In this document: positions 1-64,000 of the stretch, one piece after another | Layout of the letters: the number at the start of each line of letters is the position of its first letter | Numbering within the stretch: the stretch's first letter is position 1 | DNA from: Mesorhizobium sp. ORS 3324 | GTDB lineage: Bacteria > Pseudomonadota > Alphaproteobacteria > Rhizobiales > Rhizobiaceae | Reading direction: 5' to 3' | DNA: 64,000 nucleotides | Assembly: GCA_000824825.2 (NCBI GenBank) | Contig: LM655206.1 | Span: 78,873-142,872 of the forward strand | Made by a program: the position numbers and the translations under genes | The notes under the pieces: model-generated | Seen by the model: the letters and a program-made list of their open reading frames with translations, nothing else | What the model was told of the DNA's origin: nothing | The model's database searches: none

Positions 1-145
1 GACGGATGAGGGGTGTTGGAAGAAATGCGACGCAAGAAATATAGAATGATGTCAGGCACTTAATCTTTCAAAATAGCGATCCTGCCAACACCCCTCATCC
101 GTCCGAGCTTCGCTCGGACACCTTCTCCCCAGGGGGAGAAGGAGA
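1..145. repeat. Rhizobial intergenic palindromic element, cut by window edge
   Basis: Bases 1-19 are a perfect inverted copy of bases 85-103. Two further hairpins follow: one with a CGAGCTTCGCTCG core near 105-117, and one pairing CCTTCTCCCC with GGGGAGAAGG at 121-142. The same arrangement is seen complete at 26231-26420, so the left part of this element probably lies upstream of base 1. The 121-142 hairpin sits just past the stop of the minus-strand glycosylase gene and may help end its transcript, although no T-run follows. Confidence 0.75.
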
Positions 146-150
146 GGCGC

Positions 151-1074
151 TCACCCCAACGCCCTCAGCTTCGCCTTCACTTCCAGAAAATCCCGCCACG
201 CCAGCTTCTTGTGCGCCGGCGTCCTGAGCAGGTAGGCCGGGTGCAGCGTCGGCATCGCCGGAATGGTAACGCCGGACGCGGTCGTGTGGGCGCGCCAGTT
301 GCCGCGCAGCCTGAGAATCCCTTCCGTCGTGTTGAGCAGCGTCTTGGCTGACGGCCCGCCGAGACTGACCAGCACCTTCGGATTGACGAGCTCGATCTGC
401 CTTTCGATGAACGGCCGGCAGATCTCGGTCTCGTGCGGCGTCGGCGTGCGGTTGCCCGGCGGCCGCCACGGGATGACATTGGCGATATAGGCCGAGTTGC
501 GGTCGCGGCCGATCGCCGCCAGCATGCGGTCGAGCAGCCGTCCCGAGCGGCCGACGAAGGGTAAACCTTCGAGGTCCTCGTCGCGGCCCGGCGCCTCGCC
601 GACCAGCATCAGCTCGGCGGTAGGGTTGCCGTCAGCGAAGACCAGGTTCTTGGCGGTGAATTTGAGATTGCAGCCGTCAAAGGCCGCCATGTGCTGGCGC
701 AATTCCTCAAGCGTCGATGCGCTCGCCGCCAGTTGCCTGGCGAGCAGGACCTGCCCCTCGTCGGGGACCGCAGCGGTGGCGTGCATGGGTCGAGCCGGCG
801 CATCCGGGATTCCGCTCGCGTCCAGACTGAATGATACCGTCGATCTTTCCGCCGCCTTGCCTGGTTCCGGGCCGGGCTCAGGTGCCGGTCGCTCCTCGGA
901 TCGGCTTTCACGCATGGGTGCCGGCGGTGCCGGCGCGCGCTCGGTTTGCTTCGGTGGCGCCTTTGCGAACCGGTTGATGGGTTCTTCCTCAAGCGCCTCG
1001 TCGACGCCGGCGCTGGCATAGAAGGCGAGCAATTCGGCGATATCGATCGGGTTGCTGGGGGAGGCGGCAGTCAT
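151..1074 (-). CDS. Uracil-DNA glycosylase, family-4-like, with only two of four Fe-S cysteines
   Basis: This 307-residue protein should remove uracil from DNA at the start of base-excision repair. Residues 1-110 are a Pro/Ala/Glu-rich low-complexity extension not found in compact family-4 enzymes. The catalytic domain (about 125-300) has motif A GEAPGRDED at 159-167, the core PFVGRSGRLLDR, RPPGNRTPTP at 204-213, and motif B HPAYLLR at 278-284. Family-4 enzymes hold a 4Fe-4S cluster with four cysteines. Here only Cys135 and Cys219 remain. The second position of the first pair reads Lys138, and the usual KC before RPPGN reads PW (Trp203). Loss of the cluster is inferred from those substitutions. 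A canonical family-5 enzyme with all four cysteines lies at 32353-33009. Confidence 0.88.
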   Translation of the reverse strand: MTAASPSNPIDIAELLAFYASAGVDEALEEEPINRFAKAPPKQTERAPAPPAPMRESRSEERPAPEPGPEPGKAAERSTVSFSLDASGIPDAPARPMHATAAVPDEGQVLLARQLAASASTLEELRQHMAAFDGCNLKFTAKNLVFADGNPTAELMLVGEAPGRDEDLEGLPFVGRSGRLLDRMLAAIGRDRNSAYIANVIPWRPPGNRTPTPHETEICRPFIERQIELVNPKVLVSLGGPSAKTLLNTTEGILRLRGNWRAHTTASGVTIPAMPTLHPAYLLRTPAHKKLAWRDFLEVKAKLRALG

Positions 1075-1146
1075 GGCGCCACCATTGTCCGCGCGGCGTC
1101 AATTTGCAAGGTTTCGGGGAGTAATCTCCTCCTCAAGGGGGGAAGA

Positions 1147-1785
1147 TCAGCCAGTCGGAATCCTCGGATCCTGGACCAGGTAAAACGTCCAGCGCGGCGT
1201 GTAGTCGGTGATCAGGAACTGGAAGGTCGCCGTCTTCAGCGGGTCGACCTTGCCGTTCTTGAACAAGAGCCGGTCGTAGGGTTCGAACTGGCGGTCGAAA
1301 TCGGCGAAATTGCTTGAGACGATGTTGTCGGGCGTCTTGTTGCGCTGGTCGAAGGACAGGCCGTCGCCGAACGTGCTCGGCTGGTCGAGGATCTCCTGCA
1401 GCTCGAACTGGAATTCCACCCAAGGGAGCGCGCTGTTGTTGAGCACGTCGATGCGCATATACATCACGCCATTGGCGACCTCGCCTGCCTTGCCGAAGGC
1501 CTCGATCGGCCTTGTGGCGCGAATGGTCAGCGTCACCGGCGTCGCTGAATTCAGCTCCTCGGTGACGATCAGCGGGTCCTCTTTGGTGCCGATTCCGGAG
1601 GCGCCGGTGATACGGAAGCCGCCGAGCTCGTCGGAAAAGGAATAGGCGCCGGTCGCCCAAACCTTCTGCGGGTCGGCCTCGGCGGTGCCAAGCGAAAAGA
1701 GAAGCGGAAGAACCGCACGGCAGACCACGCCGGGCGTGAAGAGTAAGCGCTTCGATGAAAAGCCGGATGGCTCGGGAGTGCGCAT
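1147..1785 (-). CDS. Secreted hypothetical protein
   Basis: The frame is open from 1914, but the ATG at 1785 is preferred because it places a signal-peptide-like stretch near the N-terminus: basic residues, then VVCRAVLPLLFSLG, then a TAEA/DP cleavage-like site. This gives 212 residues. The mature part looks like a single beta-rich domain with WATGAYSFSDELGGFRI near its start and many Phe, Asp and Pro residues. I do not recognise a catalytic motif or named family. It is probably periplasmic. It follows the glycosylase gene in the same direction with a 70-bp gap, but nothing links the two functionally. Confidence 0.7.
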   Translation of the reverse strand: MRTPEPSGFSSKRLLFTPGVVCRAVLPLLFSLGTAEADPQKVWATGAYSFSDELGGFRITGASGIGTKEDPLIVTEELNSATPVTLTIRATRPIEAFGKAGEVANGVMYMRIDVLNNSALPWVEFQFELQEILDQPSTFGDGLSFDQRNKTPDNIVSSNFADFDRQFEPYDRLLFKNGKVDPLKTATFQFLITDYTPRWTFYLVQDPRIPTG

Positions 1786-2037
1786 GGGGTCAAGTATTGC
1801 CAATAAGCAAGCCGCCGAACAATTAAAAACGTGCGGCGGCCGGCTCCCCTTCCAATCGAATTGCCACGGCCGATGCTTTTGCCCGGCTGTCCGGCAAGGG
1901 TCTTCAGCGCGCAAAACCGCGACTTTTTGTCGAAATCGGCATTGTCACGACAGCGCCCGTTTCGCGTCGCGAATTGATGCGCTATGCAGCGCGTGAGCCA
2001 GCAGAATGCGGGAACATGGCGAGCCAGTGAGGGGCCG

Positions 2038-3717
2038 ATGAGCGAAATCGAACGCGAGAGCATGGAATTCGACGTGGTGATCGTCGGCGCCGGTCCCGCC
2101 GGCCTTGCCGCGGCGATCCGTCTGAAGCAGCTCAATCCCGAACTTTCCGTCGTCGTGCTGGAGAAGGGCGGTGAGGTCGGCGCCCACATCCTGTCGGGCG
2201 CCGTCGTCGATCCGATCGGCATCGACCGCCTGCTGCCGGGCTGGCGCGAGGAGGAGGGGCATCCGTTCAGGACGCCCGTCACCGACGATCATTTCCTGGT
2301 CCTCGGACCTGCCGGTTCGTTCCGCCTGCCCAATTTCCTGATGCCGCCGCTGATGAACAATCACGGCAACTACATCGTCTCGCTCGGCAACGTCTGCCGC
2401 TGGCTGGCGACCAAGGCCGAGGCGCTCGGCGTCGAGATCTATCCGGGCTTCGCCGCGGCGAGCCTGGTCTACAACGATGCGGGCGCCGTCACCGGCGTCA
2501 TCACCGGCGACATGGGCGTTGAGAAGGACGGCACGCACGGCCCGGCCTACGCGCCGGGCATGGCGCTGATGGGCAAATATGTGCTGATCGGCGAAGGCGC
2601 GCGCGGCTCGCTCGCCAAGCAGCTGATCGCCAAATACCAACTTTCCGAAGGGCGCGAGCCCGGCAAATACGGCATCGGCCTCAAGGAGCTGTGGCAGGTC
2701 AAGCCGGAGAAGCACAAGCCGGGGCTGGTGCAGCACTCCTTCGGCTGGCCGCTCGACATGAAGACCGGCGGCGGCTCCTTCCTCTACCATCTGGAAGACA
2801 ACCAGGTTGCGGTCGGCTTCGTCGTCCATCTCAACTACAAGAATCCCTGGCTCTCGCCCTTCGAGGAGTTTCAGCGCTTCAAGACGCATCCGGCGATCAG
2901 GGGCACCTTCGAGGGCGCCAAGCGAATCGGCTATGGCGCGCGCGCCATCACCGAGGGCGGCTGGCAGTCGGTGCCGAAGCTCTCCTTCCCGGGCGGCGTG
3001 CTGATGGGCTGCGCTGCTGGCTTCGTCAACGTGCCGCGCATCAAGGGCTCGCACAATGCTGTGCTGTCCGGCATGCTGGCGGCCGAGCATGTCGCGGCCG
3101 CCATCGGTGCCGGTCGCGCCAATGACGAGATCACTTCCTATGAAGAGGCCTGGCGCGGCAGCGACATCGGCAAGGACCTGAAGAAGGTGCGCAACGTCAA
3201 ACCGCTCTGGTCGCGCTTCGGGACCGTCGTCGGCGTCGGCATCGGCGGGCTCGACATGTGGCTGAACACGCTGTTCGGCTTCTCGCCCTTCGGCACGCTG
3301 AAGCACGGCAAGGCCGACTACGCAACGCTCGAGCCCGCCTCCAAGCATCAGAAGATCGCCTATCCTAAGCCGGATGGCGTGCTGACCTTCGACCGGCTCT
3401 CCTCGGTGTTCCTGTCCAACACCAACCACGAGGAAAACGAGCCGGTGCACCTCATCGTCGGCGACGCGGCGCTGCAGCAGTGCTCCGAGCACGATGTCTT
3501 TGCCGGACCGTCGACCCGCTACTGCCCGGCAGCCGTCTATGAATGGGTGGACAAGGACGGCAATGCCGCCGCAGATCCTTCCGCCAAGGACGTGCGCTTC
3601 GTCATCAACGCGCAGAACTGCGTCCACTGCAAGACTTGCGACATCAAGGACCCGAACCAGAACATAAACTGGATACCGCCACAAGGCGGCGAAGGCCCGG
3701 TCTATCAGGGTATGTGA
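2038..3717 (+). CDS. Electron-transfer flavoprotein-ubiquinone oxidoreductase
   Basis: The product (559 residues from the ATG at 2038, behind GTGAGGGG; an in-frame ATG at 1984 is less likely) moves electrons from reduced ETF to ubiquinone at the inner membrane. It carries an N-terminal FAD dinucleotide-binding motif VVIVGAGPAGLAAA (about 10-23). The middle has GARAITEGGWQS and MGCAAGFVNVPRIKGSHNA, typical of the family. The C-terminal ferredoxin-like domain has Cys496, Cys528, Cys531 and Cys534 as 4Fe-4S ligands (CVHCKTC). Length and all cofactor residues are normal. Acyl-CoA dehydrogenases such as the isovaleryl-CoA dehydrogenase at 15665-16828 feed electrons through ETF to this enzyme, so the two may work together although they are 12 kb apart. 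Confidence 0.96.
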   Translation: MSEIERESMEFDVVIVGAGPAGLAAAIRLKQLNPELSVVVLEKGGEVGAHILSGAVVDPIGIDRLLPGWREEEGHPFRTPVTDDHFLVLGPAGSFRLPNFLMPPLMNNHGNYIVSLGNVCRWLATKAEALGVEIYPGFAAASLVYNDAGAVTGVITGDMGVEKDGTHGPAYAPGMALMGKYVLIGEGARGSLAKQLIAKYQLSEGREPGKYGIGLKELWQVKPEKHKPGLVQHSFGWPLDMKTGGGSFLYHLEDNQVAVGFVVHLNYKNPWLSPFEEFQRFKTHPAIRGTFEGAKRIGYGARAITEGGWQSVPKLSFPGGVLMGCAAGFVNVPRIKGSHNAVLSGMLAAEHVAAAIGAGRANDEITSYEEAWRGSDIGKDLKKVRNVKPLWSRFGTVVGVGIGGLDMWLNTLFGFSPFGTLKHGKADYATLEPASKHQKIAYPKPDGVLTFDRLSSVFLSNTNHEENEPVHLIVGDAALQQCSEHDVFAGPSTRYCPAAVYEWVDKDGNAAADPSAKDVRFVINAQNCVHCKTCDIKDPNQNINWIPPQGGEGPVYQGM

Positions 3718-3889
3718 GCCCCGCCCGATCTGGTCGTCTCGATCGCCGCCATCCTGCGGGGAGAAGATCGCGGCAGCCAGTGAGGGGCAGCGCCTGGGCG
3801 CGGTGCCGGTTGCGACGGCGCAACCTCAAGGGCGTTGAAACCGTCGCCTGCTTGTGTTTCCTTTCCCTGAAGATAGGGAGGAGACGGTC

Positions 3890-4483
3890 ATGCGCCTGGC
3901 GGTTCTGACATGCCTTGTCGCCATGGGCGCGCTGTGCGCGCCGCAAGCTTGGGCCGGCACCAGGATGCTGGTGCAGACGCGCACCTACGACATTGCCGGC
4001 AATTCCGGTGCGGCGCTTATAGAGGCCATGGACAGCAAAGGTCCCAAGCATGGCTTCATGACGCATGCCATCGCCCAGACCGCCTATACGGTCGACTGGG
4101 ATCTCGATGCCGGCCAGGACAATGGTTTCTGCAAGCTGCGGCGTGCCAACGGCACGCTCAATCTCTTTTATACCTTCCCCCGCATGGCCTCGCCGGCAAC
4201 GCCGGTGCTGAAGAAGCGCTGGGACAGATTCTTCGCCGGCGTGCGTGCCCATGAGGAGACCCACGGCCGCATCGCCAGGGAAATGATGCGCGTCACCGAG
4301 CGGTCGATCACGGGCCTTAGGGTCGCCAACGATCCCTATTGCTACAAGGCACGCCGTGAGGCGCGCCGGCGCATCCAGGCTGCCTATGCCGAGTACGAAG
4401 CCAGGCAAAATGCCTTCGATTCCCGCGAGCACCGCGCCGGCGGCCATGTCGAGCATCTGATCGCGGCGTTGATGGAGCCTTGA
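3890..4483 (+). CDS. DUF922-type secreted protein with an HEETH motif
   Basis: The start at 3890 sits behind AGGGAGGAG and gives a 197-residue protein with a clear signal peptide (MRLAVLTCLVAMGALCAPQAWAG). The mature part resembles DUF922, a group suspected to contain zinc-dependent proteases. It has Y-D-I-A-G near the start, a central W-R-L-beta region, and the metzincin-like HEETHGRIA at about 125. It ends with a basic helix rich in Arg and Glu. Metal binding by HExxH is suggested by the residues; protease activity is not shown. It stands alone between ETF-QO and a palindromic repeat. Confidence 0.75.
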   Translation: MRLAVLTCLVAMGALCAPQAWAGTRMLVQTRTYDIAGNSGAALIEAMDSKGPKHGFMTHAIAQTAYTVDWDLDAGQDNGFCKLRRANGTLNLFYTFPRMASPATPVLKKRWDRFFAGVRAHEETHGRIAREMMRVTERSITGLRVANDPYCYKARREARRRIQAAYAEYEARQNAFDSREHRAGGHVEHLIAALMEP

Positions 4484-4544
4484 AGGTCCGATCCGATCCG
4501 GTCGTCCCAGGTCTTCGCTCCGCTTCGCGTCGCTACACCCTAGA

Positions 4545-4654
4545 GCAATTCCAGGAAAAGTGTGCAGCGGTTTTCCGTCCGGAATTGTGTGAAAACAAAG
4601 AGATAGAGTGGTTCGCCGTTTTCGTGAAACGGTGATGTTTTCGTGAAACGGTGA
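4545..4654. repeat. Palindrome plus 18-bp tandem duplication
   Basis: GCAATTCCAGGAAAAG at 4545 pairs with the GGTTTTCC...GGAATTG arm ending at 4587. A matching element in opposite orientation lies at 48036-48079. Immediately after it, GTTTTCGTGAAACGGTGA occurs twice (4618-4635 and 4637-4654), separated by one T. The stretch sits between convergent genes and has no T-run typical of an intrinsic terminator. Confidence 0.75.
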
Positions 4655-4679
4655 ACGGCTCTAGCACGAAGCGAGTGTG

Positions 4680-5771
4680 TCAGCCGCGTGGCCCGCTGGA
4701 CAACGCGTTCGCCGCCAGCGCGGACTTGTGCTCGTCCTCAGGCTGTCCGTCCGGCCGCACCGAGAACTCGACCAGCACAGGCAGGTGATCCGAGCCGGTG
4801 TCTTCCAGCCGCGTCGCCGAATGGATCGTCACCCCGCCCTTGCTGAACACCTGGTCGATCGGCAGGCCTGCATAGCGCCGCAGGAAATCGGGCAATTTCC
4901 TGTAGATCCAGGTCGGCCCGGCCGATGGCATCACCGTCAGCCCGCCGAGCGCGGCGCCCCGCCGCACCGCCGCGCTCCACGGCACGGCGTTGCAATCGCC
5001 GGCCATGATCGCGGTTTCGCCGAGCGCGGCAAGCGGCGCCGCCAGCTCGCCGATCTGCCAGGACTGCTCGCGCGGCCAGGGCCAGCTCAAATGGATCGCG
5101 GCGACGTCGACGCCGGTGCCGCCGAAATCGATCGTGGCGGTCGCCATCGCGCCGCGCGGCTCGCAATGCGGCGCGGTGCCGGCGGCAAAGGGCCGCCGCG
5201 AGAGCAGGGCGACGCCGAATATGCCGTTGGGGTAGGGGCAGAGGATGCGGTACGGATAGGCGCTGGTGATGTAGCCGAGCTCTCTCGTCCACATTCCCGA
5301 CACCTCGTCGAGGGTGATCACATCAGGGTTGATGCGGCCGATCAGCGACAGCACCTTCTTCGGCGTCGGATTGTTGTAGCGGAGGTTCATCTGCAGCAGG
5401 CTGTAGACGATCCGGTCGGCGGGCCTCGCGACCGCCGGCTGCGGCCAGAGCCTGGGCAGGGCGCTCGCCGTTGTGACGAGGCAGGCGATGGAAAAGAGCA
5501 GCACAGCTGCCGCCTGCAGCCGATAGGAGCTGGCAAGCAGCGGCAGCGCCAGCAGCGCCGTGAGCACGCTCAGGTGGATGCGGAAATGCGAGAAGGAATC
5601 GAGGGCCGGATGCAGCCTGCCGAAGAAGCCGGCCAGCAGCGCGGCCGAGAGTGCCGTCATCGCCAGGAATGCCACCCCAGCCGTCATATTCCTGCGCGCG
5701 CCGCCTGTTGTCATCTCGGTCTTGGTCTGCCGATTGCCGCCGGCAATCTGTTCAGCCTGCTTATCGGCCAA
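4680..5771 (-). CDS. Membrane-anchored endonuclease/exonuclease/phosphatase family protein
   Basis: This 363-residue protein has an N-terminal membrane region (about residues 30-110, three hydrophobic segments) followed by a DNase I-like fold. Family landmarks are SLLQMNLRYNN (metal Asn), DVITLDEV (Asp/Glu), GDCNAVPWS (catalytic D-x-N) and the terminal GSDHLPVLVEF with the catalytic His. The active site therefore looks complete. The domain would face the periplasm if the N-terminus is cytoplasmic. Substrate is unknown; the family spans nucleases, phosphodiesterases and phospholipases. It ends 34 bp downstream of AMP nucleosidase on the same strand. Confidence 0.82.
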   Translation of the reverse strand: MADKQAEQIAGGNRQTKTEMTTGGARRNMTAGVAFLAMTALSAALLAGFFGRLHPALDSFSHFRIHLSVLTALLALPLLASSYRLQAAAVLLFSIACLVTTASALPRLWPQPAVARPADRIVYSLLQMNLRYNNPTPKKVLSLIGRINPDVITLDEVSGMWTRELGYITSAYPYRILCPYPNGIFGVALLSRRPFAAGTAPHCEPRGAMATATIDFGGTGVDVAAIHLSWPWPREQSWQIGELAAPLAALGETAIMAGDCNAVPWSAAVRRGAALGGLTVMPSAGPTWIYRKLPDFLRRYAGLPIDQVFSKGGVTIHSATRLEDTGSDHLPVLVEFSVRPDGQPEDEHKSALAANALSSGPRG

Positions 5772-5805
5772 ATTGCGGCTTAAGCAAATGACGGATTGCC
5801 CCGGC

Positions 5806-7308
5806 TTACTGGAAGGCTGTCTCGGAGAAGCTTCTGAGCTTGCGCGAATGCAGCCGCTCCATTGGCATTTCTGCCAGCTTCTCCATCGCCTTGATGCCGA
5901 TAGTGAGATGCTGCGCCACCTGCCGCTTGTAGAACTCGGTCGCCATGCCAGGCAGCTTCAATTCGCCGTGCAGCGGCTTGTCTGAGACGCAAAGCAGCGT
6001 CCCGTAGGGCACACGGAAGCGGAAGCCGTTGGCGGCGATCGTCGCCGATTCCATATCGAGCGCAATCGCCCGCGACTGCGACAGGCGCTGCACCGGGCCG
6101 CGCTGGTCGCGCAGTTCCCAGTTGCGGTTGTCGATGGTGGCGACGGTGCCTGTGCGCATGATGCGCTTGAGGTCGTAGCCGGATAGGCCCGTCACCTCGG
6201 CGACCGCCTCCTGCAGTGCCACCTGGATCTCGGCCAGCGGCGGAATCGGCACCCAGACCGGCAGGTCGTCGTCGAGCACGTGGTCCTCGCGCACATAGGC
6301 ATGCGCCAGCACATAGTCGCCCAGCGCCTGCGTGTTGCGCAGGCCGGCGCAATGGCCGAGCATCACCCAGGCATGCGGCCGAAGCACCGCTATATGGTCG
6401 GTGATGGTCTTGGCGTTGGACGGGCCGACACCGATGTTGACCATGGTGATGCCGCCATGGCCCGGCTTCTTCAGGTGATAGGCGGGCATCTGCGGCAGGC
6501 GCGGCGGCGGCGTGCCTTCGCTCGGCGTGCTGGCCCCGGCCATTGTCACCACATTGCCCGGCTCGACGAATTCGCTGTAGCCGCCACCGCCATTTGCCAT
6601 CAGGTCGCGGGCCCGCGCCACGAACTCGTCGATATAGAACTGGTAGTTGGTGAACAGCACGAAATTCTGGAAATGCTGCGGGCTGGTCGCCGTGTAGTGC
6701 GTCATGCGGTGCAGCGAATAGTCGATGCGCTGGGCGGTGAATGGCGCCAGCGGCCGCGGCTCGCCATAGGCCACCTCGAAGGTGCCGTTGGCAATCTGGT
6801 CGTCGGTGCCGTCGAGGTCCGGCACGTCGAACAGGTCGCGGATCGGCCGCTTGATGCGCTCGGCGGCGGCGCCGTCGACATAGGTACCTTCCAGAAAGGC
6901 GAAATGCAGCGGGATCGGCGTGGTCGATTCCGACACCGTGACCTGGATGCCGTGATTGCGCATGATCAGCCGAAGCTGCTCGACGAGATAGTTCTCGAAC
7001 AGCTGCGGCTGGGTGATGGTGGTGGCGAAATGCCCAGGCGTCGGCATATGGCCGTAGGCCTGGCGCGAGTCGATCTGCGTGAACGAGGTCGTGGTGACGC
7101 CGATCTGCGGATAAAAGGCCCGGTAGCGCTTGCTCTCGTCACCGCCGGCGGCCAGTTTGGCGAAGGACTCGCGCAGGAACTTGGTGTTGCGATCATAGAG
7201 CGCCTCGAGCGCCGCGACCGCCTTCTGGGCGTCGTCGAAACTTTGCCTGCCGAACGGCTCCGGCATGACGACCGATTCGATGGCTTGGGGGTAGATTCGC
7301 TTTTCCAT
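5806..7308 (-). CDS. amn: AMP nucleosidase
   Basis: The enzyme (EC 3.2.2.4) splits AMP into adenine and ribose 5-phosphate and helps set adenylate pools. The 500-residue protein has the N-terminal AMP-nucleosidase regulatory domain (about 1-180) and a C-terminal nucleoside-phosphorylase-like domain. The latter includes GHGGITMVNIGVGPSNAKT, MLGHCAGLRNTQALGDYVLAHAYVREDHVLDDDLP and ALDMESATIAANGFRFRVPYGTLLCVSDKPLHGE, all strongly family-like. The start at 7308 is the only good ATG near the N-terminal MEKRIYPQ sequence. It is followed on the same strand by the membrane phosphatase-like gene. Confidence 0.95.
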   Translation of the reverse strand: MEKRIYPQAIESVVMPEPFGRQSFDDAQKAVAALEALYDRNTKFLRESFAKLAAGGDESKRYRAFYPQIGVTTTSFTQIDSRQAYGHMPTPGHFATTITQPQLFENYLVEQLRLIMRNHGIQVTVSESTTPIPLHFAFLEGTYVDGAAAERIKRPIRDLFDVPDLDGTDDQIANGTFEVAYGEPRPLAPFTAQRIDYSLHRMTHYTATSPQHFQNFVLFTNYQFYIDEFVARARDLMANGGGGYSEFVEPGNVVTMAGASTPSEGTPPPRLPQMPAYHLKKPGHGGITMVNIGVGPSNAKTITDHIAVLRPHAWVMLGHCAGLRNTQALGDYVLAHAYVREDHVLDDDLPVWVPIPPLAEIQVALQEAVAEVTGLSGYDLKRIMRTGTVATIDNRNWELRDQRGPVQRLSQSRAIALDMESATIAANGFRFRVPYGTLLCVSDKPLHGELKLPGMATEFYKRQVAQHLTIGIKAMEKLAEMPMERLHSRKLRSFSETAFQ

Positions 7309-7393
7309 GGCCCAATATAGGGATTTGGAAGGGCGCTTGGGAGGGGGAGGCGGGCCAGAAGCTGGCCCTCCGGTGTATTTTTCTTCGACGGTG

Positions 7394-7588
7394 TCAGCCC
7401 CGCTGCAGGCTGATCAGCAGAACAAGGCCGACGCCTGTCTTCTTCGGCGCCGGCGCCTCGATGGTGGAGCCGTTGCCGGCGCGCATCGTCGGCACCGCCA
7501 GCACCGGGGCGGCAAGCAGCATCAGGATCAGCATCGCCCGCGGCAGCAGGCGAAGGGTCTTGAGGGCGGTGGCGCTGATGCGGTTCAT
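7394..7588 (-). CDS. Small membrane or secreted protein, 64 residues
   Basis: The ATG at 7588 has an AAAGGGGA ribosome-binding site just upstream on the minus strand. The frame is open further upstream to 7786, but that extension is arginine/proline-rich out-of-frame translation of the next small gene. The product begins MNRISATALKTLRLLPRA, then a hydrophobic segment LILMLLAAPVLAVP that could be a signal peptide or single membrane span, and ends in GVGLVLLISLQRG. No family is recognised. It lies 29 bp downstream of another small membrane protein gene, suggesting a two-gene unit. Confidence 0.6.
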   Translation of the reverse strand: MNRISATALKTLRLLPRAMLILMLLAAPVLAVPTMRAGNGSTIEAPAPKKTGVGLVLLISLQRG

Positions 7589-7617
7589 GGTCGTTCCCCT
7601 TTCGAGCATTGGTCGTT

Positions 7618-7770
7618 TCAGCGCTTGAAATGGTTCATGCAGCCCAGCCGGCAGTTGTTGGCCGCGTCCCATGAGCGGGCCGGGCGGCCGGCCTCCGCCA
7701 CCAGAATGGCGAAGAGCATGCCGAACAGGCCCATCAGCAGGCAGACGATGGTGAAGCGGCGGGCAAGCAT
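7618..7770 (-). CDS. Small membrane protein, 50 residues
   Basis: Reading the minus strand from the ATG at 7768-7770 gives a 50-residue protein ending at TGA (7618-7620). A GGAGAGGA ribosome-binding site lies a few bases upstream. The protein begins MLARRFTIVCLLMGLFGMLF, a basic start followed by one hydrophobic helix. It ends with NNCRLGCMNHFKR, whose two cysteines could be periplasmic. Its frame differs from the neighbouring 64-residue protein. It matches no family known to me. Support comes from the ribosome-binding site, the clean membrane-helix pattern and its place directly upstream of a second small gene. Confidence 0.55.
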   Translation of the reverse strand: MLARRFTIVCLLMGLFGMLFAILVAEAGRPARSWDAANNCRLGCMNHFKR

Positions 7771-7927
7771 TGGTCCTCTCCTTCAATGGCGAGGAGAATG
7801 CCTGAATGCCCCTGAACCGGCTCTGAGACCGGTATTCATCTACCGTTCAAATTGGTTGATACGGTCCTGATCCAGGCCAGGCGCTGAAAAACCGCTGTGG
7901 CCGACAGAGCGCTCATAAACGGTGCTT

Positions 7928-7960
7928 GAAAAGAAAAACGGGGCCGCGCGGCCCCGTTTC
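7928..7960 (-). terminator. Intrinsic terminator of the DUF2147 gene
   Basis: AAACGGGGCC (7936-7945), a GCGC loop and GGCCCCGTTT (7950-7959) form a perfect 10-bp stem. The A-rich stretch AAAAGAAAAA on its left becomes a T-run on the minus strand, so it ends transcription of the gene whose stop is at 7982. Confidence 0.9.
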
Positions 7961-7981
7961 ACATGACCATTCGAGCGACAC

Positions 7982-8323
7982 TCAGAGCTTGTGCCACGTC
8001 TGGCTCTTGCAGATCAGCCCGCCCAGCACGCAGCCGCTCATCTTGAGCGAAGCGCCGGAAAGCGTCGCCTTGCCGGAATAGGTCTTGTCGGTTTCCGGGT
8101 CGGTTATGGTGCCGGTGTACTTATTGTCGCCGGCTGCCTTGAACGAACCGATGGTCTTGCCGGCATATTTGCCGGACTTGAGTGTGATCGAAAACGAGTC
8201 GCTGCCGGCGATCGCTGCTGTCGAGCCGGCTTGCGTCTTCCAATTGCCTTCGATCGGGTCGGCCCATGCGGCACCCGCCATAATCAAGGTGGCCGCCATG
8301 GCCAGGCTCACTTTTCGAAACAT
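7982..8323 (-). CDS. DUF2147-like secreted protein
   Basis: This 113-residue protein has a signal peptide (MFRKVSLAMAATLIMAGAAWA) and begins its mature chain DPIEGNWKTQAG, the usual start of DUF2147 proteins. The family signature near the end, SGCVLGGLICKSQTW, is present with its two cysteines, which could form a disulfide. It is shorter than many family members. Role is unknown; the family is periplasmic and often found near stress genes. GGGAGGA precedes the ATG and a strong terminator follows, so it is probably a single-gene transcript. Confidence 0.85.
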   Translation of the reverse strand: MFRKVSLAMAATLIMAGAAWADPIEGNWKTQAGSTAAIAGSDSFSITLKSGKYAGKTIGSFKAAGDNKYTGTITDPETDKTYSGKATLSGASLKMSGCVLGGLICKSQTWHKL

Positions 8324-8757
8324 GCTCGTCCTCCCTTCAGAATTGAGGCGGGGCTCGTTCCGCCCCTCTGTCCCTTACGCAAAGGTAAAGCTAATCCAGC
8401 CGCCGCCAAAACGAAAGCGGTGCCGCCGCGGAAGCTTGTAAGGATTTTGGCCGCGCGGTGGCCGAAAATGAACGAAAGCGGAAAGCGGCTTCGGTTTCCG
8501 TGGTTAGCGAAGTCTTGATTCAGGCGCCCGAAATTTTCGTCGAATTTAGCGCAAAACGGCGAATTTGCTGGGTTCCTATGCTTAACAGTTTTTCGCGTTT
8601 ACCTCTTGTTTTAGCTTTGTTTTCTTCAAATTAAGCAAGCCATTTAACGACGGATTCAAGGCCAGCCGTCATCCTCGAAAGCATCGAAAGAGCGGCCCGC
8701 CCAAGGGACAACTGGGACAGAAGGAGGCAGCTCTCGGGAGCCAGACAGGGGATTGAA
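8324..8757. other. Long divergent intergenic region, AT-rich on the right
   Basis: No supported gene. It separates the divergent DUF2147 and Sel1 genes, so it should hold two promoters. Near 8345-8368 there is a GC-rich dyad (GGGGCTCGTTCCGCCCC type). The stretch around 8580-8645 is distinctly AT-rich compared with its surroundings and contains TTTTCGCGTTTACC and TTCAAATTAAGC. I could not assign a promoter with confidence. Confidence 0.5.
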
Positions 8758-9024
8758 ATGGCACGTTTTGAAATGCTTGAAGCCGGCTTCGGCGCCATGG
8801 GGGCTACTGCCCAGGCCGACATTCTTTTCGAACTGGGCATGATGTATGCGACCGGCCGCGACTGCGAGACCGACGTCGTTGCCGCCCACAAATGGTTCAA
8901 CATCGCCGCGATCAAGGGCTCGGCTCGCGCCGCCGAGCTGCGGTCTGAGCTCTCGGCCACGATGTCGAAGGCCGATATCGCCAAGGCGCTGCGCGAAGCG
9001 CGCGAATGGATGACGATGCACTGA
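8758..9024 (+). CDS. Sel1-repeat small protein
   Basis: The product has 88 residues. The segment LFELGMMYATGRDCETDVV followed by AAHKWFNIAAIKGSARAAE matches a Sel1-type TPR repeat (A-x-x-x-L-G-x-x-Y ... A-x-x-W-x-x-x-A-A-x-x-G). The C-terminal helix carries EARE and MTMH. Such small repeat proteins normally bind partner proteins; no partner is evident here. No signal peptide is seen. A strong transcription-termination hairpin at 9181-9230 lies about 157 bp downstream. Confidence 0.75.
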   Translation: MARFEMLEAGFGAMGATAQADILFELGMMYATGRDCETDVVAAHKWFNIAAIKGSARAAELRSELSATMSKADIAKALREAREWMTMH

Positions 9025-9180
9025 TCTCGCGAGGTCAGACGCCCGAAACTCTTCAGGGGACAGGGCCGCGAAAAGACGGCCGGTTAACAAGAGCAAGAAC
9101 GCAGCAGGTAACTTGCCGAGCTGCGCAGACACAGGGAAGCGAGCGGGTTCAGGCGCGCGGGGCGCCGGGGAAGCTCGACT

Positions 9181-9230
9181 GCAAAAGCCGCGACCGGCCG
9201 GGACAAGGCCGGCGCGGCTTTTGCATTTTT
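9181..9230 (+). terminator. Strong intrinsic terminator after a 157-bp untranslated stretch
   Basis: GCAAAAGCCGCG at 9181 pairs with CGCGGCTTTTGC ending at 9224, with inner CCGGCC/GGCCGG pairing, and is followed by ATTTTT. This is a plus-strand terminator. It ends either the Sel1 transcript with a long 3' end or a separate small RNA from 9025-9230. The rest of 9025-9406 holds no supported gene; its last part is the upstream region of the binding-protein gene. Confidence 0.8.
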
Positions 9231-9406
9231 GCGCAATTCCCCAGTGGTGGGCGCATGGCGACTTGGCCCAAGAAATCCTCGCCGAAATGAACCAAAGCGG
9301 TATGTATTGTCCTCTCGACAGTTCCAATGAAGGGTGGAATTGTCCCGGCTCTCAGGAACAAGCGTGGCCGGCACGGCCGCGCGTAAGTGGAGGAGTCCAT
9401 ATTGTC

Positions 9407-10528
9407 ATGAAAAGATTGGGTATTTTGAGCGCGGCCGCATTGGGCCTGATGATGGGCGCATCGGTCGCTTTCGCCGACGATATCACCATTGCGGTGGTCG
9501 GCCCGATGACCGGCCAGCTTGCCAACATCGGCGACCAGTTCAAGCAGGGCGCGAAGGCCGCCGCCGACGCCATCAACGCGGCAGGCGGTGTGAACGGCTC
9601 CCAGGTCAAGCTCGACATCGAGGACGACCAGTGTGACCCGAAGCAGGCGGTTTCGGTCGCCAACCGCATCGTCGCCAACAGCGTCAAGTTCGTCGACGGC
9701 CATGCCTGCTCGGGCTCGAGCATCCCGGCCTCGGCCGTCTATGCCGAAGCCGGCACGCTGATGATGAGCCCCGCCTCGTCCAACCCGGCGCTGACCGACG
9801 CCGCGGCCAAGGCCGGCTGGCCGACCATCATGCGCCTCTACACGCGTGACGACGCGCAGGGCGCCTTCATCGGCCCGTGGATCGCCAAGAAATATGCCGG
9901 CAAGAATGTCGTCATCCTGCACGACAAGAGCGCCTACGGTCAGGGCGTTGCCGATGCTGTGAAGGCAACGATGAACGCCAACGGCCTCAAGGAGGTCGAC
10001 TACGAAGGCATCAACGCCGGCGAGAAGGACTATTCGGCTTTGGTCACCAAGCTGAAGCAGCTCAAGGCCGACGTCGTCTATTTCGGCGGCTACCACCCGG
10101 AAGCCGGCCTCATCCTGCGGCAGTCGGCCGAGCAGAACGTCAAGTACCAGCTGATCATGCCGGACTCGATCGCCTCGCCGGAATTCTGGCAGGTCGCCGG
10201 CCCGGCCGGTGAAGGCACGATGTTCGTCTTCCCGTCCGATCCGCAGGCGAAGCCGGAAGCCAAGGATGCAGTGGCCAAGATCAAGGCCGGCGGCTTCACG
10301 CCGGAAGGCTTCACGCTGTTCTCCTATGCGGTGATCCAGGCCGTGGCCGAAGGCGTCAAGCGCGCCGGCACCGACGATCCGGGCAAGGTCGCCGAGGCGC
10401 TGAAGAACGGCAAGCCGATCAGCACCGTCGTTGGCGAGGTCGTCTTCGACGAGAAGGGCGACCTGAAGAACGCCAGCTACGACATCAACCAGTGGCACGA
10501 CGGCAAATACGCGCCGATCAAGCCGTAA
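9407..10528 (+). CDS. Branched-chain amino acid ABC transporter substrate-binding protein
   Basis: The product (373 residues from the ATG at 9407, behind GGAGGAG at 9389-9395) is a periplasmic Leu/Ile/Val-type binding protein. It has a signal peptide ending SVAFA before DDITIAVVGPMTGQLANIGDQFKQG, the standard start of the LivJ/LivK fold. VVYFGGYHPEAGLILRQSAE and the C-terminal YDINQWHDGKYAPIKP are also typical. The frame is open upstream to 9113, but that extension is unrelated in character. The permease and ATPase genes are not adjacent: the next gene is convergent mccA. Its position beside leucine catabolic genes is suggestive of leucine uptake but not proof. Confidence 0.93.
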   Translation: MKRLGILSAAALGLMMGASVAFADDITIAVVGPMTGQLANIGDQFKQGAKAAADAINAAGGVNGSQVKLDIEDDQCDPKQAVSVANRIVANSVKFVDGHACSGSSIPASAVYAEAGTLMMSPASSNPALTDAAAKAGWPTIMRLYTRDDAQGAFIGPWIAKKYAGKNVVILHDKSAYGQGVADAVKATMNANGLKEVDYEGINAGEKDYSALVTKLKQLKADVVYFGGYHPEAGLILRQSAEQNVKYQLIMPDSIASPEFWQVAGPAGEGTMFVFPSDPQAKPEAKDAVAKIKAGGFTPEGFTLFSYAVIQAVAEGVKRAGTDDPGKVAEALKNGKPISTVVGEVVFDEKGDLKNASYDINQWHDGKYAPIKP

Positions 10529-10578
10529 TCGGTACTCAGATCGTGGAAATGGCCGGGCTTGTCCCGGCCATTTTCGTC

Positions 10579-12540
10579 TCAGCCCTGCGTGTCCTCGAAC
10601 CGCACGAGCACCGAGCCATCGCTCACCTGCGCGCCTTCGGCCGCGATCTCGGCGATCACCCCGTCATGGGGCGCGGCGATGCTATGCTCCATCTTCATCG
10701 CCTCGAGGATCAGGAGCGGCTGGCCCTTGATCACCGCATCGCCGGCTGCCGCGCGCACCAGCTTGACCAGTCCGGGCATCGGCGCGCGCAGGCTGCCTGA
10801 GGCGGCCGCGGCCTCATCCGCCTTGGCGAGCGGATCCGGAACCGCGAAAGTGTAGCCGACAGCGCCTTCGAACACGGTGACATGGCCCGGCCAGCGGGCC
10901 GTGCGCGGCAGGTTCCTGAGATCATGCGAATTGATCGAGTCATGCGGTGCTTCCAGCGCTACCTGGAAGCGGCCGTCCGGCCGCGCCGAGACCCGCGCCA
11001 GAATGTTTTCCTCGCCGTAGCGCAGGCGGGTGCGGCGCGAGAGCGTGTGGAAATGCGCATATCCCGCAAGCGAGGACCACGGATCGGCGGCCCGGCCCGG
11101 CGCGCCTGCATCGGTCGCCGCCAGCGCCGCCGCGGCGATTGTCTCGTCGCTAGGCGCGCGCAGGGCGATCAGCGCCTCCCGATGCCGGCCAATCAGGCCG
11201 GTGTCGACATCGCCGGCCGCGAAATCGGCGTCCGCCGCGAGTGCTGCCAGGAAGGCCGTGTTGACCGTCGAGCCGGCAATCTCGATCCGGGCAAGGGCGT
11301 CGCGCAGTGCCGCAAGCGCGGCGGCTCTATCCTTGGCCCGCACCACCAGCTTGGCGATCATCGGGTCATAGAAGGGCGAGATCGCATCGCCCGCCCGCAC
11401 GCCGGTTTCGATGCGCATGGCAGTACCCTCGGGTGTTGCCTCGGGAAATTTCAGGTGGTGCAGCGTTCCTGTCGCCGGCAGGAAACCCTTTGCAGCATCT
11501 TCCGCATAGATGCGCGCCTCGAAAGCGTGGCCGGCGAGCGCGATCTCGTTCTGCGTCTTCGGTAGCTTTTCTCCGGCTGCGACGCGCAACTGCCACTCGA
11601 CCAGATCGACGCCCGTGACCATCTCGGTGACGGGATGCTCGACCTGGAGGCGCGTGTTCATTTCCATGAACCAGAAGCGGTCGGCCTTCAGCCCTTCCGA
11701 GGCATCGACGATGAATTCGATGGTGCCGGCGCCCGAATAGGAGATCGCCTTGGCGGCCTTCACCGCCGATTCCGTCATCGCCTTGCGCAGCGCCGGCGTC
11801 ATGCCCGGGGCGGGCGCTTCCTCGATCACCTTCTGGTGGCGGCGCTGCGCCGAGCAGTCGCGCTCAAAAAGATGCACGGCGTTGCCGAAATTGTCGCCGA
11901 ACACCTGGACCTCGATGTGGCGGGGCTTGTCGATGTATTTCTCCACCAGCACGCGGTCGTCGCCGAAGGCGGCCTTGGCCTCGCGCCGCGCACCGGAGAG
12001 CGCTTCGGAGAAATCATCCGGGTCGTCGACGCGCCGCATGCCCTTGCCGCCGCCGCCGGCGCGCGCCTTGATCAGCACCGGATAGCCGATCTCGCGCGCC
12101 TTGGAGGCAAGCAGCACGATCTCCTGCGCCTCGCCGTGATAGCCGGGCACCACCGGCACGCCGGCCTTTTCCATCAGCCGCTTGGCGGCATCCTTCAGCC
12201 CCATGGCGCGGATCGAGGCGGCGGACGGGCCGATGAAGACGAGTCCGGCCGCCGTCACCTGGTCGACGAAATCGGGGTTTTCCGACAGGAAGCCATAGCC
12301 CGGATGGATCGCCTCGGCGCCTGTGGCGAGCGCCGCGGCAATGATCCTGTCGCCGCGCAGATAGCTTTCGCCGACGGGGGAGGGGCCAATATGCACCGCC
12401 TCGTCGGCCATCTCGACATGCAGAGCCCGCGCATCGGCATCCGAATAGACCGCGACCGTGCGCACACCGAGCCGTCGGGCGGTGCGGATGACGCGGCAGG
12501 CGATCTCGCCGCGATTGGCGATCAGGATCTTGCCGAACAT
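10579..12540 (-). CDS. mccA: Methylcrotonyl-CoA carboxylase, biotin-carrying alpha subunit
   Basis: This 653-residue subunit carboxylates its own biotin with bicarbonate and ATP and, with the beta subunit, converts 3-methylcrotonyl-CoA to 3-methylglutaconyl-CoA (EC 6.4.1.4) in leucine breakdown. It starts [21 protein letters not shown] at the ATG at 12540, the classic biotin-carboxylase N-terminus. The ATP-grasp core includes [32 protein letters not shown] and [18 protein letters not shown]. The C-terminal biotinyl domain has [11 protein letters not shown]. Acetyl- or propionyl-CoA carboxylase is the alternative, but ivd and an MccB-like partner upstream favour MCC. A repeat array of about 380 bp separates it from the macro-domain gene, so it may have its own promoter. 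Confidence 0.93.
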
Positions 12541-12590
12541 GGAGCCTCCGTGAGCAAGGTCCGAACCGAGGGAGAAGCACGGCGCTTGGG

Positions 12591-12748
12591 CACCCCCCTC
12601 TGGCCTGCCGGCCATCTCCCCCGCAAGGGGGGAGATTGGCTGTAGCGACGACTTTCGCCAATCTCCAACGTTGGAAGGATCGCGCAAGGGCGAAGCTGCT
12701 GATCTCCCCCCTTGCGGGGGAGATGGCCGGCAGGCCAGAGGGCGGTGC
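12591..12748. repeat. Large intergenic inverted-repeat element (copy 1)
   Basis: CACCCCCCTCTGGCCTGCCG at 12591 is mirrored by GGCAGGCCAGAGGGCGGTG ending at 12748. Inner arms CTCCCCCGCAAGGGGGGAGAT and its reverse give a long cruciform. A second copy lies at 27468-27640. It occupies the gap between mccA and the macro-domain gene and belongs to the class of non-coding mobile-like repeats of rhizobia. Confidence 0.85.
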
Positions 12749-12770
12749 TGTCCCGCCAGCCTCTCGAGGC

Positions 12771-12886
12771 GGGCATTCGTCCAACATAGTGGACCTCTCC
12801 CTTACCAAGGGAGTGCCCTACCGAGGCCGGGCATTCGTCCAACATAGTGGACCTCTCCCTTACCAAGGGAGTGCCCTACCGAGGCC
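12771..12886. repeat. Two perfect tandem copies of a 58-bp unit
   Basis: The unit starting GGGCATTCGTCCAACATAG and ending ACCGAGGCC occurs at 12771-12828 and again at 12829-12886. Each unit contains CTCCCTTACCAAGGGAG, an 8-bp hairpin. Together with the neighbouring 12591-12748 element it fills the mccA leader region. Confidence 0.88.
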
Positions 12887-12917
12887 GTCTCTTGAGCCGG
12901 TCTTCTGGTCATCAAGC

Positions 12918-13450
<533 letters not shown>

Positions 13451-13454
<4 letters not shown>

Positions 13455-15058
13455 ATCCTGAACACGCCGAACCTCGTCTCTTCGATCCCCGCATTGAGCG
13501 CCGCCGAAAGGCTGAGCGCCAGTACGTCGCGCGTCTTGGCCGGGTCGATGATGCCGTCGTCCCAGAGCCTTGCCGAGGAATAGAGCGGGTGGCCCTCATG
13601 CTCGTATTTCATCAGGATCGGCTTCCTGAATTTCGCTTCCTCCTCGGCGCTCCATTCGCCGCCCTTGCGCTCGATGCCTTCGCGCTTGACCATGGCGAGC
13701 ACCGTCGCCGCCTGCTCGCCGCCCATCACCGAGATGCGCGCATTCGGCCACATCCACAGGAAGCGGGGCGAATAGGCGCGACCGCACATGCCGTAATTGC
13801 CGGCGCCGAAGGAGCCGCCGATGATCACGGTGAGCTTCGGCACGCGCGCCGTGGCGACCGCCATGACCAGCTTGGCGCCGTCCTTGGCGATGCCGCCGGC
13901 CTCGTACTTTCGTCCGACCATGAAGCCGGTGATGTTCTGCAGGAAGATCAGCGGAATGCCGCGCTGGCAGCAGAGCTCGATGAAATGCGCGCCCTTCAGC
14001 GCGCTTTCCGAGAACAGCACGCCGTTGTTGCCGAGGATACCGACCGGCATGCCATGCAGGTGCGCGAAGCCGGTAACGAGCGTGGTGCCGTAATTCTGCT
14101 TGAACTCGTCGAACTCCGAGCCATCGACGAGACGGGCGATCACCTCGCGCACGTCATAGGGCTGGCGCAGGTCAGTCGGCACGATGCCGTAAAGTTCATG
14201 CGGATCGTGAAGCGGCGGTAGAGGCTTCTGCAGATTGAGGCTTACGGCCTTGTTCCGATTGAGGTTCTTCACGATGCGCCTGCAAATGGCCAGCGCATGC
14301 TCGTCGTCCATGGCGTAGTGGTCGGCGACGCCGGAGAGCCTGGTATGAACGTCGGCGCCGCCGAGCTCCTCGGCGCTGACATCCTCGCCGGTGGCGGCCT
14401 TCACCAACGGAGGCCCGCCGAGGAAGATGGTCGCCTGGTTGCGCACCATGATCGTCTCATCCGACATCGCCGGCACATAGGCGCCGCCCGCCGTGCAGGA
14501 GCCCATGACGCAGGCGATCTGCGGGATGCCGGCGGCCGACATGTTGGCCTGGTTGTAGAAGATGCGGCCGAAATGCTCGCGGTCGGGAAAGACCTCGTCC
14601 TGGTTGGGCAGGTTGGCGCCGCCGCTGTCGACCAGATAGACGCAAGGCAGGTTGTTCTGCAGCGCGATCTCCTGCGCGCGCAGATGCTTCTTCACCGTCA
14701 GCGGGTAATAGGTGCCGCCCTTCACCGTCGCGTCGTTGACGACGACCGTGACCTCTCTGCCTTCGACGCGGCCTATGCCGGTGATGATGCCCGCCGCGGG
14801 AATGTCCTCGCCATACATCGACCAAGCAGCGAACTGGCCGACCTCCAGGAAGGGCGAGCCGGTGTCGAGCAGTTGCGCCAGCCGCTCGCGCGGCAGCAGC
14901 TTGCCGCGGCCCTGATGGCGCTCGCGCGCTTCGTCCGAGCCGCCGCGCTCGATGCCGGCCGCTTTCTCCGCGATGTCGGCGACCAGCGAACGCATGCGCT
15001 CGGCATTGGCGCGGAAGGTGTCGGAGGCGGGGGAGATTTGCGAGGTTAGCGTAGCCAT
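13451..15058 (-). CDS. mccB: Methylcrotonyl-CoA carboxylase, carboxyltransferase beta subunit
   Basis: The beta subunit transfers the carboxyl group from biotin to 3-methylcrotonyl-CoA. The chosen ATG (15058) gives 535 residues starting [20 protein letters not shown], the usual length for MccB; the frame is open to 15109. Landmarks include [64 protein letters not shown] and [18 protein letters not shown], which form the crotonase-like CoA pockets. The GTGA overlap couples it to the macro-domain gene downstream. Only 58 bp separates its start from the divergent HicB-like gene, so both promoters share that gap. Confidence 0.95.
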
Positions 15059-15116
15059 CGGTAAATCCGGAACGATATCATATTCTGTTGTCAAATCTTC
15101 ATCGGGCAATACGGGA

Positions 15117-15326
15117 ATGAAGCTTTACAAGGGATACGCCGGCTCGATCGAGTTTGACGAAGAAGACATGGTGTTCCATGGCCGCATCCTTGGCATTCGA
15201 GACATTATTGCGTTCGAGGCCGAGACTGCCGAGGAACTGGTGAAAGCGTTCCATGACAGCGTCGACGACTATCTTGCCTTTTGCAAGGAACGTGGTGTTG
15301 ATCCGCAGAAACCCTACTCAGACTAG
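15117..15326 (+). CDS. HicB-like antitoxin, without a HicA partner
   Basis: The ATG at 15117 starts a 69-residue protein. [38 protein letters not shown] and [16 protein letters not shown] fit the HicB partial RNase-H-like fold. The C-terminal DNA-binding helix-turn-helix or ribbon-helix-helix tail of full HicB antitoxins is missing. A HicA toxin would normally sit just upstream; instead there is the divergent mccB start. Downstream is an intergenic repeat. It is therefore an orphan, either a remnant or a stand-alone HicB-fold protein. The frame upstream of 15117 runs into mccB antisense and is not used. Confidence 0.78.
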
Positions 15327-15380
15327 CCTGCGCTGCGCGCCACGGGCTGAATGAGCCATTACGGGCGTTCGAGATTTGCC

Positions 15381-15594
15381 GAGGCCTTCCGAATGTCGTC
15401 ATCCCAGGGCGAAGCAGGAGCGAAGCTCCGTCGCGGAGACCCTGGGATCCATGCCGTGACCTCGACCGAAGGGCGCAGCGGAACAGAATTCTGGACCATC
15501 GCAACGCTTCGAAGTCACGGCATGGATCCTGGGGTCTACGCTGCGTCGCTGCGCTCCTTGCTTCGCCCCAGGATGACGACATTCGGAAGGCCTC
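15381..15594. repeat. MITE-like 214-bp element with about 35-bp inverted ends (copy 1)
   Basis: GAGGCCTTCCGAATGTCGTC at 15381 is the inverted partner of the end at 15594. The arms continue through CATCCCAGG and CCTGGGATCCATGCCGTGAC inside. A related element without the outer flank lies at 21283-21463. It separates the HicB-like gene from ivd. No transposase gene is inside. The rest of the 15327-15664 gap shows no gene. Confidence 0.88.
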
Positions 15595-15664
15595 AGCAAG
15601 TCTCATCGATATTCGATCTGGCGGCATCACCATGATGCACCTGTCGAGACATTGCGCCAGCGCA

Positions 15665-16828
15665 CTAGACTCCCTCCGCCATGATTTCACGCCCGATCAG
15701 CCAGCGGCGGATCTCGCTGGTGCCGGCGCCGATCTCGTAGAGCTTGGCGTCGCGCAAAAGGCGGCCGGTCGGATAGTCGTTGATGTAGCCGTTGCCGCCG
15801 AGCAGCTGGATGGCGTCGAGTGCCATCTGCGTCGCCTTCTCGGCCGCGAACAGCACGCAGCCGGCGGCGTCCTTGCGCGTGGTCTCGCCGCGGTCGCAGG
15901 CGGCCGCCACCGCATAGACATAGGCGCGCGCAGCGTTCATCGTCGTGTACATGTCGGCGAGCTTGCCCTGCACCAGCTGGAAGCTGCCGACCGGCTGGCC
16001 GAACTGCTTGCGCTCGTGCACATAAGGCACCGCCACATCGAGGCAGGCCGCCATCAGCCCGATCGGCCCGCCGGAGAGCACGGTGCGCTCATAGTCGAGG
16101 CCCGACATCAGCACCTCGACGCCGCGCCCTTCCTCGTGCAGCACATTCTCGAACGGCACCTCGACATTCTCGAAGACGAGCTCGCCGGTGTTGGAGCCGC
16201 GCATGCCGAGCTTGTCGAGTTTTTGCGCCACCGAAAAGCCGGCAAAGGCCTTCTCGATGATGAAGGCTGTGATGCCGCGCGAATGGCGCTCCGGATCGGT
16301 CTTGGCATAGACCACCAGCGTTTCGGCGTCAGGGCCGTTGGTGATCCACATTTTCGAGCCGTTGAGCACATAGCGGTCGTTGCGCTTTTCGGCGCGCAGC
16401 CTGAGCGACACCACGTCGGAGCCGGCGCCGGGCTCCGACATGGCCAGCGCGCCGACCTTCTCGCCGCTGCAGAGCGCCGGCAGGTATTTCTCCTTCTGCG
16501 CCGTCGTCGCCCAGCGGTTGATCTGGTTGACGCAGAGGTTGGAATGCGCGCCGTAGGAAAGGCCGACCGAGGCGGACGCGCGCGAAATCTCCTCCATCGC
16601 CACGACATGCGCGAGATAACCCATGCCGCTGCCGCCGAAATCCGGATCGGCGGTGACGCCGAGCAGGCCGAGCGCGCCGAGTTCGCTCCACAGATGCGCC
16701 GGAAACTCGTTAGAGCGGTCGATCTCGGCCGCGATCGGTGCGATCCTCTCCTGCGCGAAGCGCCGTACCGTGTCGCGCAGCGCCTCGATATCGGCATCAA
16801 GCCCGAAGTTCAGCGTATTGGTGTACAT
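15665..16828 (-). CDS. ivd: Isovaleryl-CoA dehydrogenase
   Basis: This 387-residue flavoprotein oxidises isovaleryl-CoA to 3-methylcrotonyl-CoA, the step before MCC, and passes electrons to ETF. It has the acyl-CoA dehydrogenase signatures [16 protein letters not shown] and [35 protein letters not shown]. The catalytic glutamate lies in [13 protein letters not shown], the helix-G position characteristic of isovaleryl-CoA dehydrogenase rather than the C-terminal position of short-chain enzymes. The tetR gene lies 45 bp upstream in the same direction. mccB follows after the inserted HicB-like gene and a repeat, so ivd and mccB probably have separate promoters. Confidence 0.95.
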
Positions 16829-16841
16829 GGCCTGCCTCCCT

Positions 16842-16869
16842 GCGCACGACCCGAAAAAGGATCGTGCGC
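16842..16869. repeat. Short palindrome between tetR and ivd
   Basis: GCGCACGA (16842-16849) pairs with TCGTGCGC (16862-16869) around CCCGAAAAAGGA. It sits in the 45-bp gap between tetR and ivd and may attenuate or stabilise the mRNA between the two genes. Confidence 0.7.
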
Positions 16870-16873
16870 GAAA

Positions 16874-17518
16874 TCAAAATGCTACAGCATCCTTTGCGTG
16901 TCGACGCGCGGCGCTGTGAGCGTCGATTTTCGCGCCGACGAGCCGCATTGTCATGGAAAGATATGTGGCGGTGACTTCGGCGATCGACAGCCGCTCGCCC
17001 GGCCGGAACCAGACGATGACGCCGGTCATCATCTGGATCAGCGCCATGGCGGTTAGCCCGACATCATCGATCTTGAAGATGCCTGCCTCCGCGCCGTCGC
17101 GCAGGATCGCGCGCAGCTCCTTCTCATAGGCCGTGCGCAGCTTGAGGATCCGCGTCAGCCGCTCGGGCGAGAGGCTGCGCAATTCCATGTTGGAGACATG
17201 GGTGGCATGGCGCCGCGCGATATGAAAGGCGATGTGGTTCTCGACATAGGCGGCAAGCCGCGCCGCAGGCTCGGCCGCCGCCGGGCGCGCCGCGTTCCAG
17301 GCTTCGAGCAGGCCTTCCATATGCTCGCGCATCAGCGTGAACAAAAGGTCTTCCTTGGTCGGGAAATAGCGATAGAGCGCGGCCGCCTGCACGCCGACTT
17401 CCGCCGCCAGCTGGCGCATCGACATCGCCTCGTAGCCGAGCCGCGCGATCAGCCCAACCGCCGCCTCGCGGACGGCCGCCTCGGTCTTTTCTCCGTCGGA
17501 GCCTGTGGTTCGTGCCAT
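16874..17518 (-). CDS. TetR-family repressor beside ivd
   Basis: The ATG at 17518 gives 214 residues. Residues 1-60 contain the TetR helix-turn-helix: EAAVGLIARLGYEAMSMRQLAAEVGVQAAALYRYFPTKEDLL. The remainder is a helical ligand-binding domain with ENHIAFHIARRHATHVSNMELRSLSPE. The gene is immediately upstream of ivd on the same strand, and a perfect inverted repeat lies just ahead of its own start. The likely role, by position, is control of the branched-chain acyl-CoA genes in response to an acyl-CoA; the inducer is not known from sequence. An earlier ATG at 17557 lies inside the operator and is less likely. Confidence 0.9.
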   Translation of the reverse strand: MARTTGSDGEKTEAAVREAAVGLIARLGYEAMSMRQLAAEVGVQAAALYRYFPTKEDLLFTLMREHMEGLLEAWNAARPAAAEPAARLAAYVENHIAFHIARRHATHVSNMELRSLSPERLTRILKLRTAYEKELRAILRDGAEAGIFKIDDVGLTAMALIQMMTGVIVWFRPGERLSIAEVTATYLSMTMRLVGAKIDAHSAARRHAKDAVAF

Positions 17519-17533
17519 GGACGCCTCTATGAG

Positions 17534-17565
17534 TGAATTAATAAAACAAACGTTCAATTAATTCA
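17534..17565 (-). promoter_or_regulatory. Probable operator of the TetR repressor
   Basis: TGAATTAAT (17534-17542) and ATTAATTCA (17557-17565) form a perfect 9-bp inverted repeat with a 14-bp spacer containing AAACGTT. The AT-rich site lies 16 bp upstream of the tetR start and stands out in GC-rich DNA. Autoregulation and control of ivd are inferred. Confidence 0.65.
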
Positions 17566-17584
17566 AGAAATATCGAGCGTGTTT

Positions 17585-17746
17585 CCTCGCCCCCACGAAG
17601 CGGGGCAGAGGTGGCTCGGGCGAAGCCCGAGATGGAGCGGGGGCTGCGGCGTTGGCGAGTTTCGTCGAAATTCATCAAGGTCGCGCTGTCCCCTCTCCGT
17701 CGCGGCTTCGCCGCGCCACCTCTCCCCCACTACCGTGGGGGCGAGG
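17585..17746. repeat. Intergenic inverted-repeat element
   Basis: CCTCGCCCCCAC at 17585 is mirrored by GTGGGGGCGAGG ending at 17746. Internal hairpins CTCGGGCGAAGCCCGAG and CGCGGCTTCGCCGCG are present. It fills most of the gap between the divergent-sided tetR operator and acylphosphatase and has no gene. Confidence 0.8.
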
Positions 17747-17752
17747 AAGGAC

Positions 17753-18034
17753 CTACGCAACAATGCTGAAATCGGCGGGCGCGTCGTCGGCGGCCTCCTC
17801 GACGTCGACTGCCGAGACCAGCGCGCCCCGCGGTCCTTGCCAAAGGCGTTCTATCATGGCGTCGACCGCGGCATCTGCGCCGGCGATGAGCGCCGTGACC
17901 GAGCCGTCGGGCTCGTTGCGCACCCAGCCCGTCACGCCAAGACGAATGGCTTCGCGGTGCGTCCAGACCCGGTAGCTCACGCCTTGCACCGTGCCTAAAA
18001 TGCGCGCTCGCACGGCTCTTTTCCGCTCGCTCAT
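17753..18034 (-). CDS. Acylphosphatase
   Basis: The ATG at 18034 gives a 93-residue protein of normal acylphosphatase length (EC 3.6.1.7), which hydrolyses acyl-phosphate bonds. The loop GTVQGVSYRVW holds the phosphate-binding Arg22, and GWVRNEPDGSV holds the catalytic Asn40. Both active-site residues are intact. The frame extends upstream to 18130, but that part is unlike the family. It lies 133 bp downstream of an aminotransferase gene on the same strand. The cellular substrate is not known for this family. Confidence 0.93.
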   Translation of the reverse strand: MSERKRAVRARILGTVQGVSYRVWTHREAIRLGVTGWVRNEPDGSVTALIAGADAAVDAMIERLWQGPRGALVSAVDVEEAADDAPADFSIVA

Positions 18035-18167
18035 CGCGTTCTCCGTCCCCAAGGTGAATCTGGCGCAGGAGCGGGCAAATGCAACGTTGGATGTTGGCGA
18101 AAGCACTCGCGACGTCCGCGCTCCCCACAACGCCCCACCACGAGGAGATTGGTAGCTTCGACGCGCC

Positions 18168-19277
18168 TTAACCCCTTGCCGCCGCCAGCGCGCCGGGCAG
18201 TTCCTCGGCGAAGATGTCGAGCTCGTGGTCGAGGCCGACGCTGACCCTGATGCAGCGGTCGAGCCGCGGCGCCATCGGCTTGCGGATGAACACGTCGCGC
18301 GACAGCAGCGCCTGCATCACCTTCAGCGCGAAGGCGCCGTCGCGGTCGCAATCTATGGTGACGAAATTGGTGGCCGAGGGCAGCGGATTCAGGCCGTTCT
18401 CTTCGGCGACCGCCGCGATGCGCCGCCGCCCGGCGTCGACCCGCGCCACCACCGAATGCAGATAGTCCTGGTCGGCGAGCGCCTCGACGCCGGCGATTTG
18501 CGCCATGCGGCTGACGCCATAGTGGTTGCGGATTTTTTCAAAGTCGCGGATCACTTCGCGTTCGGCCACGGCATAGCCGCAGCGAATGCCGGCCAGCCCG
18601 TATGCCTTGGAGAAGGTGCGCATGCGCACGACGTTCGGCCGCGCGACATCGATCGGCGGCAGCGCCGAGGCCGGGCCCAGCTCGCCATAGGCTTCGTCCA
18701 GCACCAGCATGGTGGTCTCCGGCAGCGCCTCGATGAAGCGGATGATCTCCGGTGCCTCCCACCAGCTTCCCATCGGATTGTCCGGATTGGAGAGATAGAC
18801 GAGCGGCGCCTTTTCCCGGCGAACCGCGGCAAGCAGCCCGTCGAGGTCTTCTTTGTCGTTGGCGTAAGGCACGGTCACCAGGCGGCCGCCGACGCCGGCG
18901 ATGTGGAAGTTGAAGGTGGGGTAGGCGCCGAGCGAGGTCACCACCGGGTCGCCCGGCCCGACATACATGCGCGCCACCAGGCCGAGCAGCCCGTCAATGC
19001 CTTCGCCGACGACCACGTTCTCGATGCCGGCATTGTGATGCGCGGCCGCGGCGACCTTCAGGTCGAAATTGTCGGGGTCGCAATACATCCACATGTCGCG
19101 CGCGATGCTCTCCATGCGGGCGATGACGCGCGGTGAGGGACCGAAGCTGCTCTCATTGGCGCCGATGCGCGCGCGAAAAGGCCGCCCGCGATCACGCTCC
19201 TGCGCCTCCGGCCCGACGAACGGCACCGTGGTGGGAAGCGCGCCGATGATCGGCGTAAGGGAAGGGCGCTGGCGCAT
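18168..19277 (-). CDS. HisC-like PLP-dependent aminotransferase
   Basis: The product (369 residues) is a class I/II fold aminotransferase closest in pattern to histidinol-phosphate aminotransferases. It has RIGANESSFGPSP at the N-terminus and PLVYLSNPDNPMGSWW, where the Asn binds PLP. LVLDEAYGEL has the PLP-ring Asp/Tyr. RTFSKAYGLAGIRCGYAVA contains the Schiff-base lysine. The C-terminal RVSVGLDHELDIF carries the substrate-carboxylate Arg. Histidine genes are not adjacent, so aromatic or other amino-acid specificity is equally possible. The ATG at 19277 fits the family N-terminus. Confidence 0.85.
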   Translation of the reverse strand: MRQRPSLTPIIGALPTTVPFVGPEAQERDRGRPFRARIGANESSFGPSPRVIARMESIARDMWMYCDPDNFDLKVAAAAHHNAGIENVVVGEGIDGLLGLVARMYVGPGDPVVTSLGAYPTFNFHIAGVGGRLVTVPYANDKEDLDGLLAAVRREKAPLVYLSNPDNPMGSWWEAPEIIRFIEALPETTMLVLDEAYGELGPASALPPIDVARPNVVRMRTFSKAYGLAGIRCGYAVAEREVIRDFEKIRNHYGVSRMAQIAGVEALADQDYLHSVVARVDAGRRRIAAVAEENGLNPLPSATNFVTIDCDRDGAFALKVMQALLSRDVFIRKPMAPRLDRCIRVSVGLDHELDIFAEELPGALAAARG

Positions 19278-19390
19278 GGCAAAGGCTCGCGTGAGAGGGC
19301 CTTCTTGCTAGCGCGGGCGAGGGGTGGGTGCAAGTTGTGGAAGAGCGTTCAAGACTGGATTCTCCCGGCCGCTTTTGCTAGCGAGACTGG

Positions 19391-21067
19391 ATGAGCAATC
19401 GATTGCCGCCCGCCTGGGCAAAGCACCTCAAGACCAAACCCACGGCGAAGGTGGTACCGCCGAAAGCTGCACCGCCTAAGGGCCACCCGCAGGCCGGTCC
19501 GCCTCGCAGCCAGGCCGACGACATGCTGTTGAGGCAGGCGCTCGAGCTGCAGAAGGAGGAGCGGCTTGAGGAGGCCGAGGGACTTTGTCTGAAGGTTCTG
19601 GAGAGATCGCCGAACCATCCGCTGGCATTTTACATACTGGGAACCCTCGGCGTTGGATACGACAACGAGAAGGCCTTGCGGTATTTCGCTCGGGCGGTCG
19701 GAGAGGAGCCACGGAATCCCTACTACCACCTTAGCCTCGGCGAGGCCTATTTGCAGCTTAGCGAATTTACGCCGGCAATCAGGCACATTCAGCACGCCCT
19801 CGATTTGAAGCCGGATCTGGTGGAAGCGCTTTGCGCCCTGGGTGGTGCCTACAATGCGTTTGACAAGGGAGAAATGGCGCTGCCGCTCTTTGAGAAGGCG
19901 CTCGAGATCGATCGAGATCATCCTCTGGCCCGGTTGGGGTTGCCCAGTGCACTCGCAAGCCTCGGTCGCATGGACGAAGCCGCGGTTCATTTGAAAGGGG
20001 CGATAGAGCGGCGGATCGCGGTACCGGCTGCCTACAATGCATTTGTGCACACACGCAAATTCACGGAAGAGCCGCCGGAACTCGCGGCGATTCTAGCGGA
20101 GATCCGAGATGCGGCCCATGGAGCGGAAGGAGCGGCAACGCTCCACCACGCTGCCGGAAAGTTGCTTAACGACCTCCGTCGCTACAAGGAGGCGATGGAC
20201 CACTTCAAAAAGGGGAACCAGGCCAGGGGCGGAAAATTCGACTTGGGAGGCTACCGTCGCTGGGTCGATGCCATGATCGAGACCTTCACGCCCGAACTGG
20301 TGGCTTCATTGGCCGCTCATGGCAATCCCTCGGAGGTGCCTGTATTCGTGGTCGGCATGCCTCGCTCGGGCACGACGCTGACGGAGCAGATCTGCGCCAG
20401 CCATCCCGATGTTCATGGCGCCGGCGAACTCAGCAAGCTTAGACGAATTGCCAATGCGATAGGCCTCAAGGACGGCTTCGACCCAAACCTCGGCAAATCG
20501 GTCGCAACGATTACTCCGGATCTGACCAGGACTTTGGCCGAGGAGCACCTTTCCTATCTCCGCGAGCGCAGTCCCGCCGCGCTTCGAATCGTCGACAAGA
20601 TGCCTCACAATTTCGAGTTGATCGGCCTGATCGGCATTCTGTTTCCCAATGCGCGCATCATTCATTGTCGCCGCGACGCCATAGACAATTGTATTTCTTG
20701 TTTCGTCCTGCAGTTCAATGAAGCGCACAGCTATAGCGCAGATCTCGAGACGCTGGGGCTCTACTACAGGGAATATGATCGCCTGATGCGGCATTGGAGC
20801 AAGGTCCTTCCGGGGCGCATCTTCGAAAACCAGTATGAGACACTGATCGAAGACCAGGAGGAGCAGTCGCGGCGTCTCATAGATCATCTCGGGCTGCCTT
20901 GGGACGATGCCTGCCTGCGCTTTTTTGAAAGGGATGGGTCGGTAAATACTTTCAGCCGTTGGCAGGTTCGCCAGCCGATCTACAAGTCGTCCGTCAAGCG
21001 CTGGAAGAATTACGAAAGCGAGATTCAGCCTCTGATAGATTCATTAGGCGATCTTGCTGAGGTTTGA
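19391..21067 (+). CDS. TPR-repeat sulfotransferase
   Basis: This 558-residue protein has a basic, proline-rich N-terminus (1-40), tetratricopeptide repeats (about 45-290), and a sulfotransferase domain. The 5'-phosphosulfate loop is VVGMPRSGTTLTEQI (320-334). Later landmarks are RIVDKMPHNFELIGLIG and IIHCRRDAIDNCIS, where Arg/Ser bind the 3'-phosphate of PAPS. The TPR part may recruit a protein or saccharide acceptor. Acceptor identity is unknown; no nodulation genes are near. The gene stands alone, with divergent aminotransferase 113 bp upstream and a long repeat-bearing gap downstream. Confidence 0.9.
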   Translation: MSNRLPPAWAKHLKTKPTAKVVPPKAAPPKGHPQAGPPRSQADDMLLRQALELQKEERLEEAEGLCLKVLERSPNHPLAFYILGTLGVGYDNEKALRYFARAVGEEPRNPYYHLSLGEAYLQLSEFTPAIRHIQHALDLKPDLVEALCALGGAYNAFDKGEMALPLFEKALEIDRDHPLARLGLPSALASLGRMDEAAVHLKGAIERRIAVPAAYNAFVHTRKFTEEPPELAAILAEIRDAAHGAEGAATLHHAAGKLLNDLRRYKEAMDHFKKGNQARGGKFDLGGYRRWVDAMIETFTPELVASLAAHGNPSEVPVFVVGMPRSGTTLTEQICASHPDVHGAGELSKLRRIANAIGLKDGFDPNLGKSVATITPDLTRTLAEEHLSYLRERSPAALRIVDKMPHNFELIGLIGILFPNARIIHCRRDAIDNCISCFVLQFNEAHSYSADLETLGLYYREYDRLMRHWSKVLPGRIFENQYETLIEDQEEQSRRLIDHLGLPWDDACLRFFERDGSVNTFSRWQVRQPIYKSSVKRWKNYESEIQPLIDSLGDLAEV

Positions 21068-21282
21068 CCAGTAGTTTCCAGACTATAGCCGGCTTGTCCC
21101 GGGAGTAGCGCGGTCAATCGCGGCTATGGCTCGGCTCGTCCGCTTGAAGCTCGGTTAAGAGATCGAAGGCAAAAACTGCGGTCGAGCCTTGCCGATACGC
21201 TCTTTCGCCAGCACAGAAATTCCGACTGGATCGGATCGTGCTTCCGTTGGCAAGATCGCAGGCTATGGAGAGCGGCAGTCAG

Positions 21283-21463
21283 GTCGTCATCCTTGGGCGC
21301 AGCGACGCGAAGCGGAGCGAAGACCCAAGGATCCATGCCGTTACCTCAGCCGAGGAGTACAACGGTGCAGAATTCTGGGCCGTGCCGGCGCTTTGATGTC
21401 ACGGCATGGATCCTGGGGTCTGCGCCGCGTCGCTTCGCTCCTTACTTCGCCCCAGGATGACGA
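21283..21463. repeat. MITE-like element (copy 2)
   Basis: GTCGTCATCCTTGGGCGCAG at 21283 is the inverted relative of GCCCCAGGATGACGAAG ending at 21463. It shares the CCATGCCGT...CACGGCATGGATCCTGGGGTC core with the 15381-15594 element but differs in its outer flanks. The remaining parts of 21068-21664 contain no supported gene. Confidence 0.85.
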
Positions 21464-21611
21464 AGCTGTGAGGCTCCGACCAATTCCGAACGTTTAAGTG
21501 GGTTCACCGAAACGAGCCGCCAAATCTTGGCCGACATGTCTGCGACCTGTCGGAATTAACCCGCTTGCGAATGCAGCATTGCGCAAACGGCGCCTCGGGT
21601 GCTGCCAGAAA

Positions 21612-21641
21612 AGAAAAAACCCGGCGGTTGCCCGCCGGGTT
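21612..21641 (-). terminator. Intrinsic terminator of the first porin gene
   Basis: AACCCGGCGG (21618-21627), loop TTGC and CCGCCGGGTT (21632-21641) form a perfect stem. AAAAAA on its left is the T-run on the minus strand. It lies 24 bp past the porin stop. Confidence 0.92.
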
Positions 21642-21664
21642 CGATTTCAGTCAGACGCTGCTGA

Positions 21665-22825
21665 TTAGAACGAGCGCTGGAAGCGGAGGAGACCGCCGAC
21701 GCTGTTCTTCTTGTCAGCATTGGTCCAGTTCACATTGGTGAAGCTGGCCGGATCGTTGAAGTGACCATAGTGGTCGTAGTCAACTTCAGCCGTGACCGTG
21801 AAGCCGGGAACGATGTCGTAGGCGACGTTCGCAGCCACGCCATAGTTCTTGTCGTCGTCGCCCGACACCTGGAGGTTGAACGACGTCTTCTCGTTGAACT
21901 TGTAGGTGCCGCCGACCCACCAGGCCCAGTTGCCGCCCCACTGCTTGTAGAAGCCGCGGCCGTGAGCAGGAATGGCGTTGGTCGGATCGTTCAGGTTGTC
22001 GTCCGAACCGTAGCCGAACATGCCGAACAGCGAGATCGCGTCGTTGACGGTGACGTCCAAGCGGACCTTGCCCGCCCACTCTTCGTAGTTGCTGTCGTAA
22101 GCAACGACACCGGTGATGGCGCCCCAGCCCTGCGTGTACTTCACGCCGCCGACGACATGTGGAACGTAGCTGTCGATCGTGCCGACCTGGCCAGCGCCTT
22201 CTTCGAGCGAGACCACCGCCGAGAAGCCGTTGCCGGCGTCGAAGTAGTACTGCACGACATTGGTGTCGAAATCGCCGTAGGGAACGATCGTGTCCTGGAT
22301 GACGTTGCCGGCATAGCCGATGAAGGTGTTGAAGGCCGATTCGTCCTTACCGACGCGGAGACCACCGAGCTGGATCCAGGCGAAGTTTAGCGAAACGCCC
22401 TTGAAGCCGGCACCTTTGTCGGCATAGTTGGTGGTGGCGTAGGCGTTGTGGTTGCCGAAGTTGAAGCGGGTCTCGGTATAGGTCTTCAACGTGCCGAGCT
22501 CGGTCTCCTGGCCGGTCCAGGTCTTCAGCGTAAAGCGGGCCTGCTTGTACCAGGTGCTGTGGACGTCGCCATCCTGGTGATCAAACGCCTTCGCACCGTC
22601 GAACGAGCCGACGTCGCCGAGGCCGATGTCGTAACGGACATAGCCGCCGATGCGCAGGCAGGTTTCGGTGCCGGGGATGTAGAAGTAGCCCGAGCCGTAC
22701 ACGTCGCAGATCTTGACGTATTCAGCCGGTTCCGGCTCGGCGACGGTCACCGCGTCGGCGGCGCGGGCGCCGGAAACTGCGATCAGGGCCGCAGCTGAGC
22801 CGAGAAGAAGGCTCTTGATGTTCAT
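21665..22825 (-). CDS. Omp2-type (Porin_2) outer-membrane porin, copy 1
   Basis: The 386-residue product has a signal peptide (MNIKSLLLGSAAALIAVSGARA), then the Porin_2 start AEYVKICDVYGSGYFYIPGT with two cysteines shared with Brucella Omp2 porins. It ends in Phe (LLRFQRSF), the outer-membrane assembly signal. Repeated beta-strands such as NAYATTNY and FGMFGYGSDD are typical of a 16-strand trimeric porin. The start at 22825 lies behind GGAGGTCAG. It is a paralogue of the porin at 23799, with an identical first 59 codons but diverged loops. The Gly-rich terminator downstream and an intergenic region of about 440 bp upstream suggest single-gene expression. Confidence 0.95.
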   Translation of the reverse strand: MNIKSLLLGSAAALIAVSGARAADAVTVAEPEPAEYVKICDVYGSGYFYIPGTETCLRIGGYVRYDIGLGDVGSFDGAKAFDHQDGDVHSTWYKQARFTLKTWTGQETELGTLKTYTETRFNFGNHNAYATTNYADKGAGFKGVSLNFAWIQLGGLRVGKDESAFNTFIGYAGNVIQDTIVPYGDFDTNVVQYYFDAGNGFSAVVSLEEGAGQVGTIDSYVPHVVGGVKYTQGWGAITGVVAYDSNYEEWAGKVRLDVTVNDAISLFGMFGYGSDDNLNDPTNAIPAHGRGFYKQWGGNWAWWVGGTYKFNEKTSFNLQVSGDDDKNYGVAANVAYDIVPGFTVTAEVDYDHYGHFNDPASFTNVNWTNADKKNSVGGLLRFQRSF

Positions 22826-22842
22826 TTTCTGACCTCCAGTCA
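22650..22842 (-). repeat. 193-bp perfect inverted repeat, left copy (porin 5' end)
   Basis: These 193 bp are identical in reverse orientation to 23782-23974. They run from the TGACTGGAGGTCAG leader through the signal sequence and first mature residues. Beyond them the two genes diverge at synonymous and then non-synonymous sites. Confidence 0.9.
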
Positions 22843-23267
22843 AAAGTTAAAAAACGGGTCTGGGTATTTTTTGCTGAAGGACAGCGTTCCCTGCCCCATC
22901 CCCACTTACCGAAAAAGATGCGCACCGCGCCGCTCCTTCGAACGTGACCTTTACCCAGGCGGCGGCGGCGTTCAACCACGATCGTATCGGCGGAAGCCCT
23001 GTCCGGACGCTATCCCCGGACGTTGTTGCACAAATGACACGATTTGGCCTCACTCCGAAAGTTCTCATTAACCATTAAGGCCTTGCAGCCGGTCGAATCC
23101 GGCGACCAGCGGCCGAAATTGCGGCGCCAGCTGCGAGTCGCCAGGCAGGGAATCGCCATGGAATCGCCGTATGCTGCTAAATGTCTTCCGGCCCGTGCCG
23201 AATTTTCGGCGATTATGGCGCCGGCTTGTTGATTGTGCCCGCGCTTTTCTTTATCCAGCGGCGCGAC
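22826..23267. other. Long porin upstream region without a gene
   Basis: No supported ORF in 442 bp. It should contain the minus-strand porin promoter with a long leader and, on the right, the promoter of tRNA-Ser. A TTAACCATTAA near 23069 is the most AT-rich point. GAATCGCC occurs twice near 23151-23167. Confidence 0.45.
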
Positions 23268-23358
23268 GGAGAGGTGGCCGAGTGGTCGAAGGCGCTCCCC
23301 TGCTAAGGGAGTAGAGGTCAAAAGCTTCTCGTGGGTTCGAATCCCATCCTCTCCGCCA
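23268..23358 (+). tRNA. tRNA-Ser (anticodon GCU)
   Basis: The acceptor stem GGAGAGG (23268-23274) pairs with CCTCTCC (23348-23354), followed by G and an encoded CCA (23356-23358). The D arm is GGCCGAGTGGTCGAAGGC. The anticodon loop CTGCTAA has GCT at 23302-23304, flanked by CTCCC/GGGAG. A long type-II variable arm is present, and the T loop reads GGTTCGAATCC. It decodes AGC and AGU. Confidence 0.96.
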
Positions 23359-23438
23359 CCCTACGCCCTGCGGGCTTCGGGTGGCAGGCCACCCGGGGCC
23401 GTCAGGGCGTAGGGTGTCGCCCGAAGCTACGAAGTAGC
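23357..23438 (+). other. Stem-loops between tRNA-Ser and the GIY-YIG gene
   Basis: CACCCTACGCCCTG (23357-23370) pairs with CAGGGCGTAGGGTG (23403-23416) with an inner GGGTGG/CCACCC stem. The first arm overlaps the last bases of the tRNA CCA. A second hairpin, GCTAC-GAA-GTAGC (23426-23438), lies directly before the AGGGGGAC ribosome-binding site of the GIY-YIG gene. The structures could process the tRNA end or mark a mobile boundary. Confidence 0.75.
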
Positions 23439-23449
23439 GTAGGGGGACT

Positions 23450-23701
23450 ATGTGGTACGTCTATTTCCTTCAGCTGCATAACGATGACGTCTATGTCGGC
23501 TCGACCAATGACCTCCGACGACGTTTCGCATCGCATCAATCGGGCTATGTGAGTTCGACCAAGGCTCATCTCCCTGTGACCTTGAAGGCCTACGTTGCAG
23601 TTGAAACCGAGGCCCACGCACCGGAACTCGAGCGATATTTCAAGACCGGATCGGGCAAGGCCTTCGCGAGCAAGCGTTTTTGGCCGGTAGGGCCTGATTG
23701 A
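23450..23701 (+). CDS. Small GIY-YIG nuclease-domain protein
   Basis: This 83-residue protein is a minimal GIY-YIG domain. MWYVYFLQLHNDDVYVGSTNDLRRRFASHQSG supplies the YVYFL/VYVGST strands, with the conserved Tyr, Arg24 or Arg25 and His29. TLKAYVAVETEAHAPELERYFKTGSGKAFASKRF includes the metal-binding Glu. No DNA-recognition domain is attached. The gene starts 92 bp after the tRNA-Ser CCA end behind AGGGGGAC and a small hairpin. Nuclease activity is likely but the target is unknown. Small proteins of this family often occur as isolated, scattered genes. Confidence 0.9.
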   Translation: MWYVYFLQLHNDDVYVGSTNDLRRRFASHQSGYVSSTKAHLPVTLKAYVAVETEAHAPELERYFKTGSGKAFASKRFWPVGPD

Positions 23702-23781
23702 TGGACATAGGACTTATCTATTTGAAATAAAAAGAAAAACAGCGCCAGGATCTGGTTTTCACTGACCTCTGCTTGCGATTC

Positions 23782-23974
23782 TGACTGGAGGTCAGAAAAT
23801 GAACATCAAGAGCCTTCTTCTCGGCTCAGCTGCGGCCCTGATCGCAGTTTCCGGCGCCCGCGCCGCCGACGCGGTGACCGTCGCCGAGCCGGAACCGGCT
23901 GAATACGTCAAGATCTGCGACGTGTACGGCTCGGGCTACTTCTACATCCCCGGCACCGAAACCTGCCTGCGCAT
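23782..23974 (+). repeat. 193-bp perfect inverted repeat, right copy (porin 5' end)
   Basis: Identical in reverse orientation to 22650-22842. The two copies enclose a 939-bp spacer carrying tRNA-Ser and the GIY-YIG gene. Confidence 0.9.
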
Positions 23975-24902
23975 TGGCGGCTATGTCCGTTATGATGCTT
24001 CCTTCGGTCAGGAGGGCTCGTTCGACGGGCGTCATAACGTTCGCGATCACATGGACGGCAGCTTGAACGACGCGTGGAACAAGCATGCCCGCTTCACGCT
24101 GAAGACCTGGACCGGTCAGGAGACCGAGCTTGGCACGTTGAAGACCTTCACCGAGACCCGCTTCAACTATACCGACGGATCGCAGAGTGGAACTACGCTG
24201 AATTTCGCCTGGATCCAGCTCGGTGGCCTGCGCGTCGGTGCTGACGAGTCGGCCTTCAACACCTTCAGCGGCTACGCCGGCAACGTCATCCAGGATACGC
24301 TGGTTCCCTACGGCGGCTTCGAAACCAACGTGGTCCAGTACTACTTCGATGCCGGCAATGGCTTCTCGGCCGTGGTCTCGCTCGAAGAAGGATCCGACCC
24401 GAGCAGTGATGCCATCGTGATTCCTGATGGTGTGATCGACAGCTACGTGCCGAACGTTGTCGGCGGCGTGAAGTACACGCAGGGCTGGGGCGCCATCACC
24501 GGCGTGGTTGCCTATGACAGCAACTGGGAAGAGTGGGCTGGCAAGGTTCGCTTGGACGTGAACGCGACCGACGCGCTGTCGCTGTTCATCATGGCGGGCT
24601 ACGGTTCGGATGAGAACGTCAGCCGCAACTTCTTCAAGCAGTGGGGCGGCAACTGGGCTGTGTGGGGTGGCGGCACCTACAAGTTCAACGAGAAGACCTC
24701 GTTCAACGTCCAGGCTTCCTATGATGACTCGAAGAACTTCGGCCTCGCGGCCAACGTTGCTTACGACATCGTTCCCGGCCTGACGATCACGGCTGAAGTT
24801 GACTGGGCTCACGCCACCAAGTTCGGCGAAAGCTGGACGGGCATCCCGGCCGGCAAGAACAACGCCGTTGGCGGCATCATCCGCTTCCAGCGCACCTTCT
24901 AA
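23799..24902 (+). CDS. Omp2-type (Porin_2) outer-membrane porin, copy 2
   Basis: This 367-residue porin shares its ribosome-binding site, signal peptide and first 59 codons with the 21665-22825 gene in inverted orientation. It keeps long stretches such as ARFTLKTWTGQETELGTLKT and WGAITGVVAYDSN. It lacks the NHNAYATTNYADKGAGFKG-type insert and the proline-rich loop of copy 1, and has its own loop EEGSDPSSDAIVIPDG. It ends IIRFQRTF with the terminal Phe. The changes fall in predicted surface loops, consistent with different pore or surface properties. The upstream TGACCTC...GAGGTCA pair could form a leader hairpin. Confidence 0.95.
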   Translation: MNIKSLLLGSAAALIAVSGARAADAVTVAEPEPAEYVKICDVYGSGYFYIPGTETCLRIGGYVRYDASFGQEGSFDGRHNVRDHMDGSLNDAWNKHARFTLKTWTGQETELGTLKTFTETRFNYTDGSQSGTTLNFAWIQLGGLRVGADESAFNTFSGYAGNVIQDTLVPYGGFETNVVQYYFDAGNGFSAVVSLEEGSDPSSDAIVIPDGVIDSYVPNVVGGVKYTQGWGAITGVVAYDSNWEEWAGKVRLDVNATDALSLFIMAGYGSDENVSRNFFKQWGGNWAVWGGGTYKFNEKTSFNVQASYDDSKNFGLAANVAYDIVPGLTITAEVDWAHATKFGESWTGIPAGKNNAVGGIIRFQRTF

Positions 24903-25145
24903 GGGCTGGAATTACACAGGTGAAATCCAGCCCGGGCGCCTCAACGTCCGGGCTGTTTCGTTTTCCAGACTGGGTGAGGGCAAACGAGGGAAGAGAAGGG
25001 GGTACTGGTAGCTGAGGTCCGTGAAAATGGTTTCGTGGGATCCGCCGCTGAGGTGGATGAAATCGTTTTGTCGGACAAAAACTCTTGAAAGGACGCTTCC
25101 GAGCGGATAGCTGTGCCTATCCACTTGGGGGTGTGGTCAAAAAAA

Positions 25146-26216
25146 ATGACGAACGAAGCGATTCAAGAGGGGGGGTCCTCTGGTCACTTTGCGGTTTTTT
25201 CTTCTCAGAATTCGAAGTTTAGGTACACCTACAACAAGATCATAGAAGTAAAATCCTATAGGATCGGGGAGCTTTTTGCAGCATATCGGGACATACTCTG
25301 GGATGACGGGCGGCATAAATACAATGTCAGCTCTTTCATCGGTGAAATAGACGAGATCCTTCTCGGAGAACGTTTCAGCACCTTTGACCAGAATACCCTG
25401 GACAACCTCATCGGCACCTTGCGCCAGCGCGGGAACAGCAACGCAACCATCAATCGCAAGATGGCTGCTCTCAGCAAACTGCTGCGCAAGGCTCACAAGA
25501 TGGGGGATATCCACAGCCTGCCCGAATTCCGCCGCCAGAAGGAGCGGGCGGGGCGGATTCGTTTCCTCGAAAGGGACGAAGAGGCGAGGCTGTTCGCCGC
25601 CATAAAGAGCCGCAGTGAGGATGCCTACAGGCTTTCCGTCTTTCTTGTCGACACCGGCTGCCGTCTCGGCGAGGCGCTCGGCCTGATCTGGAATGACATC
25701 CAGGAACATCGCGTCTCCTTCTGGATCACCAAGTCCGGCCGCAGCCGCACCATTCCGATGACCGAGCGGGTCAAGGAGGTGATCAAGCTGCCGCCGACCA
25801 CCGAAGGCCGCCGGCCGAAGGGTCCGTACGCCATGCTGACCCAGGCGCAGTACCGCGCCATCTGGAACGAGGCGAAGACGGAAGTCGGTCTCGGCGCCGA
25901 CGAGCAGGTGGTGCCGCATATCCTGCGCCACACGTGCGCCTCGCGCCTGGTCCAGGGCGGAATCGACATAAGGCGCGTGCAGATGTGGCTCGGCCACCAG
26001 ACGCTGGCGATGACGATGCGCTATGCGCACCTCGCCACCAACGACCTCGACGGCTGCGTCGTCGTGCTGGAAAAGCCGCGCGCTGATGACGCGCCGCGCC
26101 AGGCGGAGACTTCAGTGTTTGCGTCTCCGTTGACCACGGCGTCGCCGTCAAAGCCGGCGCGCAAACCAAAAGGCGAGGCGGCTACGGTCAAGGCGCCGGC
26201 AAGAGTTCCAAGGTGA
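25146..26216 (+). CDS. Tyrosine recombinase (phage-type integrase)
   Basis: The catalytic set is complete. Numbered from an alternative start at 25113, it is Arg184 (DTGCRLGEALGL), Lys207, His269 and Arg272 (HILRHTCASRLVQ), His295 (WLGHQT) and nucleophile Tyr304 (TMRYAHL). An N-terminal SAM-like domain (TLDNLIGTLRQRGNSNATINRKMAAL) precedes it. The ATG at 25146 yields 356 residues; 25113 would give 367. The C-terminal 55 residues are a low-complexity Ala/Pro/Lys tail. Base composition shifts sharply inside the gene: my count is about 40% GC in 25141-25260 and about 69% in 25741-25860. No excisionase or element genes are adjacent. Confidence 0.9.
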   Translation: MTNEAIQEGGSSGHFAVFSSQNSKFRYTYNKIIEVKSYRIGELFAAYRDILWDDGRHKYNVSSFIGEIDEILLGERFSTFDQNTLDNLIGTLRQRGNSNATINRKMAALSKLLRKAHKMGDIHSLPEFRRQKERAGRIRFLERDEEARLFAAIKSRSEDAYRLSVFLVDTGCRLGEALGLIWNDIQEHRVSFWITKSGRSRTIPMTERVKEVIKLPPTTEGRRPKGPYAMLTQAQYRAIWNEAKTEVGLGADEQVVPHILRHTCASRLVQGGIDIRRVQMWLGHQTLAMTMRYAHLATNDLDGCVVVLEKPRADDAPRQAETSVFASPLTTASPSKPARKPKGEAATVKAPARVPR

Positions 26217-26230
26217 AGTAGCTCTGATTC

Positions 26231-26420
26231 CCCTTCTCCCCTTGTCTTGTGGGAGAAGGTGGCCGCGAAGCGGCCGGATGAGGGGTGCTGGAAGGATCTC
26301 GGCCTGGCAGGATTAAGCGCTTGGGATTGTTCAATTTTCGAGGTCGCTCTCCGCTGGAACACCCCTTATCCGTCTCGGCGCTACGCGCCGATCCACCTTC
26401 TCCCGGGGAGAAGGAAGGGG
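26231..26420. repeat. Complete copy of the window-edge palindromic element
   Basis: CCTTCTCCCC at the left end and GGGGAGAAGG at the right form the outer arms. CGGATGAGGGGTGCTGG near 26275 pairs with ACACCCCTTATCCG near 26360. The small hairpins GGCCGCGAAGCGGCC and CGGCGCTACGCGCCG flank the centre. It separates the convergent recombinase and hydrolase genes. Confidence 0.85.
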
Positions 26421-26486
26421 CGTTATTGCCCGCCGAACCTGTCTGTACTGCCGCAGCACCCCGACACCCGGTTCTGATCTCCGGTT

Positions 26487-27383
26487 TTACTTCGGTAGAA
26501 CGTCACGCTCCGCCCTATCGAGAAACCCAGCAACCTGTTCCGGCAAATCACCGGTTTCGAGGAAGGGTGCGTGTCCCTGGCCTTCGACGGTGATCGTCTC
26601 CATGCCGGGATGGCGCTTTTGCATCGCTTCGAGCGTCGTGGCGGACAAGAGCTTCGAATTGCCGCCGCGAAGGACGAGCATCGGCACTGCGGCAAGAGCG
26701 TCGAATTGCGGCCACAGATCCGGCAGCGGCTTGCTGACGTCGACGCCGGCCAGCGTGTCGATCAGGGCCGGATCGAAATCCGGCACCCACCCGGCGTCCG
26801 TCTCGCGGCAGATGGCGGCCACCATCCGTCCCCAGTCGGCGTCGGAGAGTGCCGGGAAGCCGGCGCCATGCACGCGTCGCTGCGCTTCGACTGCCACGGA
26901 AAGTGTTTTCGGCTTCGGGTTGCGTTCGAGATAGGAGCGGATATGGGCGAGGCCTTCCGCCTCGATCACCGGGCCGATGTCGTTGAGGACGATCGCCTTC
27001 AGCACGGCGGGCTTCAGCGCGCCGAGCACATGGATGATCAGCCCGCCGCGCGAGGTGCCGATGAAGGCTGCTTCTTCGATGCCTAGCCCCGCCAGCCCGG
27101 CCAGCACATCGCCCGCTTCGACGCCGACATTGTAGTGGCCGATATCGGGGTCGTAGTCGGATTGACCGCGCCCGCGATAGTCGAAGGCGACGACCTTGCG
27201 CGGCGTCTTCGCCTTGCTGGAGAGGGAAAGCGCCAGCTCATGGAAGTCGCGCGCGTTGCGGGTGAGGCCGGGCAGGCAGACCACCGGCCAGCCAGCGTTG
27301 GCCTCGCCGTAGATCCTGGCATGGACCTTGAGACCGTCGGGGGCGGCATAGAAGTAGTCGGAGAAGCCTTCGCGGCTTGCCAT
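26487..27383 (-). CDS. Alpha/beta hydrolase
   Basis: This 298-residue protein has the alpha/beta-hydrolase order: GWPVVCLPGLTRNARDFHELA with the oxyanion HG-like turn, FDYRGRGQSDYD, and the nucleophile elbow GTSRGG with Ser. Then comes the acid in the DPALIDTLAGVDV/LRGGNSKLLS region and GQGHAPFLE with the catalytic His. The triad therefore looks complete. Substrate cannot be told; members include esterases and C-C hydrolases. A repeat element lies on each side, so it appears to be transcribed alone. Confidence 0.88.
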   Translation of the reverse strand: MASREGFSDYFYAAPDGLKVHARIYGEANAGWPVVCLPGLTRNARDFHELALSLSSKAKTPRKVVAFDYRGRGQSDYDPDIGHYNVGVEAGDVLAGLAGLGIEEAAFIGTSRGGLIIHVLGALKPAVLKAIVLNDIGPVIEAEGLAHIRSYLERNPKPKTLSVAVEAQRRVHGAGFPALSDADWGRMVAAICRETDAGWVPDFDPALIDTLAGVDVSKPLPDLWPQFDALAAVPMLVLRGGNSKLLSATTLEAMQKRHPGMETITVEGQGHAPFLETGDLPEQVAGFLDRAERDVLPK

Positions 27384-27467
27384 CTGAATGTTGTCCTCGC
27401 TGGGGGTGATCGACAGCTACAGGCGAGGGCGGGAATGGTCAAATCATGGGAAGGGCACCTCAGACAC

Positions 27468-27640
27468 GCTGGCGGGACAGCACCCCCCTCTGTCCTGCCG
27501 GACATCTTCCCCCGCAAGGGGGGAGATTGGCAGTTTTGGCCTTGGCGCTCTTTCTGCGACGCAGGAGATTGGCGAAAGCCGAAGCGATTATCCGATCTCC
27601 CCCCTTGCGGGGGAGATGGCCGGCAGGCCAGAGGGGGGTG
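27468..27640. repeat. Large intergenic inverted-repeat element (copy 2)
   Basis: GCTGGCGGGACAGCACCCCC begins the left arm; the right arm ends GGCCAGAGGGGGGTG. CTTCCCCCGCAAGGGGGGAGAT and its reverse form inner arms. It matches 12591-12748. It lies in the 326-bp gap between the transglycosylase and hydrolase genes, both on the minus strand, and no gene is supported there. Confidence 0.85.
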
Positions 27641-27709
27641 TGACGGAATTCGATCGAACGCAGTTGAGCGCTCTGCCTTCACACGAAAGGCAATCACACT
27701 GGCGTTTCC

Positions 27710-29752
27710 TCAACCCCTTCCGTTCACCAGATCTCCAACGATGTCGTACTTCCCTGAAATACGCATCTTGTAGACCTCGTAATTCTCCATCACGCGCTGC
27801 ACGTAACTTCTTGTTTCCGTGTAGGGAATCCGCTCGATCCAGTCGACGACGGCGTCCACGTCCTTGCCGCGCGGGTCGCCGTATTTCGCCACCCATTGGG
27901 CGGCCCGGTTGGGGCCGGCATTGTAGCCGGCGAAGGTCAGCACATAGGAGCCGCTGAAGCGGTCGAGCTGCTCGCCGAGGAAGGCCGAGCCCAGCGTCGC
28001 GTTGTAGCCGGCGTCGGTGGTCAGCCGCGCCGCCGAGAAAGTCATGCCGGCCTTCTTCGCCAGCTGCTTGGCGGTGCCCGGCATCAGCTGCAGCAGGCCG
28101 CGAGCGCCGGCGCTGGAAATCGCCCCGACATTGAACTCGCTCTCCTGGCGGGCAATGGCATAGGCGAGCGCCTTGCCGGAGCCGGAGATGTTGGCCGAAT
28201 CGGGGATGACGCCCAGCGGATGCGACAGCGCGCCGACATCGATGCCGCGCTGGGCGGCGATCTTGCCGACCTTCAGCGCCATGAAATGGTTGCCCTGCTT
28301 TTCGGCGAGCATCGCCAGCAGCGCTAGCTCGCCCGGGCTGGTCAGCTGTCCCGCAAGATCGCGGTAGAGCGTTTCGGCATAGCGGTCGTAGCCCGCTTCC
28401 TGCAGCCGCTTGATGGCGTTCACCGCCTCCCTGGCTTCGAAGCTCTGGCGGTCCGCGGCGCTGGGGTTCGGATAGGCGATGTTGAGGGTTCTCAGGCCAA
28501 CGCGCTCGCCGGCGAGCTGGCCATAAAAGGTGGTGCCGTAGGACGCGGCACGCGTGAAGTAATCCTTGGCGTTGCCCGGACCGCCGACCTCTGCGGCGCG
28601 GCCGAGCCAGTAATAGGCGCGCGACAGCGACACCGGCCCCTGCGCGAGGTTGGCGATACGTGCAAAATGCGTCGCGGCGGTCGCCGGATCGTTGAGGCCC
28701 CGCAGCGCAAACCAGCCGGCATGGAACTCGGCTTCGGCGGCGCTGGCCGGGCTTTCGGCCGCGTGCATGGAAGCGATTCTGTAGGCCGTCTTGATGTCGC
28801 CCTGGTCGACCAGCTCGCGCGAAAGGACGCGGCGTTCCACCCACCAGGCGTCGGGATCGACCAGCGCGTCGCGGCCGGTCGGCGCCTTCATCACGACAGC
28901 CGCCGCATCGGCGAATTTCTGCTGCTTGCGCAGATATTCGGCCTCGGCGAAGAAATAGCCGGCCGAACGCTGCGCTGCTGGCACGGCCTTGAGCAGCTTC
29001 GCCGCGTTCTTGTCGCCCCTGTCGGCGGCCGCCCAGGCGTCCGCCAGTTGCTGCGCCCCGGCAAGGCCGGCGACGCGCAGCGCCGAGGACGGCCGCTCGG
29101 CATAGAACATGCGCTCCATGCGGTAGCGATGGTCGGCCGCCGGGATCAGCGCACCGAACTCCTTGATGATTGCCGTCTCGTCCTTCTCTTCCAGTTTCTC
29201 GCTGCGCCAGAACGGCACCAGCACCGCGCGTGCTGCCGCCTGGTCCCCGAGCGCGACCTGCGAGCGGGCGAGGATGATCACACCTTCCGGCGTCAGCGGC
29301 TGGCTGCGGCCGAAGGCCTGCACCACGACTTGCGGCGGGGGATTCTCGCGATAGAGCGCGCGCTCGCTGTTCTTGCGCAGCGCGATCGTGCCCGGCCATC
29401 CGGGCAGCATCTTGGCCGCATCGGCGATGTCGCCGCTCGGCACCTGGTCGCCGCCATAGAGCGCGATCGCCCAGGCAAGGATGTGCCGGTCAAGCGAGAT
29501 GGCGGGCAGTGTGTCGCGCGCATTGCGTGCGCCGGCGATGTTGTTGGCCGCGAGCGCGTCGAGCCCGCTCTTCAATTGTGCGATGCCGGCCTGGGGCGGG
29601 GAAGGCTGCGCCTGGTCCGGAGCCTGCGGCGAGTCGGGCGAGGGGACGGCCGCCGTCGGGCGCGCATCGACGCTGCCGCCGATCGCCATCCCCGGCATCA
29701 GCGCGACGACCGCGCTGAGAAGCGCGAAGAGATGGGGCCGCCTCGTCGGCAT
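27710..29752 (-). CDS. Periplasmic lytic murein transglycosylase
   Basis: The 680-residue product resembles Slt70. A signal peptide (MPTRRPHLFALLSAVVALMPGMAIG) and a Pro/Gln-rich linker lead into a long alpha-superhelical region (about 60-500). The catalytic SLT domain follows: AYAIARQESEFNVGAISSAGARGLLQLMPGTAK, with the catalytic Glu in RQESEF, then YNATLGSAFLGEQLDRF, TFAGYNAGPNRAAQWV and YTETRSYVQRVMENY. It cleaves peptidoglycan glycan strands with 1,6-anhydro ends. Its position upstream of and divergent from dapA is the usual one in Rhizobiales. A 603-codon open frame on the same strand (27588-29399) is only an out-of-frame echo of this GC-rich gene. Confidence 0.95.
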   Translation of the reverse strand: MPTRRPHLFALLSAVVALMPGMAIGGSVDARPTAAVPSPDSPQAPDQAQPSPPQAGIAQLKSGLDALAANNIAGARNARDTLPAISLDRHILAWAIALYGGDQVPSGDIADAAKMLPGWPGTIALRKNSERALYRENPPPQVVVQAFGRSQPLTPEGVIILARSQVALGDQAAARAVLVPFWRSEKLEEKDETAIIKEFGALIPAADHRYRMERMFYAERPSSALRVAGLAGAQQLADAWAAADRGDKNAAKLLKAVPAAQRSAGYFFAEAEYLRKQQKFADAAAVVMKAPTGRDALVDPDAWWVERRVLSRELVDQGDIKTAYRIASMHAAESPASAAEAEFHAGWFALRGLNDPATAATHFARIANLAQGPVSLSRAYYWLGRAAEVGGPGNAKDYFTRAASYGTTFYGQLAGERVGLRTLNIAYPNPSAADRQSFEAREAVNAIKRLQEAGYDRYAETLYRDLAGQLTSPGELALLAMLAEKQGNHFMALKVGKIAAQRGIDVGALSHPLGVIPDSANISGSGKALAYAIARQESEFNVGAISSAGARGLLQLMPGTAKQLAKKAGMTFSAARLTTDAGYNATLGSAFLGEQLDRFSGSYVLTFAGYNAGPNRAAQWVAKYGDPRGKDVDAVVDWIERIPYTETRSYVQRVMENYEVYKMRISGKYDIVGDLVNGRG

Positions 29753-29875
29753 TTTTCTACCCTAGCATAGTGTCAGCGGGCAGGGACCCTCGACGCCCGG
29801 TCACGGAGCCTAAACTTAGGTCGTGAAAGGCCCGTAAACAAAAGGTTATCGAGGCCGCCCGAATTGCGCTTGCTG

Positions 29876-29944
29876 GTGTCCCATTCTGAAATTCGCATGA
29901 CCTTGAAATCGTGCGCGGCGCGAATTTCAGAATCGCAAGGACAC
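29876..29944. repeat. Inverted repeat 1 upstream of dapA
   Basis: ATTCTGAAATTCGC (29883-29896) pairs with GCGAATTTCAGAAT (29920-29933); outer GTGTCC (29876-29881) pairs with GGACAC (29939-29944). Confidence 0.85.
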
Positions 29945-29962
29945 TAGCCATCTGCCAACCAA

Positions 29963-30037
29963 CCAGCGTCGCGGTTTTCGATGTTCGCTCCGAGCCCGAT
30001 ATCGACGTCAAGCGAACAGCGAAAACCGCGACGCTGG
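29963..30037. repeat. Inverted repeat 2 upstream of dapA
   Basis: CCAGCGTCGCGGTTTTCG (29963-29980) pairs perfectly with CGAAAACCGCGACGCTGG (30020-30037); inner GTTCGCT pairs with AGCGAAC. The sequence is unrelated to the preceding dyad. Confidence 0.88.
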
Positions 30038-30194
30038 CATTATCGCGATGCTTGCCGCTGAACCATGTCGAGACTATGGTGCGCGGCTTCGCTTTCGGCT
30101 AGAAGGCGCGCCAACACCGATCGACGAAACACCGACGCATGTCGTCCAAAACAACGACATGCAAAGCCAACAAAGTTCCAGGAGTTTGGACAAT

Positions 30195-31076
30195 ATGCTG
30201 AGAGGCTCGCTGACCGCGCTCGTCACACCGTTCGAAAAGAGCGGGCGTTTCGACGAGAAAGCCTTTCGCGCTTTTGTCGAATGGCAGATTGCCGAGGGCA
30301 CCAAGGGCCTCGTTCCGGTCGGCACCACCGGCGAGTCGCCGACGCTGTCGCATGACGAGCACCGCCAAGTCGTCAAGGTCTGCATCGAGGTGGCCAACGG
30401 CCGCGTTCCAGTGGTGGCCGGCGCCGGCTCCAACAACACCGAGGAAGCGGTCGGCCTGGTACAATATGCCGAAAAGGCCGGCGCCGATGCGGTCCTTGTC
30501 GTGACGCCCTATTACAACAAGCCGACCCAGCGCGGGCTTTACGAGCATTTCGCCGCCGTCGCCCGGGCGACCAGGCTGCCGATCATCATCTACAACATCC
30601 CGCCGCGCTCGGTGATCGACATGACGCCCGAGACGATGGGCAGGCTGGCCCATGACTTCAAGAACATCGTCGGCGTGAAGGACGCAACCGGCAAGGTCGA
30701 GCGCGTGTCCGAGCAGCGCATGACCTGCGGCAAGGATTTCATCCAGCTTTCCGGCGAGGACGCCTCGGCACTCGGCTTCAACGCGCATGGCGGCGTCGGC
30801 TGCATCTCGGTGACCTCGAATGTTGCGCCGCGCCTTTGCTCGGAATTCCAGGAGGCGACGCTCTCCGGCGACAGCGCCAAGGCGCTCGAGCTGCAGGACC
30901 GTCTCCTGCCGCTGCACAAGGCGATCTTCCTGGAGCCCGGCGTGTCCGGCGCAAAATACGCGCTCTCGAAGCTGGGCAAGGTCGAGAATGTGGTCCGTTC
31001 GCCGCTGGTGACGGTCGAGGCTTCGACCGCCGAGAAGCTCGATGCGGCGATGAAGCATGCCGGCTTGATAAACTAG
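30195..31076 (+). CDS. dapA: 4-hydroxy-tetrahydrodipicolinate synthase
   Basis: The enzyme (EC 4.3.3.7) condenses pyruvate with aspartate semialdehyde, the first committed step to lysine and diaminopimelate. From the ATG at 30195 it has 293 residues, the normal length. [13 protein letters not shown] starts the barrel. [14 protein letters not shown] holds the pyruvate-binding Thr pair. Tyr134 (IIYNIPPR) and Schiff-base Lys162 (GVKDATGK) are present. The frame extends upstream to 30048, but those residues are unlike the family. smpB follows 25 bp later in the same direction. Confidence 0.96.
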
Positions 31077-31101
31077 GGATGAGGCGCCACCTCTCCGCAT
31101 T

Positions 31102-31581
31102 ATGAATCAGGTCAAGAAAGCCGATCCCAACAACAGGACGGTCGCCGAAAACCGCAAGGCGCGCTTTTCCTATGAGGTGCTCGACACGATCGAGGCCGGC
31201 CTGGTGCTGACCGGCACCGAGGTCAAGTCGCTGCGCCAGGGCCAGGCCAACATCCAGGAATCCTATGCCTCGGCCGAGGATGGCGAGATCTGGCTGATCA
31301 ATTCCTATCTGCCGGAATATCTCCAGGCCAACCGTTTCAACCATGAGCCGCGCCGGCGCCGCAAGCTGCTTGTCAGCAAGCGCGAGATGGCGAAGCTGTC
31401 GCAGAGCGTCGAGCGCGAGGGCATGACGCTGGTGCCGCTGAAAATCTATTTCAACGATCGCGGTCGCGCCAAGCTGCTGCTGGCGATCGCGCGCGGCAAG
31501 AAGTTGCACGACAAGCGCGAGACCGAGAAGCAGCGCGACTGGGCGCGCGAGAAGGGGCGGCTCCTCAAGGAGCGCGGATAG
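31102..31581 (+). CDS. smpB: SsrA-binding protein
   Basis: This 159-residue protein binds tmRNA and delivers it to stalled ribosomes. Landmarks are [67 protein letters not shown] and [15 protein letters not shown], then the basic [15 protein letters not shown] tail that follows mRNA-channel contacts. It forms the usual dapA-smpB pair. Confidence 0.97.
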
Positions 31582-31622
31582 AACGCTGCGAATCCGGGCA
31601 AGGCGAGCAGGGGAGCCAAGGC

Positions 31623-32384
31623 TTGAGGAACGGGTTGATTGTCCTGGCCCTCGCGTTCGTCTTTCTGGCGCTTGCCGTCTGGACGGAAAGCTTTTTCCGG
31701 CCTCGCGCTTTCCCGCCGGACCGCACCGAATTCCCCCTAAGAGGCATCGACGTTTCGCATCATCAGGGCAAGATCGACTGGCAACGCGTGGCGGCCGACG
31801 ATGTCGCTTTCGCCATCATCAAGGCGACCGAAGGCGGCGACCATGTCGACGATACCTTTGCGACCAATCTGCGCGAGGCGCGCGCCGCCGGGCTGGCGGT
31901 TGGCGCCTATCACTTCTTCACCTTCTGCCGCCCGGGCGCCGACCAGGCGAAGAACTTCCTCTCGACCGTGCCGCGCGGCGAGCCGCTTTTGCCGCCGGTC
32001 GTCGATATCGAATTCCACGGCAATTGTCCGCGCCGGCCTTCGCCGGACGAACTCAGCGCGGAACTGCTTGCCTTCCTGGGCCCGGTCGAGGCGGCCTATG
32101 GCAAGCCGGCCATCATCTACATCACCGACGAGGCGGCGCCGACCTATTCCGCTCATATCGCCATTCGCCAGCGCTGGCTGCGCGCGGTGGCAATGCCGCC
32201 GAAGGATGACGACTGGGTCTATTGGCAGTATCTCGACAAAGGCCGTGTCGATGGCATCGAAGGCGATGTTGACCTGAATGTGCTGAAGGGCGGCCCGGCG
32301 AGGCTCACCGAACTGTTTACCCCTGCGCCTGAGTCCAACTCTTCAGGAACGCTTAGCTCCTCAGGAACACCGCAATCTCCCTGA
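31623..32384 (+). CDS. GH25 muramidase with N-terminal membrane anchor
   Basis: The product (253 residues) starts at TTG 31623, behind CAGGGGAG, with a hydrophobic N-terminus (LIVLALAFVFLALAVW) acting as anchor or signal. The glycoside hydrolase family 25 domain reads RGIDVSHHQGKIDWQRV, FAIIKATEGGDHVD, GLAVGAYHFFTFC and LPPVVDIEFHGNC. The catalytic Asp/Glu pair sits in VVDIEF, with the family Asp in RGIDVS. It should cut the glycan bonds of peptidoglycan. The last 32 bp overlap the convergent glycosylase gene. GH25 enzymes are common in phages, but the context here is chromosomal. Confidence 0.9.
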   Translation: MRNGLIVLALAFVFLALAVWTESFFRPRAFPPDRTEFPLRGIDVSHHQGKIDWQRVAADDVAFAIIKATEGGDHVDDTFATNLREARAAGLAVGAYHFFTFCRPGADQAKNFLSTVPRGEPLLPPVVDIEFHGNCPRRPSPDELSAELLAFLGPVEAAYGKPAIIYITDEAAPTYSAHIAIRQRWLRAVAMPPKDDDWVYWQYLDKGRVDGIEGDVDLNVLKGGPARLTELFTPAPESNSSGTLSSSGTPQSP

Positions 32385-33009
32385 AAACGTTGACGAACAT
32401 GTCTTGCGTCAGCACGCCGGTATTGGTGTTGTAGCGCGAGCAGTGATAGCTGGAAAACAGCGTGACGCCGCCGGCCTCCTGGCGCCCGCCATGGCGGAAC
32501 GGAAGCGCGGCGACGCGTCCGCCCAGCGCCCGCACCGTCGACTGATGCGCGATCGAGCCCAGCGTCAGGATGGCCCGCAGATTGGGGAAGCGGGCGATGG
32601 TCGGCCTGAGGAAGGTGCGGCAGGTGGCGATCTCGGCGCCAACCGGCTTGTTGTCCGGCGGCACGCAGCGCACCGCATTGGTGATCGCCGTACCGATCAG
32701 TTCCAGCCCGTCATCCGGCCTTGCCTTGAATTCCCCGCGCGCCAGGCCTTCAGCGATCAGCGTGCCGTAGAGCAGGTCGCCGGCATAGTCGCCGGTGAAA
32801 GGTCGCCCGGTGCGGTTGGCGCCGCGCAGGCCGGGCGCCAGCCCGACGATGAGGAGCCTGACCGAGCCCTCGCCCTCCGGCGGCAGGAAGGTCGGCACCG
32901 GCGCATTGAACCAGCCCGGCTCGCGCTGGCGCCAGGCGGCAATGAAGTCGTGCAGCCGCGGACAGAGCGGACAGTCGCGGTCAGGCTCGGGGGAGGGCGC
33001 GGCGCTCAT
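32353..33009 (-). CDS. Uracil-DNA glycosylase, family 5 (UDGb)
   Basis: The ATG at 33009 gives 218 residues. All four 4Fe-4S cysteines are present: Cys13 and Cys16 (CPLCPRL), one in NAVRCVPPDNKP and one in ATCRTFLRP. Motif A is IVGLAPGLRGANRTGRPFTGD, in which the polar catalytic Asp/Asn of other families is replaced, as in UDGb. Motif B is YHCSRYNTNTG. Such enzymes remove uracil, hypoxanthine and other lesions. It follows the NYN gene by 11 bp on the minus strand and so is probably co-transcribed with it. It is the second uracil-DNA glycosylase in the window and the canonical one in cluster residues. Confidence 0.93.
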   Translation of the reverse strand: MSAAPSPEPDRDCPLCPRLHDFIAAWRQREPGWFNAPVPTFLPPEGEGSVRLLIVGLAPGLRGANRTGRPFTGDYAGDLLYGTLIAEGLARGEFKARPDDGLELIGTAITNAVRCVPPDNKPVGAEIATCRTFLRPTIARFPNLRAILTLGSIAHQSTVRALGGRVAALPFRHGGRQEAGGVTLFSSYHCSRYNTNTGVLTQDMFVNVFREIAVFLRS

Positions 33010-33020
33010 GGCCGCCGCTC

Positions 33021-33602
33021 TCAATAGTCGTCCTCGTCGGCGTCAGCCGGCTCGGGCCGGCGTATCGGCCGCTCCGACGGGTCGCGGCCGACTTCGTTCT
33101 TCAGCGTCATCAGGTCGATGAAGTGGTCGGCCTGGCGGCGCAGGTCGTCGGAAATCATCGGCGGCTGCGAGGCCATGGTCGAGATGATCGAGACCTTCCG
33201 GCCGCGCCGCTGCAGCGCCTCGACCAGTGTGCGGAAGTCGCCGTCGCCCGAGAAGATGACATAGTGGTCGACGACATCGGCAAGCTCCAGCGCATCGACC
33301 GTGAGCTCGATGTCCATATTGCCCTTGATCTTGCGCCGGCCGGTCGAGTCGGTGAATTCCTTGGCGGGCTTGGTCACCACCTTGAAGCCGTTATAGTCCA
33401 GCCAGTCGATCAGCGGCCGGATCGAGGAATATTCCTGATCCTCCACCAGCGCGGTGTAATAATACGCCCTGAGCAGGTAGCCGCGCTTCTGGAAGCTCGC
33501 CAGTAACTTGCGATAGTCGATGTCGAAGCCCAGCGCCCGCGAGGTGGCGTAGAGATTGGCGCCGTCGATGAAAAGAGCGATCTTTTCACGGGGATCGAAC
33601 AT
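33021..33602 (-). CDS. NYN-domain (LabA/DUF88 type) putative ribonuclease
   Basis: This 193-residue protein has a PIN-like NYN fold. KIALFIDGANLYATSRALGF gives the first acidic residue. GNMDIELTVDALELADVVDHYVIFSGDGDFRTLVEALQRRG carries the other acidic residues of the metal site. MASQPPMISDDLRRQADHFIDL closes the fold. The C-terminal 25 residues are an acidic and Arg-rich tail ending DADEDDY. RNA cleavage is the likely role; targets are unknown. It lies divergent from rpoZ with a 308-bp gap and upstream of a DNA-repair gene. Confidence 0.9.
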   Translation of the reverse strand: MFDPREKIALFIDGANLYATSRALGFDIDYRKLLASFQKRGYLLRAYYYTALVEDQEYSSIRPLIDWLDYNGFKVVTKPAKEFTDSTGRRKIKGNMDIELTVDALELADVVDHYVIFSGDGDFRTLVEALQRRGRKVSIISTMASQPPMISDDLRRQADHFIDLMTLKNEVGRDPSERPIRRPEPADADEDDY

Positions 33603-33910
33603 TGAAAAATATCCCTTTTCGAAAATGTCTGACGTCTAAAGTGGTCGTGACTGGCAGGCCCGATAATGGTCCCTTTTGCCGTCCCGTCCGAGATAACGCC
33701 AGATTTGTGGATATCCAAGGGCGTGGGCGCGTATTGCAAGCAATTGTGATCGGCACTATGTCAGCGCCAGATCAGGGCGATGTCCGGCTATTGAGCCGGA
33801 CAAGGGTTCCGCACTTCGGGTGCTGCCGCCATAAAGCTTGTATTTCTGTGGCGTCCGGGTTATGGAGCCCGCCTGTTTTCCATCAAATCCACGCATGAAA
33901 GGGGCAGTCC
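33603..33910. other. Divergent region between the NYN gene and rpoZ
   Basis: No supported gene. GTCCGGCTATTGAGCCGGAC (33782-33801) is a near-perfect hairpin. A weak promoter-like pair for rpoZ is TTGTAT near 33838 with TTATGG near 33860. GAAAGGGG just before 33911 is the rpoZ ribosome-binding site. Confidence 0.5.
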
Positions 33911-34312
33911 ATGGCCCGCGTAACCGTTGAAGATTGCATCGACAAGGTCGACAACCGTTTCGAGCTCGTGCTGCTCGCCGGCCACCGCGCCCGCCAGATC
34001 AGCCAGGGCGCGCAGATCACCGTTCCTCGCGACAATGACAAGAACCCGGTCATTGCGCTGCGCGAGATCGCCGAGGAGACGCTGTCTCCCGACGACCTCA
34101 AGGAGGATCTGATCCACTCGCTGCAGAAGCATGTCGAGGTCGACGAGCCGGAGGCCGATGGCGAGGCGATCGCCGATCAGACCGGCGCCGCTACCGCTGC
34201 GGCGGACACCGACGATGCCGAAGAGAACATCGCCTTCGACCGCATGAGCGAGGAAGACCTTCTCGCCGGCATCGAGGGTCTGGTGCCGCCGGAAAAAAGC
34301 GACGACTACTAG
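33911..34312 (+). CDS. rpoZ: RNA polymerase omega subunit
   Basis: The 133-residue product starts [34 protein letters not shown], the standard omega signature that wraps the beta-prime C-terminus. [17 protein letters not shown] completes the core by about residue 60. The C-terminal half is an acidic Ala/Asp/Glu-rich extension seen in alphaproteobacterial omega proteins. In these bacteria omega also links to stringent control, and the rsh gene follows 126 bp downstream. Confidence 0.97.
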
Positions 34313-34438
34313 GCGTCAGCGGAACTCGCCTGGATCAAGCATCCGGCACTTCCGTATCGTCAGTTTCGTGGCTATCTATGGGATGCGTCGCACGCCGGTG
34401 CGGCGCATCAATCATTTCATCACCGCGAGATCCCGCCC

Positions 34439-36667
34439 ATGATGCGTCAGTATGAGCTTGTCGAGCGCGTGCAGCGCTACAAGCCTGACGTCAACGAGGC
34501 GCTGCTCAACAAGGCCTATGTCTACGCCATGCAGAAGCATGGCCACCAGAAGCGCGCCTCGGGCGATCCCTATTTCTCGCATCCGCTGGAAGTCGCGGCC
34601 ATCCTCACCGAGATGCATATGGACGAGGCGACCATCGCCGTTGCCCTGCTGCACGACACGATTGAGGATACGACCGCGACCAGGGCCGAGATCGACGAGC
34701 TGTTCGGCCCTGAGATGGGCAAGCTGGTCGAGGGCCTGACCAAGCTGAAGAAGCTCGACCTCGTCTCCAAGAAGGCCGAGCAGGCCGAGAACCTGCGCAA
34801 GCTGCTGCTGGCGATCTCCGAGGACATTCGCGTTCTCCTGGTCAAGCTCGCCGACCGCCTGCACAACATGCGCACGCTCGACCACATGCCCGAGTCCAAG
34901 CGCCTGCGCATCGCCGAGGAGACGATGGACATTTATGCGCCGCTCGCCGGCCGCATGGGCATGCAGGGCATGCGCGAGGAGCTGGAAGAGATCGCCTTCC
35001 GCTACATCAACCCGGAAGCCTATCGTGCCGTCACCGCGCGGCTCGCCGAAATCTTCGAGCGCAACAAGGGTGTGCTGGACGAGATCGAGAAGGCGCTGTC
35101 GGGTCTGTTCGAGAAGCACGCCATCAAAGCCAGCGTCAAAAGCCGGCAGAAGAAGCCGTGGTCGGTGTTCCGCAAGATGGAGGCCAAGGCGCTCTCCTTC
35201 GAGCAGCTCTCCGATATCTTCGGTTTCCGCGTCGTCGTCGACACGGTCGAGGACTGCTATCGCGCGCTCGGCGCCATCCACACCACATGGTCGATGGTGC
35301 CCGGCCGCTTCAAGGATTACATCTCGACGCCGAAGCAGAACGACTACCGCTCGATCCACACCACCATCGTCGGCCCGTCGCGCCAGCGCGTCGAATTGCA
35401 GATCCGTACCCGCGAGATGAACAAGATCGCCGAATACGGCGTTGCCGCGCACTCGATCTACAAGGACACGGGCGGCAAGGTGAATGGCGCTGCGCACACG
35501 ATCTCCAAGGAGACCAACGCCTATGCCTGGCTCCGGCGCACCATCGAGCAGCTGGCCGAAGGCGATAACCCCGAGGATTTCCTGGAGAACACCAAGCTGG
35601 AGCTGTTCCAGGACCAGGTGTTCTGCTTCACGCCCAAGGGCATGCTGATCGCGCTGCCGCGCGGCGCCACGCCCATCGACTTCGCCTATGCCGTCCACAC
35701 CGACGTCGGCGACACCTGCGTCGGCGCCAAGGTCAACGGCCGCATCATGCCGCTAATCACGGAATTGAAGAACGGCGACGAGGTCGAGATCATCCGCTCG
35801 AAGGCGCAGGTGCCGCCGGCCGCCTGGGAATCGGTGGTCGTCACCGGTAAGGCGCGCGCCGCCATTCGCCGCGCCACCAAGAACGCCATCCGCAAGCAAT
35901 ATTCCGGGCTCGGTGCCCGCATCCTCGAACGCGCCTTCGAGCGCGCCGGCAAGAACTTCACCAAGGAAAGCCTGAAGCCGGTTCTGCACCGGCTGGCGCG
36001 CAAGGACATCGAGGATGTGCTGGCCTCTGTCGGACGCGGCGAGCTTGCCTCCACCGACGTCATGAAGGCGGTCTTCCCCGACTATAAGGACGAGCGCGTC
36101 ACGGTCGCGGCGCCCAAGCAGCGTGAGGAGGGCTGGTCGAAGATCCGCAACGCCGCCGGCATGCTGTTCCAGATGCCTAGCCGCGCCGCGCGCAAGGGCA
36201 AGGACCAGCAGCGCGACGGCGCCGTGCCCATCCGCGGCGTGCGCGGCGACCTGCCGGTGCGCTTCGCGCCTGAAGGGGCGGTGCCCGGCGACCGCATCGT
36301 CGGCATCATCCAGCCGGGGACCGGCATCACCATCTATCCGATCCAGTCGCCGGCGCTGCAGGCCTTCGACGACCAGCCCGAGCGCTGGATCGACGTGCGC
36401 TGGGACATCGACGAGCGCACCAAGGAGCGCTTCCCGGCGCGCATCTCCGTCACCGCCATCAATGCGCCGGGCTCGCTGGCCGACATCGCCCAGGTCGTGG
36501 CCCAGAACGACGCCAACATCCACACGCTGTCGATGGTGCGCACCGCGCCTGATTTCACCGAGATGCTGATCGATCTCGAAGTCTGGGACCTCAAGCATCT
36601 CAACCGGCTGCTTTCGCAGCTCAAGGACAATTCAAGCGTCAGCGACGCGCGGCGTGTCAACGGTTGA
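34439..36667 (+). CDS. rsh: Bifunctional (p)ppGpp synthetase/hydrolase Rsh
   Basis: This 742-residue protein makes and degrades the alarmone (p)ppGpp. The HD hydrolase domain (about 30-180) has YFSHPLEVAAIL, HDTIEDT and KLADRLHNMRTL. The synthetase domain (about 220-340) has the KSRQKKPWSVFRKM and DIFGFRVVVDTVEDCYRALG elements. TGS follows (VFCFTPKGMLIALPRG...) and a C-terminal ACT domain (SVTAINAPGSLADIAQVVAQNDANIH). Both active sites look complete, as expected for the single Rsh of Rhizobiales. Two adjacent ATGs (34439 and 34442) are possible starts. pyrE lies 132 bp downstream beyond two palindromes. Confidence 0.97.
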   Translation: MMRQYELVERVQRYKPDVNEALLNKAYVYAMQKHGHQKRASGDPYFSHPLEVAAILTEMHMDEATIAVALLHDTIEDTTATRAEIDELFGPEMGKLVEGLTKLKKLDLVSKKAEQAENLRKLLLAISEDIRVLLVKLADRLHNMRTLDHMPESKRLRIAEETMDIYAPLAGRMGMQGMREELEEIAFRYINPEAYRAVTARLAEIFERNKGVLDEIEKALSGLFEKHAIKASVKSRQKKPWSVFRKMEAKALSFEQLSDIFGFRVVVDTVEDCYRALGAIHTTWSMVPGRFKDYISTPKQNDYRSIHTTIVGPSRQRVELQIRTREMNKIAEYGVAAHSIYKDTGGKVNGAAHTISKETNAYAWLRRTIEQLAEGDNPEDFLENTKLELFQDQVFCFTPKGMLIALPRGATPIDFAYAVHTDVGDTCVGAKVNGRIMPLITELKNGDEVEIIRSKAQVPPAAWESVVVTGKARAAIRRATKNAIRKQYSGLGARILERAFERAGKNFTKESLKPVLHRLARKDIEDVLASVGRGELASTDVMKAVFPDYKDERVTVAAPKQREEGWSKIRNAAGMLFQMPSRAARKGKDQQRDGAVPIRGVRGDLPVRFAPEGAVPGDRIVGIIQPGTGITIYPIQSPALQAFDDQPERWIDVRWDIDERTKERFPARISVTAINAPGSLADIAQVVAQNDANIHTLSMVRTAPDFTEMLIDLEVWDLKHLNRLLSQLKDNSSVSDARRVNG

Positions 36668-36775
36668 CCATGATCCCGCAAAGTGGGAAGCGGTTTGCGG
36701 ATAAGATCATGGTCTGAAGGAAACAAGGCCATGATCCCGCAAAGTGGGAAGCGGTTTGCGGACAAGATCCTGGTC
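36667..36775. repeat. Two tandem palindromes between rsh and pyrE
   Basis: ACCATGATC at 36667 pairs with GATCATGGT ending 36713 around CCGCAAAGTGGGAAGCGG. A nearly identical copy runs 36728-36775. The GCAAAGTGGGAAGCGGTTTGC core is shared in form with 37382-37428 and 41549-41590. Confidence 0.85.
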
Positions 36776-36799
36776 GAAAAAACAAACTGAGGGGATGAG

Positions 36800-37378
36800 A
36801 TGAACACCGACGAAGTGCTGGGCATATTTCGCGAGGCCGGCGCGGTTCTGGAGGGGCATTTCATCCTGACCTCGGGCCTGCGCAGCCCGGTCTTCCTGCA
36901 AAAGGCGCGCGTCTTCATGCACGCCGACAAGACCGAGCGCCTTTGCAAGGCGCTGGCCGAGAAGATCCGGGAGGGTGTGCCGGGCAGGATCGACTATGTC
37001 GTCGGTCCGGCGGTCGGCGGCCTGATCCCGGCCTATGAAACCTCGCGGCATCTCGGCGTGCCGGCGATCTGGGTGGAACGGGAAGGGGGCGAGTTCAGGC
37101 TCCGCCGCTTCGAGATCGCCAAGGGGTCGCGCGTCGTCATCGTCGAGGACATCGTCACCACCGGCCTGTCGATCCGCGAAACGATAGAGTGCCTGCGCGA
37201 GCTCGGCGCCGAGGTTCTGGCGGCCGCTTGCATCATCGACCGCTCTGCCGGCAAGACCGATGTCGGCGTGCCGCTGATCGCGCTTGCCGAATATGAGGTG
37301 CCGGCCTATCCGCCCGACCGCCTGCCGCCGGAGCTTGCCGCCATCCCGGCCGTCAAGCCCGGCAGCCGGAATATCTAG
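36800..37378 (+). CDS. pyrE: Orotate phosphoribosyltransferase
   Basis: The enzyme (EC 2.4.2.10) couples orotate to PRPP in pyrimidine synthesis. The 192-residue product has [20 protein letters not shown] at the N-terminus, [13 protein letters not shown], and the PRPP loop [16 protein letters not shown] (about 112-127). A GAGGGGATGAG ribosome-binding site precedes the start. rpoZ-rsh-pyrE is the common order in Rhizobiales. Confidence 0.96.
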
Positions 37379-37381
37379 GAG

Positions 37382-37428
37382 TGCATGTCGCCCAAAGCTG
37401 CGCAGCGGTTTTGGGTTAACGACATGCA
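37382..37428. repeat. Palindrome between pyrE and VOC gene
   Basis: TGCATGTCG (37382-37390) pairs with CGACATGCA (37420-37428), with inner CCCAAA/TTTGGG. It belongs to the same family as the rsh-pyrE palindromes. Confidence 0.8.
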
Positions 37429-37443
37429 AGAAAGGATGCAAAA

Positions 37444-37824
37444 ATGATCGCCGGCATCGATCATTTCGTGCTGACGGTCCGCTCGGTCGAGGCGACCTGT
37501 GATTTTTATCAGCGCGTCCTGGGCATGCGACGCCTGGACGAGCCGAACCGGCCGACCGCGCTTCTCTTTGGATCGCAGAAGATCAATCTGCATGAGGTCG
37601 GTCGCACTTTCGAGCCGAAGGCGAAGGCGCCGACGCCGGGCTCCGGCGATTTCTGTCTCGTCGCGGCGGTGCCTCTTGCCGATATCCGCGCCAGCCTCGA
37701 AGCCAGCGGCGTGGCGATCGAAGTAGGACCGGTCGAGCGCATCGGCGCCCGCGGCAGGATGATGTCGGTCTATTTCCGCGATCCCGACGGCAACCTGGTC
37801 GAGGTCAGCGAGCATCTGGAATAG
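37444..37824 (+). CDS. VOC-family (glyoxalase/dioxygenase fold) protein
   Basis: This 126-residue protein starts GIDHFVLTVRSVEATCDFYQRVLGM, the hallmark of vicinal-oxygen-chelate proteins, with a first metal-ligand His. GSGDFCLVAAVPLADI and MSVYFRDPDGNLVEVSEHL give the second half with Glu. A single module pair like this usually works as a homodimer. Substrate is unknown. It starts 66 bp after pyrE on the same strand, separated by a palindrome. Confidence 0.9.
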   Translation: MIAGIDHFVLTVRSVEATCDFYQRVLGMRRLDEPNRPTALLFGSQKINLHEVGRTFEPKAKAPTPGSGDFCLVAAVPLADIRASLEASGVAIEVGPVERIGARGRMMSVYFRDPDGNLVEVSEHLE

Positions 37825-38086
37825 CCGGAGTCGTCGGCCCGCCCGGTCGAATGGTGATCACCGACCTCGCCTCCCGGGTCGCTTCCTCAGTTTCGCCAGA
37901 ATGACGCGATTGTTGCCGCCTGCGGCAGACCATCGCGGCGTATTTCGTTGTTCCGCGGCCGAGCCGTCGCTATATGAGCTGTCGCTATATCAAAGTTTGT
38001 TGCCTTCCTGCGCCCTCGAAGCGCAAGATATGTCGACGCGACCCGGGTGGCGGGGGAGCGTGAATTGGACCGGGAACTGGAATAGA

Positions 38087-38674
38087 GTGCTTTTTCGACG
38101 CCGAGAGCCTGATGGCCTCCTGGAGCGGGTGCGTACTTACCTATGGCCGCGCCGCTCCTTCTCGCGCTCCATTCAGTATTTCTCCAAGCGCATCCTGCGG
38201 CTGAAGGCCACGCCCCATTCCGTGGCGGCCGGTGTCGCGGCGGGCGTTTTCGCCTCCTTCTTCCCGCTCGGCTTCCATTTCATCGTTGCCGCGGTCATCT
38301 GCTGGGTCATCGCCGGCAACCTGGTGGCGGCGGCGCTTGGCGCGGTGTTCTTCGGCAATCCGCTGACCTTCCCGCTGCTCTGGGGCGCGTCCTGGGAGAC
38401 CGGCAAGCTCATCCTGCATGAGCGCCTGCCCAGGCACGGGCCGCCCGAGCATATGGGCGAAATGATGCATACGCTTTCCTTTGCGAAATTGTGGCACCCG
38501 ATCCTGGAGCCGATGCTCCTCGGCGCCGTGCCGCTTGGCCTGATCTTCGGGCTGATCTTCTATGGCATCACCCGCTGGGGCATGACCGTGTTCCGCGAGC
38601 AGCGGAAGCGGCGCATGGCCGAGCGCGCCGAGAAGGCCAAGCGCGCCGGCGGACGGGAAGTGCCCGCGGAATGA
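38087..38674 (+). CDS. DUF2062 membrane protein
   Basis: A GTG start at 38087 gives 195 residues beginning [28 protein letters not shown], which resembles the usual N-terminus of rhizobial DUF2062 proteins. Other in-frame starts at 38060 and 38030 are possible. Membrane segments are [43 protein letters not shown] and [18 protein letters not shown], with the family [11 protein letters not shown] between. The C-terminus is strongly basic. The ATGA overlap with acpS couples the two genes. Function is unknown. Confidence 0.82.
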
Positions 38675-39084
38675 TCATCGGCATCGGCAGCGACCTGATC
38701 GATATCAGACGCATCGAGAAATCGCTGGAACGGCATGGCCAGCGCTTCGTCCAGCGCATTTATACCGAGATCGAGCAGGCCAAGTCGGAAGGCCGCGCGG
38801 CCCGTGCCGCGTCCTACGCCAAGCGCTTCGCGGCCAAGGAGGCCTGCGCCAAGGCGTTGGGCACCGGCATGGCGCAAGGCGTATTCTGGCGCGACATGGG
38901 CGTGGTGAACCTGCCGAGCGGCGCGCCGACCATGGCGCTGACCGGAGGCGCCGCCGCCAGGCTGGAGAAAATCCTGCCCAAGGGCCACCGCGCGCTGATC
39001 CACCTCACCATCACCGACGATTTCCCGCTTGCTCAAGCCTTTGTGATCATCGAGGCCGTGCCCGCCGAACAAGCGCCACATTGA
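38671..39084 (+). CDS. acpS: Holo-[acyl-carrier-protein] synthase
   Basis: The enzyme (EC 2.7.8.7) attaches 4'-phosphopantetheine from CoA to acyl carrier proteins. From the ATG at 38671 it has 137 residues. [19 protein letters not shown] contains the metal-binding Asp, and [19 protein letters not shown] holds the Glu/Lys pair of the active site. The ATG overlaps the DUF2062 stop codon. lepB starts 79 bp downstream. Confidence 0.96.
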
Positions 39085-39163
39085 TTCCATCTGACCACGA
39101 GCGGCATGACGTTGCCCAGCGCGCGCCGAGACTCTATACCAACCAAGCACAATCGAGGACGAC

Positions 39164-39913
39164 ATGAGCGTGGCTGAAAAATCGCAGAAGAAATCCGGCG
39201 GGCTTGGCGAAACCTTTTCCGTCATCATCCAGGCTCTGCTGCTCGCGCTCGTGATCCGCACGCTGCTCTTCCAGCCCTTCTCGATCCCGTCCGGCTCGAT
39301 GCGGCCGACGCTGCTCGAAGGCGATTATCTCTTCGTCACCAAATGGTCCTACGGCTATTCGCGCTATTCGCTGCCCTTCGGCCCGAACCTGTTCTCGGGC
39401 CGCATCTGGGGCTCGGAGCCCAAGCGTGGCGACGTGGTGGTGTTCAAGTTCCCGCCGGACCCGTCCGTCGACTACATCAAGCGCGTCATCGGCCTGCCCG
39501 GCGACAAGATCCAGGTCAAGGACGGCCAGCTGTTCATCAACGGCGCCGCCGTGCCGCGCGAAAAGGTCGGCCAGATCGACAACCCCGATATCACCGAGGT
39601 CGACCGCCCCGTCGACGTCTATCGCGAGTCGCTGCCCAACGGCGTCACCTATGACACGCTCGACCTGACGTCCAATTCGATCGGCGACAACACGCGCGAG
39701 TTCGACGTGCCGCCCGGCCACTATTTCATGATGGGCGACAACCGCGACAACTCCTCCGACAGCCGCTTCACTGTCGGTTTCGTGCCGGCCGAGAATCTTG
39801 TCGGCCGCGCCAACGTCATCTTCTTCTCGATCGCCGACGGCGCGAGCCCGTTGGAAGTCTGGAAGTGGCCGTCGCTGATGCGCGTCGGGCGCCTGTTCCA
39901 TTTCGTCCACTAA
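39164..39913 (+). CDS. lepB: Signal peptidase I
   Basis: The membrane protease cleaves signal peptides from exported proteins. The 249-residue product has one N-terminal membrane span (VIIQALLLALVIRTLLF). The catalytic Ser45 sits in IPSGSMRPTL and the general-base Lys106 in YIKRVIGLPGDK. The family box YFMMGDNRDNSSDSRF follows. rnc starts 4 bp after the stop, so the two are co-transcribed. Confidence 0.97.
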   Translation: MSVAEKSQKKSGGLGETFSVIIQALLLALVIRTLLFQPFSIPSGSMRPTLLEGDYLFVTKWSYGYSRYSLPFGPNLFSGRIWGSEPKRGDVVVFKFPPDPSVDYIKRVIGLPGDKIQVKDGQLFINGAAVPREKVGQIDNPDITEVDRPVDVYRESLPNGVTYDTLDLTSNSIGDNTREFDVPPGHYFMMGDNRDNSSDSRFTVGFVPAENLVGRANVIFFSIADGASPLEVWKWPSLMRVGRLFHFVH

Positions 39914-39917
39914 GGTC

Positions 39918-40631
39918 ATGGCGGCCAAGCGTCTGACCGCCGATGCCATCGCCGAAGCGCTTGTCGAGCGCACCGGCCACGCCTTCGCCGATCGCCAGCG
40001 TCTGCAGCGCGCGCTGACCCATGCCAGCGCCCGCTCGACCCATGCCGGCGTCGACTACGAGCGCTTCGAGTTTCTGGGCGACCGCGTTCTCGGTCTCGTC
40101 GTGGCCGACATGCTGCTCGCCGCCTTCCCCGAGGCCGCCGAGGGCGAGCTGTCGCTGCGCCTCAATGCGCTGGTCAATGCCGAGGCGCTCTCCGAGATCG
40201 CCGAGGAGATCGGCCTGCCGGAGCTGGTCCGCGCCGGCTCCGATGTGCGCAACCTCGAAGGCCGCAAGCGCACCAATCTGCGCGCCGACGCGCTGGAATC
40301 GCTGATCGCCGTTCTTTACCTGGACGGCGGCCTTGAGGCTGCCCGCGCGTTCATCCATCGCTACTGGCAACCGCGCTCGCAGGCGATGGGCGCGGCCCGC
40401 CGCGACGCCAAGACCGAATTGCAGGAATGGGCGCATCAGGCGGCATCGGGCGCCGTTCCGGCCTACCGGGTGGATGCTCGCGAGGGACCCGACCACGACC
40501 CGCTGTTCACCGTCAGCGTCAAGGTCGGTGCCTTCGCGCCGGCGATCGGCAGCGGCCGTTCCAAGCGCGAGGCGGAGCAGGCTGCGGCCGCAGCGCTGCT
40601 GCTTCGCGAAGGCGTATGGAGCGCGGCATGA
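39918..40631 (+). CDS. rnc: Ribonuclease III
   Basis: This 237-residue endonuclease cuts double-stranded RNA, including rRNA precursors. The nuclease signature ERFEFLGDRVLGLV carries Glu51 and Asp55. A C-terminal double-stranded RNA-binding domain (AKTELQEWAHQ... FTVSVKVG... SGRSKREAEQAAA) follows. Its TGA overlaps the era ATG as ATGA. Confidence 0.97.
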   Translation: MAAKRLTADAIAEALVERTGHAFADRQRLQRALTHASARSTHAGVDYERFEFLGDRVLGLVVADMLLAAFPEAAEGELSLRLNALVNAEALSEIAEEIGLPELVRAGSDVRNLEGRKRTNLRADALESLIAVLYLDGGLEAARAFIHRYWQPRSQAMGAARRDAKTELQEWAHQAASGAVPAYRVDAREGPDHDPLFTVSVKVGAFAPAIGSGRSKREAEQAAAAALLLREGVWSAA

Positions 40632-41548
40632 CCATCACCGAAACTTCTGAAACACCCGCCACGCGCTCCGGCTTCGTCGCGCTGATCGGCGCGCCCAATG
40701 CCGGCAAGTCGACGCTGGTCAACCAACTGGTCGGCGCCAAGGTCTCGATCGTCACCCACAAGGTGCAGACCACGCGCGCGATCGTGCGCGGCATCGCCAC
40801 GCACGACCACGCGCAGATCGTCTTCGTCGACACGCCAGGCATCTTCAAGCCGAGGCGGCGGCTGGATACGGCGATGGTCACCACCGCCTGGGGCGGCGCC
40901 AAGGACGCCGATGTCGTGGTGCTGCTGATCGATGCCGAGCGCGGCATCAAGGGCGATGCGGACGCCATCCTCGACCGGCTGAAGGACGTTCGGCAGCCGA
41001 TGCTCCTCGTCCTCAACAAGGTCGACCGCGTCAAGCCGGAGACGCTCCTGGCCCTGGCCGCGGCAGCAAACGAAAGAGTGCCGTTCAAGCGCACCTTCAT
41101 GGTCTCGGCGCTCACCGGCTCCGGTTGCAGGGATCTGCTCGACTATCTGGCCGAGACGCTTCCCGCCGGGCCTTGGTACTATCCGGAAGACCAGATATCC
41201 GATTTGCCGATGCGCCAGCTAGCGGCCGAGATCACCCGCGAAAAGCTCTATCTGAGGCTCCATCAGGAGCTTCCCTATTCCTCGCATATCGAGACCGAGA
41301 AATGGGAAGAGAAGAAGGACGGCTCGGTACGCATCGAGCAGGTGATCTATGTCGAGCGCGACAGCCAGAAGAAGATCGTGCTCGGCCACAAGGGCGAGAC
41401 GATCCGCGCCATCGGCCAGGCCGCGCGCGCCGAGATCGCCGAGATCCTCGAGCAGAAGGTGCACCTCTTCCTGTTCGTCAAGGTGCGTGAGAACTGGGGC
41501 GACGACCCCGAGCGCTATCGCGAGATGGGGCTGGAGTTTCCGCATTAA
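40628..41548 (+). CDS. era: GTPase Era
   Basis: The GTPase helps 16S rRNA maturation and 30S assembly. From the ATG at 40628 it has 306 residues. The P-loop is GAPNAGKSTL (21-30), then DTPGIF, NKVDRVK, and a C-terminal KH domain with VIYVERDSQKKIVLGHKGETIRAIGQAARAEI. The ATGA overlap with rnc shows coupling. recO, which often follows era, is displaced about 5 kb downstream. Confidence 0.97.
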   Translation: MTITETSETPATRSGFVALIGAPNAGKSTLVNQLVGAKVSIVTHKVQTTRAIVRGIATHDHAQIVFVDTPGIFKPRRRLDTAMVTTAWGGAKDADVVVLLIDAERGIKGDADAILDRLKDVRQPMLLVLNKVDRVKPETLLALAAAANERVPFKRTFMVSALTGSGCRDLLDYLAETLPAGPWYYPEDQISDLPMRQLAAEITREKLYLRLHQELPYSSHIETEKWEEKKDGSVRIEQVIYVERDSQKKIVLGHKGETIRAIGQAARAEIAEILEQKVHLFLFVKVRENWGDDPERYREMGLEFPH

Positions 41549-41590
41549 GGCATGTCTGCCGAAAGTGGAGCAGGTTTCGGGCGGCATGCT
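41549..41590. repeat. Palindrome at the 3' end of era
   Basis: GGCATGTCTGCCGAAA pairs with TTTCGGGCGGCATGCT around GTGGAGCAGG. It lies between the convergent era and secreted-protein genes and belongs to the same family as 36667-36775. Confidence 0.8.
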
Positions 41591-41944
41591 TTATGATGGC
41601 CGGCGTGTGTCGCGCCGAATAACCGGCACGAAGAGGTACTTCACGACGCGTTCCTTCATCAGCAAGAGAGCCTTCGTCGAGTCCATGTCGGGGGTCGCGG
41701 CCGGCCGGGTGCAGAGATAGAAATCGTCGCTCGTGGTCAGAAGAATCCGAGGGTCGCCCATGCTGACCTGCTCCCTTAGGCTGGCGACGTAGTAGCCGTC
41801 GGGGTTGGGGCGCACGTCGTCCGTTGAGGCAGCCTCGTTGACATGGTCGGGGCCGCAGAGTTTGACGATGCGGGTATCCGCACTTGCCGCCGGTTGCGCT
41901 GCCGAAAAAAGAGTGAGCGCGACGATGAACGCTGTCCGTTTCAT
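41591..41944 (-). CDS. Small secreted hypothetical protein
   Basis: The 117-residue product has a signal peptide (MKRTAFIVALTLFSAAQPAASA). The mature part includes KLCGPDHVNEAAS, PDGYYVASLREQ and DDFYLCTRPA, with two cysteines that could pair. No family is recognised. Its start faces the membrane-anchored regulator at 42032 across an 87-bp gap, so regulation by that neighbour is plausible but unproven. GGAGGATG precedes the ATG. Confidence 0.75.
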   Translation of the reverse strand: MKRTAFIVALTLFSAAQPAASADTRIVKLCGPDHVNEAASTDDVRPNPDGYYVASLREQVSMGDPRILLTTSDDFYLCTRPAATPDMDSTKALLLMKERVVKYLFVPVIRRDTRRPS

Positions 41945-42031
41945 ATCATCCTCCTTCCAATCCGGTGGTTCTGGGATCGCTTGGAAGCGACGGCCGAATT
42001 GGCTATATTAGGAAGCGCCGGGAGGGGTGAA

Positions 42032-43705
42032 ATGTCCCGAAAGGCTCCTGAAATTGACCTGAAATCTGCCGAAATGATCACCTTCGGCGGTTTTGTTTTC
42101 CTGGCGAAAAAGAGAGAACTCCAGACCGTTGAAGGCAAGGCGGTCGAACTTCGCAGCCAGTCTGCCGAAGTTCTATCCGTGCTCGCGGCGCGACCGGGCG
42201 AGATCGTATCCAAGGATGCGCTGATGGGGGCGGTCTGGCCCGACACCTTCGTGACCGAGGACAGCCTTACCCAATGCATTGCCGATATTCGTCGCGCATT
42301 GGGCGATGACAAGCACGTAATCGTGGAAACTTTGCCCAAGCGAGGCTACCGGCTGAACGCCGATCTGTTGGATGCGGCAGGTCCAGCCGCCACTGCCGGC
42401 GCGGAACGAACCAAGTCACGAATCCTGCGACGCGGCTTGCTTGCTGCAATCGTTCTCGTCGCTGTCGCGATCGGCGCATACTACGGTACGGAAATATGGC
42501 GAGCCGCCCCGGCTCGTTCGAACGACATGCCGAGGATCGCCGTCCTTCCCTTCGACGACTTCAGCACCGGCGCGGATAAGGGATATCTCAGCGATGCCGT
42601 TGCCGACGGAATCATTACCGAGCTGGCGCGGAGCAAGACCTATGCCGTCATCGCCCGGAACTCGAGCTTCAGGTATCGCGATCAGCCGACTGACGCCAGG
42701 CGGATCGGAGAGGAACTCGGCGTCGACTTCCTGCTCGAAGGGAGCCAGCAGAAGATCGGAGACCGGCTGAAAGTGACCGCCCAGTTGCTGAACGCGGATG
42801 ACGGATCGCATCTCTGGGCCAACTCCTACGACCGGCAAATTGGCGACCTTTTCGTCGTTCAGGAGGAAATCATCCGCACGCTATCGGCCCGGGTCGGGCA
42901 CAGGATCGAACGCACCTGGCCAGAGAGCAGCTCTGCCCGGGTCAGCGCGCTCCACTATCACCTGATGGGGCTTGTCGAGCTCGACAAGGATTTCTCTGCC
43001 GCGGGGAACGAGTTGTTTCGGCAGTTGAACCTCAAGGCGATAGAAGCGGATCCGAACTCGCAATTCGGCTATATCGGGCTGGCCTTTTCCTATCGCAATG
43101 ACGCGGTATTCGGGTTTCACCGGCAGGAACATAGCTTTGAGGAGGCGTTGAGGCTCGCTGCCGAGTACGCAGACAAGGCCATCCTGCTCGCTCCGGACGA
43201 TGCCGAGGCGTATTATGTCCGCGCCCGCATCCATAACGAGGCCGGCGAGATCGAGCAGGCCCTCATACGGTTCGATCAAGCCATCGCCTTGAATCCCGGC
43301 GATTCGGATATCCTCGAAGCCAGCGCGGCCCCGCTGCTCTTTATAGGCCGTATCGACGAAGCGATCGATCGGATCAAGCAAGCTATGGGCATCGATCCTT
43401 TCTACCCCGACTGGTACCACTGGGACATGGGCTGGGCGCTTTGGGAAAAGAACGATTGCGGGGCCGCGCTGACGGAGATGCAAAGAATGTCCAGAATCCC
43501 GAGTGGCGCACAGCGAATGCTTGCGGGAATCCACGCTTGCCTGGGAAACGTGCGGGAGGCAAAGGAAGCGCTCGCGATTTTCCTCAAAGACTCTCCCGGC
43601 GATTCCATCCGCGAACAACGCAGGAAATGGGAGAAGCTCTACACCCACCCTGGAAACCTCGAGCGCTGGATCAAGGACATGCGGGTGGCGGGCTTGCCGG
43701 AGTGA
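42032..43705 (+). CDS. Membrane-anchored CadC/ToxR-like regulator with TolB-like and TPR regions
   Basis: Start 42032 lies behind GGAGGGGTGA and gives 557 residues. An OmpR/CadC-type winged helix occupies residues 15-110 (EIVSKDALMGAVWPD, VETLPKRGYRLNAD). One membrane span (about 135-152) follows. Outside the cytoplasm is a TolB/FlgO-like domain (168-300: RIAVLPFDDFSTGADKGYLSDAVADGIITEL, VDFLLEGSQQKIGDRLKVTAQLLNADDGSHLWANSYDR). TPR-like repeats end the protein. The plan fits a one-component sensor whose periplasmic part senses a signal and whose N-terminus binds DNA. Target genes are unknown; the divergent secreted-protein gene and the mscS gene are the nearest candidates. Confidence 0.92.
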   Translation: MSRKAPEIDLKSAEMITFGGFVFLAKKRELQTVEGKAVELRSQSAEVLSVLAARPGEIVSKDALMGAVWPDTFVTEDSLTQCIADIRRALGDDKHVIVETLPKRGYRLNADLLDAAGPAATAGAERTKSRILRRGLLAAIVLVAVAIGAYYGTEIWRAAPARSNDMPRIAVLPFDDFSTGADKGYLSDAVADGIITELARSKTYAVIARNSSFRYRDQPTDARRIGEELGVDFLLEGSQQKIGDRLKVTAQLLNADDGSHLWANSYDRQIGDLFVVQEEIIRTLSARVGHRIERTWPESSSARVSALHYHLMGLVELDKDFSAAGNELFRQLNLKAIEADPNSQFGYIGLAFSYRNDAVFGFHRQEHSFEEALRLAAEYADKAILLAPDDAEAYYVRARIHNEAGEIEQALIRFDQAIALNPGDSDILEASAAPLLFIGRIDEAIDRIKQAMGIDPFYPDWYHWDMGWALWEKNDCGAALTEMQRMSRIPSGAQRMLAGIHACLGNVREAKEALAIFLKDSPGDSIREQRRKWEKLYTHPGNLERWIKDMRVAGLPE

Positions 43706-43882
43706 CGGATGTCGGTGTGGCCGGGCGACACGAGCAAATGTCCTGGGACCTATACAAGAAGCAATGGCAGGAAAAAAGTTCGGCGCGTGATCGGCGAGGC
43801 GCTTGTCGACCATAAGCGTTGGGCGTGATGGGCAAAAGGGTTGCGCAAGAACGAAGTCGGACAAATTCCTGGACGGTCCCTG

Positions 43883-46204
43883 CTAGGAGACCTCGGTCTG
43901 GTCGGGCGCGTCCTGCCCTTCATCGGCCGGACCGTCCTGAGTAACTCGGGTCTTGCGCCGGCGTTTGGGCGATTTGGCCAATGCAGCGTTTGTCGCCGCG
44001 CCGCGCCTGGGTTTTTCCGTCGTCAGCGTTGGCTTGGGTTGCTGCCGCTTGATGCGCGGCGGCGGTGACTTGCCCGCCTTGTCTTCGCCGCCCATGTAGA
44101 ACGTGACATGAGGGAAAGGTATCTCGATGCCGCGCTCTTCGAAGACCTCCTTGATTATCTCGTTGTAGGCGCGACCCAGGGCGAAATGCTTTCCCGGCTT
44201 TGTCTTGATGCGGGCCCGAACCAGAATGGCGGAGTCGGCGAACTCGGTCACGCCGTGCATCTCGAGGTCGCCGATGATGTCGCCCGCGAACCCGGCCTCC
44301 TTCAGTCTGTCGAAGGCGTCGTGCATCGCCTGCTTCACCTCGGGAATGCTCGCTCCGTAGTCCACGCCGATCGATGCGACGTGATAGCTGAAGGTCTTCA
44401 TGAAGTTCGTCACGGCATCGACGGAAGAGAAGGGGATAAGGTGATAGGCGCCGTCGAGAGTACGCAGCGACACGGAACGGATTGTCAGTCGCTCAACGGT
44501 GCCGGTGACCCCTCCTGCAGTTACCACGTCGCCTTCATTCATCGCGTTCTCGAACTGTATGAAGGCGCCGGTGATGATGTCCTGCACCAGTTTTTGCGCC
44601 CCGAAGCCGACAGCAAGGCCGACAACGCCGGCACCGGCAAGCAACGGGCCGATGTTTACGCCGAATTCGGACAGGACCAGCATGACGATGAGGACGCCCA
44701 GCGCAACCACGAAGGCGTTGCGGAACAGGGCGAGAAGCGTCCGTTCCCGTGGGGACGGAACATGGCCGTAGTTCGGATTGAGGCGATATTCCACCCACGA
44801 TTGGACGGCGAGATAGATCAGGCCGCCGACCAACAATATCAGGATCGCGGAAACGATTGAAACGGCGAAGCGCTGGCCGACTTCGCTCGACAGCCACCCG
44901 ACAACGTCTGCCGCTCGCCAGAATTGGGCGATGACCAGCAGCACGACCGCGGCAACCAGGATGCGAACTGCCCTGAGCACATTGGGAACGAAGGCATTGA
45001 GGCGCCGCTCGAGCAACGGAAGCCGCTCGCTGACCTCGGCGGGCAGGTTTATCCCGGCTCCGGCGACCCGTGCGATTACGCCCGTCAGCAATACCCCTAT
45101 ACCTATAGCGACGATCGACTGGACGGTGGCCGCGAGGACAAACGGCAGGGCCATCGCGGGCGCTGCGAGCCACAGAACAAAGACGAGGATCAGGTATCCG
45201 ATCGCTACGACGTGCCAAAGCCTTGCGAGACCGGCCAGGAACCTGCCCAGAATGTCGGTTCGGCGGGTCTCGCTGCGGCGCAGCAGCCATCGCCGTACCT
45301 GATCGCGGTTCTGCAGGATGACAATCAGGGCGAGCACCAGCGCCGCGAACATCACGACCACACGGACCACTTGCGCGGCGTCTTCTGAAACGTTGATCGC
45401 AACAATCGGCGCGAGGAAGAACATCGTGTAGCCGACCACGCTGACGAAGCGGCTCAGCCAGAAATACCAGTATGCTGCCGTTGTATCGCCCAATGTCCAG
45501 ATCCGCAGTGCGGGCCATCTCGGGGCAAGCAGTGTACGCGCAAGGACCTTGATGAACTCGATGACCAGAAAGGCGTTCAGGAACAGCGCACGGTTCATCT
45601 CCGCCTGACCCGCTTGGTCGATAACGAAAGCAGAGAGCGAAGACACCGAACCGATTGCCCAGGCCGCGAGCACGGTGAGCGCGTCGGCCAGCGCGGACAA
45701 TCCGATGAAGCCGAACCGCTCGAACCTGCCTCCACGTGTCGCCGCGTTGGCGAATGTGCGCTGGAACCGTCCAAAGGCGAACCGCAACGCGAGGTAGACG
45801 GCGAAGGTGAGGACCACGACAAGGGCGCTGTTGCGCACTGCGTTCCAAAGGCTCTGCACATCGATCTTGACGCCGCCGGAAAAGACGCCCGCAATTCTCT
45901 CGACCAGGGTGGCGATCGTCTTGATCAGGCCGGAAGCGCTTTCTGCCGCGTCCCTCGTATATGCGGCGACCTCCTGCGCAATCGTCGTTTCAGGTGCGGC
46001 CGGCTGCTGGCGGCCTTCGGCGGCCGCGGCGCGCAGCTTGTCGATCAGGCGGTGCCGCGCTTGATCATTCTCCAGGATGTTAATCAGCGCTTCGACATCC
46101 GCGCTCGGCTCGCCGGGCTTGGAACCCCCTTGTGCGGCCGGCTGGGCGAAGCTTGTTGCCCCGGAAAGCAGTAGAAACAACAACAGAGAAATTACAGTTC
46201 GCAT
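43883..46204 (-). CDS. Large mechanosensitive MscS-family channel
   Basis: This 773-residue inner-membrane protein has a signal peptide (MRTVISLLLFLLLSGATSFAQ), a periplasmic helical region (25-110) and about ten membrane segments. The MscS core follows near residue 520: FGVNIGPLLAGAGVVGLAVGFGAQKLVQDIITGAFIQFENAMNEGDVV, with the Gly/Ala-rich pore helix. The cytoplasmic cage ends in IEIPFPHVTFYMG. The last 60 residues are very basic then acidic. It resembles YbiO-type channels that release solutes on osmotic down-shock. It converges with the CadC-like regulator gene. Confidence 0.93.
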   Translation of the reverse strand: MRTVISLLLFLLLSGATSFAQPAAQGGSKPGEPSADVEALINILENDQARHRLIDKLRAAAAEGRQQPAAPETTIAQEVAAYTRDAAESASGLIKTIATLVERIAGVFSGGVKIDVQSLWNAVRNSALVVVLTFAVYLALRFAFGRFQRTFANAATRGGRFERFGFIGLSALADALTVLAAWAIGSVSSLSAFVIDQAGQAEMNRALFLNAFLVIEFIKVLARTLLAPRWPALRIWTLGDTTAAYWYFWLSRFVSVVGYTMFFLAPIVAINVSEDAAQVVRVVVMFAALVLALIVILQNRDQVRRWLLRRSETRRTDILGRFLAGLARLWHVVAIGYLILVFVLWLAAPAMALPFVLAATVQSIVAIGIGVLLTGVIARVAGAGINLPAEVSERLPLLERRLNAFVPNVLRAVRILVAAVVLLVIAQFWRAADVVGWLSSEVGQRFAVSIVSAILILLVGGLIYLAVQSWVEYRLNPNYGHVPSPRERTLLALFRNAFVVALGVLIVMLVLSEFGVNIGPLLAGAGVVGLAVGFGAQKLVQDIITGAFIQFENAMNEGDVVTAGGVTGTVERLTIRSVSLRTLDGAYHLIPFSSVDAVTNFMKTFSYHVASIGVDYGASIPEVKQAMHDAFDRLKEAGFAGDIIGDLEMHGVTEFADSAILVRARIKTKPGKHFALGRAYNEIIKEVFEERGIEIPFPHVTFYMGGEDKAGKSPPPRIKRQQPKPTLTTEKPRRGAATNAALAKSPKRRRKTRVTQDGPADEGQDAPDQTEVS

Positions 46205-46603
46205 TGCTGGCCCAGGCGGAATCTATCGATCGGGGCGCGTGCGGCCGGCGCCGGCTCGGACATTCTTGCGGAATCGCGGTAGCCGCGTCTTCGCATTGGG
46301 CAGTTCATCTAGGGCGAGCCTGCTGAGGTGGAAGCTGATACCTTCGTCGAGTGTGGCGAGTTTCCCTCCTTGGCGATGAGCTCAAGTGCCATAACGAGCT
46401 TTGCCGCCGACCGTTGCCAGGTTGGATAAAGCCAGCGGCTGGCATTTTGGTTCCCTCACGGGCTGAATCCCGACAGGCAAAACGTCTTATGTTGAAGCGC
46501 CTGGTTCGTTCGCTGGCTGGCTTGGACATGGCGCGTTCCTCTGTGTCAGTTGCGACGCACGCAAATCTTGATTTCGTCACCCAACGGGTGGAAACCTCGG
46601 GCC
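46205..46603. other. Gap between mscS and recO
   Basis: No supported gene in about 400 bp. It must hold the divergent promoters of mscS and recO. No strong dyad or promoter could be assigned. Confidence 0.5.
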
Positions 46604-47368
46604 ATGGAATGGCGCGATGAGGGAATCATTCTCGGCACCCGCAAGCATGGCGAAACCAGCGCCATCCTCGAGGTGATGACGCGCGCCCATGGCCGACATC
46701 TCGGTCTGGTGCGCGGCGGTCGCTCGCGCAAGCAGCAGCCGGTGCTGCAGCCTGGCAATCGCGTCGACCTTCTGTGGCGGGCGCGGCTCGACGAGCATCT
46801 CGGCATATTCCAGGCGGAGGCGATCGAGATGAACGCCGCCCGGCTGATGGACAGCGCGGTCGCCGTCTACGGCCTGCAGACCATGGCCGCGCATCTCAGG
46901 CTTCTGCCCGAACGCGACGCCCATGGCGGCCTCTACGAGGCTCTTGCCGTGATGATCGCTCACCTCGACGACGCCGATGCCGCGGGCGAGCTGGTGGCGC
47001 GCTTCGAATTGCTGATTCTCGAGGAACTCGGTTTCGGCCTGGATCTCAGCCAGTGCGCGGCGACCGGCACGCGGCAGGACCTCGCCTATGTCTCGCCGAA
47101 ATCGGGGCGCGCCGTCTCGCGTGCCGCCGGCGAGCCCTGGCGCGACAAGATGCTGGCGTTGCCCGCCTTCCTGCAGCGCGGCTCCGGTCTGCGCGCCGAT
47201 GCAGCGGCGCTGGAGGACGCCTTCCGGCTGACCGGTTTCTTCTTCACCCGCCATGTCTACGAGCCGCGCGGCATCGAGGCGCCCGACGCCCGCGCCGGCT
47301 TTCTCGCGGCATTGCGCCGGCATCATACGGCAGTGAAGGCGATCGCCGGGGGAACCGCGAGACAATAA
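46604..47368 (+). CDS. recO: DNA repair protein RecO
   Basis: The recombination mediator loads RecA with RecR. From the ATG at 46604 it has 254 residues. [43 protein letters not shown] is the OB-fold start. [26 protein letters not shown] contains one of the cysteines of the degenerate zinc site. [22 protein letters not shown] closes the helical part. It usually follows era directly; here about 5 kb intervenes. Confidence 0.95.
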
Positions 47369-47381
47369 GGGCGAGAGTCGC

Positions 47382-47846
47382 CTATCCGGCCCCTAGCCGC
47401 TCCAGAAGATCGTCGAGGATCGGGCGCTGGCCCTTCAGGATCTTCACACCCGCTTCGGGAAGTGAAAACCACCCGGCTCTGTCCACTTCGGGAAATTCCT
47501 TCATGGCGCCCGACTTAGGCGGCCACTCCAAGGTGAACATGTTGCTTCTGATGGCATCCACGTCGATGTCCGCTTCGACGCTCCAGGCGATCACGATCTT
47601 GCCGCCCGGCTGCTTGTGGCTGCCGAGAGGCTGGAAGTCGCCGTCGATGGCGACGCCGAGCTCCTCCTCGGCCTCGCGCCGGGCAGCCTGAAGCTCATCC
47701 TCCTTGTCGTCGATCAACCCCTTCGGGATCGACCACGCGCCTTCGTCCTTTCTTGCCCAGAACGGTCCGCCGGGATGGACAAGCAGGAATTCGAGAACGC
47801 CGGCGGTTCGCCTGTAGATCAGCAGGCCCGCGCTTCGTTGCGGCAT
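47382..47846 (-). CDS. NUDIX hydrolase
   Basis: The 154-residue product has the NUDIX box pattern GLIDDKEDELQAARREAEEELGV, with the G-x5-E-x7-REUxEExGU spacing. SAGLLIYRRTAGVLEFLLVHPGGPFW and KEFPEVDRAGWFSLPEA are typical of diadenosine-polyphosphate or nucleotide-cleaning NUDIX enzymes. Substrate cannot be assigned. It converges with recO with 13 bp between stops. Confidence 0.93.
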   Translation of the reverse strand: MPQRSAGLLIYRRTAGVLEFLLVHPGGPFWARKDEGAWSIPKGLIDDKEDELQAARREAEEELGVAIDGDFQPLGSHKQPGGKIVIAWSVEADIDVDAIRSNMFTLEWPPKSGAMKEFPEVDRAGWFSLPEAGVKILKGQRPILDDLLERLGAG

Positions 47847-48191
47847 CGGTCATCCTCTTGGCAATTCCAGCGAGCATTAGAGAATAGCACGAGTATTTCG
47901 TCGCCGGCGGCAGGTAATTTCTCAGCCCGAGTAAAGCCGTTTGGACCGTATCGCCATTGGATTAAGCCGCAAGCTGCTGGCATTAGAGCGGTTCAGCGTT
48001 GGCAGGATCGCTGAACCGCTCTGACTCTTTTTCACGCAATTCCGGACGGAAAACCGTTACACACTTTTCCTGGAATTGCTCCAGGCGCCGAAACATGCTC
48101 GATCTTGCAGGCCGGCAAGGCGCTGATTTCAATAGTCGTCCCATTGCCGCCTTTGTCGGCCACGACTGGCACGGTTTTGAGGGGAGCCGCC
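47847..48191. other. Gap between NUDIX and DUF2339 genes
   Basis: No supported gene. It carries the 47986-48079 palindromes and, near 48183, the GAGGGGAGCCG ribosome-binding site of the next gene. Confidence 0.5.
47986..48079. repeat. Two adjacent palindromes
   Basis: AGAGCGGTTCAGCG (47986-47999) pairs with CGCTGAACCGCTCT (48009-48022). Next, GCAATTCCGGACGGAAAACC (from 48036) pairs with the arm ending GGAATTGC at 48079. The second is the inverted relative of 4545-4587. Confidence 0.85.
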
Positions 48192-50930
48192 ATGGATTTT
48201 TTCAGCCTGATCGCCATTGCCGCCGTCATCGCTTTATTCGTCATCATTTCACGGCAGCAAACCCGCATCGGCCTGATCGAGCGCGAGCTTGGCGCGCTGC
48301 GCAGCCTTGTGCTTTCGGGTATCCCGCAGCCGGCGCGCAGGACAGGCGAGGCGGCGGAAGGCACGCCAAGCGAGGCTCCCGCCGCAGCCGCCGAGGCTGC
48401 CGCGCCGCCGGCGAGTGAAGCCGTCCCGCAAGCTCCTGCCGCTACGCCCGACGAACCCAAAGCCGAAGCGCCGGCGCAAGCGGGCGAGGGACCTCCGTCC
48501 GAACCCGCCGGCCCGGCACAATCGGCGCAACCTGCCGCGCCGGCCGAAGCGGCTGCGCCTGCAATGGCGGCGCGCGATGTCGAGACGGCGCTCGGCACCC
48601 GCTGGGCGGTCTGGGTCGGCGGCATCGCGCTGGCGCTGGGCGGCCTCTTCCTGATCCGCTACACGATCGAGGCCGGCATCTTCGGCCCCGGCGTGCGCCT
48701 CACCATGGCCGGCATTCTCGGCCTGGTGCTGGTGGCCGGCGCCGAGTTCATCCGCCGCACCGGCTTCAGGGTGCCGGTGCAGGGTGCGGCCGGCGCCTAT
48801 ATCCCGGCGATCCTGACGGCGGCCGGCGCCTTCATCCTGTTCGGCACCGTCTATGCCGCCCATGGCATCTATGGCTTCATCGGCCCCTCGCTCGCCTTCA
48901 CGCTTCTCGGCGTCATCGGCATCGCCACCATCGCCGCCTCGCTGGTCCACGGCCTGGCGCTGGCCGGCATCGGCCTTCTCGGCGCCATGGTCACGCCAGC
49001 GCTCGTCGCCACCGAGGCGCCCAATCCGTGGGCGCTGTTCGTCTATCTGGCGATCGTGCTTGCCGCCACGGCGGCCATCGCCCGCATCCGCGACTGGAGG
49101 GCGCTCGTTGCCGCGGCCTTCGCCGGCAGCGGCATCTGGATCATCCTCTATATGGTCGATGCGCCGGAGGTGAACCTCGCCGCCGTGCTGTTCATCAGCC
49201 TGGCCGCGCTTGCCGTGCTCGCCTTCGTCTGGCTCAGCCGGCGCGACGAGGCGGAGCCCGGCTTCGACTGGCCGTCGATCGCGCCTGGCTTCTTCATTGC
49301 GCTGACCGCGCTCGGCCTGTCGGTCGATCCGGTCTTTGCCAAGGCGGGCGATGCCTTGCACGGCGCGGTGCTGCTCGCCGCGCTTGTGGCGGTGGCGCTC
49401 TACCGGCCGCGTGCTCTGCCGCTCCTCTTCGCCGCCGGTCTGGCGACGGTGTTGATCTATCTCGGCATCATCCCGCCCGCCACCATCGGCGCCGATGCGC
49501 TCAATGTCGGCCTGGGCGCCGAACCGTTGGCGACATCCGACACGCTGACCTTCCGCCTCGGCATTGCGCTCGGCCTGATCTTCATTGCCGCCGGCTTCTG
49601 GGCCGCGCGCCGCTTCGCGGCCGCAGCGCCCATCCGCGCCGCATGCTGGGCAGCATGGGGCGTGATTGCACCACTGGTGGTGCTGACAGCGCTCTGGCTG
49701 ACCTTCGGCGATATCGACCGCGACCTGGGCTACGCGCTGCCGGCGCTGCTTCTGGTGCTGGCCTTCGCCGCCGGCGGCGAGTGGATCGCGCGCGCCGAGG
49801 AACCGCCGCTCGGCGGCGGCCCCGCCGTTTCCTTCGCGCTCGCCGGCGCTGGCGTCGCCGGCCTGTTGATGCTGCACATGGCCTTCGGCTCCGGCTGGAC
49901 GACGGTGCTGCTCGGCGCCGCGGCCCTCGTTCCGGCGCTGGCGACGCGCTGGCGCTCCTATCCGGTGCTGGGCTGGATCGCCGTCGGCTCCGCGGTCGCT
50001 GTCCTCCGCCGCGTCGCCTTCGACCCGACCATCGTCGGCGCCGCAGTGCTGTCGAGGACGCCGGTCTTCAACTGGCTGCTGCCTGGCTACGGCGTGCCGG
50101 CGCTCGCCTTCGGCTTCGCCGCCTGGCAGCTGGCGCGCACGACCGGCGGCCGGCCGCGCCTTGCCATGGAGGCGGCCTCGGCGCTGTTCGCCTTGCTTGC
50201 TGTTGCGATGCTGGTGCGCCACGCCATGCATGGCGGCGTCATCGACACCGGGCCCGTCACCCTTGCCGAACAGGCGATCTACACGCTGATCGCGCTCGGC
50301 GCCGGCGCGATCCTCGTCGCCATCGACATGCGCTCGCCAAGCTCGGTGCTGCGCTATGGCTCGATGGCCGCCGGCGTGGTTTCGGCGGCCATGATCGCCG
50401 TCCAGCATTTTGCGGTGCTGAACCCGCTGGTGACGGACGAATCGACCGGCAAGATTGCGTTCTTCAACCTGTTGTTTCTGGCCTATCTGCTGCCGGCGGT
50501 CGCCGCCGGCGCACTTGCGCTTTATGTCCGCGACAAGCGCCCGAGGTGGTATGCGGCCATGCTGGCGCTGGTCGCCTCGCTGCTCGCCTTCGCCTATGCG
50601 ACGCTGTCGGTGCGGCGCCTGTTCAAGGGCGAATTCATCGGCCTGTGGAGCGGCCTCGGCCAGCTCGAGACCTACACCTATTCGGCGCTTTGGCTGGTCA
50701 TCGGCGTGGCCTTGCTCACCGCCGGCGTCTGGCTGAGATCGCAGGTGCTGCGCATTGCCTCAGCGGTGCTGATCGCGGTCGCGGTGCTGAAAGTCTTCCT
50801 CTTCGACATGTCGGAGCTGGAAGGCGTGCTGCGCGCGCTCTCCTTCATCGGGTTGGGCGCGGTGCTGATCGGCATCGGCCTGTTCTATCAGCGGCTTTTG
50901 ACACGGGCGGCGAGGGAGGGGCGAAGCTAG
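48192..50930 (+). CDS. DUF2339 multi-span membrane protein
   Basis: From the ATG at 48192 it has 912 residues. An initial hydrophobic helix (MDFFSLIAIAAVIALFVII) and RIGLIERELGALR are followed by about 80 residues rich in Ala, Pro and Glu. Then TALGTRWAVWVGGIALALGGLFLIRYTIEAGIFGPGVRLTMAGILGLVLV opens the DUF2339 domain with more than 20 predicted membrane segments. The protein ends YQRLLTRAAREGRS. Function is unknown; related proteins are poorly studied. It starts downstream of two palindromes and ends 10 bp before the VapBC operator. Confidence 0.9.
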   Translation: MDFFSLIAIAAVIALFVIISRQQTRIGLIERELGALRSLVLSGIPQPARRTGEAAEGTPSEAPAAAAEAAAPPASEAVPQAPAATPDEPKAEAPAQAGEGPPSEPAGPAQSAQPAAPAEAAAPAMAARDVETALGTRWAVWVGGIALALGGLFLIRYTIEAGIFGPGVRLTMAGILGLVLVAGAEFIRRTGFRVPVQGAAGAYIPAILTAAGAFILFGTVYAAHGIYGFIGPSLAFTLLGVIGIATIAASLVHGLALAGIGLLGAMVTPALVATEAPNPWALFVYLAIVLAATAAIARIRDWRALVAAAFAGSGIWIILYMVDAPEVNLAAVLFISLAALAVLAFVWLSRRDEAEPGFDWPSIAPGFFIALTALGLSVDPVFAKAGDALHGAVLLAALVAVALYRPRALPLLFAAGLATVLIYLGIIPPATIGADALNVGLGAEPLATSDTLTFRLGIALGLIFIAAGFWAARRFAAAAPIRAACWAAWGVIAPLVVLTALWLTFGDIDRDLGYALPALLLVLAFAAGGEWIARAEEPPLGGGPAVSFALAGAGVAGLLMLHMAFGSGWTTVLLGAAALVPALATRWRSYPVLGWIAVGSAVAVLRRVAFDPTIVGAAVLSRTPVFNWLLPGYGVPALAFGFAAWQLARTTGGRPRLAMEAASALFALLAVAMLVRHAMHGGVIDTGPVTLAEQAIYTLIALGAGAILVAIDMRSPSSVLRYGSMAAGVVSAAMIAVQHFAVLNPLVTDESTGKIAFFNLLFLAYLLPAVAAGALALYVRDKRPRWYAAMLALVASLLAFAYATLSVRRLFKGEFIGLWSGLGQLETYTYSALWLVIGVALLTAGVWLRSQVLRIASAVLIAVAVLKVFLFDMSELEGVLRALSFIGLGAVLIGIGLFYQRLLTRAAREGRS

Positions 50931-50940
50931 TTCCTTGTTG

Positions 50941-50970
50941 GAATATTCAAAATGGAATATATGAATATTC
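50941..50970 (+). promoter_or_regulatory. Paired GAATATTC sites, probable VapBC operator
   Basis: Palindrome GAATATTC occurs at 50941-50948 and 50963-50970, 22 bp apart start to start (about two helical turns), with a GGAATAT half-site between. This AT-rich stretch lies 17 bp before the vapB start. Binding by the VapB or VapBC complex is inferred from position and spacing. Confidence 0.75.
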
Positions 50971-50986
50971 GACAGGAGATATTCAG

Positions 50987-51229
50987 ATGCCGCTCTACAT
51001 CCGCGACGACGAGGTGGATGCGCTGGCCACGAAATTGCAGCGCGAGACAAATGCTCCGAGCAAGACCGAAGCGGTCCGGACCGCGCTTTTGCACGAGCTC
51101 GAGCGCAATCGCGCCCGCAAACCGCTGCGCGAAAGGATTGCCATTCTTCAGGCACAAGCTGCTGCACTGGGACCGTCCGATCCCAACTTCGACATGAAGG
51201 CGTTCATGGACGAGATGTGGGAGGACTGA
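50987..51229 (+). CDS. vapB: VapB-type antitoxin (Rv0623-like)
   Basis: The ATG at 50987 behind AGGAG gives 80 residues. MPLYIRDDEVDALATKLQRETNAPSKTEAVRTAL is the ribbon-helix-helix DNA-binding start of Rv0623-like antitoxins. The C-terminal AAALGPSDPNFDMKAFMDEMWED is the toxin-clasping tail. Its TGA shares one base with the vapC ATG (TGATG), the usual toxin-antitoxin coupling. It should neutralise the VapC toxin and repress its own operon through the paired sites upstream. Confidence 0.92.
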   Translation: MPLYIRDDEVDALATKLQRETNAPSKTEAVRTALLHELERNRARKPLRERIAILQAQAAALGPSDPNFDMKAFMDEMWED

Positions 51230-51645
51230 TGTTCATCGATGCGTCGGTCATCGTCGCAATTCTCGCTAAGGAGCCGGGCTGGGAAGAATTGCTCAGGCGG
51301 ATTGCCGGCGCCGATGGTCCGCTGCACGTCTCCGCGCTTGTCCGGCTTGAAGCCACGCTTGCCCTTGGCCGAGTGACCGCTGGTGCCAAAAAGCCGACCC
51401 CCGAAATGCTCTCCGCGGCACGCGATCTGGTCGACACTTTCGTGGTCGAAATCGACGCCCGCAATGTGCCTATCGATGAAGACATAGGCACGCGAGCCAG
51501 CGACGCCAGTATCCGCTACGGCAAGATGGTCGGTCATCCGGCCGATCTCAATCTAGGAGACTGCTTCGCCTACGCTTGCGCCAAGGCGCTCGACGTTCCG
51601 CTGCTCTACAAGGGCGGTGATTTTCTTCAGACAGATCTGGCATAA
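51229..51645 (+). CDS. vapC: VapC-type PIN-domain toxin
   Basis: The ATG at 51229 yields 138 residues. MFIDASVIVAILAKEPGWEE gives the first acidic residue of the PIN site. SALVRLEATLALGRV has the Glu, and NLGDCFAYACAKALDVPLLYKGGDF carries the later Asp residues. The four-acid RNase site is complete, so toxicity through RNA cleavage is likely, with tRNAs or rRNA as usual family targets. The in-frame upstream GTG-like start at 51217 would overlap vapB more and is less likely. The ECF sigma promoter lies 14 bp downstream. Confidence 0.92.
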   Translation: MFIDASVIVAILAKEPGWEELLRRIAGADGPLHVSALVRLEATLALGRVTAGAKKPTPEMLSAARDLVDTFVVEIDARNVPIDEDIGTRASDASIRYGKMVGHPADLNLGDCFAYACAKALDVPLLYKGGDFLQTDLA

Positions 51646-51658
51646 ATACGGGATAGCC

Positions 51659-51684
51659 GGAATAAATTGGCATCCGCCGGCGTT
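51659..51684 (+). promoter_or_regulatory. EcfG-like promoter ahead of the sigma-factor gene
   Basis: GGAAT (51659-51663), a 17-base spacer and CGTT (51681-51684) match the alphaproteobacterial general-stress promoter GGAAC-N16/17-CGTT with one change. The sigma gene starts 110 bp downstream. If real, the sigma/anti-sigma pair is induced by general stress through PhyR-EcfG. Alternatively it is the pair's own autoregulated promoter. Confidence 0.5.
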
Positions 51685-51793
51685 GTTAAGGTGCTTGGGT
51701 ACCGGAGCGGGTGGTCCGCTTCGCGCTGGCTGCTTGCGCCGCGCCGGAAAGGCGCGTTCAATCGAATGGAAAACGGCCTCGAAACAAGCGGTC

Positions 51794-52312
51794 ATGGACG
51801 ACAAGAAGGCAGCGATCCTGAGCGAAATACCGCGTCTGCGGCGCTATGCGCGCTCGCTGCTGCGCGATCGCGATTCCGCCGACGATCTCGTCCAGGACTG
51901 CCTGGAGCGGGCGCTTGTGCGGCTCGACAACTGGCAGACTGGAGAAAGCCCCAGGAGGTGGCTGTTTACGATCATGCATCATCTGTTCATCGACCAGATG
52001 CGCAAGGTTAACCGGCGCGGCGAGTCGGCGATGCTGCCGCTCGAAGCCGGCGAAGCCCAGGCTGCGCCCGCCGATCAGGTCGAAAGCATCGCTTCGCGCG
52101 AGATCATGGATGCGCTGCAGGCGATCAGCCCCGATCGCCGCGCGGCATTGGTCATGGTCGCCATCGAAGGCTTTTCCTACGCCGAGGCTGCCAACATCCT
52201 CGGCGTGCCGGCCGGCACGCTGATGTCGCGCATCGCGCGCGGGCGCGAGGAACTGCGCGGCCTGCTGGACGACTCCTCGCGCCGCCGCTCGATAAGGATC
52301 GTCGAGCGATGA
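51794..52312 (+). CDS. ECF-type RNA polymerase sigma factor
   Basis: The ATG at 51794 gives 172 residues. Region 2 reads RYARSLLRDRDSADDLVQDCLERALVRLDNWQ; region 4 reads ALQAISPDRRAALVMVAIEGFSYAEAANILGVPAGTLMSRIARGREELRGLL. The ATGA overlap with the next gene shows translational coupling to its anti-sigma factor. The frame is open upstream to 51617, but that extension runs through the promoter and lacks sigma features. The group of ECF factor cannot be fixed by eye. Confidence 0.92.
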   Translation: MDDKKAAILSEIPRLRRYARSLLRDRDSADDLVQDCLERALVRLDNWQTGESPRRWLFTIMHHLFIDQMRKVNRRGESAMLPLEAGEAQAAPADQVESIASREIMDALQAISPDRRAALVMVAIEGFSYAEAANILGVPAGTLMSRIARGREELRGLLDDSSRRRSIRIVER

Positions 52313-53103
52313 CCCGGCGCGATTTCACCGAACGCGACATCCACATGGCCCTCGACGGCGAGCTGCCGGGCGAGGAACGCATGGCTTATGAAGCCTGGCT
52401 CGAAGCCAATCCCGAGATGAAGGCGAAGAGCGCTCGCTACATCGCCGACCGCACGGCGCTGCGCGCCGCCTTGGCCGGCGTGATGGACGAGCCGGTGCCG
52501 GCGCGGCTCAAGGCAGCGGTGCTCGGCGAAGCGCCGGCGAAGACGTCTGCCTGGCGTTCGCGCTGGTGGCTTTCGGCGGCGGCCGCCGTCGTGCTGATGG
52601 TCGGCGGCTTCGGCGGCTATGTCGCCGGCATTGGCGGCATCGGCCGAAGCGATGACGGCGACGAGCAGCTCGCCGAGCAGGCGATCGCCGCCCATGTCAT
52701 CTACGCCGGCGAGAAACGTCACGCGGTAGAGGTGCCGGCGAGCGACAAGGACCACCTTCAGACATGGCTGTCCAACCGGGTTGGGCTGAAGCTGGTGGCG
52801 CCCGACCTCGTGGCCGAGGGTTTCGAGCTCGTCGGCGGCCGGCTGCTGCCTTCGGGCGAGCACGGCAAGGCCGCGATGCTGCTTTATGAGGACGCCAAGG
52901 GCGAGCGCATCTCGCTCTTCGTCACCGCCGAATCGTCCGCGACCGCCAAGGGCACTTATGCGGCCGAGGCGGGCGGACCCGAAGCGGTCTATTGGCTGGA
53001 CAAAGGCTATGGCTGCGCCGTCGTCGGCGCACTGCCGCGCGAGCGCCTGTCGGAGGTCGCCAAGAGCGCCTACGGCCAGCTTGTGGCCGGTATTTCGGGT
53101 TGA
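52309..53103 (+). CDS. Membrane anti-sigma factor of the ECF pair
   Basis: The 264-residue product begins MTRRDFTERDIHMALDGELPGEERMAYEAWLEANPEM, a cytoplasmic anti-sigma domain of the kind found in FecR-like or RskA-like regulators. The HxxxCxxC zinc motif is absent, so it is not of the redox-sensing zinc type. A single membrane span lies at about 83-105 (WWLSAAAAVVLMVGGFGGYVAGI). The periplasmic part (about 160 residues) has RHAVEVPASDKDHLQTWLSNRVG and GYGCAVVGALPRERL. It should hold the sigma factor inactive until a signal reaches the periplasmic domain. Confidence 0.85.
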   Translation: MTRRDFTERDIHMALDGELPGEERMAYEAWLEANPEMKAKSARYIADRTALRAALAGVMDEPVPARLKAAVLGEAPAKTSAWRSRWWLSAAAAVVLMVGGFGGYVAGIGGIGRSDDGDEQLAEQAIAAHVIYAGEKRHAVEVPASDKDHLQTWLSNRVGLKLVAPDLVAEGFELVGGRLLPSGEHGKAAMLLYEDAKGERISLFVTAESSATAKGTYAAEAGGPEAVYWLDKGYGCAVVGALPRERLSEVAKSAYGQLVAGISG

Positions 53104-53227
53104 GGCCGGCTGCGTTTTCCGCGGCCGGCAGCCCTGCCAAACAGTGATCTTGTTCAAATACTTCGCGCTTCCTTGCCGGCGCAGAAAGTGTCACAATTCG
53201 GCCCTAATCAAGGAGCGATAGCGCTTG

Positions 53228-53353
53228 ATGAATACCGGCGCTTCGGCCGGGTGTTGCTTTTTGACCGGGGCCGTTTCCTTAAATCCAATCGAGGATCTCC
53301 CAAGCCCGCATGCCTGCCGAGATTCGCAAGGCCCGCGCGTCAGACGTCGATGA
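53228..53353 (+). CDS. Possible 41-residue leader or precursor peptide upstream of the GNAT-C39 gene
   Basis: An ATG at 53228 with AAGGAG at 53210-53215 starts a 41-codon frame that ends inside the next gene (TGA 53351-53353). The peptide begins MNTGASAGCCFLTGAVSLNP and ends RVRRR. The GNAT-C39 gene itself has only a weak, distant GAGGA site, so this small frame could couple translation to it. It could also be the substrate or a leader for the peptidase. It has no recognised family and may be chance. I give it mainly because of the ribosome-binding site and its place. Confidence 0.3.
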   Translation: MNTGASAGCCFLTGAVSLNPIEDLPSPHACRDSQGPRVRRR

Positions 53354-54407
53354 CCTCGCCGCCATCGAGAAGGCCGTCTTCTCGGGCGACCGGCTTTCCC
53401 GCCGCTCCTTTCGTCAGTTCATCGAGCGCGAGACCGCCGAGATGCTGGTGGCCGAAAATGACCGCCATGTCGCCGGCTACGCGGTGGTGCTGTTTCGCAA
53501 GGGCAGTGGCGTGGCCCGGCTCTACTCCATCGCCGTCGGTCCCTTCTTCAGCCGCCTTGGCATTGGCCGCCGGCTGCTGGCCGCGGCCGAGGAGGCAGCC
53601 TATGAGCACGGCCGCATGATGCTGAGGCTCGAGGTGCGCGAGGACAATCAGCGCGCTATCCGCATCTACGAGCAGGCCGGCTACCGCAAGATAGGCCGCG
53701 AGCCCGACTATTACGAGGATGGTGCCACCGCGCTGCGCTACGAAAAGACGCTGCGCGGCGAGGCTCCGATCGCCACCCGGGTGCCGTTCTACCAGCAGAC
53801 CTGCGAATTCACCTGCGGCCCGTGCTGTCTGATGATGGCGATGGCGAATTTCGACCGCGATTTCGTACCCGACCCGGTCATGGAAATCCGCCTGTGGCGC
53901 GAGGCGACCACCGTCTTCATGATGTCTGGGCCGGGCGGCTGCGAGCCTTTCGGCCTGGCGGTGGCCGGCTATGAAAGCGGGCTTGCCGCGGAGGTATTCG
54001 TGTCCTTCTACGGCGCGCTCTTCCTGCAGTCGGTGCGCAGCGCGGACAAGCGCCGGGTGATGGAGCTCGCCCAGGTCGACTTCCGCCACAGAGCGGAACT
54101 TTACGGCATTCCGGTGAACTACCGTCCGTTCGGTATCGACGATATCCGCACGGCCCTTGCCGAGGGCAAGCTGGTGCTGGTGCTGATCAGCGGCTTCCTG
54201 ATGTTCGGCAAGAAGGTGCCGCATTGGGTGCTCGCCATCGGCGACGACGGCGACCATATTCTGATCCACGATCCCTGGGTCGAGGATGAAAGGCAGGAGA
54301 CGATCCTCGATGCCGCCAACATTCCCGTGCCCTATGGCATCTTCATGAACATGGCTCAGTTCGGCCGCGACGGATTGCGCGCCGCCATCACTCTGGGAAA
54401 ACGCTGA
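53310..54407 (+). CDS. GNAT acetyltransferase fused to C39-type cysteine peptidase
   Basis: This 365-residue fusion has two domains. Residues 1-148 form a GNAT fold, with acetyl-CoA loop FSRLGIGRRLLAAAEEAA and RLEVREDNQRAIRIYEQAGYRKIG. Residues 155-340 resemble the C39 papain-like peptidase. They show Gln162/163 (oxyanion hole) and Cys169 in QTCEFTCGPCC, then His305 in PHWVLAIGDD and Asp321 in IHDPWVE, giving a complete Cys-His-Asp set. C39 domains cut double-glycine leaders in bacteriocin exporters. Here there is no ABC transporter. The RLAN/ATP-grasp gene starts 3 bp after its stop. Similar gene neighbourhoods have been proposed to make or modify peptides by amide ligation. Confidence 0.9.
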   Translation: MPAEIRKARASDVDDLAAIEKAVFSGDRLSRRSFRQFIERETAEMLVAENDRHVAGYAVVLFRKGSGVARLYSIAVGPFFSRLGIGRRLLAAAEEAAYEHGRMMLRLEVREDNQRAIRIYEQAGYRKIGREPDYYEDGATALRYEKTLRGEAPIATRVPFYQQTCEFTCGPCCLMMAMANFDRDFVPDPVMEIRLWREATTVFMMSGPGGCEPFGLAVAGYESGLAAEVFVSFYGALFLQSVRSADKRRVMELAQVDFRHRAELYGIPVNYRPFGIDDIRTALAEGKLVLVLISGFLMFGKKVPHWVLAIGDDGDHILIHDPWVEDERQETILDAANIPVPYGIFMNMAQFGRDGLRAAITLGKR

Positions 54408-54410
54408 AAC

Positions 54411-55874
54411 ATGACCTGGGTCATCCTCACAGGCAGGCAGAACGACCTCGACCAGGTGGCGACGCCGCACAAGATCATCACCAACCGCGACTACCTCGCG
54501 CATCCGGCACTGTTTCGCGGCCAGCGGCCGAAGGTCATCAACCTGTCGAACAATTACGGCTACCAGAGCCGCGGCTACTATGCCTCGCTGCTCGCCGGAT
54601 CGCGCGGCCACAAGGTGATCCCGACCGTCGAGACCATGATCGACCTGTCGGAGCGCAAGCTCTACGAGCACGCTCTGCCGGAACTCGAGCTCGCGCTCAA
54701 CAAATGCCGCAAGGATCTTGGCGGAACCTTCCCGTCGAAGGTCGCCGTCTTCTTCGGCATCGGGCCGTCGAAGGTATGGGACCGGTTCACCAAACTGTTG
54801 TTCGACTGGTTCCGAGCGCCGGCGCTAGAGGTCCATATCAAGGACAGCGCCGAATGGGCCTCGATCCGCAAGATCGGCTTCCTGCCGCTCGCCCGCATGA
54901 CCGAGGAGGAGGAAAAAGTCTTCCTGCAATGCCTGGAAACCTACACCAACCGCGAATGGCGAGACACCAAGGGCCGTACGCCCGCGCGCTACACGTTCGC
55001 GACGCTGGTCGATCCGCATGAGGAATTGCCGCCCTCGGAAATTTCCTCGCTCCGCTATTGGGCCAGGATCGCCGAGAAGATGGGCGTCGAAGTCGAGCCG
55101 ATCACCAGGAAGGACTTGGCCAAGCTCGCCAACTACGACGCGCTGTTCATCCGCGAGACCACGTCCATATCCAACCACACCTACCGTTTCGCGCGCCGTG
55201 CCCAGCAGGAAGGCATGCCGGTGATCGACGATCCGCTGTCGATGATCCGCTGCACCAACAAGGTCTATCTCAACGAGCTGATGACCTACAACAAGGTGCC
55301 GGTGCCGCCGACGGTGATGATCGCCGGCCCTTCGGATCTGGAGCTTGCGGCGCAGACGCTGGGCTTTCCGCTGGTGTTGAAGATACCGGACTCCTCCTTC
55401 TCGCGCGGCGTCAAGAAATGCGAGACCCTCGCCGAGCTGACAAAGCTCGCGACCGAGTGGCTGGAGGATTCCGACCTCCTCATCGCGCAGAAATTCATCC
55501 CGACCGAATATGACTGGCGCGTCGGCGTGCTCGGCGGCCAGCCGCTGTTTGCCGTCCATTATCTGATGGCCAAGAAGCACTGGCAGATCGTCAATCACAA
55601 GGCCAACGGCAAGCCCGACCAGGGCGGCATCAAGACCTTCACGCTGAAGGAGACGCCGCCGCATGTCGTCGAGACGGCGGTCAAGGCGGCGCGCTGCATC
55701 GGCGACGGTCTCTACGGCGTCGACCTCAAGGAAACCAAGGACGGCGTCTTCGTCATCGAGGTCAACGACAACCCCAATCTCGACCATGGCTGGGAGGATT
55801 CCGGCGAGAAGGACGAGGTCTGGGTGCGGCTGACGCAATGGTTCCTGGAGCGCCTGGAGCGTACGGGCCGCTAG
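54411..55874 (+). CDS. RLAN-domain RimK-like ATP-grasp ligase
   Basis: This 487-residue protein has an N-terminal RLAN domain (about 1-160: PKVINLSNNYGYQSRGYYASLLAGSRGHKVIP). The ATP-grasp core is at about 265-485: DDPLSMIRCTNKVYLNELM, PLVLKIPDSSFSRGVKKC, AQKFIPTEYDWRVGVLGGQPLFAVHY, and VFVIEVNDNPNLDHG. Metal ligands include Glu450 and Asn452. RimK-like enzymes ligate amino acids to protein or peptide termini through an acyl-phosphate. Here the partner is the GNAT-C39 protein, whose stop codon lies 3 bp upstream. The substrate is unknown. No ribosomal protein S6 gene is near, so classical RimK function is unlikely. Confidence 0.92.
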   Translation: MTWVILTGRQNDLDQVATPHKIITNRDYLAHPALFRGQRPKVINLSNNYGYQSRGYYASLLAGSRGHKVIPTVETMIDLSERKLYEHALPELELALNKCRKDLGGTFPSKVAVFFGIGPSKVWDRFTKLLFDWFRAPALEVHIKDSAEWASIRKIGFLPLARMTEEEEKVFLQCLETYTNREWRDTKGRTPARYTFATLVDPHEELPPSEISSLRYWARIAEKMGVEVEPITRKDLAKLANYDALFIRETTSISNHTYRFARRAQQEGMPVIDDPLSMIRCTNKVYLNELMTYNKVPVPPTVMIAGPSDLELAAQTLGFPLVLKIPDSSFSRGVKKCETLAELTKLATEWLEDSDLLIAQKFIPTEYDWRVGVLGGQPLFAVHYLMAKKHWQIVNHKANGKPDQGGIKTFTLKETPPHVVETAVKAARCIGDGLYGVDLKETKDGVFVIEVNDNPNLDHGWEDSGEKDEVWVRLTQWFLERLERTGR

Positions 55875-55948
55875 AGCATTCGCAGCCAGGCGGGATCGCC
55901 CGGCGTCGCTGAAATGCGGCCAAAGACAATCATCCGAATGGGGGCAAG

Positions 55949-56221
55949 ATGCTGTTTTTCGTGATCGAGGATTTTCGCGGCTGCGATCGCAAGGAGATCT
56001 ACCGGCGTTTCCGCGACCGGGGCCGGCTGAAGCCCGATCAGCTCGTCGTCCATCACAGCTGGATCGCAGGCGACATGAGCCGCTGCTTCCTCCTTGTCGA
56101 GGCCGACGATGTCACGCTGCTGCAGCGCTGGGTCATCGAATGGGCGGATCTGGTGGAGTTCGAGATCGTCCCGGTGGCGACGAACAAGGACATGGTCGCG
56201 GCGTTGAGCGACCACCTCTGA
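55949..56221 (+). CDS. DUF3303 family small protein
   Basis: The 90-residue product begins MLFFVIEDFRGCDRKEIYRRFRDRGRLKP and contains LVVHHSWIAGDMSRCFLLVEADDVTLLQRWVIEWADLVEFEIVPV, which fits DUF3303. The fold is a small dimeric alpha/beta barrel-like module with no known activity. It starts 74 bp after the ATP-grasp gene in the same direction, so co-transcription is possible, and it converges with lysR 12 bp downstream. Whether it belongs to the peptide-ligase locus is open. Confidence 0.85.
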   Translation: MLFFVIEDFRGCDRKEIYRRFRDRGRLKPDQLVVHHSWIAGDMSRCFLLVEADDVTLLQRWVIEWADLVEFEIVPVATNKDMVAALSDHL

Positions 56222-56233
56222 CCCGCGCGATGG

Positions 56234-57166
56234 TCACGCGCCATCAGGCGAGGGGGCAGAGATCAGCGCCGGCGATCTGACCGCGCGCCCACATTCCTCG
56301 ATCAGCCATTCGCGGAACGCAGCTACGACATCACGCCTTGCGCTGCGCTCGGGGATCGTCAGGCAATAGGGCTGGCGCAGCTCCAGCGCGCGGGCGACAG
56401 GACGAACCAGCCTGCCGTCTTCCAGCGCCTCGGCGCAATAGATGCCTTGCGCCAGCGCCACGCCTAGCCCCGAAATGGCCAGATCGAGCGCCGCCCGCGA
56501 CGAGTTGGCGGACAGACCGCGCTGTGCCGCCCGGCCGGGGTCGATGCCTGCGGCTTCGAACCAGTTGCGCCAGGACGGAAAGGCGGCGCCGGTCGGCCCC
56601 CAATCGGTGTGGATCAGCGGCAGTCCGGCAAGGCCTTCCGGCTTGATTACGCCGGCAAGGCCTGGCGCGCAGACGGGATAGACGGCATCCCGGACGATCT
56701 CCTCGGTCGGGTGCTCGCGATAGTGCGGACCGTAGGAGAGCCGGATGTCGATCAGCTCGTGATCGAACGGCACCGGGTCGTCGTCGCCTCTGAGCGAGAT
56801 GTCGGCGGCACCGTGGCTGGCGACGAAGCCGGCAAGGCGCTCGGAAAGCCAGCCCATCGCCATCGAAGGCGGCACCGAGATGACGAGCCTCGGCCGGAAC
56901 GCATCGCCGACATCGCGCGCGACGCTGCCGATCTCCTGGAAGGCCAGGGTGAGCCTGGGCAGCATCTCGACTCCGGCTTCGGTGAGCACGACACGCCGGT
57001 TGACGCGGTGGAACAGCTTGCGGCCCGTCTGCTCTTCGACGGTGCGGATGAGCTGGCTTATGGCCGCAGCCGAGACCGACAGCTCTTCCGCAGCGGCGGC
57101 GAAACTACCGGTGCGCGCAGCCGCTTCGAAGGCCTGAAGTCCGCGCAAGGAGGGAAGGGCGACCAT
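56234..57166 (-). CDS. LysR-family transcriptional regulator (GcvA-like)
   Basis: This 310-residue regulator starts MVALPSLRGLQAFEAAARTGSFAAAAEELSVSAAAISQLIRTVEEQTGRKLFHR, the LysR helix-turn-helix with a GcvA-like N-terminus. The C-terminal effector domain includes SVPPSMAMGWLSERLAGF and SANSSRAALDLAISGLGVALAQGIY. It is divergent from the desaturase gene across 84 bp containing a good dyad, so it most likely controls that gene and itself. Confidence 0.93.
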   Translation of the reverse strand: MVALPSLRGLQAFEAAARTGSFAAAAEELSVSAAAISQLIRTVEEQTGRKLFHRVNRRVVLTEAGVEMLPRLTLAFQEIGSVARDVGDAFRPRLVISVPPSMAMGWLSERLAGFVASHGAADISLRGDDDPVPFDHELIDIRLSYGPHYREHPTEEIVRDAVYPVCAPGLAGVIKPEGLAGLPLIHTDWGPTGAAFPSWRNWFEAAGIDPGRAAQRGLSANSSRAALDLAISGLGVALAQGIYCAEALEDGRLVRPVARALELRQPYCLTIPERSARRDVVAAFREWLIEECGRAVRSPALISAPSPDGA

Positions 57167-57177
57167 TGCGATCCGAA

Positions 57178-57196
57178 AGATAAGATGAGCTTATCT
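57178..57196. promoter_or_regulatory. Probable LysR operator between lysR and desaturase
   Basis: AGATAAG (57178-57184) and CTTATCT (57190-57196) form a 7-bp inverted repeat around ATGAG, 11 bp from the lysR start and 54 bp from the desaturase start. The T-N11-A form expected of LysR sites is contained in it. Confidence 0.65.
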
Positions 57197-57250
57197 ATTT
57201 TGCAGAATTCCTCATTTTTCGAAAGGTTTCTCTCCGGGTAGCTTGGTTCC

Positions 57251-58168
57251 ATGGACTCCATCGACCACGCCGAAACCATCGACCACCGCCACGTCATCGC
57301 CTCGCTGAGCAATGAGGAACGCGGGCAGCTGACCGGCAAGTCGGATCGGCCGGGCCTTGTCCAGCTCGCCGTCCATTTCGGAGCCATCATCGTCATCGGC
57401 GCGCTGATCGCGGCCAGGGTGCCGTTCTGGCCGCTGCTGATGCTGCCGCAGGGCATCTTGATCGTGTTCCTGTTCACACTGCTGCATGAGACGCTGCACA
57501 GGACGGCGTTCGAGACGCAGTGGCTGAACGATGCCGTCGCGCGGCTGTGCAGCCTGGCGATCGCGCTGCCCGCCGACTGGTTCCGCTATTTCCACTTCGC
57601 CCATCACCGCTTCACCCAGGACCCGGAAAACGATCCGGAGCTGGCTTTCCCGAAGCCCGAGACGTTGCGGCAATACATCATCCACGTTTCGGGCCTGCCG
57701 GTGTGGTGGGGTCACTTCAAGACGCTCTACACCAATGCACTTGGCCGCTGCCGGGACAGCTTCGTGCCGCCAAAGGGCCTGCCAAAAGTGCGCACCGAGG
57801 CGCGGGCGATGATCGCCTTCTATGTCGTGGTCCTGGCGCTCTCCGTCTGGTTCAAGGCAAGCGTCCTGCTCTATGTCTGGATCGTGCCGGCGCTGCTCGG
57901 TCAGCCCTTCCTCAGGCTCTATCTGCTGGCCGAGCATGGCCGCTGCCCCTTGGTCGCCAACATGCTGGAAAACTCCAGGACGACGCTGACCAACTGGTTC
58001 GTCCGCAAGCTCGCCTGGAACATGCCTTACCATGCCGAGCACCACGCCTATCCCGGCGTGCCGTTCCATCAGTTGCCGGCGTTTCACCGGCTGATCGAGC
58101 GGCACCTCAAAGTGGTCGAGCCCGGCTATGTGAGCTTCCACGAGAAATACATCGAGACGCTGCGCTAA
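57251..58168 (+). CDS. Membrane fatty-acid desaturase family protein
   Basis: This 305-residue membrane protein has the three histidine boxes of di-iron desaturases or hydroxylases: HETLHRT (near 79), HFAHHRFTQ (near 115), and HAEHHAYP (near 260). Four hydrophobic segments flank them, for example LAVHFGAIIVIGALIAARVPFWPLLMLPQGILIVFLF and VVVLALSVWFKASVLLYVWIVPALLG. The active-site histidines appear complete. Substrate could be a fatty acyl chain, a carotenoid or a quaternary amine; the sequence does not say. The divergent lysR gene is the probable regulator. Confidence 0.9.
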   Translation: MDSIDHAETIDHRHVIASLSNEERGQLTGKSDRPGLVQLAVHFGAIIVIGALIAARVPFWPLLMLPQGILIVFLFTLLHETLHRTAFETQWLNDAVARLCSLAIALPADWFRYFHFAHHRFTQDPENDPELAFPKPETLRQYIIHVSGLPVWWGHFKTLYTNALGRCRDSFVPPKGLPKVRTEARAMIAFYVVVLALSVWFKASVLLYVWIVPALLGQPFLRLYLLAEHGRCPLVANMLENSRTTLTNWFVRKLAWNMPYHAEHHAYPGVPFHQLPAFHRLIERHLKVVEPGYVSFHEKYIETLR

Positions 58169-58183
58169 CTTGATTGCTTGGCG

Positions 58184-60323
58184 TCAGCCGGATCGGCGCA
58201 GCGAGGCCTGCGAACGCAGCAGCCGGCTCACCTCGGACGCCTTGGCCGGCACGCCGATCAGAAAGCCTTGCGCCTCGCCGCAGCCGGCTTTGCGCAGCAT
58301 ATCGAGCTGCGCTGCGGTCTCGACGCCTTCGGCGGTGACGGTGATGCCGAGCTCAGTCCCGAGCGCTATCACCGTGCGCACGATCGCCGCCGTGTCGCGT
58401 TTGTCGAGGTCGCGGATGAAGGACCGGTCGATCTTGATCTTGTCGACAGGAAAGCGCCTGAGATAGCCGAGCGAGGAATAGCCGGTGCCGAAATCGTCGA
58501 GGGCGATGCGCACGCCGAGCCCGCGTAATTGCCCAAGCGTCCTCAGCACGGCATCGCTCTCGTCCATCATCACCGTTTCGGTGATTTCGAGTTCCAGACG
58601 GTGGGCCGGCATGCCGGAAAAGGCGAGCGCCGAGATCACGCTGCGCGCGAAGCCGCTGCTCTTGATCTGGGCGGCCGAGACATTGACCGCCATGCGCATG
58701 TCCCGCGGCCAGCCGGCCGCCACGCCGCAGGTCCTGCGCAGCGCCCAGTCGCCGAGCTGCACGATCAGCCCGATCTCCTCTGCCGCGGCGATGAAGTCAT
58801 CAGGCGGCACCAGGCCGCGCGACGGCGAGCGCCAGCGCATCAGCGCTTCGGCGCCGACAATGTCGCCGGACGCGATGTCGAGGATCGGCTGAAAATCCAG
58901 TTCGAACTCGCGCCTGGGCAGTGCCGCCTCGAGATCGGCTTCGAGCGCCCGGCGTTCCCGGACCATGGCGTCCATGCCGGGCTCGAAAAAGCGGTAGATG
59001 TTGCGCCCTTCGCTCTTGCCCCGGTAGAGCGCCATGTCGGCATTGGTCAAAAGCGTGTCCACATCCCGCCCGTCGCCGGGGTAGAGCGCGATGCCGAGGC
59101 TCACCCCGACATGCATCTCGCGGCCCTTGTCGCGATAAGGCTTGCCGATCACCTCGATGATGCGTTTGGCCAGCTTTTCGGCATCGGCCGCCGCCTTGAT
59201 GTTAAACTGGATGATGGCGAATTCGTCGCCGCCAAAACGCGCAACGACGTCCTTGTCGCTGCGCAGGCAGCGCCGCAGGCGCTCGGCCACGCATTTCAGC
59301 AGCCAGTCGCCTGCCGGATGCCCGAAGGTGTCGTTGACGGCCTTGAAGCGGTCGAGGTCGAGCGAGAGGATCGCCGCCGGCGCGGCCTGTGTCTCGCTCA
59401 GCGCCTGGTCGAGCCGCTCGCGGAACATCGAGCGGTTGGGCAGGTTGGTCAGCGTGTCGTGATGCGCAAGATGCGTCATGCGCTCTTCAGTACGGCGACG
59501 CTCGGTGACATCGTCGAAGGTCGCCACCCAGCCGCCGCCTGCGAGCGGCTGGCGCGCGACGAAAAGTGTGCGGCCATCGATAAGCGCGATAGGTCGAGCG
59601 CGTTTCGCCCGCCTTGAGGCTTGCCTCTGTCCTGGCGACTGCGGCATCGACGTCGATCGGCACATAGATGCCGAGTCGGACAAGCCTTTCCAGCGTTTGC
59701 CGGTACGTCATTCCGAGCGGGAAATCCGCCGCCCCTGCGCGGCACAGCTCAAGGAAGCGCTGGTTGCGCACGATCAGCCGGCCATCGGCGCTATACATCA
59801 GCAGGCCTTGCGACATGTTGGCTAAAGCGGCGTCGAAGCGGCGGTGCTGCTCTTTCAGTTCCTCCTCAGCGCGCCGATGCTCCGTCACGTCCTCGTAGAT
59901 CGACACCCAGCCGCCGGAAGCCAGCGGCCGGTGCGAGATAACGATGATGCGGCCGTCCGCCAGCGTCTCCTCATAGGTCGAGGGCTTCGCGCCGTCGATG
60001 TAAGGTTTGCGAATGGCATAGAGCTCCTCGGCGCTTTGCGATGCAATGCCGATGTCGACGCTGTGCTGCAGGATGTCGAAGAAAGGGATGCCGGGCTTCA
60101 CCACCTTGGCATCGAGGCGGAAGACGTCGATATAGTTGCGGTTGCAGATGATCATCCGCTCTTCGGCATCGAACATGCACAGCCCATGCGACATGTTCTC
60201 GACGGCGGCTGCAAAACGCTCGTTCTGCGCGCGAAGTTCTTCCGCTATTCGTCGGGCCGCGCCAACACGGGTTGCTTTCCGCCGGCTGGCGGCCGAACCA
60301 GTCTTGACATGTTCGACGGGCAT
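58184..60323 (-). pseudogene. PAS-PAS-GGDEF-EAL cyclic-di-GMP protein split by a +1 frameshift
   Basis: Two overlapping minus-strand frames (59487-60323 and 58184-59683) together make one protein of about 710 residues. The first frame has two PAS-like sensor domains (AAVENMSHGLCMFDAEERMIICN, AALANMSQGLLMYSADGRLIVRN). The second has a full GGDEF domain with intact RFGGDEF and an EAL domain with VGAEALMRW and the later DDFGTGYSSL. The frames meet at 59582-59590: removing one C (59585) restores STYRLIDGRTLFVARQPLAGGG, an exact PAS continuation. The gene is therefore frameshifted, by mutation, sequencing error or slippage. If intact it would make and break cyclic di-GMP. The usual I-site RxxD before GGDEF is not matched. 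Confidence 0.88.
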
Positions 60324-60388
60324 GAGCGCGCCTGCGGACCGTGACTGAACATGTTACTCTGTCCGCCGCGGGTTAATTTAGCGTTCTT

Positions 60389-61027
60389 TCACACTGTTGA
60401 ATTGGCGGCAGGAAAAGTCTGCCGCTTCGACTCGAGCGCCGTGAAACGCTTCAGAAACGCCGCCTGCGCCCAGGTGACCGAGCGCGGCGTGAAGTCGAAG
60501 CGGTCGGCGGAAAAGCCGCGCGGCCGTCCGAAATATTCGGTCGCCTCCGCCGTCGAGAAGCCGGCAAGCAGGGTCGCTTCGTAATAGGCGGCGATCTGGT
60601 CGGCGCGCTTGATGTCCTTGAGCAGGCCCGGGCTGAGTTCCGCCGGCAGTGAAAAGCGCAGATGGATGGCGCGCTGCAGCCTCAGCTCGCAATCCTTGTA
60701 TGAGCCGCCCATCACCGATTTGAACGGCGAGATCATGTCGCCGATGACATATTCCGGCGCATCGTGCAGCAGTGCTGCCAGCCGCGCCTCGGCCGAAGCG
60801 GCCGGCACCAGCTCGCCGTACAGCGCCTCGACCACCAACGAATGCTGAGCGACCGAGAAAGCGTGATCGCCGCTGGTTTGGCCGTTCCAGCGAGCGACGC
60901 GGGCGAGCCCATGCGCGATGTCGGCAATCTCGATGTCGAGCGGCGAGGGGTCGAGCAGGTCGAGCCGCCGGCCGGAGAGCATGCGTTGCCAGGCGCGCGG
61001 CGGAGCGCCTGCCCGATCGGCCGCCAT
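60389..61027 (-). CDS. HD-domain hydrolase (YfbR-like)
   Basis: The 212-residue product has the HD metal site: GDHAFSVAQHSLVVEAL, AALLHDAPEYVIGDMISPFK and the later DIKRADQIAAYYEA. That pattern resembles YfbR-type 5'-deoxynucleotidases, which trim dNMPs. The first bases of its ATG overlap the YgfZ stop (TGATG), so the two genes are coupled. The tail beyond residue 195 is unlike the family. Confidence 0.88.
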   Translation of the reverse strand: MAADRAGAPPRAWQRMLSGRRLDLLDPSPLDIEIADIAHGLARVARWNGQTSGDHAFSVAQHSLVVEALYGELVPAASAEARLAALLHDAPEYVIGDMISPFKSVMGGSYKDCELRLQRAIHLRFSLPAELSPGLLKDIKRADQIAAYYEATLLAGFSTAEATEYFGRPRGFSADRFDFTPRSVTWAQAAFLKRFTALESKRQTFPAANSTV

Positions 61028-61914
61028 CAGGCCCCCTCCGCGCTGGCCGCGTCCCGCGGGAAGGAGAACTTCGCCCAGGCGGGAATAGCAAGCGTCACCG
61101 CGATGTCGCCGGCCATGATCTTCTCGCCGGCGTCGAGCGCCGCCTTGGCGCGGTCGATCCGGGCGATGGCCAGACCGGTTTTGCCGCTGACCGAGCCGAG
61201 AGCACCGATCGACCGGCCGGCGACGGCGAGCTCGGTGCCGGGCGCGGGGAGCGGACTGTCGGCCGATGCGATCAGCACACGGCGCCGCGCGGTGCCGCGG
61301 TGCTGCATGCGCGAGACTACTTCCTGTCCGACGTAGCAGCCCTTCTTGAAGCCGATACCGCCGGTCTCGTCGAGCAGCACGTCATGCGGAAAGGCGTCGC
61401 CCAGCTGGTAATCGGAACCGCTTTCCGCGACGCCGTTGGCGATGCGCAGCGCTTGCCATGCGTCCGCGTCGCCGCCGTCCTGTGCCGCGCCGCTATAGGC
61501 GCGCCTGACCGCCACATCGCGGAAGCGTGTGTCGGCAAGCGTTGAATCAGAATATGAGGCGGTTGAATCATCGTCCCACGCGACCGTGACAAGCGCCTGA
61601 TCCTGCTTGGCAATCTCGGCCTTCGCCCTGAGCCGGTAAAGCATCAGCCGACGCACGAAGTCGTCCGCGATATCGGCCCGGCATTCCAGCCGGAAGCCGT
61701 TGTCGCCGGCGCGTGAGATCAGGAAATCGAACAGGATCTTGCCCTGCGGCGAAAGCAGCGCGCCGGGCTTCGCCTCGCCGCCACCGAGCGTGTCGAGATC
61801 GGTGGTGAGGATGTTCTGCAGGAAATGCTCGGCTTCCGGGCCTGACACGGAAATGAGCGCTCGGTCTTTCAGCAGGGCAAAGGGCATAAGCGTGGAGTCG
61901 GCCTGGTCTTGCAA
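61027..61914 (-). CDS. ygfZ: YgfZ-type folate-binding protein
   Basis: The 295-residue product resembles the folate-dependent Fe-S cluster repair protein YgfZ (GcvT-like fold). The signature KKGCYVGQEVVSRMQHRGTARRRVL contains the family Cys. LKDRALISVSGPEAEHFLQNILTTDLDTL begins the barrel, and LLSPQGKILFDFLI follows. An ATG at 61887 is an alternative start. In proteobacteria YgfZ supports enzymes such as radical-SAM proteins. It is coupled to the downstream HD-hydrolase gene and divergent from dihydroorotase. Confidence 0.93.
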   Translation of the reverse strand: MQDQADSTLMPFALLKDRALISVSGPEAEHFLQNILTTDLDTLGGGEAKPGALLSPQGKILFDFLISRAGDNGFRLECRADIADDFVRRLMLYRLRAKAEIAKQDQALVTVAWDDDSTASYSDSTLADTRFRDVAVRRAYSGAAQDGGDADAWQALRIANGVAESGSDYQLGDAFPHDVLLDETGGIGFKKGCYVGQEVVSRMQHRGTARRRVLIASADSPLPAPGTELAVAGRSIGALGSVSGKTGLAIARIDRAKAALDAGEKIMAGDIAVTLAIPAWAKFSFPRDAASAEGA

Positions 61915-61971
61915 ATATGATGGTCATTACGTAAGCCGGCCACACTCCCCCCGCAAGAGATTGGACCTGCC

Positions 61972-63303
61972 ATGGCAACCACCTTCGACCTCATCCTGAC
62001 AGGCGGCACGGTGGTCAACCATGACGGCGAGGGCCTGCGCGATGTCGGCGTGCGCAATGGGCGCATCGCGGCCATAGGCGATCTCGGCCAGGCATCGGCC
62101 GGCGAGACGATCGACTGCAGCGGCCTGCACATCCTGCCCGGCGTCGTAGACAGCCAGGTGCATTTCCGCGAACCGGGGCTGGAGCACAAGGAAGACCTTG
62201 AGACGGGTTCCCGCGCTGCGGTGCTGGGGGGCGTCACCGCCGTCTTCGAAATGCCCAACACCAATCCGCTGACCACCAGCGAGGCGGCTCTTGCCGACAA
62301 GGTGCGGCGCGCCACCGGCCGCATGCATTGCGATTTCGCCTTCTGGGTCGGAGGCACGCGCGACAATGCCGGCGATGTCGGCGAGCTCGAGCGGCTGCCG
62401 GGGGCTGCCGGCATCAAGGTGTTCATGGGCTCGTCCACCGGCGATCTCTTGGTCGAGGACGATGAGGGCGTCGCCTCGATCCTGAAGAACACACGGCGCC
62501 GCGCCGCTTTCCATTCCGAGGACGAGTTCCGCCTGCGCGAGCGGCTTGGCGAGCGTGTCGAAGGCGATGCCTCGTCTCACCCCGTCTGGCGCGACGAGAT
62601 CGCGGCGCTGCGCTGCACCGAGCGCCTCGTGAGTGTCGCAAGACAGACGCGCGCGCGCATCCATGTGCTGCATGTCTCGACGGCGGAGGAGATCGCCTTC
62701 CTCGAACAGCACAAGGACGTCGCCACCTGCGAGGCGACGCCGCACCATCTGACGCTGACGGCGGACGATTATGCGCGACTGGGCACGCTGCTCCAGATGA
62801 ACCCGCCGGTACGGGCGGCGCGTCACCGCGACGGCGTCTGGCACGGCATCTCGCAAGGCATCGTCGACGTGCTGGGCTCCGACCATGCGCCGCACACGCT
62901 GGCCGAGAAGGCAAAGCCTTATCCGGCCTCGCCGTCCGGCATGACTGGCGTGCAGACGCTGGTGCCGATCATGCTCGATCATGTGAATGCCGGCCGGCTC
63001 ACCCTGCAGCGCTTCGTCGACCTCTCCAGCCACGGTCCGCAGCGCATCTTGGGGATGGCGCGGAAAGGCCGCATCGCCGCCGGCTACGATGCCGACTTCA
63101 CCATTGTCGACCTCAAGCGGCGCGAGATCATCACCAACGCGCAGGCTGGCTCCAAAGCCGGCTGGACGCCTTATGACGGCAAGCAAGTCACCGGCTGGCC
63201 GGTCGGCACCATCGTGCGCGGCAACCGCGTGATGTGGGAGGGTGAGATCGTCACGCCCAGCCATGGCAGGGCGGTGGAGTTTTCCGAGGCGCTGCCGGCT
63301 TAA
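61972..63303 (+). CDS. pyrC: Dihydroorotase
   Basis: This 443-residue amidohydrolase (EC 3.5.2.3) closes carbamoyl aspartate to dihydroorotate. GVVDSQVHFREPGLEHKEDLETGSRAAVLGGVTAVFEMPNT gives the HxH metal pair. GIKVFMGSS supplies the carboxylated Lys; EATPHHLTL and GSDHAPHTLAEK give later His/Asp ligands. All metal residues are in place. pyrE in the same pathway lies at 36800. An allantoinase or hydantoinase is a less likely alternative. It is divergent from ygfZ across 57 bp. Confidence 0.9.
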   Translation: MATTFDLILTGGTVVNHDGEGLRDVGVRNGRIAAIGDLGQASAGETIDCSGLHILPGVVDSQVHFREPGLEHKEDLETGSRAAVLGGVTAVFEMPNTNPLTTSEAALADKVRRATGRMHCDFAFWVGGTRDNAGDVGELERLPGAAGIKVFMGSSTGDLLVEDDEGVASILKNTRRRAAFHSEDEFRLRERLGERVEGDASSHPVWRDEIAALRCTERLVSVARQTRARIHVLHVSTAEEIAFLEQHKDVATCEATPHHLTLTADDYARLGTLLQMNPPVRAARHRDGVWHGISQGIVDVLGSDHAPHTLAEKAKPYPASPSGMTGVQTLVPIMLDHVNAGRLTLQRFVDLSSHGPQRILGMARKGRIAAGYDADFTIVDLKRREIITNAQAGSKAGWTPYDGKQVTGWPVGTIVRGNRVMWEGEIVTPSHGRAVEFSEALPA

Positions 63304-63309
63304 AAGGCT

Positions 63310-64000
63310 TCAATCCCCTGCGACGAAGAACAGCCACTGGCCGGTCGGCGTGATGCCGACGCGGTAGAAGATATAGGCGCCGAACTGCTTCATGTCGTCA
63401 TAGTCGCTTGCCGTGACGAGCTTGAACAGCTCAACACGCTGCCTGGGATCGAGCTTGTCGAGCGGCAGCGCGAAGAAATAGGGCCAGACATAGAGTTCCT
63501 GCGGCGTGCCGGTGTCGACATGGACATAGCCGGCGCTGAGCACCTCTTCCAGTATGGCGAGGATTTCCTGGCCGTCGCTGTCGCCGGACAGGCCTTTGAG
63601 GAAGGTGATCGGATCGCCTTCGATATCGCCGAGCGACAGCTGCGTCATGGCATCGCCCGAGCCGATCAGCGGCCTCAGCTTCTCGATGTCGCCGGTCCGG
63701 CAGGCTTCGATGATGAGGCCGTGCATACGCTTGACCGGCTCCGGCAGCTTGTCGAGATCGTAGACTACCGGCGGCGGCGGTTGATCGGGATCGGCGCGCG
63801 GGCTGGTGATGCCGCCGCTGCCGGATGGCGTCTCAGGCTCGCTCTTGTCCGTGTCGTCGGCGGGCTGGCTGCCGTCGGAGGGTTTGCTGCCCAGCGGATC
63901 CGGCATCGGCACGGCGGTTCCTGGCGCGGCAGTGCCGTCATTGGCAGGCGGCGTGACGGGGGAAGGCAGATCCTGGCGCTGGATCTCACTCAGCGCATAG
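63310..64000 (-). CDS. Proline-rich hypothetical protein, partial at window end
   Basis: The frame is open to the window edge; translation of 63913-64000 reads YALSEIQRQDLPSPVTPPAN before the GTG/ATG codons often picked as starts. The true start is therefore probably outside the window. The first 60 residues visible are Pro/Asp/Ser-rich. The rest forms a globular domain: EPVKRMHGLIIEACRTGDIEKLRPLIG, SAGYVHVDTGTPQELYVWPYFFALPLDKLDPRQRVELF and the ending TPTGQWLFFVAGD. I do not recognise the family. It converges with the dihydroorotase gene. Confidence 0.72.
   Translation of the reverse strand, partial: YALSEIQRQDLPSPVTPPANDGTAAPGTAVPMPDPLGSKPSDGSQPADDTDKSEPETPSGSGGITSPRADPDQPPPPVVYDLDKLPEPVKRMHGLIIEACRTGDIEKLRPLIGSGDAMTQLSLGDIEGDPITFLKGLSGDSDGQEILAILEEVLSAGYVHVDTGTPQELYVWPYFFALPLDKLDPRQRVELFKLVTASDYDDMKQFGAYIFYRVGITPTGQWLFFVAGD

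Follow-up and report, generated by a model that had tools for sequence, protein, structure and literature searches.

A GNAT acetyltransferase and an RLAN ATP-grasp ligase form a conserved pair to which a C39-like domain is optional

The conserved unit at a locus of Mesorhizobium sp. ORS 3324 was found to be a GNAT acetyltransferase together with an RLAN ATP-grasp ligase, and not the three-gene system proposed when the DNA was first described from its letters alone (the sequence-only reading). The window, meaning the whole stretch of DNA analysed, covers 64 000 nucleotides of contig LM655206.1 (GenBank assembly GCA_000824825.2). A C39-like domain fused to the GNAT in the window is optional to the pair. 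The likely task of the two enzymes is to produce a small capped peptide or to alter the end of a protein.

The three genes lie on the + strand. The first (53310..54407), identified from the ORF list, Pfam and an AlphaFold model, encodes a 365 aa protein in which a GNAT domain (residues 1–149, 53310..53756; PF00583, E 3.9e-17, 63 bits against a cut-off of 20.7), delimited by alignment with RimI and a fold search, is fused to a papain-like DUF3335 domain (residues 158–362, 53781..54395; PF11814, E 1.2e-75, 253.9 bits, cut-off 25). Three bases separate the stop codon of this gene from the ATG of the second (54411..55874), which encodes a 487 aa RLAN/RimK-like ATP-grasp ligase recognised from Pfam and a predicted model. 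Here an RLAN domain (residues 26–172, 54486..54926; PF14401, E 1.6e-37, 128.9 bits, cut-off 25) sits N-terminal to a RimK-like ATP-grasp domain (PF08443, E 2.1e-10, 41 bits, cut-off 21), with the ATP-grasp module placed at residues 194–484 (54990..55862) by alignment and a fold match to LysX. The third gene (55949..56221) encodes a 90 aa DUF3303 protein (PF11746, E 5.6e-27). The gene order, protein lengths, 3 bp gap and residues Cys169, His305 and Asp321 were all as the sequence-only reading had described, but the start it gave, 53228, precedes the reading frame, and the ATG for a 365-residue product is at 53310. An ECF sigma factor gene (Pfam) was found upstream of the fusion gene on the same strand. 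Also upstream on this strand is a putative anti-sigma gene, whose name is based on weak matches only, and a LysR regulator gene lies downstream of the locus on the opposite strand. Names of neighbouring genes with no Pfam, PHROGs or NCBIfam match are a reading of the sequence.

A GNAT gene adjoins the RLAN gene in all 80 of the named loci, which are the best 80 of at least 585 and are biased to relatives of the window. In a further set made up of the window's own genome and the best 30 of 52 places (L002–L031) in genomes from a sample of the phylum, a match to the GNAT fusion was found beside RLAN in 30 of 31 loci; in one of those best 30, L027, the contig starts inside the gene and the C39 half alone is visible. 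The exception was L004 (the same locus as L131, in genome G193), whose RLAN gene had no GNAT match within about 7 kb, nor any in the 16 kb stretch, and counts against a two-enzyme unit. A sample free of any choice by similarity was provided by every RLAN match in 289 Alphaproteobacteria, own genome included. It held 34 matches in 33 genomes, and a GNAT was beside or fused to RLAN at 33 of the 34 (window counted). The sole match lacking a GNAT, L196 in genome G513, begins at a contig end; L207, where the GNAT is present, probably holds the remainder of its gene. Across the phylum, RLAN was present in 49 of 249 sampled genomes. DUF3335 was found in 26 of the 289 Alphaproteobacteria and together with RLAN in 21 (Fisher p 4e-19), and in 20 of these 21 genomes they lay no more than about 1 kb apart, an association that exceeds chance. 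The neighbourhood comparison suggested in the sequence-only reading thus upheld the pairing of GNAT with RLAN, but the GNAT-C39 form and DUF3303 proved patchy.

DUF3303 had been counted as part of the system. It was present in only 13 of the best 80 of at least 585 loci, in each case beside a ligase that shares at least 94% identity with that of the window, and in none of the 34 loci of a separate comparison. DUF3303 was therefore rejected as a third component and judged to be a hitchhiking neighbour from outside the system. When ORFs of at least 70 aa were clustered at the best 80 loci and the window, the only families present at every locus besides the GNAT and the ligase were antisense or overlapping ORFs, and the next real neighbour family reached 11 loci. 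No transporter, target, carrier, amidotransferase or use gene was conserved beside the pair in the best 80. ORFs of 20–80 aa lying up to 1 kb away were compared at 44 loci; of these 815 ORFs none was widely common, and the widest set covered six loci belonging to one local synteny group. A graspetide or other RiPP ligase finds no support at these 44 loci, where no widely common short ORF that could serve as a linked precursor was found.

The domain fused to the GNAT was described at the outset as a C39-type peptidase. It is DUF3335, called 'Peptidase_C39 like' in Pfam, and it carries the residues expected, but it is not a true Peptidase_C39 or bacteriocin-processing peptidase (PF03412, 17.6 bits against 22; no conserved transporter beside the pair). 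Cys169 (53814–53816), His305 (54222–54224) and Asp321 (54270–54272) were invariant in 32 of 32 rows of an alignment of 31 of the 49 named fusions and the window, and in a second alignment of 11 more diverse rows Asp321 was replaced by Glu in one, L021. In the model, Cys169 opens helix 169–181, His305 lies in strand 304–312 and Asp321 follows strand 316–320. The domain thus has the Cys-His-Asp order of papain and is a predicted peptidase, judging from alignment and model. No solved relative of DUF3335 was found by sequence (best E 0.34), and the fold-search lists for the fusion were filled by GNATs. A parallel with the actin maturation protease was looked up and then dropped.

Routine loss of the Cys and His in homologues had been named as one sign that would speak against the proposed system; both are kept, but the whole domain is often absent. 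Judged by ORF length, the fusion was present in 49 of the best 80 of at least 585 loci and the GNAT stood alone in 31, and in the Alphaproteobacteria sample DUF3335 was found by the pair in 20 of the 33 RLAN genomes and was absent there in 13. An essential role for the domain is rejected. DUF3335 was absent from the entire genome in 22 of 23 GNAT-only genomes, some of which absences may be gaps as completeness is given for six of the 23; the exception, G146, has a second RLAN locus that carries the fusion. G490 has a GNAT-only pair and stand-alone DUF3335 genes elsewhere in the genome. Quick trees with SH-aLRT support only, built from the window and 88 of the 110 loci with a neighbouring match, required at least 15 changes between the fusion and GNAT-only states on the ligase tree (89 rows) and four on the GNAT tree. 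This difference could reflect swapping, to go by the trees. The one AU test performed, on 20 Rhizobiaceae/Phyllobacteriaceae rows, did not reject vertical descent (p 0.548). Domain loss is favoured over gene replacement as the origin of the GNAT-only form because the fusion point is always identical.

The AlphaFold model of the fusion protein (mean pLDDT 88.2, pTM 0.78) placed the GNAT domain nearest to Ard1 (4pv6, Z 22.9, rmsd 1.5 over 147) and RimI (2cnm, Z 22.6, rmsd 1.6 over 145), and small-molecule acetyltransferases scored Z about 20. Residues E108, Y120 and Y134-Y135 align with E103, Y115 and the YY motif of RimI, and we take RimI E103 and Y115 to be catalytic. E108 and Y135, part of the predicted active site, were kept in all 108 bacterial GNATs that adjoin a ligase; Y120 was found in 104 (Phe in four) and Y134 in 103 (Phe in five). 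All four viral GNATs kept Y120, Y134 and Y135, and position 108 was Glu in three and Asp in one. E108, Y120 and Y135 were lost in four of four Mesorhizobium DUF3335 paralogs with no RLAN nearby, two of which have an aligned Y134; a fifth such paralog, L137, was outside this alignment. Against the RimI family (TIGR01575, cut-off 86.4 bits), the 365 aa protein scored 84.9 bits alone and 87.6 in the genome search.

The ligase model (mean pLDDT 89.2, pTM 0.61) was searched with residues 191–487, leaving the RLAN domain outside. Its best match was LysX (3vpd, Z 28.4, rmsd 2.4 over 268, residues 195–484), followed by ArgX with LysW (28.0), RimK (27.1) and D-Ala ligases (24). E450 (55758–55760) and N452 (55764–55766) correspond to the EVN motif in RimK and LysX and were invariant in 35 of 35 sequences (34 loci and the window). 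The ligase was rejected as a member of the RimK family (TIGR00768, 86.0 and 87.4 bits against a cut-off of 143.4). The likeness to RimI on one side and to RimK, LysX and ArgX on the other consists of nearest folds and predicted active-site residues; the differences are that a second RimI-like protein is encoded in the genome (88.8 bits on TIGR01575) and that the ligase falls under the RimK cut-off and carries an RLAN domain. A carboxylate-amine ligase acting with an alpha-amine acetyltransferase is a well-supported prediction from the alignments and models.

A natural fusion was found in G247, where GNAT, RLAN and ATP-grasp domains form a single chain of 659 aa, whose gene is oriented convergently to a separate GNAT-DUF3335 gene. 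Related ligases were also found at eight loci in viral contigs. In four of these (L125–L128) a GNAT reading frame runs into the start of the ligase, which lacks RLAN, and the pair there does without any other linked gene. Baseplate, integrase, endolysin and Sak4-like phage genes lie near L125, L126 and L128, and L127 had a weak PHROG match only. L123 and L124 have a viral ligase with no GNAT, the ligase of L124 lying between terminase and portal genes, in L130 the RLAN is partial and a GNAT match is lacking, and L129 is a fragment. No close relative was found in named phages; the 20 INPHARED records were all below 30% identity and none covered 80%. The earlier proposal that the GNAT acts together with a ligase of peptide-forming type gains from the fusion, from the four viral pairs and from the adjacency in 80 of the best 80 loci.

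Iyer et al. in 2009 are said to have predicted GNAT-DUF3335 fusions beside RLAN ATP-grasp ligases and a peptide-ligase role for them. That class has the same domain set, and both of its marks, an RLAN-ATP-grasp protein and an adjacent GNAT-DUF3335 fusion, are present here. What differs from it is the dispensable C39 domain and DUF3303, the GNAT-ligase core, the phage form and the three-domain fusion. PMC10318531 connects GNAT-DUF3335 fusions with peptide ligases and gives Iyer et al. 2009 as its reference 74, so the fusions and their link with peptide ligases are already in print, in line with what the sequence-only reading stated. For other ATP-grasp families, GNAT linkage is described and acyl capping of ligase products proposed in PMC4431377. 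In the open-licence literature, with subscription papers outside the search, no experimental paper on the GNAT-RLAN pair was found, nor any account of a dispensable C39 domain, a three-domain fusion or a viral GNAT-ligase pair.

Two known pathways use similar parts. In NAGGN synthesis, a single protein, Ngg, acetylates and joins two glutamines, and a peptidase gene is in the operon (PMC8070244). The NAGGN operon (Ngg, AsnO and a peptidase; TIGR03103), as described there, resembles the present locus in combining GNAT and ligase activities with a peptidase, and the one-chain form in G247 recalls Ngg. Here, however, the GNAT and the ligase are two proteins, no amidotransferase is conserved in the best 80 of at least 585 loci, and no protein of the genome exceeds the TIGR03103 cut-off, an NAGGN synthetase being rejected at 23.5 bits (34 for the best in the genome, cut-off 569). 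In animals, NAT8L, a GNAT, is the acetyltransferase of the NAAG pathway. The NAAG genes are eukaryotic and unlinked, and the likeness is drawn from the parts and not from sequence comparison. The NAAG enzymes are not known to carry an RLAN domain. NAT8L, the RimK-like ligase RIMKLA/B and the peptidase GCPII act on one N-acetyl dipeptide (PMC8836185, PMC4842284).

Our best reading, held tentatively and at a little short of an even chance, is a two-enzyme unit for a small N-acetylated peptide, with the C39 domain as an accessory, by analogy with these pathways. The GNAT would acetylate an amino acid or a short peptide at its alpha-amine, the RLAN ATP-grasp ligase would use ATP to phosphorylate a carboxylate and couple this to a second amino acid at its amine, and in some lineages only the papain-like domain may trim or hydrolyse the precursor or product. 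The observations behind it are the adjacency, the natural fusion, the phage form, the optional C39 domain, the conserved predicted active-site residues and the folds; the reaction, its order and a small free product are what we infer. Three points favour a small product: no target, carrier or precursor was found linked to the pair in the loci compared, viral contigs make do with the pair alone, and the same parts are used in the NAGGN and NAAG pathways. A dispensable C39 domain is as expected for a trimming or turnover step. If the product were free, a gene for its transport or use would be expected at some loci, and that none is conserved in the best 80 counts against it.

The folds, with Ard1 and RimI for the GNAT and LysX, ArgX with LysW and RimK for the ligase, lean together with the YY motif towards a protein substrate. 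RimK extends S6, and LysX and ArgX act on LysW. The lead of such protein-end enzymes in the modelled folds is moderate (22.9 against about 20 for the GNAT and 28.4 against 24 for the ligase), and this lean is what holds the small-peptide reading below an even chance and leaves a real, if rather unlikely, place for tagging of protein termini as the chief alternative. In such a scheme the ligase would lengthen one cellular protein at its C-terminus. The GNAT would acetylate an N-terminus, either of that protein or of a partner, and removal of the tag or cutting of the substrate would fall to the C39-like domain. The nearest neighbours of the ligase by sequence as well as fold, a GNAT score close to the RimI cut-off (84.9 or 87.6 bits against 86.4) and the YY common with RimI all agree with tagging; yet no gene for a target or carrier accompanies the pair, the ligase is far below the RimK-family cut-off (86–87 against 143.4 bits), and on viral contigs the pair would need a host target.

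Other roles for the papain-like domain were given less weight. DUF3335 is classed near Guanylate_cyc_2 and clustered with BtrH_N and phytochelatin synthase in PMC10318531, and stand-alone DUF3335 was found in RLAN-free genomes in five of the 26 DUF3335 genomes of the Alphaproteobacteria sample, so the domain might be a transferase that, like BtrH or phytochelatin synthase, transfers an acyl or aminoacyl group to the product of the ligase. This is improbable given the lack of a solved relative by sequence (best E 0.34), fold lists filled by GNATs and the absence of the domain from 31 of the best 80 loci. The presence of a peptidase-like domain and an N-terminal-type acetyltransferase in one chain, seen in 49 of the best 80 loci, would suit a scheme in which cutting by the C39-like domain lays bare a new N-terminus on a protein, which the fused GNAT then acetylates, the ligase acting separately. 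We rate this scheme slightly lower again, as the GNAT persists with no C39 domain in the other 31, 22 of 23 such genomes are free of DUF3335, and it is with the ligase that the GNAT is naturally fused and paired in phages.

The two-gene unit was present in about one-tenth of the sampled Alphaproteobacteria (33/289) and one-fifth of the sampled members of the phylum (49/249), with relatives in viral contigs, and the open-licence papers searched give no known product for it. It is conceivable, though we think it unlikely, and somewhat more so than protein tagging, that GNAT and ATP-grasp enzymes make up a compact mobile pathway for an N-acetylated peptide distinct from NAGGN and NAAG, to which RLAN and an optional hydrolase were added in bacteria, and that temperate phages carry the bare pair, perhaps altering host physiology or signalling. 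The division into a core of GNAT and ligase and an optional C39-like domain and DUF3303 tells which genes to express and which class of compound to seek.

The GNAT-DUF3335 fusion gene of the window is directly preceded, on the same strand, by genes for an ECF sigma factor and a putative anti-sigma protein (51758–53103), with a PIN-domain gene (Pfam; 51217–51645) lying further upstream. Clustering of neighbour families across 80 loci and the window did not recover any of these genes as conserved neighbours beyond close relatives.

A few Mesorhizobium genomes carry additional DUF3335 copies, two in locus L132 (5133–6194 on the minus strand and 14189–15397 on the plus strand) and others in L133 (5087–6226), L134 (5696–6790) and L137 (5972–6886). 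The N-terminal half of these copies is degenerate and the Cys, His and Asp residues, judged by eye, are retained. No RLAN match was found in the surrounding stretches, where the flanking genes look, from their sequences, like those for putative solute-binding, ABC-transporter and TonB-type proteins.

Ligase matches spanning at least 80% of the query were found in 11 plasmid records, including NZ_CP133752.1, NZ_LR134436.1 and Azospirillum replicons, with Pseudomonas aeruginosa and Legionella adelaidensis each the host of one. Four viral contigs (L125–L128) contain a GNAT and a ligase lacking RLAN at about 5540–6900. On an 83 kb viral contig (L130, 5998–7158), the RLAN domain of the ligase is incomplete, covering 60 of 150 positions, and the ligase gene is followed by a DHH-family gene. 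In the ligase tree, the Hyphomonas clade includes, on very short branches, the ligases of two MAG contigs labelled Acidobacteria (L093 and L106), which are probably mis-binned or reflect very recent transfer.

A natural GNAT-RLAN-ATP-grasp fusion of 659 aa is encoded in L182 (4553–6532, minus strand), convergent with a GNAT-DUF3335 gene. Two Pseudomonas loci, L107 and L111, have ligases that are close on the tree; the GNAT retains the C39-like domain in only one, a difference that probably reflects a recent natural loss.
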